Shown one piece after another: positions 1 through 64,000 of a stretch of 64,000 nt of DNA (its first letter is position 1; each line of letters starts with the position of its first letter). The notes under the pieces were generated by a model that searched no databases, was not told where the DNA came from, and was given only the letters and a program-made list of their open reading frames with translations. The position numbers and the translations under genes were made by a program. This DNA comes from Linyphia triangularis (Eukaryota > Arthropoda > Arachnida > Araneae > Linyphiidae), in contig OZ021732.1 in the NCBI GenBank assembly GCA_963978545.1, forward strand, positions 50,015,214 through 50,079,213, written 5' to 3'.

Positions 1-293
1 TTTAGCCAGACGAGAGCAAAAAGTCGCTAAAAAATTAAGAACTAAAATGTTGCTAAAAAAAATAGTAGGCAGGGTTTGTGCCCCCGGCTAACCATCGAAA
101 AGTACCCAAATTGGCAAAAAAACCTGAGAAGTACAATAATAGAAATTTGTAGCTTAGGACACAATTTATACATATACAACTAATTCTAACCTTTCCCAAA
201 CAAAGTTGGTGCAGCAAATTCCCAGGTATGAAAACAATATTATAGGGATATGGCAACTTTCGTTAACACCATCTACACTAGTTTTTTCCCCTC

Positions 294-1993
294 AAACCAT
301 TATAGAGTTACTATAGCAACCCTATAACATATAGTAAATATCTAGGCTCAGCGATACATTTACTCATCATTTAAACAGGAAAATCCTTTAAACATTTAGT
401 CTTGGCGGCAACTGGTAGCCGTCTAACGGAAGAGTACACAAAATGTAAACAAATCAATGGCCTTTCGATCTCATGACACTTTTGAGTGCTTTAGGATTCA
501 TAATGTATCAGTATTAATTTTATAATTATTAATTATATGAAGTGAAATTAAAACCTCAAAGAAATTTCTTTCGAAATATATAAAAAAGGAGCAAAAACCC
601 GGGTGCAAAAAATCAATTAAAGAAACGTCATTTAGTGATTCGATTGATTATTCCTTTAGAATTTATAGCAAATATAAAGTATTAAAGATAGAAACTTTCG
701 ATATTTAGAGTCAGAAACAGGCATAAGTAAAGATAGCATATGTTTTTTTAATCGCATGCAACTCCCGAGGAAAAAATGAATTCGACAAAACTTCCAATTT
801 ACATTGAAGCATCAGACAAGAGTAATTTATTATATTAAATACGTTTTTGTACACATACCTTTTTAAAGACATGCAAGAAACATTTAAAAGACACGTTTTT
901 GAAAAACTTATACTTTTCGAAACGGTACATCAGCTCCAATACATATTAGCGCCATGTTTGTTTGCCTTGTTGACCTTCCATAAATCACGTTGCCATGTCT
1001 TTTAAAACGGTTTTGAGAGGAACCCAACTTGTGGGTATCTTCCGGTGGGAATTGGGGTATTTTTATATACTTTTTTTATAGAAAGAAACTAATTGTGACT
1101 GATCATATTTTTCTTCATAATGTTTTTTTTATATATATAGATTGGCTGTATGCCAAACAAAAAGATAGTCGTTATCTGTCTTCAATGCAATGTTTGTATT
1201 TGTTATTCATCTTTCTTTTGTTTTTTAAAGCCCTAGACTTTACTGTGAGAAGAAATATGGTAAAAATATAATAGGAATTTTAATTTGTTTTATTTTAGGG
1301 TATATTTTAGTTTTTAAATTGAAATAACTTTTAAAACTTTTGAAATATGCAATGTAAAAATACAATTCATGACGTCAGACAATTGGAAGAGTAGCGCATC
1401 ATAAATACTTTGAACCTTTGTCGGTGTGGTGACCTCAAATAACAGATAAAGCTTATGTGCATTGGAGTACTCTTTTGCACAGCGGTAAAGTATCTGTCTC
1501 GAGATCCAATGGTCTCGCGATCGAGGCCCGTCGTCCGCAGCGAAAAGCTACAATACGCTTTAGTCGGTGACCTCAGAGATATATTGGGCTTATATAGTAA
1601 ACCTAAACAATTAAACATTTAGAGGAGCCATTGTTTAATTGTCAATAATTATATAACTTGGATAATTATATTTGTAGAAATTAAACCCCAGAAATTAACC
1701 ACTACTACTACTACTACCTTATTACACACCAGCCATCCCAACACAAAACAACTACCATCATTACAACGTGTTTGCGTTAATTCGCGTATCCTCTTAGTTA
1801 AAACTTTTGTATATTAGTATGTATTATTATTTTGCTTTTATTTAATTTTGTAATTCAATTAATAAAAAGGTACTCTTCTGTTAGACGGGTTCCAGTTGGT
1901 GTCAAACCTAAATGTTTACACATTTAAATGACGTGAAAATGTATTGACAAGCCTAAATATTTACGGTTTGCTATAGCAATCCCCTAATGGTTT
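294..1993. mobile_element. Element bounded by long imperfect inverted repeats
   Basis: The segment 294-435 matches the reverse complement of 1870-1993 at roughly three quarters of positions, with two short gaps. Both arms start AAACCATTA at the outside, share CTATAGCAA and TAAACATTTAG, and end in GTCTAAC.GAAGAGTAC on the inside. A third copy of the inner motif stands at 2072-2090. This looks like an old non-autonomous DNA element or an inverted duplication about 1.7 kb long. No coding sequence is visible inside. It contains the solo LTR at 1425-1562, and the rest (436-1424) is featureless AT-rich DNA. Confidence 0.4.
1425..1562 (+). mobile_element. Solo LTR of the tRNA-like miniature LTR family (copy C)
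   Basis: This 138-bp unit starts TGTGGTGACC and ends ACGCTTTA. It is flanked by the same five bases, gtcgg, at 1420-1424 and 1563-1567, as expected for a solo LTR. It is clearly related to the LTRs at 35717-35853 and 36061-36175 on the minus strand, and more distantly to those at 16544 and 16865. It holds a tRNA-like core: box A TTGCACAGCGG at 1475-1485 and a box-B-like CGATCGAGGCC at 1518-1528, 32 bases apart. The bases after the unit (TCGGTGACC) also resemble the family's primer-binding region, so a degraded 5' LTR is possible. I favour a solo LTR because nothing further downstream matches the interior. Confidence 0.6.
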
Positions 1994-2308
1994 GTTTTAG
2001 AAATTATAAATGGTTTGAAGGCTTTTATTTTGTATGAGTTATCTCTGCAATTTGACTTTTTTTTATCCAGTATCTGTCTAACGGAAGAGCACCGATAAAA
2101 AAAAAAATTCCTTGTTAAAAGTTAGTATTCGATTCTTGTAGCTGCCAGTTATTTGAAACAGACCTAATTTGCTATCGGAAGTGTTATTGTACAGACTAGT
2201 TCTACTAAAAATGTTTTACATTCAATGTGAAGCACTTAGTAATGTTGCTATGATAATTTTTTAAAGAAATGTTTAATGGTACATTCCTTCAATTCCATCT
2301 CTTTCATG

Positions 2309-2656
2309 CAGGGATGCCAGTTTTCCTCCTTTTTGGTTTTTTATGTAACATTTTCCTCCTCTTTGTGCCTATCTTGAGGATATCTGAACCAGTTTTTCCT
2401 GCAAAAAGTATACTTTCCCTCATATCTAAACAAAAGATTTTCCCTCTTGGCTCCCCTTTCCTCCCAGATTACTTCACTAACTCCTAATATTTGAAATGTA
2501 ATTATTATATAGTATGAGAAATGTCATTGTATCTAAAATTATTGAATTATCCTTCCTGCATACTCTTTTGTTGAATTTTTGTGCATTCCATCCGCGAGCT
2601 TTTTCAGCGAATTTTTGAATTTCCTCCTTTTTGCTCTCTGATCACTCTCATCCCTG
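2309..2656. mobile_element. MITE, copy 1 of a 350-bp family
   Basis: A 348-bp element with short inverted ends CAGGGATG. It is flanked by the 6-bp direct repeat TTCATG (2303-2308 and 2657-2662). A second copy with long stretches of identity lies at 37495-37850. It has no coding capacity; the apparent ORF inside is by chance. The end sequence resembles hAT elements, although the target duplication looks like 6 bp rather than the usual 8. Confidence 0.65.
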
Positions 2657-2791
2657 TTCATGGCAGAATGGACAGGGATATAGTGGTACCAGTACATCGT
2701 ACCGGTACTTTTTTGAGAACTGGTATGCTGTACCAGCTCCCATAAAAATATGGATACTTTTTAAGAGCTGGTAAATTCCTAGTCTGTGTGC

Positions 2792-2967
2792 GCCGACCAA
2801 ATGGTATAGTGGTTAGCGTGCTAGCTTCTAGACCGCGAGGTTGCAGGTTCGAGTCCCGTGTTGGCATGGGTGTTTGTAAATGTATGTTGGCTTGTCTAAT
2901 GACGAATGTTTCTGCGCATTATAGCCCTCGTGTTGCTGACGGCGCCAGATAATCTGAATACAACCAA
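2792..2967 (+). mobile_element. tRNA-derived SINE with perfect target duplication
   Basis: A 176-bp SINE flanked by a perfect 14-bp direct repeat, CCTAGTCTGTGTGC (2778-2791 and 2968-2981). The head starts GCCGACC and ends TGTTGGCA, so the ends can form most of a tRNA acceptor stem. Box A is TGGTATAGTGG (2802-2812) and box B is GGTTCGAGTCC (2846-2856). The expected anticodon loop reads CTTCTAG, suggesting descent from tRNA-Arg(UCU); that assignment is inferred. The tail is about 100 bp and unrelated to tRNA. The perfect duplication suggests a fairly recent insertion. Confidence 0.82.
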
Positions 2968-2981
2968 CCTAGTCTGTGTGC

Positions 2982-3479
2982 ATGGGTTGGTGCATCGCCA
3001 ATTCAATATAGCGGTAGTCATATTGACCAGCTAAAAAACATTGCCAAATTTAGAATTTTATCACCTATAAAAAGCGTCAAATTGGCTTGGTAATATTTGC
3101 TCTCGCTCTAGGAATAGACCTAAGAGCTTTTTCGAAGGTATTTTTAAGATTTATTGTTATTATGAGTCGCTTGAAAATGGATAATTTTGTTACTACTGTC
3201 AAAGAGAATTTTTATTGAAGCCTTCTTATTTGGACCAAAATAGCTAGCTAGGTGAAATACGTTTAGGTTTTGATGGTGAGTGTGAGATCAGTTCAGACGA
3301 TTCCGTTTGTCATTTTAAAATCTTTGTCTGCATATCGATATTTTCTGGACAATGACAGATGAGTTCCCAAAATTTTAAAGACTGATAAATTTCTCTCGAG
3401 TCATCTCGGTAAGCTTTTTAGAATGTAAGCTTGGCTTCATCCTCATGAATATTATTGAATCAAAATCACAATTAATAAT
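2982..3479. other. Non-coding interval, nothing recognised
   Basis: AT-rich sequence with no ORF, RNA gene or repeat that I can identify. Confidence 0.5.
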
Positions 3480-4083
3480 GAGGAATTTTCACGTTTTTTA
3501 ATTTTAAATAAAAGTAGATAAAAAATAATGAAAAACAATATCATTCTTTAAAAAATTTGAGCTTGGATAGATAGTTAAAAAAAAATTTAGTTTTTCACTT
3601 TGCGATTTGGTAGGAATAATCTACTTTTGCGTGTGACGTCAATGCGCAGATGATTTTCGACGAAATCTATGCGTAACTATGTCACAGTTTTTTATGCGTA
3701 ACTATGTCACAGTTTTTTATGCGTTTCTGGTCACATGACTTTTGCTTTGATTTCAGCTAATTTCAAAATCGATTTTTAATTAATTGAAATCGTAAAGATA
3801 AAAAATAATTGCATTGCTGAATTATATTTGTTGGATAACTCTAGAAAATACAAAAAATATTCATTTTCTTCACTTGTTCAATTTTCTCATCCTGAATTTT
3901 TAAACGAGTATGACTCCACATTGGAAAGCCAACATTTCTATCTGTGATTCTGTGAAATGAAACAGCGAATGCTGCTTGAACTTGTAAATAGCGCTTAAAT
4001 ACTTTTTACAATTTTGAATTATTAATTGTCTTCAAATTTTTCATTAAAGATTATTATTTACGCCTCACTTGTGCAAGTTCCTC
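3480..4083. mobile_element. Short inverted-terminal-repeat element, copy 1
   Basis: It begins GAGGAATTTTCACG and ends in the complement of GAGGAACTTGCAC. A 447-bp relative lies at 40699-41145, and the two share long blocks, including GATAGATAGTTAAAAAAA and the AAAATACAAAAAATATTCA stretch. This copy is longer because about 160 bp (roughly 3890-4060) is inserted or duplicated before the right end. A 24-bp unit containing GCGTAACTATGTCACAG is tandemly doubled near 3670-3720. No protein is encoded. Confidence 0.5.
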
Positions 4084-5135
4084 ACTCCACACGTGGCAAA
4101 CCTTTTGTTTGTTAAAATCAATGGTTCCTCTATACAAAAATGGAAATCAAACGAATATGTCATCTGGTTAAGATACCAGAGATCAGCTACAGAATGCCTC
4201 CATATCTTCAGACAAAAGTATGTAATTCTTGATTAAATGCGAGTGGCAAAACAGACAATGTAAATGCCCTCTAGAAATTTTTATAAACTTTCTTTGAAAT
4301 ATTTTCAATCGATAGTTTTTTGTATAAGTTTTTTATTAATAACTAATTGATAATAAATAACTCATAAAGCTTTATGCATGTATTATAATATAAATTAGTG
4401 AAAAAAATAAATATGTTGCTAAAGTAAGTTTTTGGCAAGTTATGAAAGATATAATGAATTTGCATTTAATAATTAAAAAATCCCAGGCTACAATTGTGGT
4501 TACCACCACGATAAACAAGCATGTGTACCGGGTAAAAATTTTTTGACACTACAACCCTAAGAATGGCCTTAGTGAAGCTCTTGATCCATTAAATACCGAT
4601 CTTCATTTGCATTATTTACGAATGCTTGATATTCTCTCAACATTCACCTTTAAGATCCCAAGGATACATTCAAAGGTACTATTTCATTAGACGTGTTATA
4701 TAGTATTGTAAATCAAAATATGTTTGGCGCAGCTTAGTCAATCTTGGCTCTTGTACCATTTAAATTCTTTAAACAGAATAACAATGTTTTTCCATAGTAA
4801 TAATGTTTTGAATTCATTCAGGACTTTTAAAAGGAGTGAAATATTAACTGTAATATTCAAAACATTTATTTTTAAAAAAAAGTTTCGAGATTGACACAAG
4901 TGGGTAAAAAAGCTAGGAGCATGATTGGTCATCCGCTTTATTTCATACCATGGTACCTCCGAAGATCGGACACTCACGGAACTGAAAGTTTCGTCCGGTA
5001 TTAGGCAGGACAATATTTTTTAAGCTAAAATAGCATGGCATTTAACGAAAAATTACTACTACAATTTTAATTAAAAGCTCAAATTTAGTAATGCCTAGTT
5101 AGAAATAACAACTACACTTAATACTTTACCTTATT
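4084..5135. other. Non-coding interval
   Basis: I see no gene here. An ORF of about 90 codons at 4738-5013 on the minus strand resembles nothing I know. The left boundary of the Tigger element to the right should lie here, but no copy of its terminal repeat was found. Confidence 0.4.
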
Positions 5136-6687
5136 TTATTTGATGTAATCTGTTAGCAGTGTTTGGTTTCTTTTTTTTACACTGTAAACCTGTTTCTTGA
5201 TGTAAATGTTCAAATCACTTAGTTTTGTTAGGCCTTCATAGTCCCCATTTCTTAGAAAAAACTCTTTCAATTGTTCACTGCATCTCAATGCTTCTGAAAA
5301 GTCCTTAATTTGGCAGGCATCGTTTTCTTCCACAGCTATTTCATCGTAATCATCCTCAGAAAGATCAAATTTGTCCGTACAGGCTTGCGGAAGGAAATTG
5401 GATAGGTTCAAGTCCTCTTTCTCAATGCATAGATCGTCGTCAATTTTTACGTAGTCTTCAACGCTGACATTAGAATCCCAATACGTCACTAGATCAGTAA
5501 GCTCTGTCTCGATGTTTTCTACAGTTGCACTTTCTTCAGGTACCACTTCGTTTGTACTTGTGAATCCTGCTTCCCTAAAACGCATCCAGATTCCACCTTC
5601 TTAAGTGCTGATGTAGTCCAGGAAACTGCATCCAAAACCGTAACAGATTTTGTTAATTCTTCACTAGATTTACTAGTGGAAATCTGTGATAGAACATGCC
5701 TGAGAAGAAGCTTTCGATACCAAACTTTAAAACTGCGATTAATTCCTTGATCAAGTGGCTGCAACATAGAAGTTGTGTTAGGAGGCAAAAAGACTAATTT
5801 TACTTTCTTCAATTTTAAGTCATTCGGATGAGAAGTAGCATTGTACAGGAACAGAATTATTTTGCTTGCTTGTTTTTTCATTTTTTTGTCCAAGTCTACT
5901 AGCTAATCACTCATTATTTCATTGGTCATCCATGCTTTCTTGTTGAATTTCCAGGAAACACTAAACATTTGCACATCAATGTTTTTGAAACATCTTGGTT
6001 TTTTTGGCCTTTCCAATAACAAGTGGAGTTTCAAAATCCCCCAGCATTTTACAACGTAACAAAATAGTGAGTCGTTCTTTGGAAATTTTTCCACCACTAC
6101 ACTTCTCTCCTTTAAAGCACAAGGTTTTGTCAAGGAGGACACTGTAAAATAGGCCAGTCTCTTCAGCACTGAAAATGCCTTTATCTTTATACTTTATCCT
6201 TGTACTTTTTATCCTCGTACTTTAATTTTTCAATCCAGTCAGTAACGACATCTAGGTCTATAGACTTTTCTTCACCACCGATTGATTTAAAGGAAATGTT
6301 GTGCCTTATCCTGAATTTTTCAAGCCAGCCATTTGATGCCTTGAAAGTTTCCAATCCTAAAGTTTCACCAACTTCTCTTGCTTTTTCTTGGAGTAAAACC
6401 CCGCTTACAGGAATGTTCTTTGCTCCAGCAGAGCGGAAACATTTCATGACCACATCGTCAATTTCACTCGTTTTGGTTTTACGAAATTTTAAATTCTTCA
6501 AATTTTCATTTCAATTAACAATCCACTTTTTTCGAATTTCCTCTTTGGTCTTCAAAAGTTCACTTATCTGTGTTTTTCCAACATAGAAACGTTCAGCAAG
6601 ATTGTGCACACTTAATTTTTCTTTTTCGCTAACTTCCAACACATCAATTTTCTCTTTCAATGATAATCTCTTTCTTTTCGATGCCAT
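5136..6687 (-). pseudogene. Tigger/CENP-B-type transposase, broken
   Basis: The reading starts at ATG 6687 (MASKRKRLSLKEK), a CENP-B/pogo-type helix-turn-helix N-terminus, then a second DNA-binding helix region (SNGWLEKFRIRHN), a DDE catalytic core (EETGLFY, KPRCFKNI, LFLYNATSHP, LVFLPPNTTSMLQPLDQGI) and an acidic C-terminus ending at 5136. These features mark pogo-group transposases, which cut and paste at TA sites. It is inactive. There is an in-frame TGA at 6511-6513, a TAG at 5903-5905 where the family has Trp, and frame changes near 6185, near 6060-6120 and near 5580. Two catalytic Asp positions are replaced: Glu in the first block, and Tyr in LFLYNATSH where the family has Asp. At least four frames are needed to follow the protein, so this is an old copy. 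Confidence 0.85.
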
Positions 6688-6934
6688 ATTCGCCAGTTCA
6701 AATCAAGTCGTAGGGTCGAACAAGGATACGAGCTGTTCACAGTTTGGCTACAGAGCAGTCTGCGAACAACAAAAGGACTCGTTGATTTTTTTAAAAAAGG
6801 GGTGTCGTAAGCAGGAATTTGGCGGCTATAAAACATTTCCTGGAATCCCCCGTGGAAAATGGAGTCAGTCTCGTCTCTACGGCAACAGACAACTTTTTGT
6901 ACCATTCTATAGAAAGGAGGGAAGGGCGCTACTG
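5136..6934 (-). mobile_element. Tigger-like (pogo/Tc1-mariner) DNA transposon, degenerate
   Basis: The right end carries a terminal sequence that reads CAGTAGCGCCCTTCC on the minus strand, followed by TA at 6935-6936, as expected for a pogo-group element inserting at TA. A broken transposase occupies 5136-6687. The left terminus was not found, so the stated left edge is simply the transposase stop codon. The copia LTR begins 90 bp to the right. Confidence 0.65.
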
Positions 6935-7023
6935 TATAATAGATTGACTACATTCCCAAGAAGTCGCGAAACTGGTTTCTGGATGGATCATGGGACATCC
7001 ATATGCTCCCTATTCTTAGAAAC

Positions 7024-7245
7024 TGTTGAATATATCAAAATATCCATGTAACTTCAACTGTAATATCTTTTGTTTCTTTGAATCTGTAAGCACTGCAACT
7101 TCTTCTCTGTTCTTTTTTCTTGCCTTTTTGTTACCGTATGTTATGTGAATGTGATAACTGCATTAAAGTATTCTTTTCGTTCCTTCAATGAACTAGTTAT
7201 ATTTCTAGCCGATTTAAACTTGCAAATATAGCAGTAATTATATTA
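7024..7245 (+). repeat. Probable copia 5' LTR
   Basis: The stretch starts TGTTGAATAT and ends immediately before a primer-binding site of copia type. With no second LTR to compare, the start is judged only from the TGTT motif and the end from the primer site. Confidence 0.4.
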
Positions 7246-7255
7246 GGTTATGGGC
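7246..7255 (+). other. Copia-type primer-binding site
   Basis: GGTTATGGGC matches the motif in copia elements that pairs with an internal part of initiator tRNA-Met. It sits 170 bp before the gag start, the expected place. Confidence 0.55.
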
Positions 7256-7425
7256 TTATCACGTTTTTACTGTACGGAAACTTTTGCGTAAACTTTAACG
7301 GTTGTTATAGTGTAATTAGGCTTAGTTCATTGTGAAGATTCAGTTTGGGTTTGAAGTCTACGAAATCGTTTAACGAATTTTTTTATTTGCATTGAGTGAT
7401 TGCTATCATCAACGGGAAATAAGAA

Positions 7426-10400
7426 ATGGATTTTAAGGCCCAGATAGAGAAACTGGAGGGTTTGAGAAATTGGACGAAATGGAGACGACAGGTCGAACTT
7501 CTGCTGCAGCATCATGATGTGCTTGACATCGCCAAGGGCGAAAAGAAGCAGCCAGAGGGAGAAAACACAACTGTCGAGATGATCAGTGCGTTCAAGAAAA
7601 GAGACGCTCTGGCCCAGCTTATTCTCGTTGGAAGTATGGACGATTCGAACTGCGAACTGACGTCCACTTGCGATACTGCACATAAAATATGGGAGAAGCT
7701 ATTATCCATTTACGAACAGAGTTCGGGTCAGCGGGTTGATCGCTTGATGGAGAAGTTTTTTAGCAGCGAGAAGATCTCAACAGAAGATATGGCCACTCAT
7801 ATTGCACGGCTGCAAAGAAACTTTTGTGAGCTGAATGACGAGCTAAAGAGGTTAGTAGAAACTGAACTTCCTGAATTGCTGCTTATGAGCAGGATTATGT
7901 CTACACTTCCGCCTGAGTATTTTGAATTCAAGAGTGTATGGTAATCTATTTCCATTGAAGATCGTACTGTCAACAAACTGACTGAGAGATTACGATTAAT
8001 CGAAATGAGACTTCCTGGAAATCCAAAGGAATGCACCGCATTTGTCGCCAAGATTGCTCCGAAATCCAGTCATCCAAAAGGTGGAAAGCACAATAAAAGG
8101 TGTTTCAAATGCAATCAAAGGGGACATTTTGCTAGAATCTGCACCAAAGTGATTGAAAAGCCCACAGATGCAACAAGCAAATATTTAAAACGAGGGAATG
8201 CTTTTGTCTGCACAGTGGAAGGCGTTTCAGAGGAGGAAGTTTGGCTAGCAGATTCTGGGGCCTCTGCACACATGACAAGATTTAAGAATTACTTCATAAG
8301 CTACGAGTTATTTGCTTCACCAAAACAAGTTCAGGTAGGGAACAATAGCACAATTTTAGCCTATGGGCAGGGTGTTGTTAATGTTGAAATGAAAATTAAT
8401 GGGAAAAGAATCATCTCTCTGATGTTTGGTATGTCCCTGAAGTTGGAAGAAATTTATTTTCCATTGGCCAAACTATTGACAAGGGCTACAATTTTCAAGC
8501 AGACAACATGAAGTGCATGTTCACCAAGGACAATGATGTCCGCCTTGTGGGGAAAAGAAGTCTCAAATGCCTTTATGCTTTGCAATTGAGGGTGTGTTTA
8601 CCTGAAGTAGCTGCTGAAGTATATATTGCAACGAAGGATGAAACTGCACAGCTGTGGCATGAACGACTGTGTCACCAGAATAAAAGACATGTTCAGAAAA
8701 CATTGAAGAAATTTGGCATAAATGTGGATGTCACAAATGAAATGTGTACAGGCTGCATGTTTGGGAAACAGCATCGTGCCAGCTTTGGAGTTAGACCAAA
8801 TCGACCTACAGAAGCAGGAGCATTAATTCATGCTGTCTTATGTGGTCCCATGCAAGAAACTTCAGTGGGTGGTTCTAAGTATTTCCTGTGCTTTAAAGAT
8901 GATTTCTCCAAGTTTCGACGAGTATTTTTTATTGGTAGGAAGGATGAAGTCAAAGACTGTCTAAATATCTTCCTGAATGAAACACAAACATCTGGAATCA
9001 CTATTAAAGAGTTCTTAAGTGATGGTGGAAAAGAGTTTGACAACACAGGAATTCAAAAAGTTCTGCATGACAGAGGAATCAACATTCGGGTTACTATGCC
9101 ATACTCCCCCGAGCAAAACGGTGCAATTGAAAGGGAGAACCGAACCTTGGTTGAAAGTGCTAGATCCATGTTGCATACCAAGGAGTTACCTATCAAGCTC
9201 TGGGCTGAAGCAGTTAATACTCTAGTTTACACGTTGAATAGGACTGGACCTACATCAGTTGAAGGCAAAGCACCTTCAGAATTGTGGCTTGGCAAAGATA
9301 TTGTAAACATTGATCACTTACGAATCTTTGGAACTAAGTGTTTTGTCCATGTGCCTAAGCAAAGAAGAAGGAAATGGGACAAAAAGAGTGTCGAAGGATA
9401 TTGTGTTGGCTATTGTGGTAATCGAGATGGTTATCGTGTGTGGCTGCCAAATGAAAATAAAGTTATTCTCAGTCGAGATGTTATCTTCAAGAGGGAAGAA
9501 ACACTGGAGAAAACAGTACAATTGACTGTTCGACAAGGAAATGTTGAGAGTAGTCCAGATGTTACCTCCACTTTTAGTGAAGATGTGTTAGAAAACGCAG
9601 AGGATACAGATGAAGATACTGAATCCAGCGAGCAAGTGAGTACCAAGCGTCAGGTCAAAATGCCAGTATATTTGAAAGATTATGTTCTTCTAGCTGAATG
9701 TGGTGTTCCTGATTCCTATGCTACGGCTATGGCATCTGAGGATGCAGAACATTGGCAATGCGCCATGAATGAAGAAATGGAATCTTTGGCTGAAAACAAA
9801 GTATGGCATCTAGTGGACCTGCCTCCTGGAAATAAACTGATATCAAATCGTTGGGTATTAAAAGTCAAAACAAAAGGTGAGGGTACTGTCGACAGATACA
9901 AAGCCAGACTTGTGGCGAGAGCTTACAGTCAAAAGCAAGGCATTGACTATGATGAAACGTTTAGTCCTGTTGCCAGGTTTGACACCATCAGGACTGTTTT
10001 GAGTGTTGCAGCATCTGAAAACCTGCACCTCCACCAATTCGACGTTAAAACTGCTTTCTTGTATGGTGAACTTCAAGAGGAAGTTTACATGAAACAACCT
10101 GAAGGCTACAGCGATGGATCAGGGCGGATTTGCAGACTTGAACGAAGTCTTTATGGCTTAAAACAAGCTCCGAGATGTTGTAATAAACGTTTTGTGGACT
10201 TTATTCAAAATCAAGGTATGACCTGCAGCACTGCTGACCCTTGTTTGTTCTACAGAATTAGAAGTGGTAAGAAGCTTCTTATTGCAATATATGTAGACGA
10301 TGGACTAGTAGCTGGTACTGATGATATTGAAATTATCGAATTTATTCAAAAGCTGAAAACTGAGTTCCAGATAACAGTTAGATCATTGGACTGTTTCCTC

Positions 10401-11207
10401 GGTATGCACATAGAAAAATTGAATGATGGTTCAATCTTTGTTGCTCAAAGTAGTTATACGAGGAAAATCCTTGACAGATTTGGAATGACTGATGTGAATT
10501 CGGTTGCAACTCCTAGTGAAAAATCTGAGATAAATGATACACAACTAAATGAAAAAGTACCTTATCGAGAGGCTGTGAGCAGTCTGATGTATCTTGCCAC
10601 AGCAACGCGTCCAGATATAGCATACGCTGTAAGTGTTGTGTCTGAGAATTTGGAGAATCCATTGCTTTGTCATTGGCAGGCAGTAAAGAGAATCTTCAGA
10701 TATCTCAAAGGGACAATTTCTCAGGGACTGTTGTATCGCTGTGATTACCGTCCAGGAGAATTTGAGGCCTACAGTGATGCTGGTGATGTGAAGACTCGAC
10801 ACTCATGTTCTGGTACTTTGTGTAAATATTCTGGTGCAGCTATTACATGGAATAGCCAGAAACAGAAAAGTGTGGTGCTATCAACAACAGAAGCGGAATA
10901 TGTGGCAGCCAGTGAAGCTACCAAAGAATTCATATGGCTGAAACGACTGTTGGGAGAGATTACTCAGTTCAAGCTCACACCAACTCTTCTAGTGGATAAT
11001 CCGAGTGCCATTAAGCTTGCGAAAAACCCCGAGTTTCACAAGCGATCCAAGCACATTGAAGTCAAGTTTCACTTTATTCGTGAGAAGTTTCTTGAAAATG
11101 TGCTGAATATTGAACACATTGATGGACAGCATCAGATTGCAGACATTATGACCAAGCCGCTGGCACGTTCATCTTTTGAAACTTTTAGATGTCATGTTAT
11201 AACATGA
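7426..11207 (+). pseudogene. Copia gag-pol polyprotein with one stop and one frameshift
   Basis: The ATG at 7426 opens a copia gag (MDFKAQIEKLEGLRNW). The CCHC zinc knuckle CFKCNQRGHFARIC starts near 8102 and the protease motif LADSGAS near 8242. Integrase follows, with its zinc-binding region (CHQNKRH, CTGCMFGKQ) and core (DDFSKF, SDGGKEFD, YSPEQNGAIERENRT). Reverse transcriptase has FDVKTAFLYGEL and the catalytic YVDD near 10290. RNase H has AYSDAG, TEAEYVAASEA and KHIEVKFHFIRE and ends at 11207. Two lesions break the frame: TAA at 7942-7944, where the neighbouring residues make a Glu codon likely, and a net shift in the TCTCT run just before 8421. After 8421 the frame stays open for 2.8 kb. 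RNase H also seems to lack a few residues after SDA. Only two lesions in 3.8 kb implies moderate age. Confidence 0.9.
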
Positions 11208-11945
11208 ATAGCCCCCGACTGTTTTGTATTAGGGTGATCGAAAGTAAAAAAAAAGTCAAAATTGACTCCGTTATTCAGAGTGGATAACATGGAATGTCCA
11301 ATACTAATGGACTGGGAATTGCAAAAATGTCCAGTAATTAGAGGTGTCCGTTAAAGGAGGTATTACCAATTTATAAAAAAAACTGCTTCTCTGCACATAC
11401 AGCCGAATCTCAAGTAATTCTTAGTCTTCTATCAGGCAATACCACTTAAGTGGCTCTGACTAACTCATTTATTCATAGTTAAATGTTTAGCATGGTATAA
11501 TAAGGTTTAAGAAGACTTATATTGACAAACATTTGGTTAACTTACACAGTGAATGGACCATCAAACTGAGTTGACAGCTATAAAATTCAAATCTTGTATA
11601 GTTTAGTGATTTTGAACTTTAATATAGATAATAAAATTAGTTCAAAAAAGCATTTATCAATAATTAATTCAATAAACAAATGACTAATTATTAGTTCAAT
11701 TAATCAATTAAAGCTTAATAGTATTGTATCCTAAACTACATGTCATTTTTATGAAAATCAATGCAATAACTATTGTCAGGTCCTGCTTTTGACTAGAAGT
11801 ACTCTTATCAAAGCAGGATTAAACTATTTTTTCAGATTCATGCATTTTATCAACTGGTCTGTTAGATTTCGATCACTATACAGTTTCTACGCATCACCTC
11901 GTTTAGGTACTTTCAACCTGTTGTCCAAGGGGATCTTAACTTTTA
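11208..11945. other. Non-coding interval after the copia element
   Basis: No copy of the copia LTR is present. Two similar motifs, TCCGTTATTCAGAG near 11266 and AGAGGTGTCCGTTAAAGG near 11340, suggest the edge of another repeat, but I cannot define one. Confidence 0.35.
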
Positions 11946-12395
11946 CAGAGCGGCCACAGAACCTGAAAATCAGTGAATTGTCAGGGAGGTTTTTGATTCT
12001 GGAAAAAATCAGGGATATGTCAGGGAACTTTTTAAAATTTCACAAAAATCGGGGAAATTTTCTATTATTTTAGGCGTGTTTCCCCTTTCATCCGTATTTT
12101 GGTGCCATTTACCCGGAAAATTGTGGTATTAGTCGTTGGAAGTTTAATATTACGGAATAATTTAAACTTATGATTGACGCTAAAACTATTTTTCAAAAAA
12201 TGGCATATTATCTCTTTGGCATAAATGTTCTATTTTTTCAAAGGTGTCTACACATCTGGAAAAATTGGAGAAATTTGAAAAAGAAAAAAAAATGCTGTGA
12301 AATCAGGGAATTTTTTAAAAATCTGTCAGGGAAATCAGGGAATTTTTTTTAAATCTGTCGGGGAACTTTTTTTCCTGAATTTTGTGGCCACTCTG
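11946..12395. mobile_element. MITE with CAGAG inverted ends and internal CAGGGAA repeats
   Basis: The 450-bp element begins CAGAGCGGCCACAGAA and ends in the complement of CAGAGTGGCCACAAAA. The interior repeats short motifs such as TCAGGGAATTTTT. Flanking bases TTTTA and TTCTA agree at four of five positions. A related but longer element in the other orientation lies at 59673-60573. No protein is encoded. Confidence 0.55.
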
Positions 12396-12670
12396 TTCTA
12401 TAATACAAGAGTAAAAGTATTGGGGAGGGGGTAAGGAGTGTAAGGGAGCTAAACACTCTCAGGTACTGTTGACATTCAAAGCTGTTTGAATGTTTTACTT
12501 TCCTAATTTCTATCTAGTATATATATAAGGTAACACTTTAGTTTTTGTATTAAATTGATCGTATTTACAAACTTAACGTTGGCAGATTTTTCCTTACAAT
12601 GACAAAAATTAAGATGTGCAGATATTTTCAGACCACAATTTTTTTTTATACCATCTCTTGGGTTTATTTT

Positions 12671-13640
12671 TTAACCTGTTCTTAACTCGGCAGAAGGCGA
12701 GTGGGATTGGACATACCCCACCCCTCAGGAAAACTAAAATAATCTAATATTTTCTCACAAGAATGTACTGATATTGTGTGTAGCTGAGTTTGTCACTGTC
12801 CTTGGCCTTCAGGACCAGTTTTAAGTCGCCCCTGTTTTTAGAAAGGATGTTATAAGGAATTTCCTGTTGGTTGGGGTCTGTCATACCCCATGCGCCTCCC
12901 CATGAAAGACTTTTCCCTAACCAAGTGACCAGTGCTCAGACATATTTTATATAGTATTAATATCCTAAGTAACTGCAACTGCAATATTATCAATATTTGT
13001 GTGTGTGTATTTTCTTTAATTAAATCATAAAAATGGAGAAAAAAGATAGTCAGTATGTAAAAGAATGGTGAGCTTACGGAATTTATTAGAAGCAGTTGAA
13101 AGTAATGAAGACAGTATCTTCAAAAATGAAGATATTATAGATTGAGAAATTTTTAGTAAACAATAGCACAGACCTTGAAGAAAATTATATTGAAGACATT
13201 TTTAGTTAAAATGAGGAGAAGTAGATGAACAAAGACCACAAAACCGTTTGAAGCAAGAACAAATTTCTTCAAAATGTGCAAGTCCACTCGCATAACAACA
13301 TTACGTATCTTCCCGGACTCGTCAAGAAAGCTAGGAATGTAACTGATCCAGTAAGTAGTTGAAAAGTGTTTTTAGTAACACAATAATAACAATGGTTGTA
13401 GCATTTACGAACATATTTATATCAAAACTGGCAGTAAATTACGAAATGGAAAGAGACACAAATTTGACAGATGAGGTTAAGATACAAGCGCTCGTTGGAC
13501 TTTTATAATTATGTCCTCACATCCAATTTGCAAAGACTCATGGGCCACTGATGGCACAGGTATAGAAATCAATTTGACAATTTCATAAAGCATTTTTTGT
13601 TTCTTTTGCTATGCATGCATTTTGCTAGAATTAGAAGAAT
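12671..13640 (+). pseudogene. piggyBac-like transposase relic
   Basis: A conceptual translation from about 13226, followed across frames, reads HNNITYLPGLVKKARNV, then TNLTDEVKIQALVGLL, then WATDGTGIEI and a hydrophobic stretch near 13600. These match in order the conserved N-terminal part of piggyBac transposases (the IVHLPG, IRALIGLLYL and LWSTDGTG regions). TTAA at 12671-12674 followed by CCTGTTC, and the GGGGT/ACCCC pairs downstream, resemble a piggyBac 5' end. Stops and shifts are frequent and the C-terminal half was not found, so this is a decayed fragment. Confidence 0.65.
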
Positions 13641-14156
13641 TAACTATATTTCTGTTTCCTTAATAAAACCTGGTAGCATCGTGTACATTTTTCTATTCAT
13701 TTGATTTTGTTTGGAAATTTAAAGACATGTTTATTCCTTTTATCAAATATTAATCATTATTATTTAGTATGTGTTGGAACCAAAAATTGTGTTGTGGGAA
13801 AATTAAAATTTGTCAACGTTTTGCTTTTACTTATTTAATCACTCAATTTTTTTGGTATAGAATTGTAGGGTCAAGTTACTTTTTAAGAATTAAAGCCAAT
13901 TATTTTATTTAGAGGATTTTTTGTAAAATCATATTAAAACATTTGTTGGAGTAATCTAATATATTTTCTAAAAATCATATATGGATGACCAAACAAAATG
14001 GTTTCTCCTGTTTCAGAGGCAGTACTTGATAAAATTTAATTCTCTTCAGGAATACGTCTTTATGTGACTACATTTTGGTAGATCAAAATTAAAGTATTTC
14101 AGTGGAAAAAATTGTGAAAAAGTTATTTTATATTAACTTGAACACGTTTTTTGTAG

Positions 14157-14284
14157 ATCATGGTAGTTTTTACTTGTGATGCGTGTGGGCAATCTGTGAA
14201 AAAGAATCAAGTAGAAAATCATTGTAACTTCCAATGTCGAAATTGCCAATCAGTATCTTGCATGGATTGTAATAAAGTATTTTG
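14157..14284 (+). CDS. LYAR: LYAR exon 1 (first coding exon)
   Basis: The exon follows a pyrimidine-rich tract and AG at 14155-14156, so it is an internal exon with three untranslated bases before ATG 14160. It encodes most of the zinc-finger pair with CxxC and Cx2Cx4CxxC spacings. The donor GTAAGT at 14285 splits a Trp codon after two bases. Confidence 0.92.
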
Positions 14285-17200
14285 GTAAGTTTTTAAGAAG
14301 AGAGCAGTTGTAATGCTTATAAATTCTCTTGTTTTTTATAAAAATATATTTTTGCATTCTCTTTTTCAATCCTTTTCACTTACAACCACGGCCGTCGCTA
14401 AGAATTTCTATTGGGGGGGGGGGGGGGCGTTAGACATACATTTGCCGACTAAAATCAAGACAAGTAAAATGTAAATGTAGAAAATATCTATTTAGGTGTC
14501 AATCTATTATTAATTAAATTTTATTAATGCATATTTTTTAATTATTTGTTAATTAATGCGTAATTAATTGTTAATGAGTTTATAACTAATTGTTAATGAG
14601 TTTATAACTAATTGTTTATTTTTTTTTATTTAATTGTGAATTATTTTATTTAATGTGTAATTAATTTTAATTAGTGTTTTTTATATTTTATGGCATTTTA
14701 TTAATACTTAATTAATGTCATATTTTAAGTAAATTCCCTTTACATTTTAATTAAAGTTTCATTAAATTCATTTAATTTTTCATTTTTGTTTAATAAATAA
14801 TCCCCTCTTTCCCGAATAAAGGGGATAATTTTTCGAAGTGCTTTTATGAGGGGAGGGGAGGCATTTATCACTTGCAGATAGAATGCATTCTCACAGTCTT
14901 GAACTAATTCAGTAACATGAGTAGTACAAAGACTCCACTTCGATAAAAAAAATAATTAATTTTCAAATTGCAGTTTTGAAGAAATTAAACGTGTAAAAGT
15001 GGATGGAAATCGCACTACAACACGAAATAAAATAAATGAAAAATATTGATCAAATAGATTAGGACTCAAATTTAGCGTTGTAAAAATAGTTAATCAAACA
15101 AATTCTGGAAAAAAGCTTCTTTGTAAAATCCTGGCAGATTATTGCTATCACACAAAATTATCTACGCGAAACACTGCGATTTTTATACTAGAGACAATGT
15201 CAGGGACATAAGAAACATGCACTTACATTCTCTCCTGCCTTTCGAAAAATAAAGTAATGTGGAAGAAGTAATTCACAAGAACAAAATATATAGGTAGTAA
15301 ATTATCAATTCGTGCAAAAATTATGTACAGTTATTAACTAACATCAAATTAGGAAGTCCTATTACCATTTTCGAAAAATCTAAGATTAAACAAAGACTTT
15401 TGTAGCCTTATACCTCCCTGTTAGCAATCTGCACCTCCCTGCAAATAATCCTGTCGGCGCTCTTGGACAACATAATTGCATTTCAAAATACAATAATTAT
15501 TAAAAACATTTTGTTAATTAATTTTTAAATACTTTTTAACATATTTTCCTAACCAAAAAAAAGAGGATTTTACTTTCTCTTGAAAAGTATATTAATAGTA
15601 AAACTTAATTTTTTTTAGCAATTTAACAGAGGAATTTACTTCTTAAAAATATTTACTTCGTGTACGTATTTTTTCCAAAACTGCTGGATAGAATATAATA
15701 ATATTTTCGAGGTTTTTCAGCAACAATTTCTGTAAATATTACTTGTTTTATTAATAATAATCATTTGTTCCAGATGGAAAGTATAATGCTAGTTTTCCCT
15801 AAGCAGGACTAAAAATGAAATGTATTACTTTAGCATTAAACCAAACTATAATATTATTTGTATGTAAAAATATATATATATATATGAACCTCTATCCTAA
15901 TGAAGCAGAAATCAAATTTTGCGAAGTAAATTATTTTCAACTTGCTCACTACCCTTATGAACTTCAAATTTAGCAACAAAATATTCAGATCTATAAAAAG
16001 CAAACCATAATTTTCGGCACAAAAATCCAAACTAAGTAAGTATAGTACCTGCAGAGGGTTTTTTTGGGAGAGGGAGGTATTCAAATCGCCAATATTATTA
16101 TCTTGAGGAAGGAGAAAATGCGCATATGATCTTCTAAAAAAGAGAAACGTCACAGTCAACCTGAGATTTCTAAAAATCTAAAAAACCTCCCCCATTTCCC
16201 TTTCCCACCTTTGAAAGTTATAATCCTAATGTGAGATCTACTGATCCTGTTTGAAATATTTTTAAAGGTATTTTGACTAATCTAACTTAACTGAAACACG
16301 ATGTCTTTCCGATGTTTCGTGTATAAAGTAAAGTGGTGAAATCGAGGAAAGGGGTTCTAATAGACGGAAACCTGGTTATACGTTGGACAAAGTCAGACTG
16401 TAGCTATTTGGGTACAGGAAAAGTCAAGAAATTTAAATAATATTATTACAAATCTTTCAATACTTTTCCAATGATTATTTTGTTGCAATATGTACGACAT
16501 TGCCTTCCAGTTTACATGGCATGAATAATTTCGGTAATACATTTGTGGTGGTCTCGTGTACAAATGACAGATACAACACCTAGGGGCTAGTGGTCACTTT
16601 TGCCTAGTGGTTAGCGTGCCTGTCTTCTGATCTGGGAGTTCCGGGTTCGACTCCCCATTAGCGCACACCGCTACATTGGTGACCCGAATATTCGAACATA
16701 TCAGTAGCACCATCTACTGAACGACCTCCACACTACCACCTCAGCATCTCTGGCGACTCATTGCCACACAGCAAGCAACCTCTGGTGCTCTGTTCACTGC
16801 CACACTCAACTCGCACGCAAGCAACTCAATCGTTCACCCTTCGCAACTCACTGGGAAGGGGCTATGTGGTGGTCTCGTGAACAAATGACAGATACAACAC
16901 CTAAGCACTAGTGATCACTTTTGCCTAGTGGTTGGCGTACCTGTCCTCTGATCTAGGAGTCCTGTGTTCGACTCTCCATTACCGTACACCGTTACATTTT
17001 TTAATAAATGAAGTACTATATAACATCAATACTTATAGAGTAGAGTTCTACTTGACATTAATTGCAATAATTTGACAAAATGTAATAGAAATATTTTTTA
17101 ACAGAATTGCACACTACTTCCATTTCACTCAACTTCATGTTCATAATAAGTAAAAATAAACCTCGGTGAATAACCTTATAAAATGTATTTTTTTATTTTT

Positions 17201-20200
17201 ATGTTATCAAAAAATAAGCAAGTTTTACTCGAAATTGAAACTTCTCGCCAGGTATGTATTTGATAAAAGAGGGCTCATTTTTCGGATGTTAAAATTTAGA
17301 TGTTTTGAAATTTTCAAAAAGACTTTCAATTCATATGATGTACAATACACACTTTATGTAAATGACGTTTAATGGGCATATCATGGTTTTTGAGGCGTTA
17401 CCTCACGTACTAAAAGTATGTCACCTACTGTAACACATCAGAGTTATGTATTAATTGGAAGAATAAGTAATTATTGTCAGTTTCTTCCTGAGAATATAGT
17501 GTGTACTTATCAGGTGACTAAATTTAAAAACTTACGACTGTCGACTTGACGATATATACAATTAAATGTACTGATTTGAAATTGAAGGAAAATTATTCAT
17601 TCTGTGGAGAATTTGTGGAAATTGATACTTGTGCAACAGTACAGGGTACGGGAGATATGTTCATATTTAATTTCATTTAGAAACTGTCAGTAACGATATC
17701 AACTTTAATGTTCCTGCAAAATAAGGATATACTTACTCCAATTAAAAATTGCCAACTTTGGCTGAATTGTGATCAGGATTTTTTAATTCTATTGACGATT
17801 TTAATTATTTATATTTTTTTCTATTCAATATATTTTAAAACATCCATTACTTGGCACTTTTAAAGGAATTGATGAAATTTTGGAAATTTGCCGAGTGCCG
17901 TCTTTCTTTTCTAAAAACTTTGGCGGGGTGAGATAATGAAGATATCTATGATTTGTGTTCGCAAGATACCTATTATATTTGTGCACTTAGTCCATCAATG
18001 TAGGCGGGGGGAAAGGCACCGACTCCCTTATAATAGACTTCTATACTAAACTTCAACTTAACTAGACATCACTTAGACGATAGATCGTGACAGTGCTCAT
18101 AGGTATTTAATCCATTTTGGCGGAGTGAAGACATAATTCTCGCCAAACCTTATAGCCTTTTGTTCTCTACAGGGTTGTGGTTTGGCGAACATTATGCTTT
18201 CACGCTGCCAAAATGGATTAAATACCTTTGAGCACTGTCACGATCTACCGTCTAAGTGATGTCTAGTTAAGTTGAAGTTTAGTATAGTGTAAAAATGCCG
18301 ATAAGTGAAACTTGGGTGGGTATTTTTAATATTTTTGTTCGACATTTTTATTTTTGTTTCCTTCAATTCGATTTTATTGTGAATCAACTTTAAAAAAAAG
18401 GACTAAAAAATTTCGAAAATTTGCCGACTGTTCAACTTTCTGAAACTTGAGGGGGGGGGGGGAGAGAGAGAAGCCCCCCTCGCCCCCTGTTCGCGTCGTC
18501 TAGTTTTACTTTATTTCACATTTAGGTTTTTGTTAAACTTCTACATTGGCAAATATAGGAAATGTATGGATTAATCTTTTAAACCAAACTTATCTCATTT
18601 TACATTAAGACAGTTGAGAATAGTTAAACAGGTGAAAATTATAGAGAATTCAGTAAATACTAACTGTAAAATTAGTGCTGTTAGAAAAAAAAATTTTAGT
18701 CCCCTGGTAACTTGAATTTTAATTGCTCTTAATAAAAAAAGGTATACATTTTATTAGAATTTTTGTACTAAATCATATTTATCTAAAACTAACCTTTAAA
18801 TGTTTTATGCCTTAAATAATATGAGTTTCTTAATTTCTACACGATTTACTTTTAAGAAAGTAAAATTACTGAGGTCTTCTATGAGTCATTGGATTGATCT
18901 TGTCAAGAAATGAGAAATATCGTATAATACTTTAGGCGAAAATATTTATACAAGGTGTTCAAAATGGGACTTCTGATATTCTAAAAAACATTTGCACCCA
19001 GGACATTAAAAATATGTATGTTTATGGGATAGTCAATGAAATTCATTAAATCAATTTGAATCTTATTAACTGCCCAATAAATGTACAGTACTCTAATAAA
19101 AAATCTGAACGATGGCTACATCTTCGATTCTAATTATCATAGAATCTTGTGGTTTTCACCAAAATATTTTGTTTATGATTTCCTATATGTCTGGTGTAAA
19201 AAATTTTCCTTAGGGGATTGTTTACTTTGGTAAATTTAACTCCATCTTCAAAAATTTCAACACAAACTCCTATTTTTTATATTTTCATTCGATTTAGAAT
19301 ACTTTGTTTACCCTAAATACCAAATTATAGTTCATTATGTTTAGAAACACGTCACTATGGGGGGGAAATGTTTTGGCCGATCTTCAGAGCAAATCTCTTT
19401 AAAGCGGCGAAGAATCGAACGTTTACGGGCTTCAAGGCATAATCTATTACATGGTCTCTTAAAGTAAGATTTTTTATATTTCTGCTAAATCAGGAGAACC
19501 AAAAGTCAAAATGGAAAGAAAAAATTTCTGGAGGGGTTTTTGACCATGATAAATCTCATAAAAACAACAAAAAAAATTTAATCTTTCCATTAAAAAAAAA
19601 ATTTAAACTTGTTTTATTAGTTATTAAATCTTTTTCTAATTAGATCTTTTTCTCTACAATCACAGGGGAAATGAGTACCAAGATCATATTAAGTGTGTGT
19701 CCGAAGATCAAAGATATGGTGGAAAAGACTATCAGCCAAAAGCTAGTAGCAACAAAGGAGAAATTAAACAAGAAAAATGGATTGAAGTTAGAACCTTATT
19801 TTATTATTTACTAACTAAATAAACATGCTTTCCTACAAAATTTCACACTAAGTATATTTTGACAACTAATTACACTTAATCTATATAAAAAATGTTTCTA
19901 TTTGCTTGACATGAGTAGTATGGTAAGAAAGTATTACAAAATCATACTTATCAAAATCTTACCGATGACAGGTTTTTTAAGCTTGATGCCTCGTTGAATA
20001 TAATGCAAAAGAATTAAGACCAATCATTGTAAAGCGCAATTTCTGCTATGTAGTCAAAATACAGGAGACAATAAAATTTAAAATTTACCATACAATGTAT
20101 TGCATTTAAAAGTAAATAAATTGTTTACATTAATATGCTGACTATCTAGCCACAGATATTGGTACTGTTCAATTTCCCTCTATCTCGTGAAATTTGATAA

Positions 20201-23200
20201 CTTGTTTTATAAAAACCTTCACGCTTTGAATTGTAACGCTACCATTATAGTTGAAATCTAAGCGTAGATTAATACATTTAAAGGATGGGGAAAAGAAAAG
20301 AAAAAATCTGTCAAACATATTAAAGTTTTTTTGTACATGCTTATGTTGGGGTGCTCTGAATATGTGCTGAAAAGTTCATAAAAATCAGTGCAGCCATTTT
20401 TGTATAGCTTTCTAACATGAAAAATTAATTCATATACAGTAAAAGCTCGATTATCTGACGCTCAATCAACCGGAATTTTTTGAAAATTAAGTTTGGCGAG
20501 AAAATTGGCATTATTTCGCCAAAAAAACGGCGATAGGTCGCCAATTTTTTTTTAAAGTTTTTTATTTGAGATTTTGAAGTTGAGTGTTTTTTTTCTCTTT
20601 ATTTTGATGGTTTTTAATTTGCTATGGCGAAATAGCTGAATTTGCACGGATTAGAAATTAATGTATTATTATAAAAAGTGATTTTTTTTTTTCATTCCGG
20701 TTTATCCAGAGTGCCGAAGTTCTTATTCAAACAACTGTGAATTCTCAGCAAAAAAACTTAATATTCTTAATGGAAAATGCTTTTTTCCGGAATATATCCG
20801 GAAAAATACATATTTGTGGTTATTTGCCGAATCTATCAACAAATCTAGCTTGTTTCAATTGTATAAGAAAGAGGGTTTCGTGATCGAAATTCCACTATCC
20901 ACAGCATCGGGAAAACATTCTCCAGTAGATAATTTGGTTTATCCCGAATTTTAATTTAAAAAAAACTACACATTTTGCATCTATTTAATCTTGCATTGTT
21001 TATTGCATAAAAATATATATTCGTTTCCGGAATATGTGTAATTTGTATGTGCGGAATCTATAAATCTATGGACTACTTTTATTGTAATTATAACAAAGAA
21101 AAGTGATTTTCCACTTGAAATTACGTTCTCAACCGTATCCGGCAAAGAGTAATTAGGAAATTCAAAATTTGTTATTGGTTTGACCAAAACCCGGATAAAA
21201 TTAATCATTCGGTTTGTAAGCTAAATCTACATATGGAACATGCATTTCACAAAATTTAAAATCATGTATAACGGGTAACATTCTATTCCATACAGTATCG
21301 ATGCATCCATAATTAATTTATGCCTGCGATTTAATTTGTAAATTTTCAGCCGCATCCGGAAAATGTGCAATTCGTCCGAATTTAACTTTTCTAAACGTTT
21401 TAATCTTTTATCACAAAATATCAGTTTCTCACGATCAATCAGAATAAAACCTAATTGCATCCATTTAAATGCATTTTCCCCTATTATCCCAATCCAAGTT
21501 TCGATTTGTAGGCTAGTCGACCATTTTGTACACAAAACGGGAAATATTTCTTTTTTGTGTACAAAAAGTATGGGTTATATTTTATTGTATACTATATTAA
21601 CGTGTTTTGCAATCAATTAAAAAATAAATCAGTTTCGCTGTAATTTTATTTAATAATATTTATTTTTAGATTAGCCAACAACCAGGCAATCAAATTCAAA
21701 ACTTAATAGTCGGTAAATTATTCGGAATTTCGTAGCGATTTGCATTACAATTCTTGTATTCCTTTTTTCTATACAACATAATAGTCGATCTTTGAATACG
21801 AAGGTCATCTTCCCGAGAATATGTTACTTTAGGGCTCAAAGTAGGTTGTGTGTGGGGAGGGGGGGGGGGGAAGACAATGGAATCACCAGGGTTTCCAAAT
21901 ACAAAAGCTACTTTGCCAGAATTCTTGAAATCTGACCGTGAAAACGCACACAAGAAAACTTCCCCTCCAGAACTGAAATAGCGATAGTCCAATTTGTCCG
22001 CCCGGTAACCCTAAAATATAGGTTCGGTTAGAATCTCAAGAGACTTCTCATTTTTTTTTTTTTTACATATTTTACAATGCTTAATCTTCTTTATTTTTTA
22101 CGGAATTTCTGATATGAAAATGATATAATTTTGATAACATATTTCAAATTATTGCCGATTATAACGGCAAAATATAACATTATTTCAACTAAAAAAGCTA
22201 AGTAGAATAGTTTTTAAATATTCCGGTTGTGACGATTTTAATGTTAGGTGCCATCATTAGCGTTATTTACCGTTTAAATTCGGCGAAAAAACGTCGACAT
22301 TCAATTAACCGGAAAATTCGGTTATCTGGAAATCTTAATTTTCCGGATAATCGGGCTTTTACTGTATTGATATGAGGTTTCGTAATTAGTTGCTTTGCTA
22401 GCTTGTGTTTCAGTTAGTGTATTTTAACATTCTAAAATGTTAAATTATGTTTTGATTTGATAAATGCAGTATTTTTAATGAGACCATATTTGAGTTTAAA
22501 AGTGGAGGAAGGCACATTCTGCTTAAAAAATAATTTATGAGTAATATACAGAAGCATAATGATGAAGAATGATTTTTTTTAAATGCAGTAACCCTCCGTT
22601 ATATCATGCATTCGGGTTTATGACGCTTTCGCTATATCTCCCATTTTTTTTATTCATTGTTTATTCATTGTTTTTTTATTCATTTTTTTTATCATATCAC
22701 ATAATTGGAAATATCATGCATTTTTTGTCTTCCGACAAGCACATTATATCAAAAGGCTACTGTATAAATGTTTAAATAGTAATTGAGATGTTCAAAAATA
22801 CATTGTTTTTTTCTCTGGACGTCAAGTTGTGTATAGGTTTATTAATCATTCAGACAATAGTTTAAAATGTATTTTTTCCTTTTTAAAAATATGTCATAGT
22901 CTAAATTAATTTTAAAAGTTTATGTTTCCTCTTGCAGAAAAAGACAATCTCTGACCTTATTTGATTAGCACAATTGAATAGATTATTGTAAAAGAGTTGA
23001 ATTCTGAAAGATAAAAGACATGAAATACATGAATTATGACTATTATCAATCTCTTGTTCACTATAGAACTAAATACAATCATCTAAATTAACTACTTTGC
23101 TTCGGCAGTATAACGAGAAGTATTTACAAAAATTTTAAATATTTTTCTGTAGAAATTTGACCCTGCAGTTTTCCCTAGTCAAGCCTTTTTCGCAATAGTC

Positions 23201-26200
23201 AATTTAATTTCTGAACAATCTTTCAAATGAAAAACTCTTTAAATCTTGTACTAAGGTCAACTTCTTTGCTACAAACCTAAAATATTTAAATGAAACCTAA
23301 AATAAAGAATAGACAATATCTATTAAAACTTGGGAAAAACAAACAACCCTTTTTAAATTTGGGATCTAAATTGTAATTTCAATAGCCGTTCATTTTAAGG
23401 CTTTTTTCAAGTGAGATTGTGACATGTGTTATCAAAATTTTTAGATACTATATGAAAATAACCAACTGTGGGCATATTATAGGTTTTAGCTTAAGTTTTC
23501 TTAATCTTTTAATTTCATCAAATTTGCAGTTTTACTTCATTTAAAAAAAAAATTTTGAAAGTTTGATTACAAGACAATAAATGTGAATGCATTTAATAAT
23601 ATTTATTTTCTTCATTTTTTCAGCACATAAAATCAACTCTCGCTACAAAAACGATTTCTGGCCCACTGTCTGGTTTATTAAATCAGATCATTTTGTATTC
23701 TAACATTCCTAGGAAACAATCAAAGTTTGAGGTATTTATCTTTGAAAAAAAATCTAATTGCATGTTAATTTTTCCTCTTTCATACGATTTCTTATTTTTC
23801 GCCTATGATTTTCTACTATATCATTAATATAAATGTTCAATACTTGATATGCCTATTTTAAAAAAGTATTTATGTGTGAAAATTTATATTTATCTTTTTA
23901 ACTTTGAATTTAATTTTTAAAATTATTTTTTTTTATTTCATTATTTTGTAACTTTGCTGTATACTATGTTAAAACTGTACACCTACTTTTTGTTTTGCCA
24001 ACAAACAAATTTTGAAATTATAATTTATATATTAATATAATGCTCTGCATATTTTATATTGCCAAAGCTTGTCATCTTGTTTCAAAAGCTTTTAAATAGG
24101 AAGTTGCATATAATTATCTATATTTACTATGTAATAAAATTCTTGATATATTCTCTCTTATCCTTGTGCTTTTACGTTATTTATATTGAAATCTTGCAAT
24201 AGATTTTATAGTTGCTTTATAACAATTTATTGTGCTGCTTTATTTACAATTTATTAGTAACAATTAGAAGAAAGTACTTCAAAATTTTTAGGAATAAACA
24301 TTTTAGTATATTTTTCTTTTAATGTTTTAACAATTTCTACCAATTTTAAATGATTATTTTCTGCTTGAAATTAAAAAAAGCTGAATTTTCATACTTGACC
24401 TTGGTTTATGTAATCATTGCTTAAAAACCTTGAAATGTTAGTACTTGAAAAAATTTCACGTTTTGAAGTTAAAAAAATTTGAGGGAAATAAAAAAAGTTA
24501 CGATATCTCAAATGCAGTTATTTTAAAATAGTGGTATGTTTTTTATGTTACTTAAAATGTTTTTTTTTTTTTTTTTAATTAAGTTAATTTTTGTGAACAT
24601 AAACAGTTCTAAAAGATTAATAACACAAACTTTAAACTTGATTTGTGAAAAACTAATTTTATTATACAAGACGGCTTTTATGCTTAAATTTATTGTTTCA
24701 AGAAAAGATAAATTTTGTATATTATATCTCTGACATCATGGTAGTGAAGATATTATAGCTAGACTGCCTTTCTTCTAGTATGAACTTGCTGTTTATAATT
24801 TCCCTTTACATTGAATAATCTTTTTAGTTAAAAAATTTTTGGTTCATTAATCAACTCACACTTTTGTTCAACTTAATGAAGTCCTATTTAAATGTCTTTA
24901 GTAAGTTAATGTTTAACTGTTTAATTAAATCAGTAGTTATTAGTTCACTATAAATATACATTAATGTGTGTGTCTAAAAAAGTTGTTTTGCTTGAAAATT
25001 GTTTAATGTTATGTGTTTGCCTGTTTTAAAATCTTAAGTTTACATCCTATTGTAATCTTTTGATATAGAATTTTCTTAAAAACAGTTTAAAGATAAGGAA
25101 TCCTCGTTTGATAGGTGAAGCTTGGGAAATATTTGCACAAAGTACAAAAGTAAGTTTAATTTTTGTTTCAAAACTAAAAACTGTTCTTTGACTATTTTAA
25201 TACATTTCTATCAAATTCTTATGAATAATTGTAAAACTAATTTGAAAATCCTTTTAAGTGTAGAATTTTCTCTAGACTTTGTTTAATACTTTTATTATAG
25301 TCTGTGTACTAAATGTGTTTCAAGAAATTTTTGTTTTCCTTTTGATATTGAAACATAATTGCTGATATATAAATTGAATAACATTTCCTACATATTTCTC
25401 TTATTTTTTGCTCAATCTTATTCCGACTTTTTTACCAATTAAACCTAATTACAAAATGACGAATCTTTCATGATTCTTGTCAAGTTTGTAGGAATATTCA
25501 GGAGATTGTTTTCATCTGTTAAAATTGTCTTTAAACCTGCTCAGTTATATGAAGACAGCTTCTTAAAATTTCCTGAAAGATTCACTTAAGTCTTTGAGAA
25601 AATTGTGACTCAATAATAATAAATAAAACAAAATTCTAAACTAATTGAATTTGTGTTTCTAAGTAAATCCTAGTTGGCGATCCGATGTGTGCATGATCTG
25701 ATCCAAGCAATGAAATTCTGAAATAATTTTTCTCAATATTTTCTTTGTGCAATTAAACTCTTTTATTTCATTTGGAAAATTGTTTAAAAAAATTAAAATT
25801 TGCATTTTAAGAGTTTTGTTAAGACATAAATGTGTATGCTCTTACAGTTTATTACTGCATCTAAATTATATGAATTTTTCTAAAATTAGAATGAAGCTGA
25901 TGCTTCTGCTGGTAAAACAACTAATGCTAATGGAATGATAACAGTAAATGGTGTAAATTCTGAGAACTCATCTGAAAAACGTGCAGCTGAACATCAATCG
26001 GATAAGACAGTTAAAAAGGCTCGCCTAGAAAAGCAAACAGATTGCAAAGGTAACATTTTCAAAATTGTAATAAAAGTGGCTCAATATTGAATGTAGAATT
26101 GCAGTTAATATTAATTAATATACAAATGGTAAGTTGTCAGAACAATTTTGATTGGAGAATTTTTGCTTACAACTAGTTGTTATGTAAAAAATAATTTATT

Positions 26201-29200
26201 TTATTGTTGAGGGTATTAAGAAAATATATTTATTCCTTAAAGTAATATTATTTTTATTTGTTTGAATTTGTTAACTAATCCTTGTATCGAAATAAAATTG
26301 CATAAATCTATAAATTAATTATAAATTTTTATGTCTCAGGAGTATGATGTTTGTGTATAAGGATATGTGCTCTTTCTTTACATTATACTTTAATATATAA
26401 TGTGCATTTCTGTTCATTTTCGTGTTTGGTAAATTTTCAGCCATGCTCTTTTTTAATAGTGATAGTGTATTAGATCATAGTCTTTGTAAAAGATGGTGTT
26501 CTTTTGATGCAAACATTACATAGTTTGAGTCGGATAATAGCAGTCTATTTAGCTCATGTTAAGCTGGTTTAATTTCCAAATCCACATTACTTGGGAGTTG
26601 CTAATAAACTTATTACTTTTAAATTTAGCAAGGTGGTTTTTTTTTTTTTTTTTTTTAGAGATCTGGTATTATTTTATTGTTTTCTCAGTGATTTTATCTA
26701 TTCAATAAAATTGAAAGAAATTATTTAACACTCTGCCTGAAGTAAAGAAGCTCCACCCTTCCCCAAAGTTGATGTTAACTCATGATTACTGAAATAGCTC
26801 ATTAATTGTAATATTTTACTAATTACTTTACAAAGTTAAAAAAAGCTTTTTAAACAACAGAATTTTAACATCAAAATCTCTAATCCAGCGCAAATAAGGA
26901 AAATATTTTCCATTTCATTCTACAAAATTTCTGATGAGTGCAATTCAATGTTTTCTACTTTCAAGTGCACAAATATTAATAAATAATTGTAGTTTTTACA
27001 GTTTATTAACTTTTTTCTCTTTCATTTCCATAGAAATGAGGACTCCAAGCCAGTTTGATTGGTGTGAAGCATGTGAAAAAATTTTACTTGATTTTCCTAA
27101 TGGCCTAAGTGAAAAGAAATTAAGAAAACAGGTAAAATATGTATTAAATTATAAAATTCATGTTTTCCTTAACTATGTGAAGATAAGAATCAAAAGCAAG
27201 TTTTTGTCACAACAATTGGATGTTTTGATTTTTCATTTATTTTTATTCCAAGGTGTTACATTATTCATTTAATACATGCTTGTTACACTTGCATATTAAT
27301 TCTTATCAATTTTACATTTGCCTCTTTAAGGCAAAGGAATATAGATCTTTTTCCAGCTGACTTGACAAAAATAACATAAAATATGGTTGGTTTGCCCCGG
27401 TTTACTTATTTCACAACAATTAGATTTAAAATACTTTTAATGATCAACATAACATCTTTTGTGTAAAAAAAAGTACTTTAATGGGATACTTTCTTAGTTC
27501 TCTATACCTATTTTTATATCGGGTATCATACAACTTTGCTAAACACTGTGCAGAAAAAATATGATTCGTCATTGTCCAGTTTTTACTTTGTGTATTATGT
27601 CTGTTACGTCATCATGGAGTTGCTTATAAGAATTGACTTTTGTACTATTCGGCTTGTTCTGAATTCTGTTACGAACTGAAAAAGTGCAGACGATAATCTT
27701 TTTTTAGAATGTAAAAACGGTTATTTTATATATGTTCTTGTACTAGTTCTAAACTTTTTGTAATTAAAGAATGACGTGAAAGATTTTGCTCTCGTTTCTT
27801 AAGTGTACTGGCGTTTGTTACCTTCCATAATTTGAACCTGAAAAAGGATCCAAGTGAGATCCTACATATATTTTTGTGGCGTCCGCGACTTTTGACTTTA
27901 AAACGATTTAAAGATTGACTATGGAAGGAGAAAACACGAAACGCAAAGCGTTGAGACAATCATTCACGGTGTGTGCCAATAATGTTGAAGAGGTTTTACG
28001 AAATGATGAAACTACGGTAAACCAACTATGTCTTTTGCAAAAACAATTATTGGATAAATTTTCTCGCCTGGAAGCCGTACAGGAGAACATTGCACAAGCT
28101 CTCTTGAATGATGAAGATTTGGCGACGAATTACGATGAAGATTTTGCAAAAGCGGAAACCTACAGGGACAGATTTTGTGCGGTCTCGACACAGCTGGAAT
28201 TAAAAATTAACATGAATATTGACGCATCGAAAAGTGCTAACGCGATGGAAGAAAAACGTAAATTTAAGTTACCCCGTTTGGAGTTGAAAAGATTTACAGG
28301 TGAGCCGAAGGATTTTCTAGCCTTTTGGTCGCAATTTAGCAAAATTCATAGCGATGACAATATTCCGGATGAAGATAAATTCCAGTATTTGTTACAAAGT
28401 GTAGTGCCAAAATCTAAAGCGGCGAGGCTGGTAGAAAGCTACCCGCCCACGAGAGAAAACTATTCAAAAGTTATCGTTCAACTGAAGGATAGATTCGGTC
28501 GTGATGAATTACTCGTTCAAATTTATGTACGGGACCTTCTAAGCCTGGTTATGAAAAACGCATCCGGCAAAGGAAAAGTCGACCTATCTGAACTGTATGA
28601 CTTACTTGAGAGTAAGCTACTTGCTTTGGAAAGTTTGGGGCGCACGAAAGAAAAGTTTGCCGATTTTCTGGAACCCCTGGTGGAGTCCTGCCTTCCGGAA
28701 CAGGTACTGCGTGCCTGGGAAAGGAGTCGATCCATTGATGAGGCATCCAGTGGAACAGCTGACGCAAGCGTGCGTTCTTTGGAAAGATTAATGTCCTTCC
28801 TTCGCTCGGAGGTGCAAAGTGAGGAGATGATCATACTTGCTCGCTCGGGACTTGGAGTGCCACAGAAGAATTTACCAAACCGCAGGGATGAGGAGCCATC
28901 TTTGCCCACAAATGCAGTCTTGATTAATGCAGGTAAGGAAGAGGGGCCAGCCAAATTTAAATGTATATTTTGTTCAAAACAAAATCACTTTAGTTCTGAC
29001 TGTTTTTTGGCGCAGAAAATGTCTTTAAAGGATAAGAAGAGTATTCTTATAAAAAATAAAGCTTGTTTTAAATTAAACCATTCGGCACGATTTTGTCGAA
29101 ATAAATTCATTAAATGCGGTTTTTGCGATGACAAATCCCATCAAAGTTTAATGTGTCCCAAAAAAGAGGACATTAAAGTTGAAGACATTAAAGTAGAATC

Positions 29201-32200
29201 TGATCCTAGTATCACAGTTATAGGCAATACGCTTTCTAATCAGTCAGAAGTATCCAATATATATTTACAAACAATTATGATTAAAATTAGTCATAAAAAT
29301 AAAGAGCTGGTTTTGCTCTGCCTTCTGGACAGCGGTAGTGAAAATTCCTACATTACTCAACGGGCAATCGAAAAATTGAACTTGACACCTGTAGCAAAAC
29401 AAATCATGTTACACGGTTTGTTTGGGGGGAAGCAGACGGGTCCCAAGCAACATTCCCTCTATAATGTTGAAATAAGTAGTTTAAAGGGTGACTTTTCTTG
29501 TAAAATTCCAGTTCTTTCAGAGAATAAAATTTGTGGGTGTCTACCTAAGGTTAGGAATATATTGGTACTATCAGAACTAAAAGAAAAATATATTGATGTA
29601 CCTGATATTTATTCGTCACATTATGAAATCGATTTACTAATAGGAGCCGATTCTATTGGGTTAATCTTAACGGGTATGAGCATTACACTCGAATGTGGTT
29701 TAACGGCTGTTGAAACCAAGTTAGGATATACTTTAATGGGTAAAATTAAAGAAAATTTTAGGGAACATGTTGTAATGTCAGTGCCTGCTATAAGTGAAAG
29801 ACAATTGTCAAAACCAGTGGTAAGTATGTTATCCACACAATTGTCCACTTTTAATATCAAAGAATTGTGGGATCTGGAAACAATAGGTATTCGAGATCCA
29901 GTGGAGAATTTAAAAGGAAATATGCGTTATGCAAAAGCGATTGAGCAATTTGAGAATAATTTAAATGTGCTTCCAGATGGTAGATATGAATTGTCCTTGC
30001 CATTTAAAACTGAAAGCAAATTACCAAGTAATAAAAGTTTAACATTGAAAAGACACAAACGAATGTGTCAAGGTATAATTGATAAGGACTGTCTTGAATC
30101 CTATGTTGCTGTATTTAAAGAATGGGAGAGGTTAAAAATCATTGAAAAGGTCCCAGATAATGAAATTAAAAATGATGGTTATTATATGCCCCATAGACCA
30201 GTGTATACACCTTCTAAAACTACTAAGATCCGCCCCGTATTTGATGCATCTGCCAGGGAAAGAAGTAAACCTTCTCTTAATGATTGCCTTCATAGAGGTC
30301 CAAATTTAATTGAACTGATACCGGATATCTTAGATAGATTTCGTGTGTACCCTATTGGCATATCAGGAGATATTGAGAAAGCTTTTCTGCAATTAAGTAT
30401 AACCCCCAAATATAAGGACTTTTTAAGGTTTTTCTATCCCCATGAAAGTGAAAAAATAATTTATCGTCATTGTCGCGTGGTGTTCGGTGTCTGCTCAAGC
30501 CCATTTCTATTAGCAGCCTCAATAAAGCATTTGTTAGAGCATAGTCCCCCACAATATCGAGATTTGGTTAATAAACTGCGTCATTCCTTCTACGTAGACA
30601 ATTGTGTTACCGGTGTATTCCACGCCCAGGAAATACATCCATTTATTTCCAAGTCTGAGGAAATTATGAAAATGGGGTGTTTTAACCTCAGAGCATGGGA
30701 AAGCAATGTTAAAGGGGAGGGCGTAACTAAATCTGAAGGTGATACAAATGTATTAGGAGTTGTATGGAATTTAGACAGGGATACTCTTAGGTGTTTCATC
30801 GATAAGGAACAGTTAGGAAAAACTGAACAATTGACTAAACGGTCGATGTTATCTGCCATTCAGAGAATCTTTGATCCTATTGGCATATTAACAGCAGCTA
30901 CATTGCAGCCTAAAGTTTGGTTGCAAGAAACATGGAAACTAAAATTATCATGGGATGATCCCTTACCTCCAGATTTATATAACAAATTTAATAAATGGTT
31001 CACTGATATTTCCTTGTTAGAGGGCTTAGAAATCCCCAGATATTGTGAGGCTAATTCCTCATCAGACATGCACGTTTTCGTAGATGCTTCCAAAACTGCT
31101 TTCGTGGCTTGCGTTTTCTTAAGATCAAAAACACCTTTCGGAATTAAATTACATCTAATTAGAGCAAAGGCTAGGGTTGCTCCATCCAAAACTGTATCAA
31201 TACCTAGGTTAGAACTCTTGGATTGTTGCGTAGGTGCCAGATTGGCCAAATCCATTCAGAAGGCATTGGACCTGCCTGATTTGACCACTACTTTTTGGAC
31301 GGATTCTATGGTAGCTTTATACTGGATAAAACATTATGGGGAATGGTCAATTTTTGTGGCAAATAGAGTAAGAGAAATAGGAGAAATTACTCCTTCTGAA
31401 AACTGGAGACACGTTCCAGGTCACTTGAGTCCAGCAGATGTTCTTTCTCGTGGCTGTTCACCCAGATATATGTTGGATTCAAAATGGTGTGAAGGCCCAG
31501 CATGGCTAATTGAGGATTCTAAAAATTGGCCTACAACTGAGATCAATTGTGCAGTGAAAGAGGTCGATTCTGAAAGGAGGAAAGTTAAATTGTGTCACAT
31601 TAATGTAAACAATGAGGAATGGTATTCAAATAAGTTTTCGAATTACCACTCTATTATCAGGTTGACTGCATGGATCAAGATATTTCTTGATAACTGTCGT
31701 AAAACTACTGAAAATAGAGCGACGGGAAAACTCTCGTGTACTGAAATTGAAAGAGCCGAAAAGGTTCTTATTCGCTCGGAACAATCAAAATTCTTCCCTG
31801 ATCCAAATTGTGTACCAATAATTAACGTATTTAAGGATGATGAGGGATTGCTGCGTGTTAAGACTAGAATAACTGAGCGTAAAGATGACCATTGTTTTTT
31901 GTCACCTATCCTCCTTCCAGAAAACTGTACCTTGACTGTGAGGTTGATCCAATACTTACACCATACAAATTGTCATGCTGGTACTCAAATACTTCTCTCA
32001 ATTATCAGAGAGAAATATTGGATTCTAAAAGCTAGAAAAACTGTCCGAAATATCGTTAGGAAGTGTGTGAGGTGTCGAAGGTACAGTGCAAAACCAGCTG
32101 TTACTGAACCAGTAGCTCTGCCTCCTGACCGAGTTAGGGATACTAATGTTTTTGAGGTGTTAGGTGTTGATCTGGCCGGCCCTCTCTTCCTCCAGAATGG

Positions 32201-35200
32201 TGAAAAAGTCTGGATTGTTCTCTGTACCTGTGCAGTCTTCAGAGCAGTGCACTTGGAGCTCATAACTTCGTTGTCAACAGAGAACTTTCTGCTTTCATTT
32301 CGACGCTTTATCGCACGCAGAGGAAGACCTAAGATAGTGTATTCAGACAATGGTACTAACTTTAGGGGTGCTGTAGCTGAATTCAAAAATCTTGATTGGG
32401 AGAGTATAGAGCGGGAGACAGAAATTCAACAAATAAAGTGGGAGTTCATCCCACCCACCGCTGCATGGTGGGGGGGATGGTGGAAGAGACTTATAAGAGT
32501 GGTTAAAGATCTCTTAAAGTGTACTTTAGGAAACGCGATTTTGTCGTATGAAGAGCTTCTAACTGTTTTATGTGACTGTGAGTCTATCATAAACTCTCGC
32601 CCATTAACTTACATTTCAGAGGATTCCGAGAATCTTGTGGCAATTACGCCAGCAATGTTTTTGATGAGTAATTCTTCTCTTGATGTCACTGACTTAGATT
32701 TAAGTGATTTTGCCAAGTTTCAAAAACGAGTGAAGTTTCGGTCTAAACTTCTTAAGGATTTAAGGAGCAGGTTCCGAAAAGAGTATTTAGGTTTGTTAGT
32801 AGAAAAAAGTCAAAAACCATCATCTCGTTTCTTGACTGTTGGAGAAGTTGTGCTCATTGAGAATCCTAACAAGAAGCGTTTATATTGGCCTCTAGCCAAG
32901 GTATTGGAATTGATCCCAGGTAGAGATGGGAAAATTCGTTCTTTACGACTCAAATGTGGTAACTCAATAATAATTCGTCCTATCCAACGAGTATTTCCCT
33001 TAGAGGTACAGTCTGAAGATATTCCTGTGGCGGTCACTACCCCTTCTGATGTACCAGACGTTACTGATGATCCAGTTCAAGATCCTGTGAATGCCGAGTC
33101 AATTCCTGATGCTTCGGCTGACGATATCCACGGAATTTCAAGATATGGGAGAAAGGTGAAACCCCCGAAGAGACTGGACTTGCTCAATGTGACTTTGTTT
33201 TTTGAGTAAATAAATACTCAAAAAAGGTGGGAGTATGTTACGTCATCATGGAGTTGCTTATAAGAATTGACTTTTGTACTATTCGGCTTGTTCTGAATTC
33301 TGTTACGAACTGAAAAAGTGCAGACGATAATCTTTTTTTAGAATGTAAAAACGGTTATTTTATATATGTTCTTGTACTAGTTCTAAACTTTTTGTAATTA
33401 AAGAATGACGTGAAAGATTTTGCTCTCGTTTCTTAAGTGTACTGGCGTTTGTTACCTTCCATAATTTGAACCTGAAAAAGGATCCAAGTGAGATCCTACA
33501 ATGTCCTTATTTGCAACTAATTATTGCTGCAATTACATGTATTTTTTGTTTCATATTAGCTCAATAAACAATGTTGCATTAAATTGTAGCTACATTTCTA
33601 ATTATTGAAATTTGTGGTAATGGTTTTTTGCTGTTCTTTGAATGTAGCTTTACAAATATCAGGGGTGGGAATTCTGCGCCAATTGCGCCAGCGCGCGCCA
33701 AAAGTTGTATCCTGCGCCAACCTGCTACAAAACCACATTTAAGTGCAATTCTGCGCCAATTTTGCTTTAAATCTTCCTTTAAACGTGAACTCTAAAGCGG
33801 CAAACCAGCTTGCGCACGCCAAATCTATGTGGAGACGAAATTACGGCAACCTCAAGGGCCGTTTTGCACGAATTTCCATAACATTCGATTTTTCCTCCAA
33901 CATGCAATGTGTGGATTAGCCCTCTGAAATCGGCATTCACGCATGCGCTTTCATGTTCAAACACGTCTTGCACGGGACAAACTGAAATCGCCGCGATTGC
34001 TGATATCACGTGCGTCATTGCTAGATAAAATTTAGGGCTAAGCATTTAAAAAGAATATTTCCGCTCGGATACACGTGATGACGATGCCTTCTATTAAATT
34101 TAAGGTTGGTTTTTTTTGTAATATACTTGTTGGCTGTTGGTAATTAACTTTTAAACGTCCGTTTACATTTGAAATTAAGTAATCACAGATATGTAATCAA
34201 AATCCCGGAATGTTTCCGATTTAAAAAAAAAAAAAAAAGTTTATAGAACGGCATGAAGGGTAAAATCGGCGTTTTGGCGTAGAATTTGACCCGATTTGAA
34301 AAAAAAAATTGAGATTTAGAAACATTCTTATTTTAATTTTATGTATTGCTATTTTTGCTATAAGAATTGCTATTTTTATACAAATGAGTCTTATAATAAT
34401 AATAATAATAAAACAAAGAGTCAGTGGATCTGTAGAAAGCTACTTAAAATAGGTGTAGAACTTGACATATAATTTTTTACATAAGTAGTTTTGGCCATCT
34501 GATAGTACCTTTGATAAACAGAATGTTAAAATTTTAATTAGTTCATTTTTAATTAATTTTTTTACCAACCGACTTCAAATAGAGGTACAGCTCTGAAATT
34601 TTCTACATAAGTAGGTTTGGTTTTTTTTTAATTAGACTTTTTAAAAACAGAATGTTAAAATTTAATTAATTTTTTTAACTAATTTTTTAATTAAAAAATA
34701 GTCTTTTAATTAGGCTACAGCTCAGAAATTTTCAACATAAGTAGTTTTTACCTTCAAATTGTACATTTGACAAACAGAATGTCAAAATTTTATTTTTTAT
34801 TTATTTTTTTATTTAATTTTTTTTGTTATGTAAATTTTTTTTTTTAACGACTTTAAATATAGGTACACCTCTGAAATTTTCAACCTAAGTAGGTTTGGAC
34901 TTCTAGTTAGACTTTTGAAACACAGAATTTTAAAACTTTAATTTGTTTTTTAATTAATATTTTTACAAAGCAACTTCTACTAGATTTAGAGCTCTGAAAT
35001 TTTCAATATAAGTAGTTTTGGCCTTCTAATTTTGCTTTTCATAAACATTTGTTAAAATAATTCAGAGAGGTGAGGGAGGGTTGTGTTATTGTATGAACGG
35101 GCACATTTTTTGGTTCTCGATGGGGAGGGGGTTCTGATATTTAAGGGTTTACGTTGCAATTAATACTTAGCGAGTCAAGCGAACTTGTGCTTGCACTGCA

Positions 35201-36671
35201 ATGAACCTTCTAGAAAGTGAAGCGAGCCTGTCCTTGCGTAGCAATAAATTTTCAGCGAACTTGTGCTTACATATCAATTAAACTTTTCAGAGAGCTAATC
35301 GAGCTGTGTTTGTGCTACAATGAAACTTTTAGCAAGCAAAGAGAGCTTGATTTTGCATAGCAAACCCGTTCGCAAAGTGTCAAAAGCTAAAAAAATATAT
35401 ATGTTTTTTTTTATTTTTTTTTATTGTTTTTTTTAACAATTTATATCTTTTAAATTTACAAATAAAAATTATACAAGTTCAAATTTTAATTATTGTAATT
35501 GTAGTTAAATCAGCTACAATTTATTATATTTCTGCTACTAATTTCTAATTTTGCTGCTACATTTTCTCTTATTCTGCTCCAAAAGATAAATTTTGCTGCT
35601 CCAATTTTTTGCGAATCTGCTCCAAATGTTAAATTTTGCTGCTCCAAACTGGGCTTTCGCACTTCCCACCCCTGAAATATGAAAATGAGTTGAATTAGGA
35701 TTTTCCACATGCAGTATAAAGTGTATGAGCTTTCTCTGCAGACGACGGACCTCGATCGCGAGACCATTGGATCTCGAGACAGATACTTTACCGCTGTGCA
35801 AATGAGTACTCCAGTGCACAGAAGCTTTATCTGTTATTTGATGTCGCCACACAGCCTCCTCCCAGCGACGAAGGAACGATACTGTTGTTCTGATTAACGT
35901 CTGATCAGAGTTGGAGGTTTGGGATGCTAGTTGCATCGTTGTGCCCGCTTGTTGCTGTGTTGCACGCGAGTTGCGTATGTGATCGCTTGTTGCGATGAAG
36001 TTTCTCCTTTCAGAAGCGCCGATAGATGGCAGTATGATTCGTTTTGGTCCGGGTCATCAATAAAGCGTATGCAGCTTTCGCTGTGGGCCTCGATCTCGAG
36101 ACAGATACTTTGCCGCTGTGCAAAAGAGTACTCCAGTGCACTGAAGCTTTATCTGTTATTTGATGTCGCCACACAGTGTAATCTAATTGTTTGAGTGTGT
36201 GAAATGTTTGTTAATTGTAAAATTGATTGACTTGTATTTAAAATTTCACATGCAGTTCAGTTTTTATTTTTCTTGGAAGCTGTATCATATCTGTTGCATA
36301 CAGTATTTTATCCATTCCTTCCTGCACTCATACACTAGCACTTTTCTGTGTTGTTTAAATAACGTAAATTAACTTAAATAACTTTTGCACTTTGCTTTAA
36401 CCTTTGATACTGTTTGAAATCTACATCAAGAATTTGTTTATGAAAAATATGTTTGTAACCTCTTAGTCTTGTGGGGTTTATCATTAATGCATTCCAACTA
36501 ACATGCACTCTTTTTTTTTCTTTTTAGGTCATAGCTAATTACAAGGCAACTGTAGACACTGAAGCCTGTCCACTTACAGATGCTGAGCTGAAGATTATTT
36601 TTAGGAATAATGTACTAAATAATCCGACATTTAGTTTGAATGTAGACACATCTAAACTAGTTGAAACATAA
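14160..36671 (+). CDS. LYAR: LYAR, nucleolar C2HC zinc-finger protein (seven coding exons)
   Basis: Joining 14160-14284, 19666-19786, 23624-23731, 25069-25149, 25890-26049, 27034-27131 and 36528-36671 gives an uninterrupted frame of about 278 residues. All introns are GT/AG and phases agree at each junction. The N-terminus (MVVFTCDACGQSVKK) is the LYAR C2HC zinc-finger domain and is followed by the conserved CVSEDQRYGGKDY block. Residues about 100-150 match the vertebrate helical segment, a Lys/Ser-rich linker follows, and the C-terminus (PNGLSEKKLRKQ, then NNPTFSLNVD) matches the conserved LYAR tail. In vertebrates LYAR acts in the nucleolus in ribosome biogenesis and binds nucleic acid. The protein is shorter than human LYAR (about 379 residues), mostly in the charged linker. 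The AG directly before the start codon implies an upstream non-coding exon, not located. ATTAAA motifs shortly after the stop are candidate poly(A) signals. Confidence 0.92.
14389..14470 (+). repeat. Dispersed repeat copy with poly-G tract
   Basis: GGCCGTCGCTAAGAATTTC followed by a run of 15 G and TTGCCGACTAAAATCAAG recurs, diverged, at 41174-41290 (GGGCCGTCGCTACGAATTTC, G-rich run, TTGCCGTCTAAAATCAAGG). This is a repeat end of unknown class. Confidence 0.5.
16544..16996 (+). mobile_element. Miniature LTR element with tRNA-like LTRs (copy A)
   Basis: A 453-bp element with two direct repeats of 132 bp (16544-16675 and 16865-16996), both TGTGGTGGTCTCGTG...TACA, and a 189-bp interior. The interior starts TTGGTGACCCG, resembling a primer site for tRNA-Trp, and ends CTGGGAAGGGGCTA, a purine tract directly before the second LTR. 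Both LTRs contain a tRNA-like segment (see the separate entry). There is no ORF. The arrangement is that of a TRIM (terminal-repeat retrotransposon in miniature), which would need enzymes from a full-size element. Flanking ACATT occurs at both sides, but on the right it overlaps the LTR end, so the target duplication is uncertain. The two LTRs differ at over a dozen sites, so the copy is old. Confidence 0.72.
16600..16654 (+). promoter_or_regulatory. tRNA-like Pol III promoter inside LTR
   Basis: Box A TTGCCTAGTGG (16600-16610) and a perfect box B GGTTCGACTCC (16644-16654) are 33 bases apart, a normal tRNA-gene spacing. The segment between reads like the D arm and anticodon region of a tRNA, but no acceptor stem pairs, so it is not a functional tRNA gene. 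The second LTR keeps box A and has a weaker box B (TGTTCGACTCT). Activity is inferred. Confidence 0.6.
18041..18287. repeat. Long hairpin: 109-bp arms, 29-base loop
   Basis: The arm 18041-18149 is the reverse complement of 18179-18287 with about eight mismatches, only two of them in the outer 79 bases, and no gaps. The arms have exactly equal length. The LYAR transcript reads through it, so the intron RNA could fold into a long duplex. It may be a foldback MITE; no clear target duplication was seen. Confidence 0.8.
19666..19786 (+). CDS. LYAR: LYAR exon 2
   Basis: Acceptor CACAG ends at 19665. It encodes GNEYQDHIKCVSEDQRYGG and a Lys-rich stretch up to EKWIE, completing the second zinc finger and the most conserved LYAR motif. 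The donor is GTTAGA, weaker than usual, at 19787; phase 0. Confidence 0.9.
19787..23623 (+). other. LYAR intron 2 (3.8 kb)
   Basis: Half of the intron is the pogo-like transposon at 20437-22364. The rest is AT-rich with no other signal. Confidence 0.7.
20437..22364. mobile_element. Non-autonomous pogo/Tigger-like transposon
   Basis: A 1.93-kb element with terminal inverted repeats CAGTAAAAGCYCGATTATCY (one difference in 20), flanked by TA at 20435-20436 and 22365-22366. These ends are typical of pogo/Tigger elements. No transposase is encoded. The interior has many degenerate subterminal copies of motifs like TTCCGGAATAT and GGAAAATGTGCAATT, some inverted, and a run of 14 G near 21857. Mobilisation would depend on a transposase supplied elsewhere; whether the broken Tigger at 5136 is a relative is untested. 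Confidence 0.75.
23624..23731 (+). CDS. LYAR: LYAR exon 3
   Basis: Thirty-six codons, phase 0 at both ends, after TTTTTTCAG. It encodes HIKSTLATKTISGPLSGLLN through IPRKQSKFE, matching the vertebrate segment that ends in NVPRKKAKFQ. Confidence 0.88.
23732..25068 (+). other. LYAR intron 3
   Basis: Ordinary AT-rich intron with poly-T stretches; nothing else seen. Confidence 0.7.
25069..25149 (+). CDS. LYAR: LYAR exon 4
   Basis: Twenty-seven codons, phase 0, donor GTAAGT. It encodes NFLKNSLKIRNPRLIGEAWE then IFAQSTK, matching vertebrate NWMKNSLKV and VWNIFSEAS. Confidence 0.88.
25150..25889 (+). other. LYAR intron 4
   Basis: AT-rich intron; nothing else seen. Confidence 0.7.
25890..26049 (+). 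CDS. LYAR: LYAR exon 5
   Basis: A low-complexity linker rich in Ser, Asn, Lys and Ala ending KKARLEKQTDCK plus one base. It corresponds to the variable charged region of LYAR, so its assignment rests on matching splice phases and position rather than similarity. Confidence 0.8.
26050..27033 (+). other. LYAR intron 5
   Basis: AT-rich intron with a run of 21 T near 26637; nothing else seen. Confidence 0.65.
27034..27131 (+). CDS. LYAR: LYAR exon 6
   Basis: It completes a split Glu codon, then encodes MRTPSQFDWCEACEKILLDF and PNGLSEKKLRKQ. This matches the start of the conserved C-terminal module of LYAR. Donor GTAAAA, phase 0. Confidence 0.88.
27602..27866 (+). repeat. BEL 5' LTR
   Basis: 265 bp, TGTTACGTCA...CCTACA. 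TATATAT near 27729 may serve as a TATA region. Confidence 0.93.
27877..27894 (+). other. BEL primer-binding site
   Basis: TGGCGTCCGCGACTTTTG lies ten bases after the 5' LTR. It starts with TGG, as expected for pairing with a tRNA CCA end; I do not assign the tRNA. Confidence 0.65.
27915..33209 (+). CDS. BEL/Pao gag-pol polyprotein (1764 aa)
   Basis: A single ORF with the BEL/Pao domain order. A gag-like DUF1759 region is at about residues 115-260 (PRLELKRFTGEPKDFLAFW). Cys/His knuckles occupy about 345-415 (CIFCSKQNHFSSDC and later). The aspartic protease region has LLDSGSENSYI near 470. Reverse transcriptase runs about 720-930 with the catalytic box FYVDN near 891, where most reverse transcriptases have YVDD. 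RNase H-like Pao sequence follows (VFVDASKTAFVA near 1053, TFWTDSMVALYW near 1130). An integrase zinc-binding H2C2 motif spans about 1350-1388, then the integrase core with GVDLAG near 1415, YSDNGTNF near 1476 and DCESIINSRPL near 1555. A C-terminal DUF5641-type region completes it. The start is the first ATG after the primer site. The protein should be full length and could be functional. Confidence 0.93.
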   Translation: MTMEGENTKRKALRQSFTVCANNVEEVLRNDETTVNQLCLLQKQLLDKFSRLEAVQENIAQALLNDEDLATNYDEDFAKAETYRDRFCAVSTQLELKINMNIDASKSANAMEEKRKFKLPRLELKRFTGEPKDFLAFWSQFSKIHSDDNIPDEDKFQYLLQSVVPKSKAARLVESYPPTRENYSKVIVQLKDRFGRDELLVQIYVRDLLSLVMKNASGKGKVDLSELYDLLESKLLALESLGRTKEKFADFLEPLVESCLPEQVLRAWERSRSIDEASSGTADASVRSLERLMSFLRSEVQSEEMIILARSGLGVPQKNLPNRRDEEPSLPTNAVLINAGKEEGPAKFKCIFCSKQNHFSSDCFLAQKMSLKDKKSILIKNKACFKLNHSARFCRNKFIKCGFCDDKSHQSLMCPKKEDIKVEDIKVESDPSITVIGNTLSNQSEVSNIYLQTIMIKISHKNKELVLLCLLDSGSENSYITQRAIEKLNLTPVAKQIMLHGLFGGKQTGPKQHSLYNVEISSLKGDFSCKIPVLSENKICGCLPKVRNILVLSELKEKYIDVPDIYSSHYEIDLLIGADSIGLILTGMSITLECGLTAVETKLGYTLMGKIKENFREHVVMSVPAISERQLSKPVVSMLSTQLSTFNIKELWDLETIGIRDPVENLKGNMRYAKAIEQFENNLNVLPDGRYELSLPFKTESKLPSNKSLTLKRHKRMCQGIIDKDCLESYVAVFKEWERLKIIEKVPDNEIKNDGYYMPHRPVYTPSKTTKIRPVFDASARERSKPSLNDCLHRGPNLIELIPDILDRFRVYPIGISGDIEKAFLQLSITPKYKDFLRFFYPHESEKIIYRHCRVVFGVCSSPFLLAASIKHLLEHSPPQYRDLVNKLRHSFYVDNCVTGVFHAQEIHPFISKSEEIMKMGCFNLRAWESNVKGEGVTKSEGDTNVLGVVWNLDRDTLRCFIDKEQLGKTEQLTKRSMLSAIQRIFDPIGILTAATLQPKVWLQETWKLKLSWDDPLPPDLYNKFNKWFTDISLLEGLEIPRYCEANSSSDMHVFVDASKTAFVACVFLRSKTPFGIKLHLIRAKARVAPSKTVSIPRLELLDCCVGARLAKSIQKALDLPDLTTTFWTDSMVALYWIKHYGEWSIFVANRVREIGEITPSENWRHVPGHLSPADVLSRGCSPRYMLDSKWCEGPAWLIEDSKNWPTTEINCAVKEVDSERRKVKLCHINVNNEEWYSNKFSNYHSIIRLTAWIKIFLDNCRKTTENRATGKLSCTEIERAEKVLIRSEQSKFFPDPNCVPIINVFKDDEGLLRVKTRITERKDDHCFLSPILLPENCTLTVRLIQYLHHTNCHAGTQILLSIIREKYWILKARKTVRNIVRKCVRCRRYSAKPAVTEPVALPPDRVRDTNVFEVLGVDLAGPLFLQNGEKVWIVLCTCAVFRAVHLELITSLSTENFLLSFRRFIARRGRPKIVYSDNGTNFRGAVAEFKNLDWESIERETEIQQIKWEFIPPTAAWWGGWWKRLIRVVKDLLKCTLGNAILSYEELLTVLCDCESIINSRPLTYISEDSENLVAITPAMFLMSNSSLDVTDLDLSDFAKFQKRVKFRSKLLKDLRSRFRKEYLGLLVEKSQKPSSRFLTVGEVVLIENPNKKRLYWPLAKVLELIPGRDGKIRSLRLKCGNSIIIRPIQRVFPLEVQSEDIPVAVTTPSDVPDVTDDPVQDPVNAESIPDASADDIHGISRYGRKVKPPKRLDLLNVTLFFE
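33220..33235 (+). other. BEL polypurine tract
   Basis: AAAAAAGGTGGGAGTA abuts the 3' LTR and would prime plus-strand synthesis. Confidence 0.75.
33236..33500 (+). repeat. BEL 3' LTR
   Basis: 265 bp, apparently identical to 27602-27866; followed by the ATGTC target duplication. Confidence 0.93.
34440..35070 (+). repeat. Tandem array, about 125-145-bp units, five copies
   Basis: Five diverged units each carry CTCTGAAATTTTC (or a variant), CATAAGTAGTTTTGG and AAACAGAATGTTAAAA. The motif ATAAGTA or its variant recurs near 34480, 34606, 34735, 34880 and 35005. Confidence 0.7.
35165..35380 (+). repeat. Tandem array, about 60-bp units
   Basis: Units contain AGCGAACTTGTGCTTGC and CAATGAAACTTTTAGC variants. 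An inverted relative occurs at 56230-56350, where the neighbouring sequence also corresponds to that flanking this array. Confidence 0.6.
35717..36175 (-). mobile_element. Miniature LTR element with tRNA-like LTRs (copy B)
   Basis: Read on the minus strand, the 5' LTR is 36175-36061 (115 bp) and the 3' LTR is 35853-35717 (137 bp). Both start TGTGTGGCGACATC and end in a CACTTTA/CGCTTTA motif. The 207-bp interior starts TTGATGACCCGG and ends GCTGGGAGGAGGC, closely matching the interior ends of copy A (TTGGTGACCCG and CTGGGAAGGGGCTA). It also shares a stretch like ATCGTTCCTTCG before the purine tract. There is no ORF. The 5' LTR lost 16 bases between two GATC motifs inside the tRNA-like segment. 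Flanks (TACAC and TACTG) match only partly. Confidence 0.7.
36528..36671 (+). CDS. LYAR: LYAR exon 7 (last coding exon)
   Basis: Acceptor TTTTTAG ends at 36527. It encodes VIANYKATVD through NNPTFSLNVDTSKLVET and TAA at 36669-36671, matching the vertebrate C-terminus (ISKNPTFKLLKDK). The final intron therefore spans all the intron 6 insertions. Confidence 0.9.
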   Translation, partial: VIANYKATVDTEACPLTDAELKIIFRNNVLNNPTFSLNVDTSKLVET

Positions 36672-37494
36672 ATTAAATTTTTTTTAAAGTTTTAATATTT
36701 GTTTCATTTGTATCAAATTCTTAATCTTTTCAAATACATTTTAGATTAAACATTTCATACAGTGATAAATATCGGTGATCCTTTATTAGTAAAACCAGCT
36801 CAAGTCCCATAGGAAGCTCAACAACGTATGTGATTGCTGAATGTTATTCTTTGTTTTTAATGTAATTTTTTCTTTGATACATCATTTAGTCCTATAAACA
36901 TTTAGCCATAGTAATTTAGGACTTTTATGAAAGTAGTTATAAAACACTAATAGCCGTCTTTTAAGTATATCTCATTCAAATATATTCCTATGCATTATTC
37001 TAAGCACCATTATTTATAGCAATTCTTGAAAAGGACCTTCTTTCACCATTTCTCTGCTAACTTGAAAATCAAAATTCACCCATCATGCTAAAAACGCAAT
37101 TTAATTTTTTATGTTATCTTTCTGTCTCATGGGTTCCAAAACTGAAATATCCGGAATGCACATTCTTTTGGTGCTTCTATGAGCATGAGCACCGGCAGAA
37201 TTATTTTCAAGGGTTGCAAGATTGGTATTTTGCTTTAACCCTGATTTATTTAGTTGGCTATCTTTTTAAAATTTTATTTAATAGTTATGTACTAAATTTC
37301 TTATCTATTGAATATTTTAAAACCTATAACATACTTCTATTTCCAGTGAAACATACCACTGTTCTCCACATTTTTCTTAATTTTTAAAAGCTGGGGGGCA
37401 ATTGCATCTCCTTGCACCCTCTCTGGTGGCACCCATGCCTCTGAGGTATTTTACATTCCAATCTATTTTCCTATGGACATGTTTTTCATATATG
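36672..37494 (+). other. LYAR 3' untranslated and flanking sequence
   Basis: ATTAAA at about 36673 and 36746 are possible poly(A) signals. A repeat-end motif (CTCCTTGCACCCTCTCTGG near 37408) resembles ones near 15430, 48830 and 49530. No other gene is seen. Confidence 0.4.
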
Positions 37495-37850
37495 CAGGGA
37501 TGCCAGTTTTCCTCCTTTTGGAGGATTTCCTCCATTTTGGTTTTTATGTAACATTTTCCGTCTCTTTATCCCTGTCTTGAGGATCCACATTTTTCTGATC
37601 TGAACCAGTTTTTCCTGCAAAAAGTATACTTTTCCCTCTTGGCTCCCCTTTCCTCCCAAATTACTTCACTAACTCCTAATATTTGAAATGTAATTATTAT
37701 ATAGTATGAGAAATGTCATTGTATCTTTAAAATTATTGAATCATCCTTCCTGCATACTCTTTTGTTGAAATTATGTTTATTCCATCCGCGAGCTTTTTCA
37801 ACGAATTTTTGAATTTCCTCCTTTTTGCTCTCTGATCACTCTCATCCCTG
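37495..37850. mobile_element. MITE, copy 2 of a 350-bp family
   Basis: It is highly similar to 2309-2656, with the same CAGGGATG ends. The 6-base flanks are TATATG and TACATG (one mismatch), consistent with a 6-bp target duplication. Confidence 0.65.
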
Positions 37851-39411
37851 TACATGACAAGCATTATAAATATCCTTTTCTACATATTTAGGGCTCCCAG
37901 AAGTCTTTAAAAAGTTCTTAATTAATATCAATTTTAATGACAGGATCCCATTGTTTTGTAAACTTGGTCTTAAAAAGCTCTTTTTCCTTTAAAACTGAAA
38001 ACAATCCGAGTTTTATCTTCCTGACAATTTTTTTAATTTTATCAACAATTTCTAAACAGATGCTATAGCGCTAAACCACTCGAATAGCAGTCTCTCAGCT
38101 GCTAGCATTCATCATGGGTAATGCTTTTTCTAAAGGCTACACCGGAAATCTAATTTTTTTTTGAAATTTAAAACTAGCTTACACAATTAGCATTCACATT
38201 TCTGCTATTTGAGGAATCTACTATCAAGCATCTTCTAACAATTGACATGAAATTTGTGCAAGTTTTTTGTTTTGCTGACCAGTCGATAGAAGTTTCCAAC
38301 GTTTCTGTTGAAGTTAAATGGCCATTCCATAGAAATAAAACGTAGTGTGTCTTGCACTTAAAAGTTAGGTTTAATTAAAAAATTTGGGATTTAAAAAGTT
38401 TGATAAAATTCTTGTGCTTATAAAATCACCCTACTTAAGTGCTGTCTCATCAGACCATCACAAATTCTAAAACTTTGTTCTTATGAAAAAGATCTTTAAG
38501 CAAATATAATTTAAAAGTTGCCTAAATGTCCTGCATGTGACGGTGGATTGGTCCAAAGTGTTCTACTCTACATTTGTAACGAACTCTGATTAATCAGGTA
38601 TCCGATGTTTAGTAGTAAATTAGTATAGGTAGTTCTTATAAGAATTCGTTAATTTATCTCTGCACTATTCTTAATATAAAGAAAATTTATTATAATTTTG
38701 TTAGTTTTACACTAGCTTCCATTTTTTGATCAGATATCGTATGCTCAACTGCTAGTTAATTATGGTTGGGTGGTCAATTTTTATTCTTTTACTAATCCTG
38801 AAAAAAATATGTATTCTTGTGGAGATGTGTTGGAAATCGGTATTTCTCGATTTCATTTATAAAAATGTGTGACTATTTTGCTGATTTTTATGCATATTTT
38901 GGTTTTATGCATCTGGTATTGAAAGTTTACCAGTCAATCTATTCTTCTGGATATGTAAAAAATTCACCATTTTGACTCTGTTTTTACTTTTACTGCATCT
39001 TAAGAAAAGCATACTATTGGCTGTATTTTGGTACTATGGCTTGTACGTGAAAAATTAACCAATTTGGTTAAGCAAAAACTAAAGTTTTTCTTAATTCTTT
39101 ATCAAGCTAAATAAAATCCTAATTTGTCTGGTGATTAAGAATAAGTTTATTCAGTCTGAATATCCCTATTGTAGTTTGATCAGGATTATTTGGTAGCCAA
39201 TAGTTTCAATTAGCTTTGTAATTTTGGTAGGAATAGGTACGAGTTTTGATTGACGATTTACAGTTTTATTTGTTACTAGCTGAAGTATTCGGTATTGGCC
39301 GGTCCCAAACAGCTGTGGCTTGATTCATATTGGTTCAGTCTATTATAGGTTGTGAGTACTCTCAGTCTATTATTGAGTGAGTACTTTTTAACGCCTTAAC
39401 AACAAAAAATC
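37851..39411. other. Non-coding interval
   Basis: AT-rich sequence; no ORF of interest and no repeat recognised. Confidence 0.5.
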
Positions 39412-39830
39412 AGAATGAGGTTGCGTTCTCTGTAATCTGATTTAGTCAAGATACCTGCGGAAAAACCCCATTACAAATTGGTTCAGTAGATCTGATCTCA
39501 CATTATGAGCCCAGCCCCCTTCACCTCTTGCCTTGATTTTGTCATCTTAACTACCAAACATTGGAATGAAATTGTACTCCTGATGATCTGGATTAGGCTA
39601 GATACCTACAGAAAAAAAACTCTTAAAATTGCTTCAGTAGATCTCAAATTATGATCAAACCCCTTTTTCCCCCATATTCGATTTCACGATCGTGACAACA
39701 AAGCGTTGGAATTAAATTGTGTTCCTGTTAATCTGGATTAATCAAGAAATCTATAGAAAAAACTCAGTTCAAATTGGTTCAGTAGATCTCAAGTTATCTC
39801 TTAAAGTGACATGTTTCTCCCATGTCAACC
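39412..39830 (+). repeat. Tandem repeat, about 148-bp unit, three copies
   Basis: Each unit has a motif like TCCTGATAATCTGGATTA, then GAAAAAACTC, then TTGGTTCAGTAGATCTCA and an acidic, C-rich spacer. The ATCTG motif recurs at about 39435, 39586 and 39731. The copies are diverged. Confidence 0.65.
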
Positions 39831-40698
39831 AATATATATATATACATGCGGCTTAATCTTAAAAAAATATTTTATTACCGTTAACTTTTCCAAATCAAAA
39901 GATATTCTCCAAAACAAAGTAAGTTCTACTTTTATGCCTGTCAATTACATTTTTTGACACTAAATTGGAGAAGCATGGAAAATATTTCAAAATCACATTA
40001 TGCAGTTAGTTATAATTTTATCAATAAAATTTTTAGCACTTTTTTTGTTATAAAATATCTCTATCCCCCCCCCCCCCCCTTCTGCCTTTTTCTAAATACT
40101 CCTAAACTTGGTCGAAATATATGTGATAAAACAACTAAAATACTATAGCACCATCATCTGTCTTCTGCTTATAATGCACACAGGTTTTTGTTTTGTCTGC
40201 AGGACCAAAAGCCTAATTATTGGGCAAGTTTACAGGAGGGTGATCAAACTAAAACTAGTCTCATTGAACTGTATAACGTTTTGTTATAACTCTTGTTAAG
40301 TGCTTTAAAAATTGTTTTGAAGGACTTGCGATGTTATGGTTTGAAGGAAAAGGAACTTTTAAAACATCTGAAAAAAAAAATCAAAATCGCAGCATTTGGA
40401 CTTTAGAGGTAACCTCTTTCTCTGCACCATCCAAATAAAATATTTCATAGTTGTGAAATTAAAGATAAGTTATGACCTACACCTGAAACTCGTGTAGAAG
40501 TGACCTTATACTATCATATATATTCTGGACGGTGTTTTTTTTTTTTATGGTAAACCCTTTTTCTCCCTTCTTTAGATAAAACTAAAATTGATGTATGATA
40601 TACAAATTTAAAGACTAACAACTCCGCTTCTGACGAAAAATGTATTTTCAATCGCACATCGTGTTATAAGAAACACACGGCTGGGGTTCACTAGTAAT
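39831..40698. other. Non-coding interval
   Basis: Contains an AT microsatellite near 39833 and a C run near 40067; nothing else seen. Confidence 0.5.
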
Positions 40699-41145
40699 GA
40701 GGAACTTTCACGTTTATTGGTTTTATTTTTAAATAAAAGTAGAGAAAAAATCATGAAATACAATACTATTCTTTCAAAAATTTGAGCTCGGATAGATAGT
40801 TAAAAAAATATTTAGTTTTTAACTTTGCGATTTGGCGGGAAAAAGCCACTTTTGCGTGAAACGTCAACGAGCAGATAATGAACCAGTCTAAAACCTGTTT
40901 TAGACGAGAAATGAGTGTGGTTTCTCCTTCGTTTTGCGACTTTATCGCTGCGTAACCATGTCACGTTTTTTTTTCATGCGTTTTTGGTCACTTAACTATA
41001 GCTTTGATTTCGGCTAATTTCAAACTCGATTTTTGATTAATTGAAAGCATAAAGATAAAAAATAATTGCACTGCTCAAATATATTCGTTGGATAACACTA
41101 AAAAATACAAAAAATATTCATTTTCCTCACTTGTGCAAGTTCCTC
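40699..41145. mobile_element. Short inverted-terminal-repeat element, copy 2
   Basis: Ends are GAGGAACTTTCAC and the complement of GAGGAACTTGCAC. The body matches 3480-4083. No coding sequence. Confidence 0.55.
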
Positions 41146-41173
41146 ACTCAAATTGTTTTTTATATCATATGAG

Positions 41174-41290
41174 CAGGGCCGTCGCTACGAATTTCGTTTG
41201 GGGAGAGGGGGGGGGGGGAGGCGTAGACATTCCCTTTTGCCGTCTAAAATCAAGGCAAGTCTGATGAAAAGTCGAAAACAGCAATTAAGG
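41174..41290 (+). repeat. Dispersed repeat copy with G-rich tract
   Basis: Related to 14389-14470 (see that entry). It directly follows the 40699-41145 element. Confidence 0.5.
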
Positions 41291-42071
41291 TGTTAGTTGT
41301 TAATTTTTAATTAATATATAACTAAGGTAATAGTCTGGGAACTTGCACGGTTTTTTTTTACGTCTTTATCGGGATTTTTTTTTTTAATGGGAAAATAAAA
41401 TTCTATGGTTTTGTTTTTTTAGTATGTTATTATTGACATCTAATGGATAGAAAAAAATATATTTTTGACTTAATTTTACGTTACAGGTAACGCTTTATGT
41501 TACAGGTAAAAACCGAAATAACAAATTTATCATACAAAATACGGCCCATTATTATTTACAATGCGGTTAGATCTTTTTTTACATATTCTCATTTTATTCG
41601 TATTTTATATTTCTAATAAATAAGCATGTAATTTGCGAAAGATATTGGTGAACATTTTAGAGTTCAATATTTGCCCATAACATGTGCTCATAACCTAAGT
41701 ACGTTATATATAATCACACTTATTTTGTAGATGTTATTAAACAATTCAAAGAAAATTTAAAACAATAAAAATTTAACTTAAAACAATTAAAATACGATAT
41801 ACAAAGCAATAATAAACTTAGAATGGGTTAATTAAAATACATAAACCAGTCATCGCATATTGAGATATTTTGACTCAATTTTTTTATTAGAAGAGAGATT
41901 ACTGAGGAGGAGAGGATCATTAAATTTTTTAAGAATTTCATTTTCAGTTGCAATATAATTTTACTTCTTTCATGAAACTTTTGAACAAGAATAAGTAGTT
42001 TCATAAAAGTATGTTTTGGAAGAATAGGCTTAGAATAAAATTAGAGTATTCTCAGCCTTCTCTAAAAGTAT
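41291..42071. other. Non-coding interval
   Basis: Very AT-rich sequence with no recognisable feature. Confidence 0.5.
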
Positions 42072-42480
42072 TGTTGCGTGGTTGGGTTCGAAAGACTTAA
42101 AGCCAAAACTGATCAAAACTTGAAGAAATTTATTTCGATATAACTCTTCGCAGATTCTTTTACAACTCCAGAACTTTCCGTTCTAATAGACTCAATACAG
42201 CTCTTTACACAACAATGGAGCACAAACAGCTGTTAAAAACCAGATACACAACTGCTAAAATCGATGCAAAAGACAATGCAATACAGTTCACTTTCGGAAC
42301 TACTCCGAATGCTCACTGAAAGACAATTAACTAGATCACCCGCTCTCTTGGCCTTATATAGGAAAGCTAATCCGTCGCGAATCTTATAGCGGTAGAAATT
42401 TGGAGAATTTTCCAGATCGCAGTCAAAAAGCCCTATACAGGTACATGGGGACCTCAAGTGCCGCCAAGTTTGGCGACATT
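42072..42480 (-). repeat. Probable solo LTR of a gypsy-type element
   Basis: On the minus strand the segment has a TATA box (CTATATAAGG near 42360), GC-rich sequence after it, an AATAAA signal near 42135 and an end in CCACGCAACA. This is the usual anatomy of an LTR of 400-450 bp. The start is not fixed, no target duplication was found, and no internal coding sequence adjoins it. Confidence 0.45.
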
Positions 42481-43649
42481 TGGCGATTTCTCACCAAATT
42501 TCGTGACCAAATTAGTAGCCAAAACCATCACCAACATGGCTCTATCTCGCCAAGGGACCGAGATTACCATTAACCATAATGTTAAATGGCCTTCTCCCTG
42601 TAAAAATCGTTTTCCAGCATTAAGAGACGCATTGCAGGAAAGCGAAGTAAAAACCAAACTCTTGCACTGCCTTATACGTATGTTCATACATTTTTCTTTT
42701 TACATAATACTACGAAATATTTACAAATATTCAGAAATTCTTAACCATATGTATATACACACCGTAGACGTTATAATTACGTATAAAGTGTGATATTTCT
42801 TGCATTACTGCTGCAGTAACAAAAAAATGGAATTTAAAAGCATGTCCGGGAAAATATTTGTATAAAACTTTTCAAATCATTGTAAAACACATACAAATTT
42901 ATTTTGTTAATACATTTTGTTTAATTTCGTACAGGGTTTGAAAGCGATAATTTTTTTCTTAAATAACTAATTCTGCTATTTTACACTGATAATACTTTTT
43001 ACAAAATCGTTTATAAGTCTATTTCATGTAAGAAAATTGGCATACATTTCCACTGTGGTGTTGCAAGGGAGGATTATTAATCTAAATTTACATATGAAGC
43101 TTATTTACAAGCCGAAACACAAGAAAGGGCTTGAACTGGACGAGTTCTTATGCAATTTATAAAGGGTAACCCAACCAAATAGTCAACCTCTCATTATTCT
43201 CCCCCCCCCCCCCCTGGTTGGCGTTGAACACCAAGCATGTGAGAATCAAAATCTCTCCCTCCCACCCGACAGAAAAAAGATCGGGTATCAGGGGTCCTGA
43301 CGGACGGGAAGAACTGCTATGGGTTTTATATTTTTGGTGCGAGAAAAACACGTGGTCCATACTGTGCCTATCAAATTGTTGAACAACAGTTTAAAATTTA
43401 AGAAACATAGTGTCAGAAAAATTAATATAAAAGTCAAAGATGAAATATTTTAGGGGGGAAAATAAAATTGGGATATTGTATTCATGAGAAACAAAACTAT
43501 GTAGTGGTTTTGACTTGTTTGTTGAAAAATCGTGTATTTTGGAACTATATGCTAGACCAGAATTGGCCAATCTTTCAGTCTTCCCCTGTTTCCTTCACTA
43601 CAACTGTGCTACCTGAGGTGCGCCAGTCTTTTCTAATCAATGCTCGTTT
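42481..43649. other. Non-coding interval
   Basis: Contains a C run near 43200. The rest is AT-rich with no identified gene. Confidence 0.5.
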
Positions 43650-43654
43650 ATTAC

Positions 43655-44123
43655 TGTTGCACAAATTGTCTGTATATATTGTAAATAGTGACGTATTATT
43701 TCAAAATTCTATTGTAATTTATTTTTATCCTATTTTATTTAGTAATTAATATCGATTATACAAGTTAGAAAAAGGTGGCAACACCTAAAGCAATCGAGAA
43801 GTTTCGAGATATTTCTTTTCTATGAATTGGCTGGAAATTTCGAGAATGTCTCACGCGCTTGTATATAAAAGACTGGAGAACGGAAAAGTTTTCAGATTGA
43901 CTTTGGACTTCGATGAAAGCTTATCGCTTTGTTTACCTATTGGAGTGAGCTTGTATAATCGCTGTATTCGAAGTTGTTTTTTTTTGCTAAAGCTTGTGTT
44001 GAAGCTTGTGAGCGATTACACTGTTGCCTGTGGATAAATTTTGTGAGTTTTCTGGAGAGAGAATAAATATTTTTATACTGTAAAAACTGTGCCATCATTG
44101 CCTCAGCGGAAAAATTCATAACA
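43655..44123 (+). repeat. Gypsy 5' LTR
   Basis: Starts TGTTGCACAAATTG. The TATA box TATATAAAAGACTGG is near 43862 and GAATAAATA near 44061 is a likely poly(A) signal. Ends CATAACA. Confidence 0.88.
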
Positions 44124-44124
44124 G

Positions 44125-44140
44125 TGGTGTCAGAAGTGGG
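44125..44140 (+). other. Gypsy primer-binding site (tRNA-Leu)
   Basis: TGGTGTCAGAAGTGGG is the complement of the 3' end of animal tRNA-Leu(CAG), as recalled from known tRNA sequences. It lies one base after the LTR. Confidence 0.8.
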
Positions 44141-44156
44141 GTCTCGGTAATTTTGA

Positions 44157-46703
44157 ATGCCGACAACTAGAGGAATGATGGAAGACCAAATGAAGCAGTT
44201 GATGGAAATGATTGCTGGAATAAAGGCCGGACAAGAATCAACCGCTGCTACAATCGCCGCTGGTCAAGCCCGTCAAAAAGCGACATCATCAGATATTAAA
44301 GCTTTGCAAAACGCAACGTCATCGGACATTAAAGCTTTAGCCGCCAAGTGTGAAACAACATCTGCAGCAGTGAATGAAATCAAAGAAGAAATGAAGATAG
44401 AGCTAGCCTCAATGGTGGAATCCACCATAATAGAAACTACTACAAGTGTTCTACAATCAGTAAAAGAAGAGGTTCTGAGTGAAGTAAGAAAAGAAATCAG
44501 TGAGAGTTTTGAGGCTGTTAATGGGAAAGTTGACTGCTTGGGAGAAAAGGTTTCTACAGTGAAAGAAGATCTTGTGACTGTGAGGAATGAAATCGAAGAA
44601 AAGGTTTCCACCATGAAAGAGGAACAGGAAAAGTTTCATGACGCTGTTGAAGAAAGGCTACGGAAAATTGAAACGGGGGAAGCGACCGTTGCAACGCCTA
44701 AATGGGATAATGTTTCCACTCCCTTCATTGCGCCACGTTCCAACATCAAAGTAGCCACTTTTGATGGGAGGTCGTCTTGGCGCGTTTATCAAACGCAGTT
44801 TGAAATTATTGCTTCTGCGAATGGTTGGGACGATACTTCGAAGGCATTCCATCTCGCAGCATCTCTTCGAGGTGAAGCTGCTGACATTTTGCAGACACTA
44901 CCTGAAGAGAAGCGGGGAGAATTCGTGGCGCTGGCAAGTGCGTTGGAGTTAAGGTTTGGGGAGCAGCATCTAAAGGATTACAACAGACTGCAATTGAAAG
45001 TGAGACAGCAGAAGGCCAATGAAACTCTTCAAGAGTTGGCGTCAGATATAGAAAGACTGTCGCTCCTCGCTTTCCCAGACTGTCCCCCGGATGTACGAGA
45101 TGATCTTTCGCTGCAGTATTTCATCGACGCTATTCAAGATCCCGATGTGCAGCAGGCGGTAAGGTTATCCCAAAACAAAAACCTGAAGTCTGCCCTCGTG
45201 TACGCCATGAGAGTGGAAGCCGCGCAGCTAGCTTCTGGAAAAGACCGACGATATGTGTGCGGTGCATTAGCCGAGGATTCTTCTGACTTTGTCACCAGTA
45301 AGCTTCGAGAACTGGAGAGCAAAATTGATCGAATGATGAGAAGCTATCCCGGAGCCAGGGATCGAAGGACCAGAGTCATTTGCTGGCACTGCAAACGGGA
45401 AGGGCATCTACGACGTAACTGCCTTGATTTGAAAAAGAGAAGGGATAACACTACCACGGAATCTCAACAACTGAATCTAAGAAGATGCCATCTCTCAGGG
45501 CAGAAGCTTCAATGCAGAACTGGTGAAGCCACGACCAGTCGTTTCCACGTTTCATCCCGACAAGGAGGAAACCAGGGTTTATTCGTGAAGGGGGAGATCA
45601 ACGGAACTCCATGTCGTCTAATCGTCGATTCGGGAGCGAACGTTACGATCGTAAGGACGGACGTGGCTCGTCGCCTGAACAGCCGACTCCTCTACACAGC
45701 GCCTTCTGTTTCTCTACAAACTGTGTCTGGTGGTAATATCTCTGTGCATGGGAAATTGCAAGTGAACATTGCCCTTGAATTTAACACCTACAAGCACACC
45801 GTTTATGTTGCCGAAATTGTAGATCCATGCATTCTCGGACTAGACTTTTTGAAGAAAAATGGAATTACGCTGAATTTTGAGGAAAGCAAGCTGCAAACAT
45901 GGAGAGGCGAAGTTCCTTTGCACGATCTAGACATGAAAGAGCTGTGCGTATATCGGATTATGGCTCATGACGACAATGTCATAGAGAATGCTGAAGAGTC
46001 CACATCTATGAAAAGTACCTCACCAGCCTCGGAAAGAGAACCGAAGAAAGTGACATTGATGAAACCCTCCCAGGAAGTGGTTCATGTGGAAATGGACAAA
46101 GTTAGTGAAGAGGGAATCGACATCCGTACTCCTGTTACAAGCATCGAACGGAGGTCCCGGGATCTATCAGCTGCACCCGCGGATTATTCGGACGCAATCT
46201 CAAAATCATATAATCAGCAAGATGGGGATCAGAAACTTTCACCGCTTCTGTTGGCATACGGGGGTGCAACTCACGAGACCACCAGATTTTCTCCATCTCT
46301 AACGATGTTTGGAAGAGACCTTAGGCTCCCCAGCAACCTCCTCTTTGGACAACCACCGGACACTCCTTCCTCGCCTGTCCAGTATCTAGATGATCTGCAG
46401 GCACGTTTGGAAGCCGTTCATCAGTTCGCCAGAGAGAGAAACAACATCATGACGGAGCGCATGAAGATCCGATACTATGCCAAGGCCATGGATCGTTCAT
46501 TCCAGGAAGGTGACAAGGTGTGGTTAAGGAACCCTAAACGTCGGAAAGGACTCTCCCCTAAGCTCCAGACGAACTGGGAAGGGCCGTATGGGGTCCTTAA
46601 GAAGATCAACGACGTCGTGGTGAGAATTCAACGGACACCTTCCTGTAAACCTAGAGTTCTACATAACAATAGACTAGCCCCATATTATAGTAGAAGTGAT
46701 TGA
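44157..46703 (+). CDS. Gypsy gag-protease fused to integrase C-terminus (848 aa)
   Basis: The ATG at 44157 opens a gag with a long coiled-coil-like N-terminus (about residues 1-170). A retrotransposon gag domain follows (about 200-380: KVATFDGRSSWRVYQTQFE). The CCHC knuckle CWHCKREGHLRRNC is near 408 and the aspartic protease motif IVDSGANVTIV near 488, with ILGLDFLKKNG later. Near residue 690 the sequence changes abruptly to the post-catalytic part of integrase (SPLLLAYGGATHETTRFSP, MFGRDLRLPSNLLFG) and the C-terminal KVWLRNPKRRKG and GPYGVLKKIND region. The entire RT-RNase H-integrase core, normally about 2 kb, is missing, yet the join is in frame with no stop. A packaging or cis-acting role for the remaining Gag is inferred. 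Confidence 0.88.
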   Translation: MPTTRGMMEDQMKQLMEMIAGIKAGQESTAATIAAGQARQKATSSDIKALQNATSSDIKALAAKCETTSAAVNEIKEEMKIELASMVESTIIETTTSVLQSVKEEVLSEVRKEISESFEAVNGKVDCLGEKVSTVKEDLVTVRNEIEEKVSTMKEEQEKFHDAVEERLRKIETGEATVATPKWDNVSTPFIAPRSNIKVATFDGRSSWRVYQTQFEIIASANGWDDTSKAFHLAASLRGEAADILQTLPEEKRGEFVALASALELRFGEQHLKDYNRLQLKVRQQKANETLQELASDIERLSLLAFPDCPPDVRDDLSLQYFIDAIQDPDVQQAVRLSQNKNLKSALVYAMRVEAAQLASGKDRRYVCGALAEDSSDFVTSKLRELESKIDRMMRSYPGARDRRTRVICWHCKREGHLRRNCLDLKKRRDNTTTESQQLNLRRCHLSGQKLQCRTGEATTSRFHVSSRQGGNQGLFVKGEINGTPCRLIVDSGANVTIVRTDVARRLNSRLLYTAPSVSLQTVSGGNISVHGKLQVNIALEFNTYKHTVYVAEIVDPCILGLDFLKKNGITLNFEESKLQTWRGEVPLHDLDMKELCVYRIMAHDDNVIENAEESTSMKSTSPASEREPKKVTLMKPSQEVVHVEMDKVSEEGIDIRTPVTSIERRSRDLSAAPADYSDAISKSYNQQDGDQKLSPLLLAYGGATHETTRFSPSLTMFGRDLRLPSNLLFGQPPDTPSSPVQYLDDLQARLEAVHQFARERNNIMTERMKIRYYAKAMDRSFQEGDKVWLRNPKRRKGLSPKLQTNWEGPYGVLKKINDVVVRIQRTPSCKPRVLHNNRLAPYYSRSD

Positions 46704-46763
46704 ATTGCCTTTCCTCTTAAGGACTTCACTGCCCGGGACGTGCAGTCTTTAAGAAGGGGGAAA

Positions 46764-47232
46764 TGTTGCACAAATTGTCTGTATATATTGTAAATAGTGA
46801 CGTATTATTTCAAAATTCTATTGTAATTTATTTTTATCCTATTTTATTTAGTAATTAATAGCGATTATACAAGTTAGAAAAAGGTGGCAACACCTAAAGC
46901 AATCGAGAAGTTTCGAGATATTTCTTTTCTATGAATTGGCTGGAAATTTCGAGAATGTCTCACGCGCTTGTATATAAAAGACTGGAGAACGGAAAAGTTT
47001 TCAGATTGACTTTGGACTTCGATGAAAGCTTATCGCTTTGTTTACCTATTGGAGTGAGCTTGTATAATCGCAGTATTTGAAGTTGTTTTTTTTTTGCTAA
47101 AGCTTGTGTTGAAGCTTGTGTGCGATTACACTGTTGCCTGTGGATAAATTTTGTGAGTTTTCTGGAGAGAGAATAAATATTTTTATACTGTAAAAACTGT
47201 GCCATCATTGCCTCAGCGGAAAAATTCATAAA
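46764..47232 (+). repeat. Gypsy 3' LTR
   Basis: Nearly identical to the 5' LTR. It is preceded by the purine tract AAGAAGGGGGAAA and followed by ATTAC. Confidence 0.88.
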
Positions 47233-47237
47233 ATTAC

Positions 47238-48820
47238 TTTCCTTAACAAAGGAGGAGTCCTATTACAAGCATTCCAATGAATTATGTCCACGTAATCAGT
47301 AGCACAAAAGTTAAGTTTGGTTGCCTTGAAATGCCTAATTGTCTTTCTCTAGGAAAGTTCTCGAGATTTCAGAACCCGACGCCCCAGTTATCTTACAACT
47401 CTCCTTTCGTCCAAAATCATTTCCAAAATCAAATTTTGGATGACTGAAGGAAACATTTCGTTCAATTACCGAGTTAAAAACTTCTAGTAAATATTTAGGG
47501 AATTATCGAAACAATCGAATTGCCTTATATGTATATGATCTTAGGTGTTTCAGAATATTAACTTTTTTTTTAAATTTTTTTTTTCATTTGAAATCAATAC
47601 CACTCAGAATCAGTACCACAAAGAATACCACTTGCTTGTGTTCATCCGATGGTTTATATTCACTCATATATAGTTTAAGTACTCTTTTTTCTGTTGTTAA
47701 CCATATGGGGATTGGGTTTGCGAGATGCCAAGTCATTGGCCTGATCTTATCGTTGCAAAAATAGTAAGAAGATATAACTGATTTGTACTCAGTACTTTCA
47801 GCTCAACTTGAGGAATTAAATATCCAACACGTAAAAAATCAGCCAGTGGAAATTTGGTACAATTCTTCAATTTTCTATCGGTGTTCCCACTGAAAGATGT
47901 TGCATGTTGGTCTTGCTGTAGTACTATCTACGTGAATGGTAGTTCATTGAAGTATAGGAGGTATATATCCCACTGCAATGGTCTCCCAACGAGCAATTTG
48001 TTCTATCAGATAATTTTCAGCCAGTATTAAAGGCAGTTCCAATCACAGCTATTCGTGCCAATCACAGCCATGTGCGCTATGATCCATTGACTAAGCATAT
48101 AAGTTCATGAGCTTTAAAGTAAGAGAAGACACCACAAGAAAGGCCACCCAGGTTGAAACCCGCCAAAACACAGTTTTTATCAATGTTTCAAAGGTTATGC
48201 GCGAACGAATATTATTGAATAATTACTAATTTGATTTTTTTCCAAGTTCTATCTACTTCATTCCACAGAATACAAACTAAAATACTTCGATAACTTAGTG
48301 ATAGATGTATTCTACAAATTGATAAAAAAAAATATTTTTTGTATTTATTCAGAACTTTGAAATGTATGCTTTAATAAAACAATTTGAACTAAAATTTGCA
48401 AGAAATAACGTTAGTATCCATTTTATAGAAAAATAATTTTTTTTAACAAAAAAATGTATTTTTGAATAGTTTTAATTATTAATATATGTTTTAAAAATGC
48501 ATAGAATAGTGCTTTCCTGTGTTATACCACCCTTTCACTACACATTGCAAACCTACACTTTTCAAATATATAACGTTTAGAAATTTAGGAAAAATAGTTA
48601 TTTTTTGCATTTTTTTGGAAGATATTATTATTATTATTATTTTTTTTTTTTACAATCTTTCTTTTTAGATATGTAACAACTTTTTTCACCTAATGTGTTT
48701 CAAAAATATTTTATTTTTTTTCCCTTTCCGAACCACACTCTTATGCAAGTCTAGGCTGGTTAAAAGGTTCTACGAGAAAGAATTTCCTCCTTAATACAGC
48801 ATTACAATCCCTTCTTGCAT
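47238..48820. other. Non-coding interval
   Basis: AT-rich sequence with an ATT microsatellite near 48628; no gene recognised. Confidence 0.5.
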
Positions 48821-48824
48821 AGCC

Positions 48825-49570
48825 GCCCCCAGGAGGGTGCAAGGAGGTGCACTTGCAACCCCCTAGCTCTTGAAAATTAAAAAATATATATATATATATG
48901 AGAAAAGGTGTAAATTCCAAGATAAAAAGAAAAGTACATATGCAGTTTCCGTTTTTGTGTTGCAATAAGTATTTGTTTTTATTATTTTAGTCTTTTGTTT
49001 CTTTTCTATGTCGTTTTTTATAGATACTGGCGCCTATTGTGTAGGATTATTGGAGGCTGAGTATAAATATTTATTTCTGTTATTGAATAATCATTTCCTG
49101 TATAGTTCTCAAAATTCTACGAAAAATATTTTGTTTTTTAAGTCATCAGATATACTATCTTGAAATCTATTTTTAGAATTCAATTAAACATATCCAATGC
49201 TGCCTTTGTATTTCATTTTGAATTTTTTTTTTTTTTTTTTTATTATTTTCAAAACTTGGAAGAAATATAATCTTACTCTTCTATATTTTTGCATCTTCGT
49301 GTTCCTCTGTTCTAAACACTGTCTCTTGGATGCCGTGAGATCTAGTTGGATGATAAAAAATCGTTAAAAAAATACTTTTTTAATATTTTTACTATTTTCT
49401 TTTTAACAGGGTTGCGATTTCAAAAATATATACCATGAATATTTTTAAACTATTCTCAAAGTGTATAATTTAAAATGAATAACTATTAATTAAAATTTCT
49501 AAAAATTTAAAAATTTTGATAAAAATGTAGTCTTGCACCCCCCTGCAAATATTTCTGCTGGCGCCCGTAC
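48825..49570. repeat. Possible DNA element with GGGTGCAAG inverted ends
   Basis: GGAGGGTGCAAGGAGGTGCA near 48834 faces CTTGCACCCCCCTGCAAATA near 49530, and similar single ends occur near 15430 and 37400. Boundaries are uncertain and nothing is encoded. Confidence 0.3.
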
Positions 49571-52500
49571 CTTCTTGCCCTCCTCCGAGAAACATTTTTT
49601 TTTAACCTTTCCCCGTTAGTACAACAAAAAATAAACTTGATGAGGCATAAGTGACCAAGATTGTAGTGCTGCCATCTAGCTGGAATGTTGGGAATTGATA
49701 GAAAATTGTTGTTTCTGCACTCTACTGTTGTTTCTTCTGTAGTAACTAATTAAAATTTACTAACTACTTTTAGTTAAACTAATTAAAATGATAACATTCT
49801 TGTTGTCTGAATTGAAATTAGAGGTTAAAAACTACTTATGATTAAAATTTCAGTATTCTCCGAATTCTAGGAGATAGTGTCTATAAACTCTTATAGACAG
49901 AGATCTCTTTGCTCTCTATTTTATTACTATAAACGCGCACGAATGATTTTCAGCAAAAACATACCCCCTTTGTTAATTCCAAAACTTACAGGAAGAAAAT
50001 CTTGGATTTGAATAAGTTAATATCATTGTGTTGTAAATTCGTGTCTTATGTGAAGCTACTATAATGTAGAAAAACCAACTGTCGGTCTGCGGAAGTTACG
50101 TGTCTAAAAATCGGTGTTTGGAAATAAAAATGATTCTTATGTGTGGGGACATTTAATTATTATTATCCTGGACCTTAACCTAAGGGTATTGTTTTCAATT
50201 AATCAAAAGTGTGGTCCGGTGTTGGTCCCCACTTAATGTTCGGGCATGCTCGGAAAAGGCATTGTGAGGGCATGCGCCTGCTTCGCCTGTTTGTATAAAA
50301 AGAGATGTATGCAGATGTTGTTCGGTGATATTTATGTATCGATGTTTTATGAAACTATAAAAACTTTGCAATGCGCCCATTATAAACTGTACATCGGTCC
50401 TAAGCCGACTATGTTTTTAATTTGGGTTCCATAGTTGTGTTTTCTTATTTTTTTAACGTACAATTTGGTTGGTTCTTAGTTACTTCAATTTATCTAGCAT
50501 TTTTTTTTTTTTTTAATACGAAAGTGTAGCAAGATATAAGATGTCAAACTTTTTTCCTTAAGGTAAAAAGGCAGTTTAATTTGCTTTTATCAAAGTATAA
50601 TAAGTGTTTATCCCACATAAACAAACAATCGAATTTTAATCACAAGCAAGGAATTTCCTATTCAATACGACTCTCAGCTCTTCTTTCAAATCAAATGCCC
50701 CATTAACTTTAATGTAATTCCACTTTCCTCCTCACTATGTTTATAAATAGTAAGCTCTTCAGAAAAAAGAGCTCTTATTGTTTTGACAATCCACTCTCTA
50801 AAAGCTTGTCTTTCACGTGAGTTTCTTTTTACGATGTCTTTCCTTGTCTAGCCGTCGGGCAATTTTCAGTATGGACTAGGGACAAAATATCCTGTTCACC
50901 TCTCCCGAAAGCCTTCAAGGTCAAGAGCACACACAGCGAAATAGGTAGAAACTCGGAATACTATTAATGCTTCTGCGGCTCTACGAGTAGAACGCGTGTG
51001 TTGCTGTTCATCTGATTCAGTATTTCCGAAACCAGCATGCAGTGAAGAATTTTGTTAAAGTGAGGTGAGTGACATTATTTTTCTATATTTCGCAGCAGTG
51101 ACGTAATAAGAGGGGAGGGGGTGCGCAAAAGGTTATATGAACATGAATATAGATTTTTATTTATTAGCAAAGTTTGGATTTTTGTTTTATTGAAAATCGA
51201 TTTATATTTAAATCTAATTTTTCAAACTTTTATGTTTTTAATCAAAATTAGTTTTAGGGTGCATGTGGTTTGAATTCCTTCTTTTTGCCACTACAATTAG
51301 CAATTCTAGAATGAGCCTATGTTTTTTTTTTTAAAGCGCCAGTCAGTGTCGGAATTAGGTGTTAATTTTAAGTAATAGGTATGTAATATAGGCTAATGGA
51401 AGTGTTGAAGTAAGAGTTGAAACAACAAAGTATTTTTTTATGGGCTTTTCTCCTCATAAAAAAAAATCTTTGAGTAGGGACCTTATGCAAAACTATAATT
51501 TTAGTGCGATTGCATCGTATCGTAACACTTAGTTACATGCCTGTGATCAATCACAATACAGCTTTAACCTTCTGTCGGTCGAATTTCATCTCACAGGTAA
51601 AAGTGATTTTGTAGCCTCAACCTGCCGCGCCGACTCATAGTTGTCAAATACATGTCGTTGTCTTTTTTTTGCAGAAACTTTTTGTTCTTATTTTGACATA
51701 ACTTATAACGATGATAATTTTATCAATTGTATAAATTAACTCAGTTATTTTGATAAGTCTTGAAATGTGGTCAATAAAACATATCGTACCATAACTCAGC
51801 AGTCACCACATTGCTCCCGATGGATGGCTAAAAACAACAAATTCGATAATCCATATTCCCTTATCCAATCTCAATGTTCCTTTCAAATTCCCACGAAAAT
51901 GACAGTTGAAATATAAGTTAACGTGGCGTACCCGGCGTACACATATCTCAATAAAATATGTGTATTCTATATATATCTGACAATACACATTATTATATTT
52001 GAAATCGCTTCTTATCAAACTCATTTTACTTATAATTTATTCAAAGTATCAAATCAAATTTTATAATTTCATATTATTTAAAAGTGTAGTAATAGCTTTG
52101 ATGTGAAGGCTTTTAAGTGAATTATTAGAAATTCATTCGTTGAACATATATGTTTCTTTATTAACGTATATTTTTCTCTCTATGTATTATAAACAATATT
52201 TTTCCTCACGAAATCGATATGGATTAACCGAATTTATAAGCAAAGATACTTCTAATTGAAAGCACGCAATTTTATATGTTTGGCGCCTGACTGTTTTTAT
52301 GTAATTATTTCTTTTATCGACTTTTATCATTTTATCCCAAAATATATGCATATACTTTTTTTGAAATGATGAAAATTGTACAATTTCTGTGCTGTTTTCT
52401 AGAATAATTGTAGAAATTCACCACGTAGTACGTATTATAAGAAGTACACTGAATTCTGCATGGCAAAGTTCCCAGAAATAAACCAACAATCAGTGAAGCG

Positions 52501-52829
52501 AATCTTAGTAAGTGTCTACGACTTGTCGGTTTTGTCAAACGCTTCAAATATACTCCATAGATCACTACATAGTTTATAGGGAGAATATTTTATTTACTGG
52601 TGGATGTAAATTGGATTGGTCACCCTCTGAGCTTCAAGGGAATGGGCGAAATTATACAGTTGTTTCCCTGCAATAATTTTTAAATTTTATTTCTGATCCA
52701 AATATATAATTTTTTAAAATTATTTTTTATTTGTTTTGTTTTAAGTAGGTTTTAAACTATCATCCTAATAAAAAGATTAAAAAAATATTTTATTTTACAT
52801 TTTATTTATAAATTTAAAAAGGTTGTGTA
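49571..52829. other. Non-coding interval
   Basis: No coding gene was recognised. Two parts stand out from the AT-rich background. 50195-50440 has a TATA-like TATAAAAAG and mixed composition. 50860-51064 is richer in G+C and ends at a good splice donor, GAG|GTGAGT, so it could be a non-coding first exon on the + strand (speculative). Confidence 0.35.
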
Positions 52830-52849
52830 TTGCTGGAAAAACTGGGGAT

Positions 52850-53155
52850 CAAATGACGGATATATACGCCCGTGACCCTCAGAAGGAAATACATATCAAA
52901 ATCTCTAAAAATTTCGGAGGAAAGCAACTTCTGAGCAACAACCGAGGATGCATAGTCGCCGTAGGTACATGTGAATTTGTATACTCGACAATGGATTGTT
53001 TTGCCTACTAGGGTCTATTGGAGCAAAATGTTCGTAACAGTTTAAGGAGGCTGAGTTTACGAAACTCCTGTGTCTTCCAGCACAACAACGACCTAAATCA
53101 TGCCCATACGTTAGTAAAGCTTTGGATTAGCTATCATAGGACAAAAAACTAAATT
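52850..53155 (+). pseudogene. Tc1-like transposase fragment
   Basis: One frame reads GCIVAVGTCEFVYSTMDCFA, then a TAG at about 53009-53011, then LLEQNVRNSLRRLSLRNSCV, FQHNNDLNHAHTLVKLW and a stop. This aligns with the middle of Tc1 transposases (the VWGCMAASGVG region, FIDGIMD, and FQQDNDPKHTA with the second catalytic Asp). The Asp position here is Asn. Both ends and the DNA-binding region are absent, and no terminal repeats were seen. Confidence 0.65.
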
Positions 53156-53867
53156 CACCACCCTAGTTTTCAGTTTTCAGTCTTATCAAACACATTTCGG
53201 GAAAAATTAAGGAATAAAACTCATAGGCAAGGATTCGCTTCGATATGTATGGATTATGTCGTGGGAATCAATCGGAGCAATAGAAACAGAAATACTAGTT
53301 TATTCCATGTTTACGTACCAAAACCATCTCTAGACTACTTCCAGAAAGACTGAAATTTCGGAATATAAGTAATTTGACCTCTAAAATAATTAACATTTAC
53401 ATATCACTTACAAAACAAAATGCGACGTAACTAGCATTACATTTTTTCAATTTGTATCAAACTCACTTCTGAATAGTAATATTTTTCAAAGCCACAATTT
53501 TCCAACTTTCAAGACTTCAAAAATGGTTTCTAATTTACTGCTCATTAATCTAGAGTTTGTCTTTCCTTCTAAAAAATTGCGCTGTTTCGATGGAACTCAA
53601 GGAAATCTAGTCTGTAATTACCATTCATTAACGTTATATTTCGTTAAATAAATATACATTTATATTCACTATTCCCACACAGAAAATAGTTTTCAACGAA
53701 ATTAAAATTATGTAGTTCCACTTCAGGTTTGTGTTAGCAATTATTTCACGGTGCATAGTTTTGAAGAGGCCCTTGTGCATTTGTACTACCAATTTCTGTT
53801 ATTATTCATTTTGATCTTAAATACAGTATCTGGATCTAAATTTGATTGATCTGTTTTTATTAATATA
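53156..53867. other. Non-coding interval
   Basis: Nothing recognised before the Tc1 element. Confidence 0.45.
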
Positions 53868-55419
53868 CACTGGTGTGCAAAACTTAAGCAACAGGTGGTT
53901 TTTTTTTGCCATAACTCCACGAGAAATCATCTGAGAGACATGAAATTCAGAAATGTGGGAAAGTATTATGTACGTAAAGGATGACGAAAGTATCGGCGCT
54001 GAAAACGGTACGCAATGCACACGGTATGGAATCAAACAAAAACAAGCTTTATTGAACGCATAGTATCGTGACTCATGATTGTCAATCCAAGAGGAAGAAC
54101 AACAAGCAGATGTTCCTTAATATGGGATATGCCCTCCCCTCACTGCAATGGTTGCTTCGCACCGTCTTCGCATACTAAGAACCAGCTGGTGCAACATTTC
54201 TTGAGGTAGGAGTGCCCATTCCTCAATCAGCATCTGTTTGAGTTGTTGGGTGTTCTCCGGAGGATGTAAGCGTGCTGCAATGCGTCTCCCCAAAGCTTCC
54301 CACACATGTTCGATGGAATTTAAATCTGGGGAGTAAGCTGGCCAATCCATTCGACTGATATTTTCACTTTCCAGTAGCTCCTCAACAGCAAGAGTCTGAT
54401 GTGGCCGTGCATTGTCATCCATAAAAATGAAGTCTGGGCCAATGGCACCTCGGAACAGACGCTCATGGGAAAGGAGTACCTCCTCACAATAGCGATCCCC
54501 GGTTACAGACCCTCTGTCGAAAACGTGGAGCTCAGTTCACCCGTTCAGCATAAGGCCTCCCCAGACAAGAACTCCAGGACCGCCGTTACGGTGTCTCTCC
54601 TTGATGTTACTGGGATAAAACCGTGTCCCGACCTCTCTCCAAATCAAAACGCGTTGAGAATCACTTCCGGTACTGAACCGACTCTCATCCGTAAAGAGGA
54701 CACGACTCTATTGATCAGTTGTCCAGTTTTTGTGCTCTCTGTACCACTGTAAACGGTGGCGTTGGTGGCCAACTTTCAACGGGAGGAAGCGTTCAGGACG
54801 GCAGCCAAATAGGCCTTCTTTGTGAAGGCGTCTGGCCACAGTAAAGCACGACACTTGTCGCCCCGTTGCTGTACAGAGTTGCTGAGCAATGGCGCTTGCT
54901 GACTGCTGTCGGCCTCTTTTCGCCTGCAGGACGATATATCGGTCATCCCTTGCAGTTGTCGTCCTCGGGCGGCCACCACCAACCTTTTAAACAGCTGTAC
55001 TTGTGGTTTGGAACGCTTTCCAAGCGCGCGAAACGACACTTTTGTTGATACCGAACTCTGCAGCTACACTGGTGACAGTATGCCCCTCCTCCAGCTTTCC
55101 GATCATTCTTCCACGTGTGAAGTCGTCCAGGGGATTTCTTCTAGCCATATTTCACGAACTGACTCACTGGCACTTGCAGCGAATATGTTGAATTGTGTCT
55201 ATGTCCTTCCTTTTATTCTACTGTTGAGCTGCGCGCGTCGACATCACGCGTTTTGCGTACGCTCATGTCGCCTCTGACGTTTCGTTCCTGATATTTGCAT
55301 ACGCATGAAGTTTCTATTGACTTACGTGTTCATTGTACTGATCTCCAGACCTCCTTATCTGCAATTTCATGGCTATCTTCTAAATTTTTATATTGTTGCT
55401 TAAGTTTTGCACACCAGTG
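53868..55419 (-). mobile_element. Tc1-type transposon with perfect inverted ends
   Basis: A 1552-bp element beginning CACTGGTGTGCAAAACTTAA. The terminal repeat is perfect over 25 bases at each end and flanked by TA (53866-53867 and 55420-55421), the classic Tc1/mariner target duplication. It carries one full-length transposase frame with three stop codons. Confidence 0.92.
54117..55148 (-). pseudogene. Tc1-type transposase, three in-frame stops
   Basis: The ATG is at 55148, and one frame of 343 codons runs to the stop at 54117 with no insertion or deletion. The N-terminus holds a paired helix-turn-helix (TRGRMIGKLEEGHTVTSVAA and SVVSRAWKAF). A GRPR motif (GGGRPRTT) follows, then the DDE core: FTDESRFS, FIFMDDNARPH and YSPDLNSIEHVWEALGRR. 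The three catalytic acidic residues are present. Three nonsense codons interrupt it: TAA at 54987-54989, TAG at 54708-54710 and TGA at 54537-54539. A sense reading at each is easily explained by single-base changes. Perfect terminal repeats plus an otherwise full frame suggest a young copy that was silenced only by point changes. Confidence 0.9.
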
Positions 55420-55458
55420 TACTTGCAATGAGAAGTTCACGTAGTTGATTTTTAGTAG

Positions 55459-55690
55459 TTTCTTATTATACCTAGTTTGTTTCTTATTATAACGTAATTT
55501 CTTATTATACCTAGTTTGTTTCTTATTATACCGTAATTTCTTATTATACCTAGTTTGTTTCTTATTATACCTAGTTTGTTTCTTATTATACCGTAATTTC
55601 TTATTATCCATAGTTTGTTTCTTGCTATACCATAATTTCTTATTATACCTAATTTGTTTCTTATTATACCATAATTTCTTATTATATCTA
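55459..55690 (+). repeat. Minisatellite, about 19-20-bp units
   Basis: TTTCTTATTATACCTAGTTTG and TTTCTTATTATACCGTAA-type units alternate about a dozen times. The ORF-like translation on the minus strand (repeats of TRYNKK) is an artefact of this array. Confidence 0.85.
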
Positions 55691-57045
55691 GCTTGATAGA
55701 ATTATGTGGGAAATTACGTGTTTCCGTACATCACTTCCATCTACAACCACATGATGACTTTACAGTGTTGGTCTTTTGCTTGCAACTAATGGGGTAGGGG
55801 ACCACGAACAGGTCTGTTAGAGGGAACGCCTGGAAATTTCTCCGATATTGAATTGGTGTTACTTACTGAACAAATGTATGTGTAATTTGGATTTAGTTTG
55901 TAAATGTTTACCTCCGGCAATACTTCAATGGCTTTTTGCATTCCAGATGCTTGCGTGATATTTAGTTTTTCGTTTTTGATAACAGAAAACTGGTATGTAT
56001 TTTTACTTATATAAATTGGCCTTTTCAGTAAGACATTAGTTCGATTCCTGGTTTTCTTTCGGAAATATTTATTGTATGATATCCGATGCACTTTTACTTT
56101 GCATCTTACACGCAAGACAAATTTAAAAATCGAGTAACTGCGGAAATCATAAAAAGGTGCATTTAAAAAAAAAGAAACATATCATTTTCTTTGCAAAATT
56201 AGTACCCATATTTATGTGTAGGTCTGTTTTGACACTTCACGAACCAGGCTCGCTTCGCTCACTAAGGATTCATGGCTAAGCAAACATAAGCTCTCTTAGC
56301 TCGCTAAAAAGTTTCATTGCAATTCAAGCACAGGCTCGTTTCTCACGCTAAATGTTATACGCAAACCCATCATTGCAACCTCCCCCCATCTCCCCCTACT
56401 TAAAACTATTGTTAGAATATTTCCCCATCAATACAATACCTCCCCTTCTGATTTTTTTTATTTTTTAACCTTCTTTCCGTCGATACAAATCCTTTCTATC
56501 AAAAAAGCCCCCCCCCCCCAAAAAAAAAATCATACAATCCCTTCCTCCCAAATTTTTTTAAAATCCTTTTTCTCGTCTATACAAATCCCAACCCACCTAC
56601 CCCTCACCATTTCAAGAAAAAAATAACTCTGTTTTAAAAGTATAACCAACCTCTCAAGTGAAAAACTTTAAAAAAAAAAAATCTGTTTCCACAACCCACA
56701 AAATTTACAAAAAAGAAATTCTTCAAATCATTCAATCACAAAATCACACAAAAAGGATCTTCATGGTAAACGAATTCAAAAGAAACAAATATCGAATAAA
56801 AAAAAAATGGCATGATTAAAAAGAAACTCTCAAAGCAATTAGAAGATCAAATCTACGTATGTTGAAAACTTCAGAGTTCTACACGTATTGGAAATCACTT
56901 TCTATGGAGTTTTAGACACACAGGCTCTTTTTATTACTCCATAGATAGTTACGACCAACATTAGTTGATATAAGGTTTTGTAGTGGCTTTTACCTTTCAT
57001 TTTCTAAATGTTTTGTTTGTAATTTGCAAGTGATTTTCACTCAAC
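55691..57045. other. Non-coding interval with a copy of an array seen at 35.2 kb
   Basis: 56230-56350 is an inverted relative of the tandem array at 35165-35380, and the following C-rich, poly-A segment (56380-56700) matches the flank of that array. No gene is seen. Confidence 0.45.
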
Positions 57046-57390
57046 TTGTCAAAAGATACCGCTTGCCACCCTTCCTCCCTCTTTCCGAGTGATCGAAGGT
57101 CAATTCACAGTTGCTCGCAATCTTGTGACCCAAGGAGGAAAGCCCCGTGTTATTCCTGTTTCCTCACGTACAAGACGCGTTTTTCCTCGTATGCCGCTGT
57201 TCGCATGTCAGACCTTCCACCAGTTTCAAATATCCTTGAACTTGAGTCTTATCAGCAACCATCAAAACTATGGAGATAAAAAAAAATCTAAGCCCCATGC
57301 AAACCCCAATGTAGTAAAAAATAATATTAATAATAATAATAATTATACAAGTATTCGCTGTTTAACGAGTCTGATTTCTCTCTTCTAATT
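57046..57390. other. GC-richer segment of unknown nature
   Basis: The sequence is visibly less AT-rich than its surroundings and has short open frames on both strands (about 77-99 codons). None matches a family I know. It could be a decayed coding relic or a promoter region. Confidence 0.25.
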
Positions 57391-59672
57391 GGAAATAACG
57401 AGGAGACCAAGATTTTCTTTGAAATACTAACATTTATTTTAAAATGTTATTCTAAGTATGAAAATGTAGCAGAAATACAAAGACAATACATCGCAGGGAG
57501 TTTCAGGCAGATCCACCTACGCGACTTACAATTAATCGAATAAAACATAAGTTTGTAACGAATAGAACTGTTTAGGATGTTCGTAGGCAATCAAGAACAT
57601 CTGAACGAGCTTTATACCAGTCAGAAACGAGTACTGGAAAGTTATTGGAAAACAACAAAACAATCAAGTCGTGAGATAGGCATCAGCAAATCTAGTGTCA
57701 ATCGCATATTGCTCATTTGCAGATGTTAATTCTTCCAGTGTCTTTGGTTTGTTGTCGTAAACTTCATCGTTAGCACTAAACCTACCAGAGCGGTGAAATG
57801 ACCACTTTTGAGAATTTAATCAAAATTGTTAAATTCCAGGTCTTAATTTTTTTTCCTAAAGCGCCCCCCCCCCCCCCAATAAAAAATATTCTTTAATTAC
57901 TACCATGATAATTATTTTGGGTTTTATTGCCTATCCTAAATTTTGTATTATTTATAATCAACTGGAAAAGAATGTAATGTTTATTTGAAAAGCGGTCATT
58001 TTGACCGCCATCGGTAGAAATAGGTATTTATAAAACGTCGGTAGGCTTAGTGTTAAAGTATCCCCACAACAAAAAGTATAGTAGAATCAGGTCTGTAGAA
58101 CAGGGAGGGTATTCTATAGGATATTGTCTTTATACTTCTGCTATATTTTCATATTTCCAATAGCATTTATTTTAAAAAAGTATTTTTTTTATTCAAGTGA
58201 TTATTGGTGTACTCATTATTTCCAATCAATTACACCCTGAAAAGAAAGAAAAAAGAAAGTTATGTCCTATTTAACAAAGTATACATATTTTTGGAACACC
58301 TTGCATTTAGTGCGTATGGGAGTGCATATCGTAAATTTAAAACTGCGAGTACAAATACTGTCACTTATTGCCATGATTATTCAAAACAATAACTTTGTTT
58401 GAGAAATGAAATTTTGATATTAAATCAAAGAGATAGATTAGCAATTATATTTGTGATTGTAACTCAAAATTGGAATGATTTGAAACGTCCAAATTAAATC
58501 GAATAAAGGTTTTAACTATGTATGATAAGTTATCTCTTGTCAAAAATTAAATTTCAGACTTTTATGTAACTATAAAAGTTTCATTTGGAGGTCATATGAA
58601 ATAATCACGAAATGTGTAATAGTTAATTAGAATTGAAAAAAAAAAAAAAAAATGACAGGAAATAAATGATGTTATTCTTATTCTTACAGAAATAACAAAT
58701 GTAATAAATCTACTTTCACTGGGCCAGCTCAATCTAAAGGATCCGACAAATAAAAAGCCTTATAGTATTTTAGTTTCAATGCATTACCTTTAATTTCAAA
58801 GTAAAAGGTAAACTTTTAACAATTTACACAGATTTTTGGAAACTTAACATTTGGAATTTGCATGGTAATCGAAAACAAATTTTAATCTACGCGAAATAAA
58901 CAGTACTAAAACATCAAATCACTCTTTAGGAGGTATTCATAATCGGCAGAAGGATTTAATCATATTCTAACTTAACGGAGGAGACACCGTTATTACTTTC
59001 TATTACTCATGTGTCACTATAAGAAAATATTGTTTTCAGTCTTTATTTTTTTCTTTCTTTTTTTTTTTTTTTTTTTCTCCCGTTTTGAAAACATCCTAAC
59101 TTTAAAAAAGTGATCTAGAAAAAATGAATGTCTGTGTATACGTGGTCAGCATAACTCCCGAGCGAGTTGACCTACGTTGTTCAAATTTGGTGAACGGCTT
59201 AGTGGTGGCCATGGGATCTATCATTAAGGTTTTCGTGCGCAAAACATGAAAAAATTACGTTTTTCAGCAATTGCTAAAAAACGGCGCTAACGATTTTGAT
59301 CAAAATCGGTAAGATAATGCCTCTTAAGATGTACTAAACATCCCCGCATCCGAAATTCCCATAAAAATACTATGAAGGCGTAAAAAGTTAAAAAACGAAT
59401 GTCTTAAACCCAGAACTTCTCTTCACTTGAACATCACTCATCAACGACAGTTTTTCTCCTCTTCTCTTTTTTCACTTTGAAGAAAGGATAATGTAAGAAT
59501 TATCGAAAAATATATCGCCAAATTCGCCATTTTTTTATACCAGTAGGAATTTTTGCCAAAAATATCGCCAAACTGGCCATTTTTTCTTTTTTCTTTTTTC
59601 AAATGAATAAAAGTATGAAAATGGTAATAACACTATTCCAAGTCAAATTTAAATGTAGTGACCAGTATTCTA
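57391..59672. other. Non-coding interval
   Basis: AT-rich sequence with a C run near 57863. A segment near 59120-59400 (CTCCCGAGCGAGTTGACCTA and following) reads like a diverged repeat, but I found no second copy in the window. Confidence 0.4.
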
Positions 59673-60573
59673 CAGGGTTGCCACTCAAAATACAAAACAA
59701 AATTCCCTGACTTTTCCAGGTTTTCCAGACAATTTTTTTAAATTTCCAGGTTTGATTTCAAACCGAAGTAAACAAAATTTTTTGCCTACAATAGCAATTC
59801 AAATTGTAATTTTAGAGTGGAATTATACAGAAAAAAAATTCTGTATTTTAATATGGCATTTTTATCAATTAATCAAAATTTTGGCAAAAAAACAGAAATC
59901 CATTTTTTTTTATTTTTTTTTCCTGCGGAACTCTGAAATATTTGTGATTTGTGTTGTCAAACACTGATGTAATTGCACGCTAAGATAAATTAATTAGATG
60001 GTAGAAGTAGCAAACTGTGCATCTCCCTTTATATTTCCCAGGGGTGAAAACAGTCAAAATATAAAAAAAGAGGAAAATACATACACAGCGTTATTTTAAA
60101 CTCCAAAAATAGCTGAATAAAAATATATTTGTGTACTAATATGTGTACAGAACATTGGCGCAGCTAGAAATTTTTCTGAGGGGTGTTTTAGACAAGTTCA
60201 GTCTGATAAAACCCTACAGAGTCCATTAAAAATAATAAAATTGTAGAATTCTCAGAAGAAGAAAAAGCAGAAATCGGCGTAAAAGCGAAAGAATCTCACC
60301 CGTTTTTCAGTCAATATGCTTTCAGTGGGTGTTTTTTGCACATTGTTACAAGAAATTATCATATGCTGAATCAGAATATGCAATATCAGAACGCTGAAAA
60401 AAATTACTAAACTTCTTGGGAAAAAAACTTGAATCTGAAAGAAATTCCCTGACTTTTCCAGAAAATATAAAATTTTTGAGTTTTCCTTTACATTTCCCTG
60501 ACCTTTTTTAGGCATTTTCATTTTCCTTGACAATTCCAGGTTTTCCCTGTTTTCCAGGTGCGTGGCAGCCCTG
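59673..60573. mobile_element. Inverted-repeat element with TTTTCCAGG-type internal repeats
   Basis: It starts CAGGGTTGCCACTCAAAA and ends in the complement of CAGGGCTGCCACGCACC. Sub-motifs TTCCCTGACTTTTCCAGG and TTTTCCAGG recur at 59703-59750 and 60443-60560. It is the opposite-strand counterpart of the element at 11946-12395. Flanking TTCTA and TTATA agree at four of five positions. The middle has no coding sequence. Confidence 0.5.
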
Positions 60574-60578
60574 TTATA

Positions 60579-62136
60579 CACTGCGTGAAAAAAGTAGAAG
60601 GACACATGATTTTTTTTTATAAATAAAAAACACTGATTTTTTTCATAACAATTTAATGAGTAACACTTTAAATTACTAATTACAAACAGATAACTGTATC
60701 TGAAAATTGAAACAAAAAAAATACAGGTCAAGTACAGCAATAAATCAGTTTTGACTTCATCATACTCTGTGAAAAAAGTAAAAGGACACTTCTAAATAAT
60801 GTAAATAAAAGTCTTATTAATAGGGAATTCTTCCACCATTGGCTTTGATTACTTCAAAAATTCGATTTGGCATCGAATCATAAAAAGTTTGAATTTCTGT
60901 TTGGCAGAAATTGTCCCATACATAATTCAAAGTTCTCCGAAGCTCAACTATAGATTCAAACTGCTTGCCTTCCGCGTAAACGCGACGAACAATCATTGCC
61001 CATATGTTCTCTACAATGTTGAGGTCCGAGCTTTTAGCAGGCCATGGCAAAACCCGAACATTATTTGCTGCAAACCAATTTTTAACGCCATTAGCTGTGT
61101 GAATTGATGTTCGGCTCTGTTGAATAATCCAGTAATTTCGGCCTAGCTCAACGCCGTAGGGAAGGAGATCTGAATTCAAGACTTGGATGTAATCTGTGTG
61201 TTTCTGCCTGCCACTCAGGAACACTAGGCTTGTTCTTCCTCCGTACCCGACTGCCAACCAAACCATTAAACTCCCTCCTCCCATCTGTCGGGTAGAATAA
61301 GTCTTTTCTTCAATACCGAAACAGTGCCGTATTTGTAGCCATCTGGACCGTCTAAATTAAATCTTTTCTCATCAGAAAATATAACGGAGGTCCATTCTGA
61401 CGTCCAGGACATGTGGTTTTTAGCCCAGTGCAGTCGGTGTTCAATGTGCCTTTCATTCCATTTGGGATGGTGCTTCCTTTTTCGGAATACAAAATTTTCG
61501 GACCTTTTTATGTAGTTGTAGACAGTTCTTCTTGAAACGTGTGTGATGCCTGCATTATTTTGAGCTTTGGCAATATTTCCATCCGTTTTTTTTAGTTCCC
61601 GAATGATTTTTCTTTGATCGAGTTGCGTCAGTTTCTTAGGTCTGCCAGTCTTCTTTTTGGTTCCCTGACTACTAGGATTTCTTATATAGTTTGAAACAGT
61701 ATTTGGACTAATATGTAGCTGGCGTGCAATCTCTCTCATACCTTTCCCATCGTTTTTGTAGGCATAAATTTGGCCTTTTTCAAACTCACTTAAAGGTTTT
61801 CCTCTAGGCATTCTAAAAAGATGAAAACGACGGATTTTCAATAAAATAGTATGTTTTTCTTAACAAAAACAGTTAAAAAGAATGAAACACCTACCTTTGA
61901 GGTTTACAATATTCCAAAAAAAATTATTTTAGCACGTGTCCTTTTACTTTTTTCACACACCAAAAATCGTTAAGTTCTGATTTCCTTAATTTTTACGTGT
62001 GGTAGATAAAATTTACTCATTTATAAAAAAGAAAAAATAGCCAAACTACATAAAAAAAGAAATTTAGATCAGGAGGATCGAAATACAAAGCATAAATTAC
62101 AAAATATGACTGTCCTTCTACTTTTGCCCCGTAGTG
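60579..62136 (-). mobile_element. Tc1/mariner transposon with IR/DR ends
   Basis: Outer ends CACTGCGTGAAAAAAGTAGA and, on the other strand, CACTACGGGGCAAAAGTAGA abut TA at 60577-60578 and 62137-62138. Inner copies of the same motif (AAAAAAGTAAAAGGACAC) lie at 60769-60788 and, inverted, at 61935-61955, about 175-190 bp inside each end. This is the inverted-repeat/direct-repeat layout of Tc1/mariner elements such as Sleeping Beauty. The transposase inside is broken. The element sits directly against the right end of the 59673-60573 element. Confidence 0.8.
60817..61811 (-). pseudogene. Tc3/Tc1-type transposase, frameshifted and missing a catalytic residue
   Basis: The ATG at 61811 starts MPRGKPLSEFEKGQIYAYKN, a Tc3-like helix-turn-helix. 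A second DNA-binding helix region (SRRTVYNYIKRSEN) follows, then the first DDE block FSDEKRFNLDGPDG. The frame ends at 61266, and the protein continues in another frame from about 61284 (GGGSLMVWLAVGYGG), so one frameshift lies at about 61266-61290. The second block reads IIQQSRTSIHTANG where the family has QQDNA, so the second catalytic Asp is gone. The third block SSDLNIVENIW keeps its Glu, and the protein ends GGRIPY at 60817. It cannot be active. Confidence 0.85.
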
Positions 62137-62138
62137 TA

Positions 62139-64000
62139 GTGTAATTGAAAGTTGTGCGTGGCTCTACACTGCTAGTTTTTTCCAACTCTTCCAGAATATT
62201 CGAAGTTCCTCTAACAGTGGCGGAGATTAAGCACAAAAAAAGTGACCTGCATGCTGACGGGGAGAAGGGGGGGGGGGGGGAGTAAACTATGACATTTCAA
62301 TGATATCTCCGGCCACCTTGCTCTTTCATTAACTGCCACCACTGAATCATATCTTAAAAAACATTATATACATACCATTCATAATAATTTTAATTTACTG
62401 AATACTATTGTTAACAGTATAGAATTTTAACTTGAACTGGAATGTAGTTAATACTCGAAAACAGTGGCAACGATAACGAGGTGCAAAGGAGGACGATTAG
62501 CCCACACTTTTTTTTTTTATTTTAGTGATTTTAAAGTCAAAATCGTGCCTTTTCATTTTTGATCATTGATTCCTCAGGTAAAAAAAAAACCAAATAAATA
62601 AAGGTTTGTTTCCTGTAACATGGGTAAAAGTATCAAGGTAGGTAGTCAGGTAAAAGTTTTTTTTTTTTGCTAAATATTTTTAGCAAATACGCAAAAATAA
62701 ATATTATAGGAGTGTTAATGTGCAAGATTTAAAATTGATCAGTGATGTAAAATACGTATGTATTTTTATTTTTGTGGGTTAATATAATTTTTCTTCTTTT
62801 AACTGCTCATTACGCAATACTCAATGGCTTTAACGAACGTTATTTAAACAATTGATTTTTTTAAAAGTCTAAAAAAACAAGTTTAGGGTCAAAATTTTTT
62901 AAATTTTAATTTTAGGGTAGGTAGGGGTACAGGAAACAAACTATTTTTCCCCTCTTTCTTTGGCCTCACTTATGGATCCCAATCGCCGCCGTCACAGTTC
63001 AAAAACGTTTACTCATACTTGTCGTAGCTAGTACCAGGTGGTATTGTATAACATTAGGTTTATGTAAATCAAGAAGTAACTAGAAAGAAAGTGTTTCAAA
63101 TCTTGTTCTTTTCCACACCATTTTAGAGAAAAAAATAGTTTACGTTTAAATAAATCCTAGGAAACGAAATAGCTATTTTGGCATGAATTTTCAAACTAAT
63201 GTTCAATTGACATTTGCTCTAACAGCAAAGCTGATGAAGTGAGAAGGGAAGGGGGAGTAAGTGTATTCCTAACATATTGCGTATTCTGATACTTCTTCTC
63301 CAGACTTAAGTGATGAATCTGAAGACAAAGACAAAACAGCTACGCAAGTTGGGACAAATGCCTTACATTACGAAGCAAGAGCGATTGTTTAGAGTTTGAT
63401 TCTTAGAAAAATGTTGGGGTTTGCTAGACCGTATAGAACTAGAAATTACTTACGGGGAATGGAATATAAATACTGTTGCGTCTAGACTAAAAGGATATGG
63501 TGAAACTGTTGATTTAAATTCAAAACCCGCATCTTCCGTGGAGAGAATGATGATTTTTCTTTTCTTAAAACTTTTTACTTTTAATTGAAATTTTAAGAAA
63601 GTTTCAGGATCAAAATTTTGATCAATGTTTCCGGAGGAACAATTGTCCTCAATAAGTTGCAGCTATATCCTCCACTGGTCTGAAGTTCGTGCTGTTTTTT
63701 TTTCTTTTTTCTTTTGGTATCGTAACTGTTCTAAGTGAACAGATTTTGATGTTGCTTATTTTTAACCTTTTACTCTACTTTCTTGCGCTTAATGATTGAA
63801 TCGTGATTAAAATATTTAAACTTTGTTGCAGTTATATTATGATGAATTCGCAATTAACGTAAGGAAGACGTATTATTTTCGTAATATCAAAATTTAACAC
63901 GCGAGAAGCATATTTTTTTAGAATAGCTGTTATTTATAACTCCTTGCATTCGAATATTTTGTTAAGATTCAAACTTATTTCAATAGTGAGTAAGATAAAT
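62139..64000. other. Non-coding interval to the end of the window
   Basis: Contains a G run near 62268. 63240-63500 has a short stretch of mixed composition without a recognisable protein. No gene is supported. Confidence 0.4.

Follow-up and report, generated by a model that had tools for sequence, protein, structure and literature searches.

A miniature LTR retrotransposon with a predicted tRNA-like promoter, probably spread by a likely hAT-type DNA transposon, in the spider Linyphia triangularis

Miniature LTR retrotransposons (TRIMs) with tRNA-like LTRs have been named Helenus (the TRIMp3 group; Kojima 2024, PMC10886601). Their hosts are fungi, a lycophyte, and six animal phyla, and the arthropod hosts in Table 1 of that paper are all Hymenoptera. 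Helenus elements are 311-1263 bp long, have 4-bp duplications in animals, include tRNA-Trp among their primers in Hymenoptera, and depend for their movement on an LTR retrotransposon, which in animals is Gypsy (PMC10886601). The same paper states that their use of Pol III is not validated and that it is unknown how TRIMs of this type keep their dependence on autonomous elements. The transcript of Cassandra, as given there (PMC10886601), starts in the 5′ LTR and ends in the 3′ LTR with an 18-bp repeat. Another animal TRIM, PbTRIM, comes from the harvester ant and has 4-bp duplications and LTRs of 152-184 bp (PMC3532108).

We analyzed a stretch of 64,000 nucleotides from the spider Linyphia triangularis (GenBank assembly GCA_963978545.1, contig OZ021732.1), here called the window. 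In our assessment the 453 bp at 16544..16996 are probably a TRIM of the Helenus kind with a predicted tRNA-like Pol III promoter in its LTRs, carried in a larger, likely hAT-type DNA transposon that spread the TRIM genome-wide. The analysis shows a 4-bp-duplicated entry into the carrier, empty carrier relatives, the copying of composites (carrier plus TRIM) with 8-bp duplications, and TRIMs elsewhere with 4-bp duplications of their own. An initial annotation of this DNA had rightly recognized a TRIM whose LTRs bear a tRNA-like promoter and had drawn the parallel between this animal element and Cassandra; it knew of no named family with such a layout, for which the name Helenus already exists.

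The TRIM copy of the window

A direct repeat pairs 16544-16677 with 16865-16998 of the window (88% identity, spacing 321), and we set the LTR limits at 16544-16675 and 16865-16996, each TG...CA (Table 1). At the best offset LTR1 and LTR2 match at 116 of 132 positions, whereas 60 dinucleotide shuffles average 55.6 matches and never exceed 60. The two 132-bp repeats of the initial annotation are real. Directly 3′ of LTR1 is TTGGTGACCCG. Also borne out are the annotated PBS-like sequence, which is an exact complement of the host tRNA-Trp end over 10 nt, the purine tract ahead of the second LTR, and the absence of an ORF (no stop-to-stop frame of at least 110 aa lies between 12073 and 21227 of the window). 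The spacing claimed for box A and box B is exactly 33 bases in LTR1 and the same in LTR2, where box B is degraded. TRIM length is 453-468 bp in the eight composites measured and 463 bp in L027, a locus outside the carrier.

Table 1. Features of the TRIM and of its carrier in the window
Feature	Position	Strand	Description
Carrier	14387..18501	.	Likely non-autonomous hAT-like DNA transposon; terminal inverted repeats CAGGGCCGTCGC / GCGTCGTCCCTG; frames of at most 107 aa in the window copy
Left target duplication of the TRIM	16540..16543	+	CATT, 4 bp
5′ LTR	16544..16675	+	132 bp, TG...CA
TTTT overlapping the start of box A	16598..16601	+	In 80 of 86 aligned LTRs; 3′-LTR equivalent 16919-16922; proposed Pol III terminator in the 3′ LTR (inferred)
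Box A-like	16600..16610	+	TTGCCTAGTGG, in the 5′ LTR; 3′-LTR equivalent 16921-16931
Box B	16644..16654	+	GGTTCGACTCC, in the 5′ LTR; degraded 3′-LTR equivalent 16965-16975
Primer-binding site (PBS)	16677..16686	+	TGGTGACCCG; 10 nt exact complement of the host tRNA-Trp 3′ end, CCA included; 11th base mismatched
Interior	16677..16864	+	Non-coding, from the PBS to the purine tract
Polypurine tract (PPT)	16853..16864	+	GGGAAGGGG (16853-16861), then CTA, abutting LTR2
3′ LTR	16865..16996	+	132 bp, 88% identity to the 5′ LTR; in the separate 3′-LTR clade (20 carried copies)
Later insertion in the carrier copy	18044..18284	.	About 240 bp; repeat also found elsewhere

The tRNA-like stretch of the TRIM is a remnant and not a tRNA gene. 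ARAGORN finds no tRNA gene in the window, and no Rfam family reaches its gathering score there; the Rfam matches below that score are weak and mostly irrelevant. The tRNA covariance model gives the LTR of L027 13.5 bits (model positions 10-63). Because this is below the gathering score of 29 bits, the two boxes and the distance between them are the main ground for the label “tRNA-like”. The box B pattern GGTTCRANTCC occurs three times in the window against 0.21 expected, and one of the other two occurrences is in an ordinary SINE. A tRNA-derived SINE of the ordinary type (about 178 bp) is found at 2791-2970 of the window, with copies 87-98% identical in seven of the fetched loci (L014, L016, L018, L025, L026, L031, and L035); between this SINE and the TRIM, the tRNA-like parts are 77% alike over 52 bp.

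The carrier and the copying of carried TRIMs

The genome search proposed in the initial annotation was run with LTR1. A first look turned up 2613 candidates, and the 40 best of these, which were scored, all have at least 95% identity; flanked (carried) and free copies were both found. The LTR1 sample consists of 20 stretches of 10 kb, mostly from the top of the match list with a few from lower down. Carrier sequence flanks the TRIM in 20 of 21 loci (the window and the 20 fetched), with a partial match in L016 and L025 and no match in L027.

The carrier is a unit of about 3.9 kb with 8-bp target duplications. The duplications have at most one mismatch in 13 of the 15 scorable composites and are exact in 10 (5 of the 20 composites are unscorable), and the terminal inverted repeats, CAGGGCCGTCGC and CAGGGACGACGC, agree at 10 of 12 positions. 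The window copy has mutated outer ends and no recognisable duplication of its own. The repeat of about 240 bp inserted in it has matches in both orientations (L010, L015, and L018). Non-autonomous hAT transposons are marked by 8-bp duplications, CAGGG...CCCTG ends, and the absence of a transposase. From its ends and its duplications, and not from a transposase with matching ends, the carrier is likely a non-autonomous transposon of the hAT type. The hAT dimerisation domain (PF05699) has 2556 candidates in the genome, of which 150 places were scored. Many of these hits score almost equally and lie within open frames that are exactly 661 aa long, which suggests that an autonomous hAT family has recently undergone a burst.

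Over 20 composites, identity is 95.6% among 5′ LTRs and 93.0% among 3′ LTRs, and between 5′ and 3′ LTRs it is 86.9% within a copy and 86.6% between copies. The 5′ and 3′ LTRs of the 20 carried copies form separate clades (support 100/100). Because LTR replication renews both LTRs from one template, the carried copies were made as a block and not by LTR replication.

A query made of the joined flanks has 41 matches, 25 of which cross the junction. All eight empty sites that were fetched are uninterrupted relatives of the carrier, seven with GCATTTT and one with GAATTTT. The uninterrupted-site pattern occurs at 460 sites, which include at least one inside an occupied copy (L048) as well as other carrier subfamilies and so are not a count of empty sites. 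Occupied copies of the window's lineage have CATT before the TRIM and CTTT, the right copy of the target duplication, after it in seven of eight, and the window (16997-17000) is without the C. In the PBS-pattern sample (28 loci in two draws, 8 + 20), an exact CATT/CATT pair is present in 10 of 15 carried two-LTR copies, and all 10 are among the 12 copies of older subfamilies. The junction of carrier and LTR1 is found at 379 genome sites with at most two mismatches (control 0). On the simplest reading, the TRIM entered the carrier once, with a 4-bp duplication of CATT, and then multiplied with it. Judged by its flanks, the window TRIM is a passenger of the carrier and not an independent LTR insertion. 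The TRIM structure of the initial annotation stands. What it missed is that the 4 kb around the copy are a repeat too, the DNA transposon that was amplified as a block with the TRIM inside.

Copies elsewhere, priming, and a likely daughter of a carried TRIM

The LTR end followed by the PBS occurs at 411 genome sites (at most one mismatch; control 1) and the PPT/LTR junction at 1085 (at most two mismatches; control 0). Set against the 379 carrier junctions, the 1085 PPT junctions indicate many TRIM copies outside a recognisable carrier junction. The 28 PBS-sampled loci have flanks of the carrier in 18, of a second carrier repeat in 6 (L029, L033, L055, L056, L030, and L054, which have flanks in common and an A-rich stretch downstream), and other flanks in 4. 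No coding frame that identifies the second carrier was found in the L029/L030 group. L027 has LTRs that are 98.5% alike, an ATCT/ATCT duplication, and flanks that differ from the carrier. Another locus, L053, has an AGGC/AGGC target duplication, and a CTAA/CTAA pair is present in L030 and L054, which are two copies of one second-carrier insertion. Two more candidate free copies have their PBS at C3:77477677 and C4:44026714, each followed by an LTR match 190 bp downstream. By the evidence of these duplications, the TRIM also moves as an LTR element in its own right.

The usual end of tRNA-Trp is CGGGGTCA. The end of the host tRNA-Trp, CCGGGTCA, departs from it in the same direction as the PBS. 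An exact tRNA-Trp gene pattern occurs 177 times in the genome, and about 93 of the 100 occurrences listed are on one strand in a dense tandem cluster at C5:72.071-72.142 Mb, which may extend further. A longer complement of tRNA-Trp is present at 140 genome sites (control 0), which suggests that LTR elements primed by this tRNA live in the host genome. In a by-eye comparison, none of the 100 sites listed among these 140 is within 10 kb of the 150 scored hits among 5478 Gypsy reverse transcriptase candidates (PF17919). No autonomous element with the LTR or interior of the TRIM was found, and all 11 sites with a changed LTR end look TRIM-like by their matched letters. The window's own Gypsy was rejected as a partner, as it carries a different PBS.

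The window contains several other LTR elements. The one at 43655-47231 has LTRs that are 100% identical over 300 nt and 99% over 145 nt, and a single 848-aa frame with gag-protease and integrase C-terminal domains and no reverse transcriptase domain; it is likely a recent non-autonomous derivative of Gypsy. A Copia element at 7423-11207 has a gag frame and a 935-aa pol frame, and a BEL/Pao element at 27912-33209 has a 1765-aa frame. Among named sequences, those closest to the BEL polyprotein come from the spiders Argiope (57% identity, 41% of the query covered), Stegodyphus (55%, 84% covered), and Trichonephila (50%, 71% covered); the best match overall is 61%, and relatives from a pseudoscorpion and insects are mostly lower. 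As transposons can pass between species, these relatives are no more than a pointer to a spider host. An exact 32-base LTR pattern had no match in IMG/VR, and a blastn search of phage records for relatives also had none.

Eleven LTR columns at which young carried 5′ and 3′ LTRs differ were used as a diagnostic set. The young group has 23 copies (the window, 19 loci of the LTR1 sample, and L034, L040, and L051, by their 5′-LTR states), with young and older copies assigned by us. Both LTRs of L027 share the state of the 3′ LTRs at columns 42-43 and that of the 5′ LTRs at each of the nine diagnostic columns between 50 and 128. CA at columns 42-43 is found in none of the 23 young carried 5′ LTRs and in 21 of the 23 young carried 3′ LTRs, in a set of which 20 copies are the window or were recovered with the window LTR1 (GG at these columns), so that CA-bearing 5′ LTRs are under-sampled. 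The interior of L027 has two marks, CTCTGTTCA and TGAACGA, which are present in 14 and 17 of the 23 young carried copies, respectively, and absent from all 15 older carried copies and all 10 other copies (the 10 include two near-duplicate sets). In a tree of U5 and interior, L027 groups with the young carried copies L024 and L016 (92/77), and the young set is on one side of a branch with support 76/92. L027 is thus likely a retrotransposed daughter of a carried TRIM, a reading made from one locus with moderate tree support. Its mosaic is the chimera expected from LTR reverse transcription, with U3 from the 3′ LTR and R and U5 from the 5′ LTR, and the switch of state between columns 43 and 50 would put the beginning of the RNA 7-13 nt ahead of box A. 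An asymmetry of LTR changes relative to L027 (the 3′ LTR differs at 9 of 11 columns and the 5′ LTR at 2 of 11) was set aside once the older carried copies had been read.

L027 could alternatively be a survivor of a free TRIM lineage, in which the marks predate the insertion into the carrier or came by gene conversion. Its columns 42-43 match the state of free and older copies, and the tree support is moderate, as this alternative allows; however, its states at columns 91 and 97, like the two marks of its interior, are typical of young carried TRIMs. These marks seem to postdate the insertion, because the interior marks are seen in 0 of 15 older carried copies (and 0 of 10 other copies) and the older carried 5′ LTRs keep the other state at column 91 in 15 of 15. 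We judge a free survivor to be unlikely. A different possibility concerns the RNA start only. L027 may descend from a carried intermediate with CA at columns 42-43 and young states further on, in which case it is still a daughter and the start is not placed. CA is present at 42-43 in all 15 of the older carried 5′ LTRs, and the LTR1-based sample is biased against young 5′ LTRs that bear it; the three young 5′ LTRs in the PBS-pattern sample have GG, GA, and GA.

Predicted transcription and comparison with known systems

We predict that the tRNA-like sequence of the LTR is a Pol III promoter. In the cycle that we propose, the RNA would begin in the 5′ LTR, 7-13 nt ahead of box A (LTR 44-50) and just before the TTTT at columns 55-58. 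Pol III would then continue across the interior and terminate in the 3′ LTR, at the TTTT on the edge of its box A. The resulting R would be very short (about 9-15 nt), with both boxes inside U5. Reverse transcription would be primed by tRNA-Trp and supplied in trans by some LTR retrotransposon, and the position of the boxes in U5 would restore the promoter in both new LTRs. At one locus, L027, a carried copy has likely been transcribed and then retrotransposed out of the carrier.

Conservation across LTR copies is 0.965 in the first 35 bases, 0.959 in box A, 0.864 in box B, and 0.893 between the boxes. Special conservation of the boxes is therefore not seen, as neither exceeds the first 35 LTR bases, though box A is above the stretch between the boxes. 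Depletion of T-runs is also not significant as a sign of Pol III, as 83% of dinucleotide shuffles likewise contain no TTTT from the proposed start to the proposed stop. L027 has TTTT between its own boxes, and L053 has one altered box in each LTR.

SINEs enter two alternative explanations of the promoter-like stretch. Heads with box A and box B are typical of SINEs, and a box B is found in the repeat, as it would be if the two repeats were unrelated SINE copies that landed next to each other and resembled LTRs by accident. This we regard as extremely improbable, and a chance repeat or SINE pair was rejected on the shuffles and on the other loci, which keep the order LTR-PBS-interior-PPT-LTR with 4-bp duplications; the 411 PBS-junction and 1085 PPT-junction sites in the genome also speak against it. 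The LTR reading stands where the initial annotation would have given it up, had the repeats occurred as independent SINEs without the PBS/PPT interior. A more serious contender, and still a somewhat unlikely one, is that the tRNA-like stretch is left over from a SINE that inserted in the LTR, with Pol II transcribing the TRIM from U3. The lack of special conservation of the boxes fits this, as do the 77% likeness over 52 bp to a common tRNA SINE of the host genome and the proposal by Kojima (PMC10886601) that such TRIMs originate by SINE insertion. Against a leftover, the free copy L027 retains an intact box A and box B at an unchanged spacing in each of its LTRs, and a mosaic start just upstream of box A leaves a U3 of only 43-49 bp.

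Returning to the Pol III model, we tentatively put forward a retroelement with two engines, as a possibility that we hold at somewhat less than even weight. A cut-and-paste DNA transposon would take a Pol III-driven TRIM to hundreds of loci, with a promoter in every carried copy, and some copies would still exit by reverse transcription that rebuilds both LTRs from a short RNA begun just upstream of box A, so that the mosaics of escapees map the RNA start. The diverged carried copies are marked templates, in which the 11 differing LTR columns record which LTR gave which part of a daughter. With more daughters, both the RNA start site and the Pol III model become testable from sequence. The sampled loci (18 of 28 carried) and the junctions (379 of the carrier against 1085 of the PPT) also indicate that a sizeable share of the copy number of a retroelement can come from the movement of another transposon. 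A TRIM carried by a DNA transposon is apparently new, as far as we are aware, as is the mosaic daughter, and the tRNA-bearing kind of TRIM is already known as Helenus. A literature search for a TRIM amplified inside a DNA transposon found no description, and one may exist elsewhere.

The closest described system is Helenus. It shares with the window TRIM the lack of genes, the size range, box A and box B in the LTRs, a PBS, a PPT, 4-bp duplications, and the use of tRNA-Trp as primer (in Hymenoptera). The window TRIM is short and ORF-less, and its box B has GGTTC and YGG at a spacing of 33; box A is off at one base, TTGCC against TRGCY in Helenus (T for R). Compared in its features with the published description, it appears to be a new member of the Helenus kind. 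The arthropod hosts of Helenus are Hymenoptera only (Table 1 of PMC10886601), whereas the host here is a spider, which probably extends tRNA-bearing TRIMs to a chelicerate. The terms “DNA transposon” and “nested” have no occurrence in the main text on Helenus (PMC10886601), whereas carried copies are the larger part of the loci sampled here.

PbTRIM differs in having a tRNA-Leu PBS where the window TRIM has tRNA-Trp, and the passages compared describe no tRNA-like promoter, while “box A” is absent from the text (PMC3532108). Cassandra also has a Pol III promoter inside the LTR, and its 18-bp repeat is close to the short R of 9-15 nt or so inferred here; its promoter is that of 5S and its hosts are plants, in contrast to the tRNA-like sequence of an animal TRIM. 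Non-autonomous hAT transposons have the 8-bp duplications, the CAGGG...CCCTG ends, and the missing transposase in common with the carrier, which differs from them in holding an LTR retroelement that was amplified along with it.
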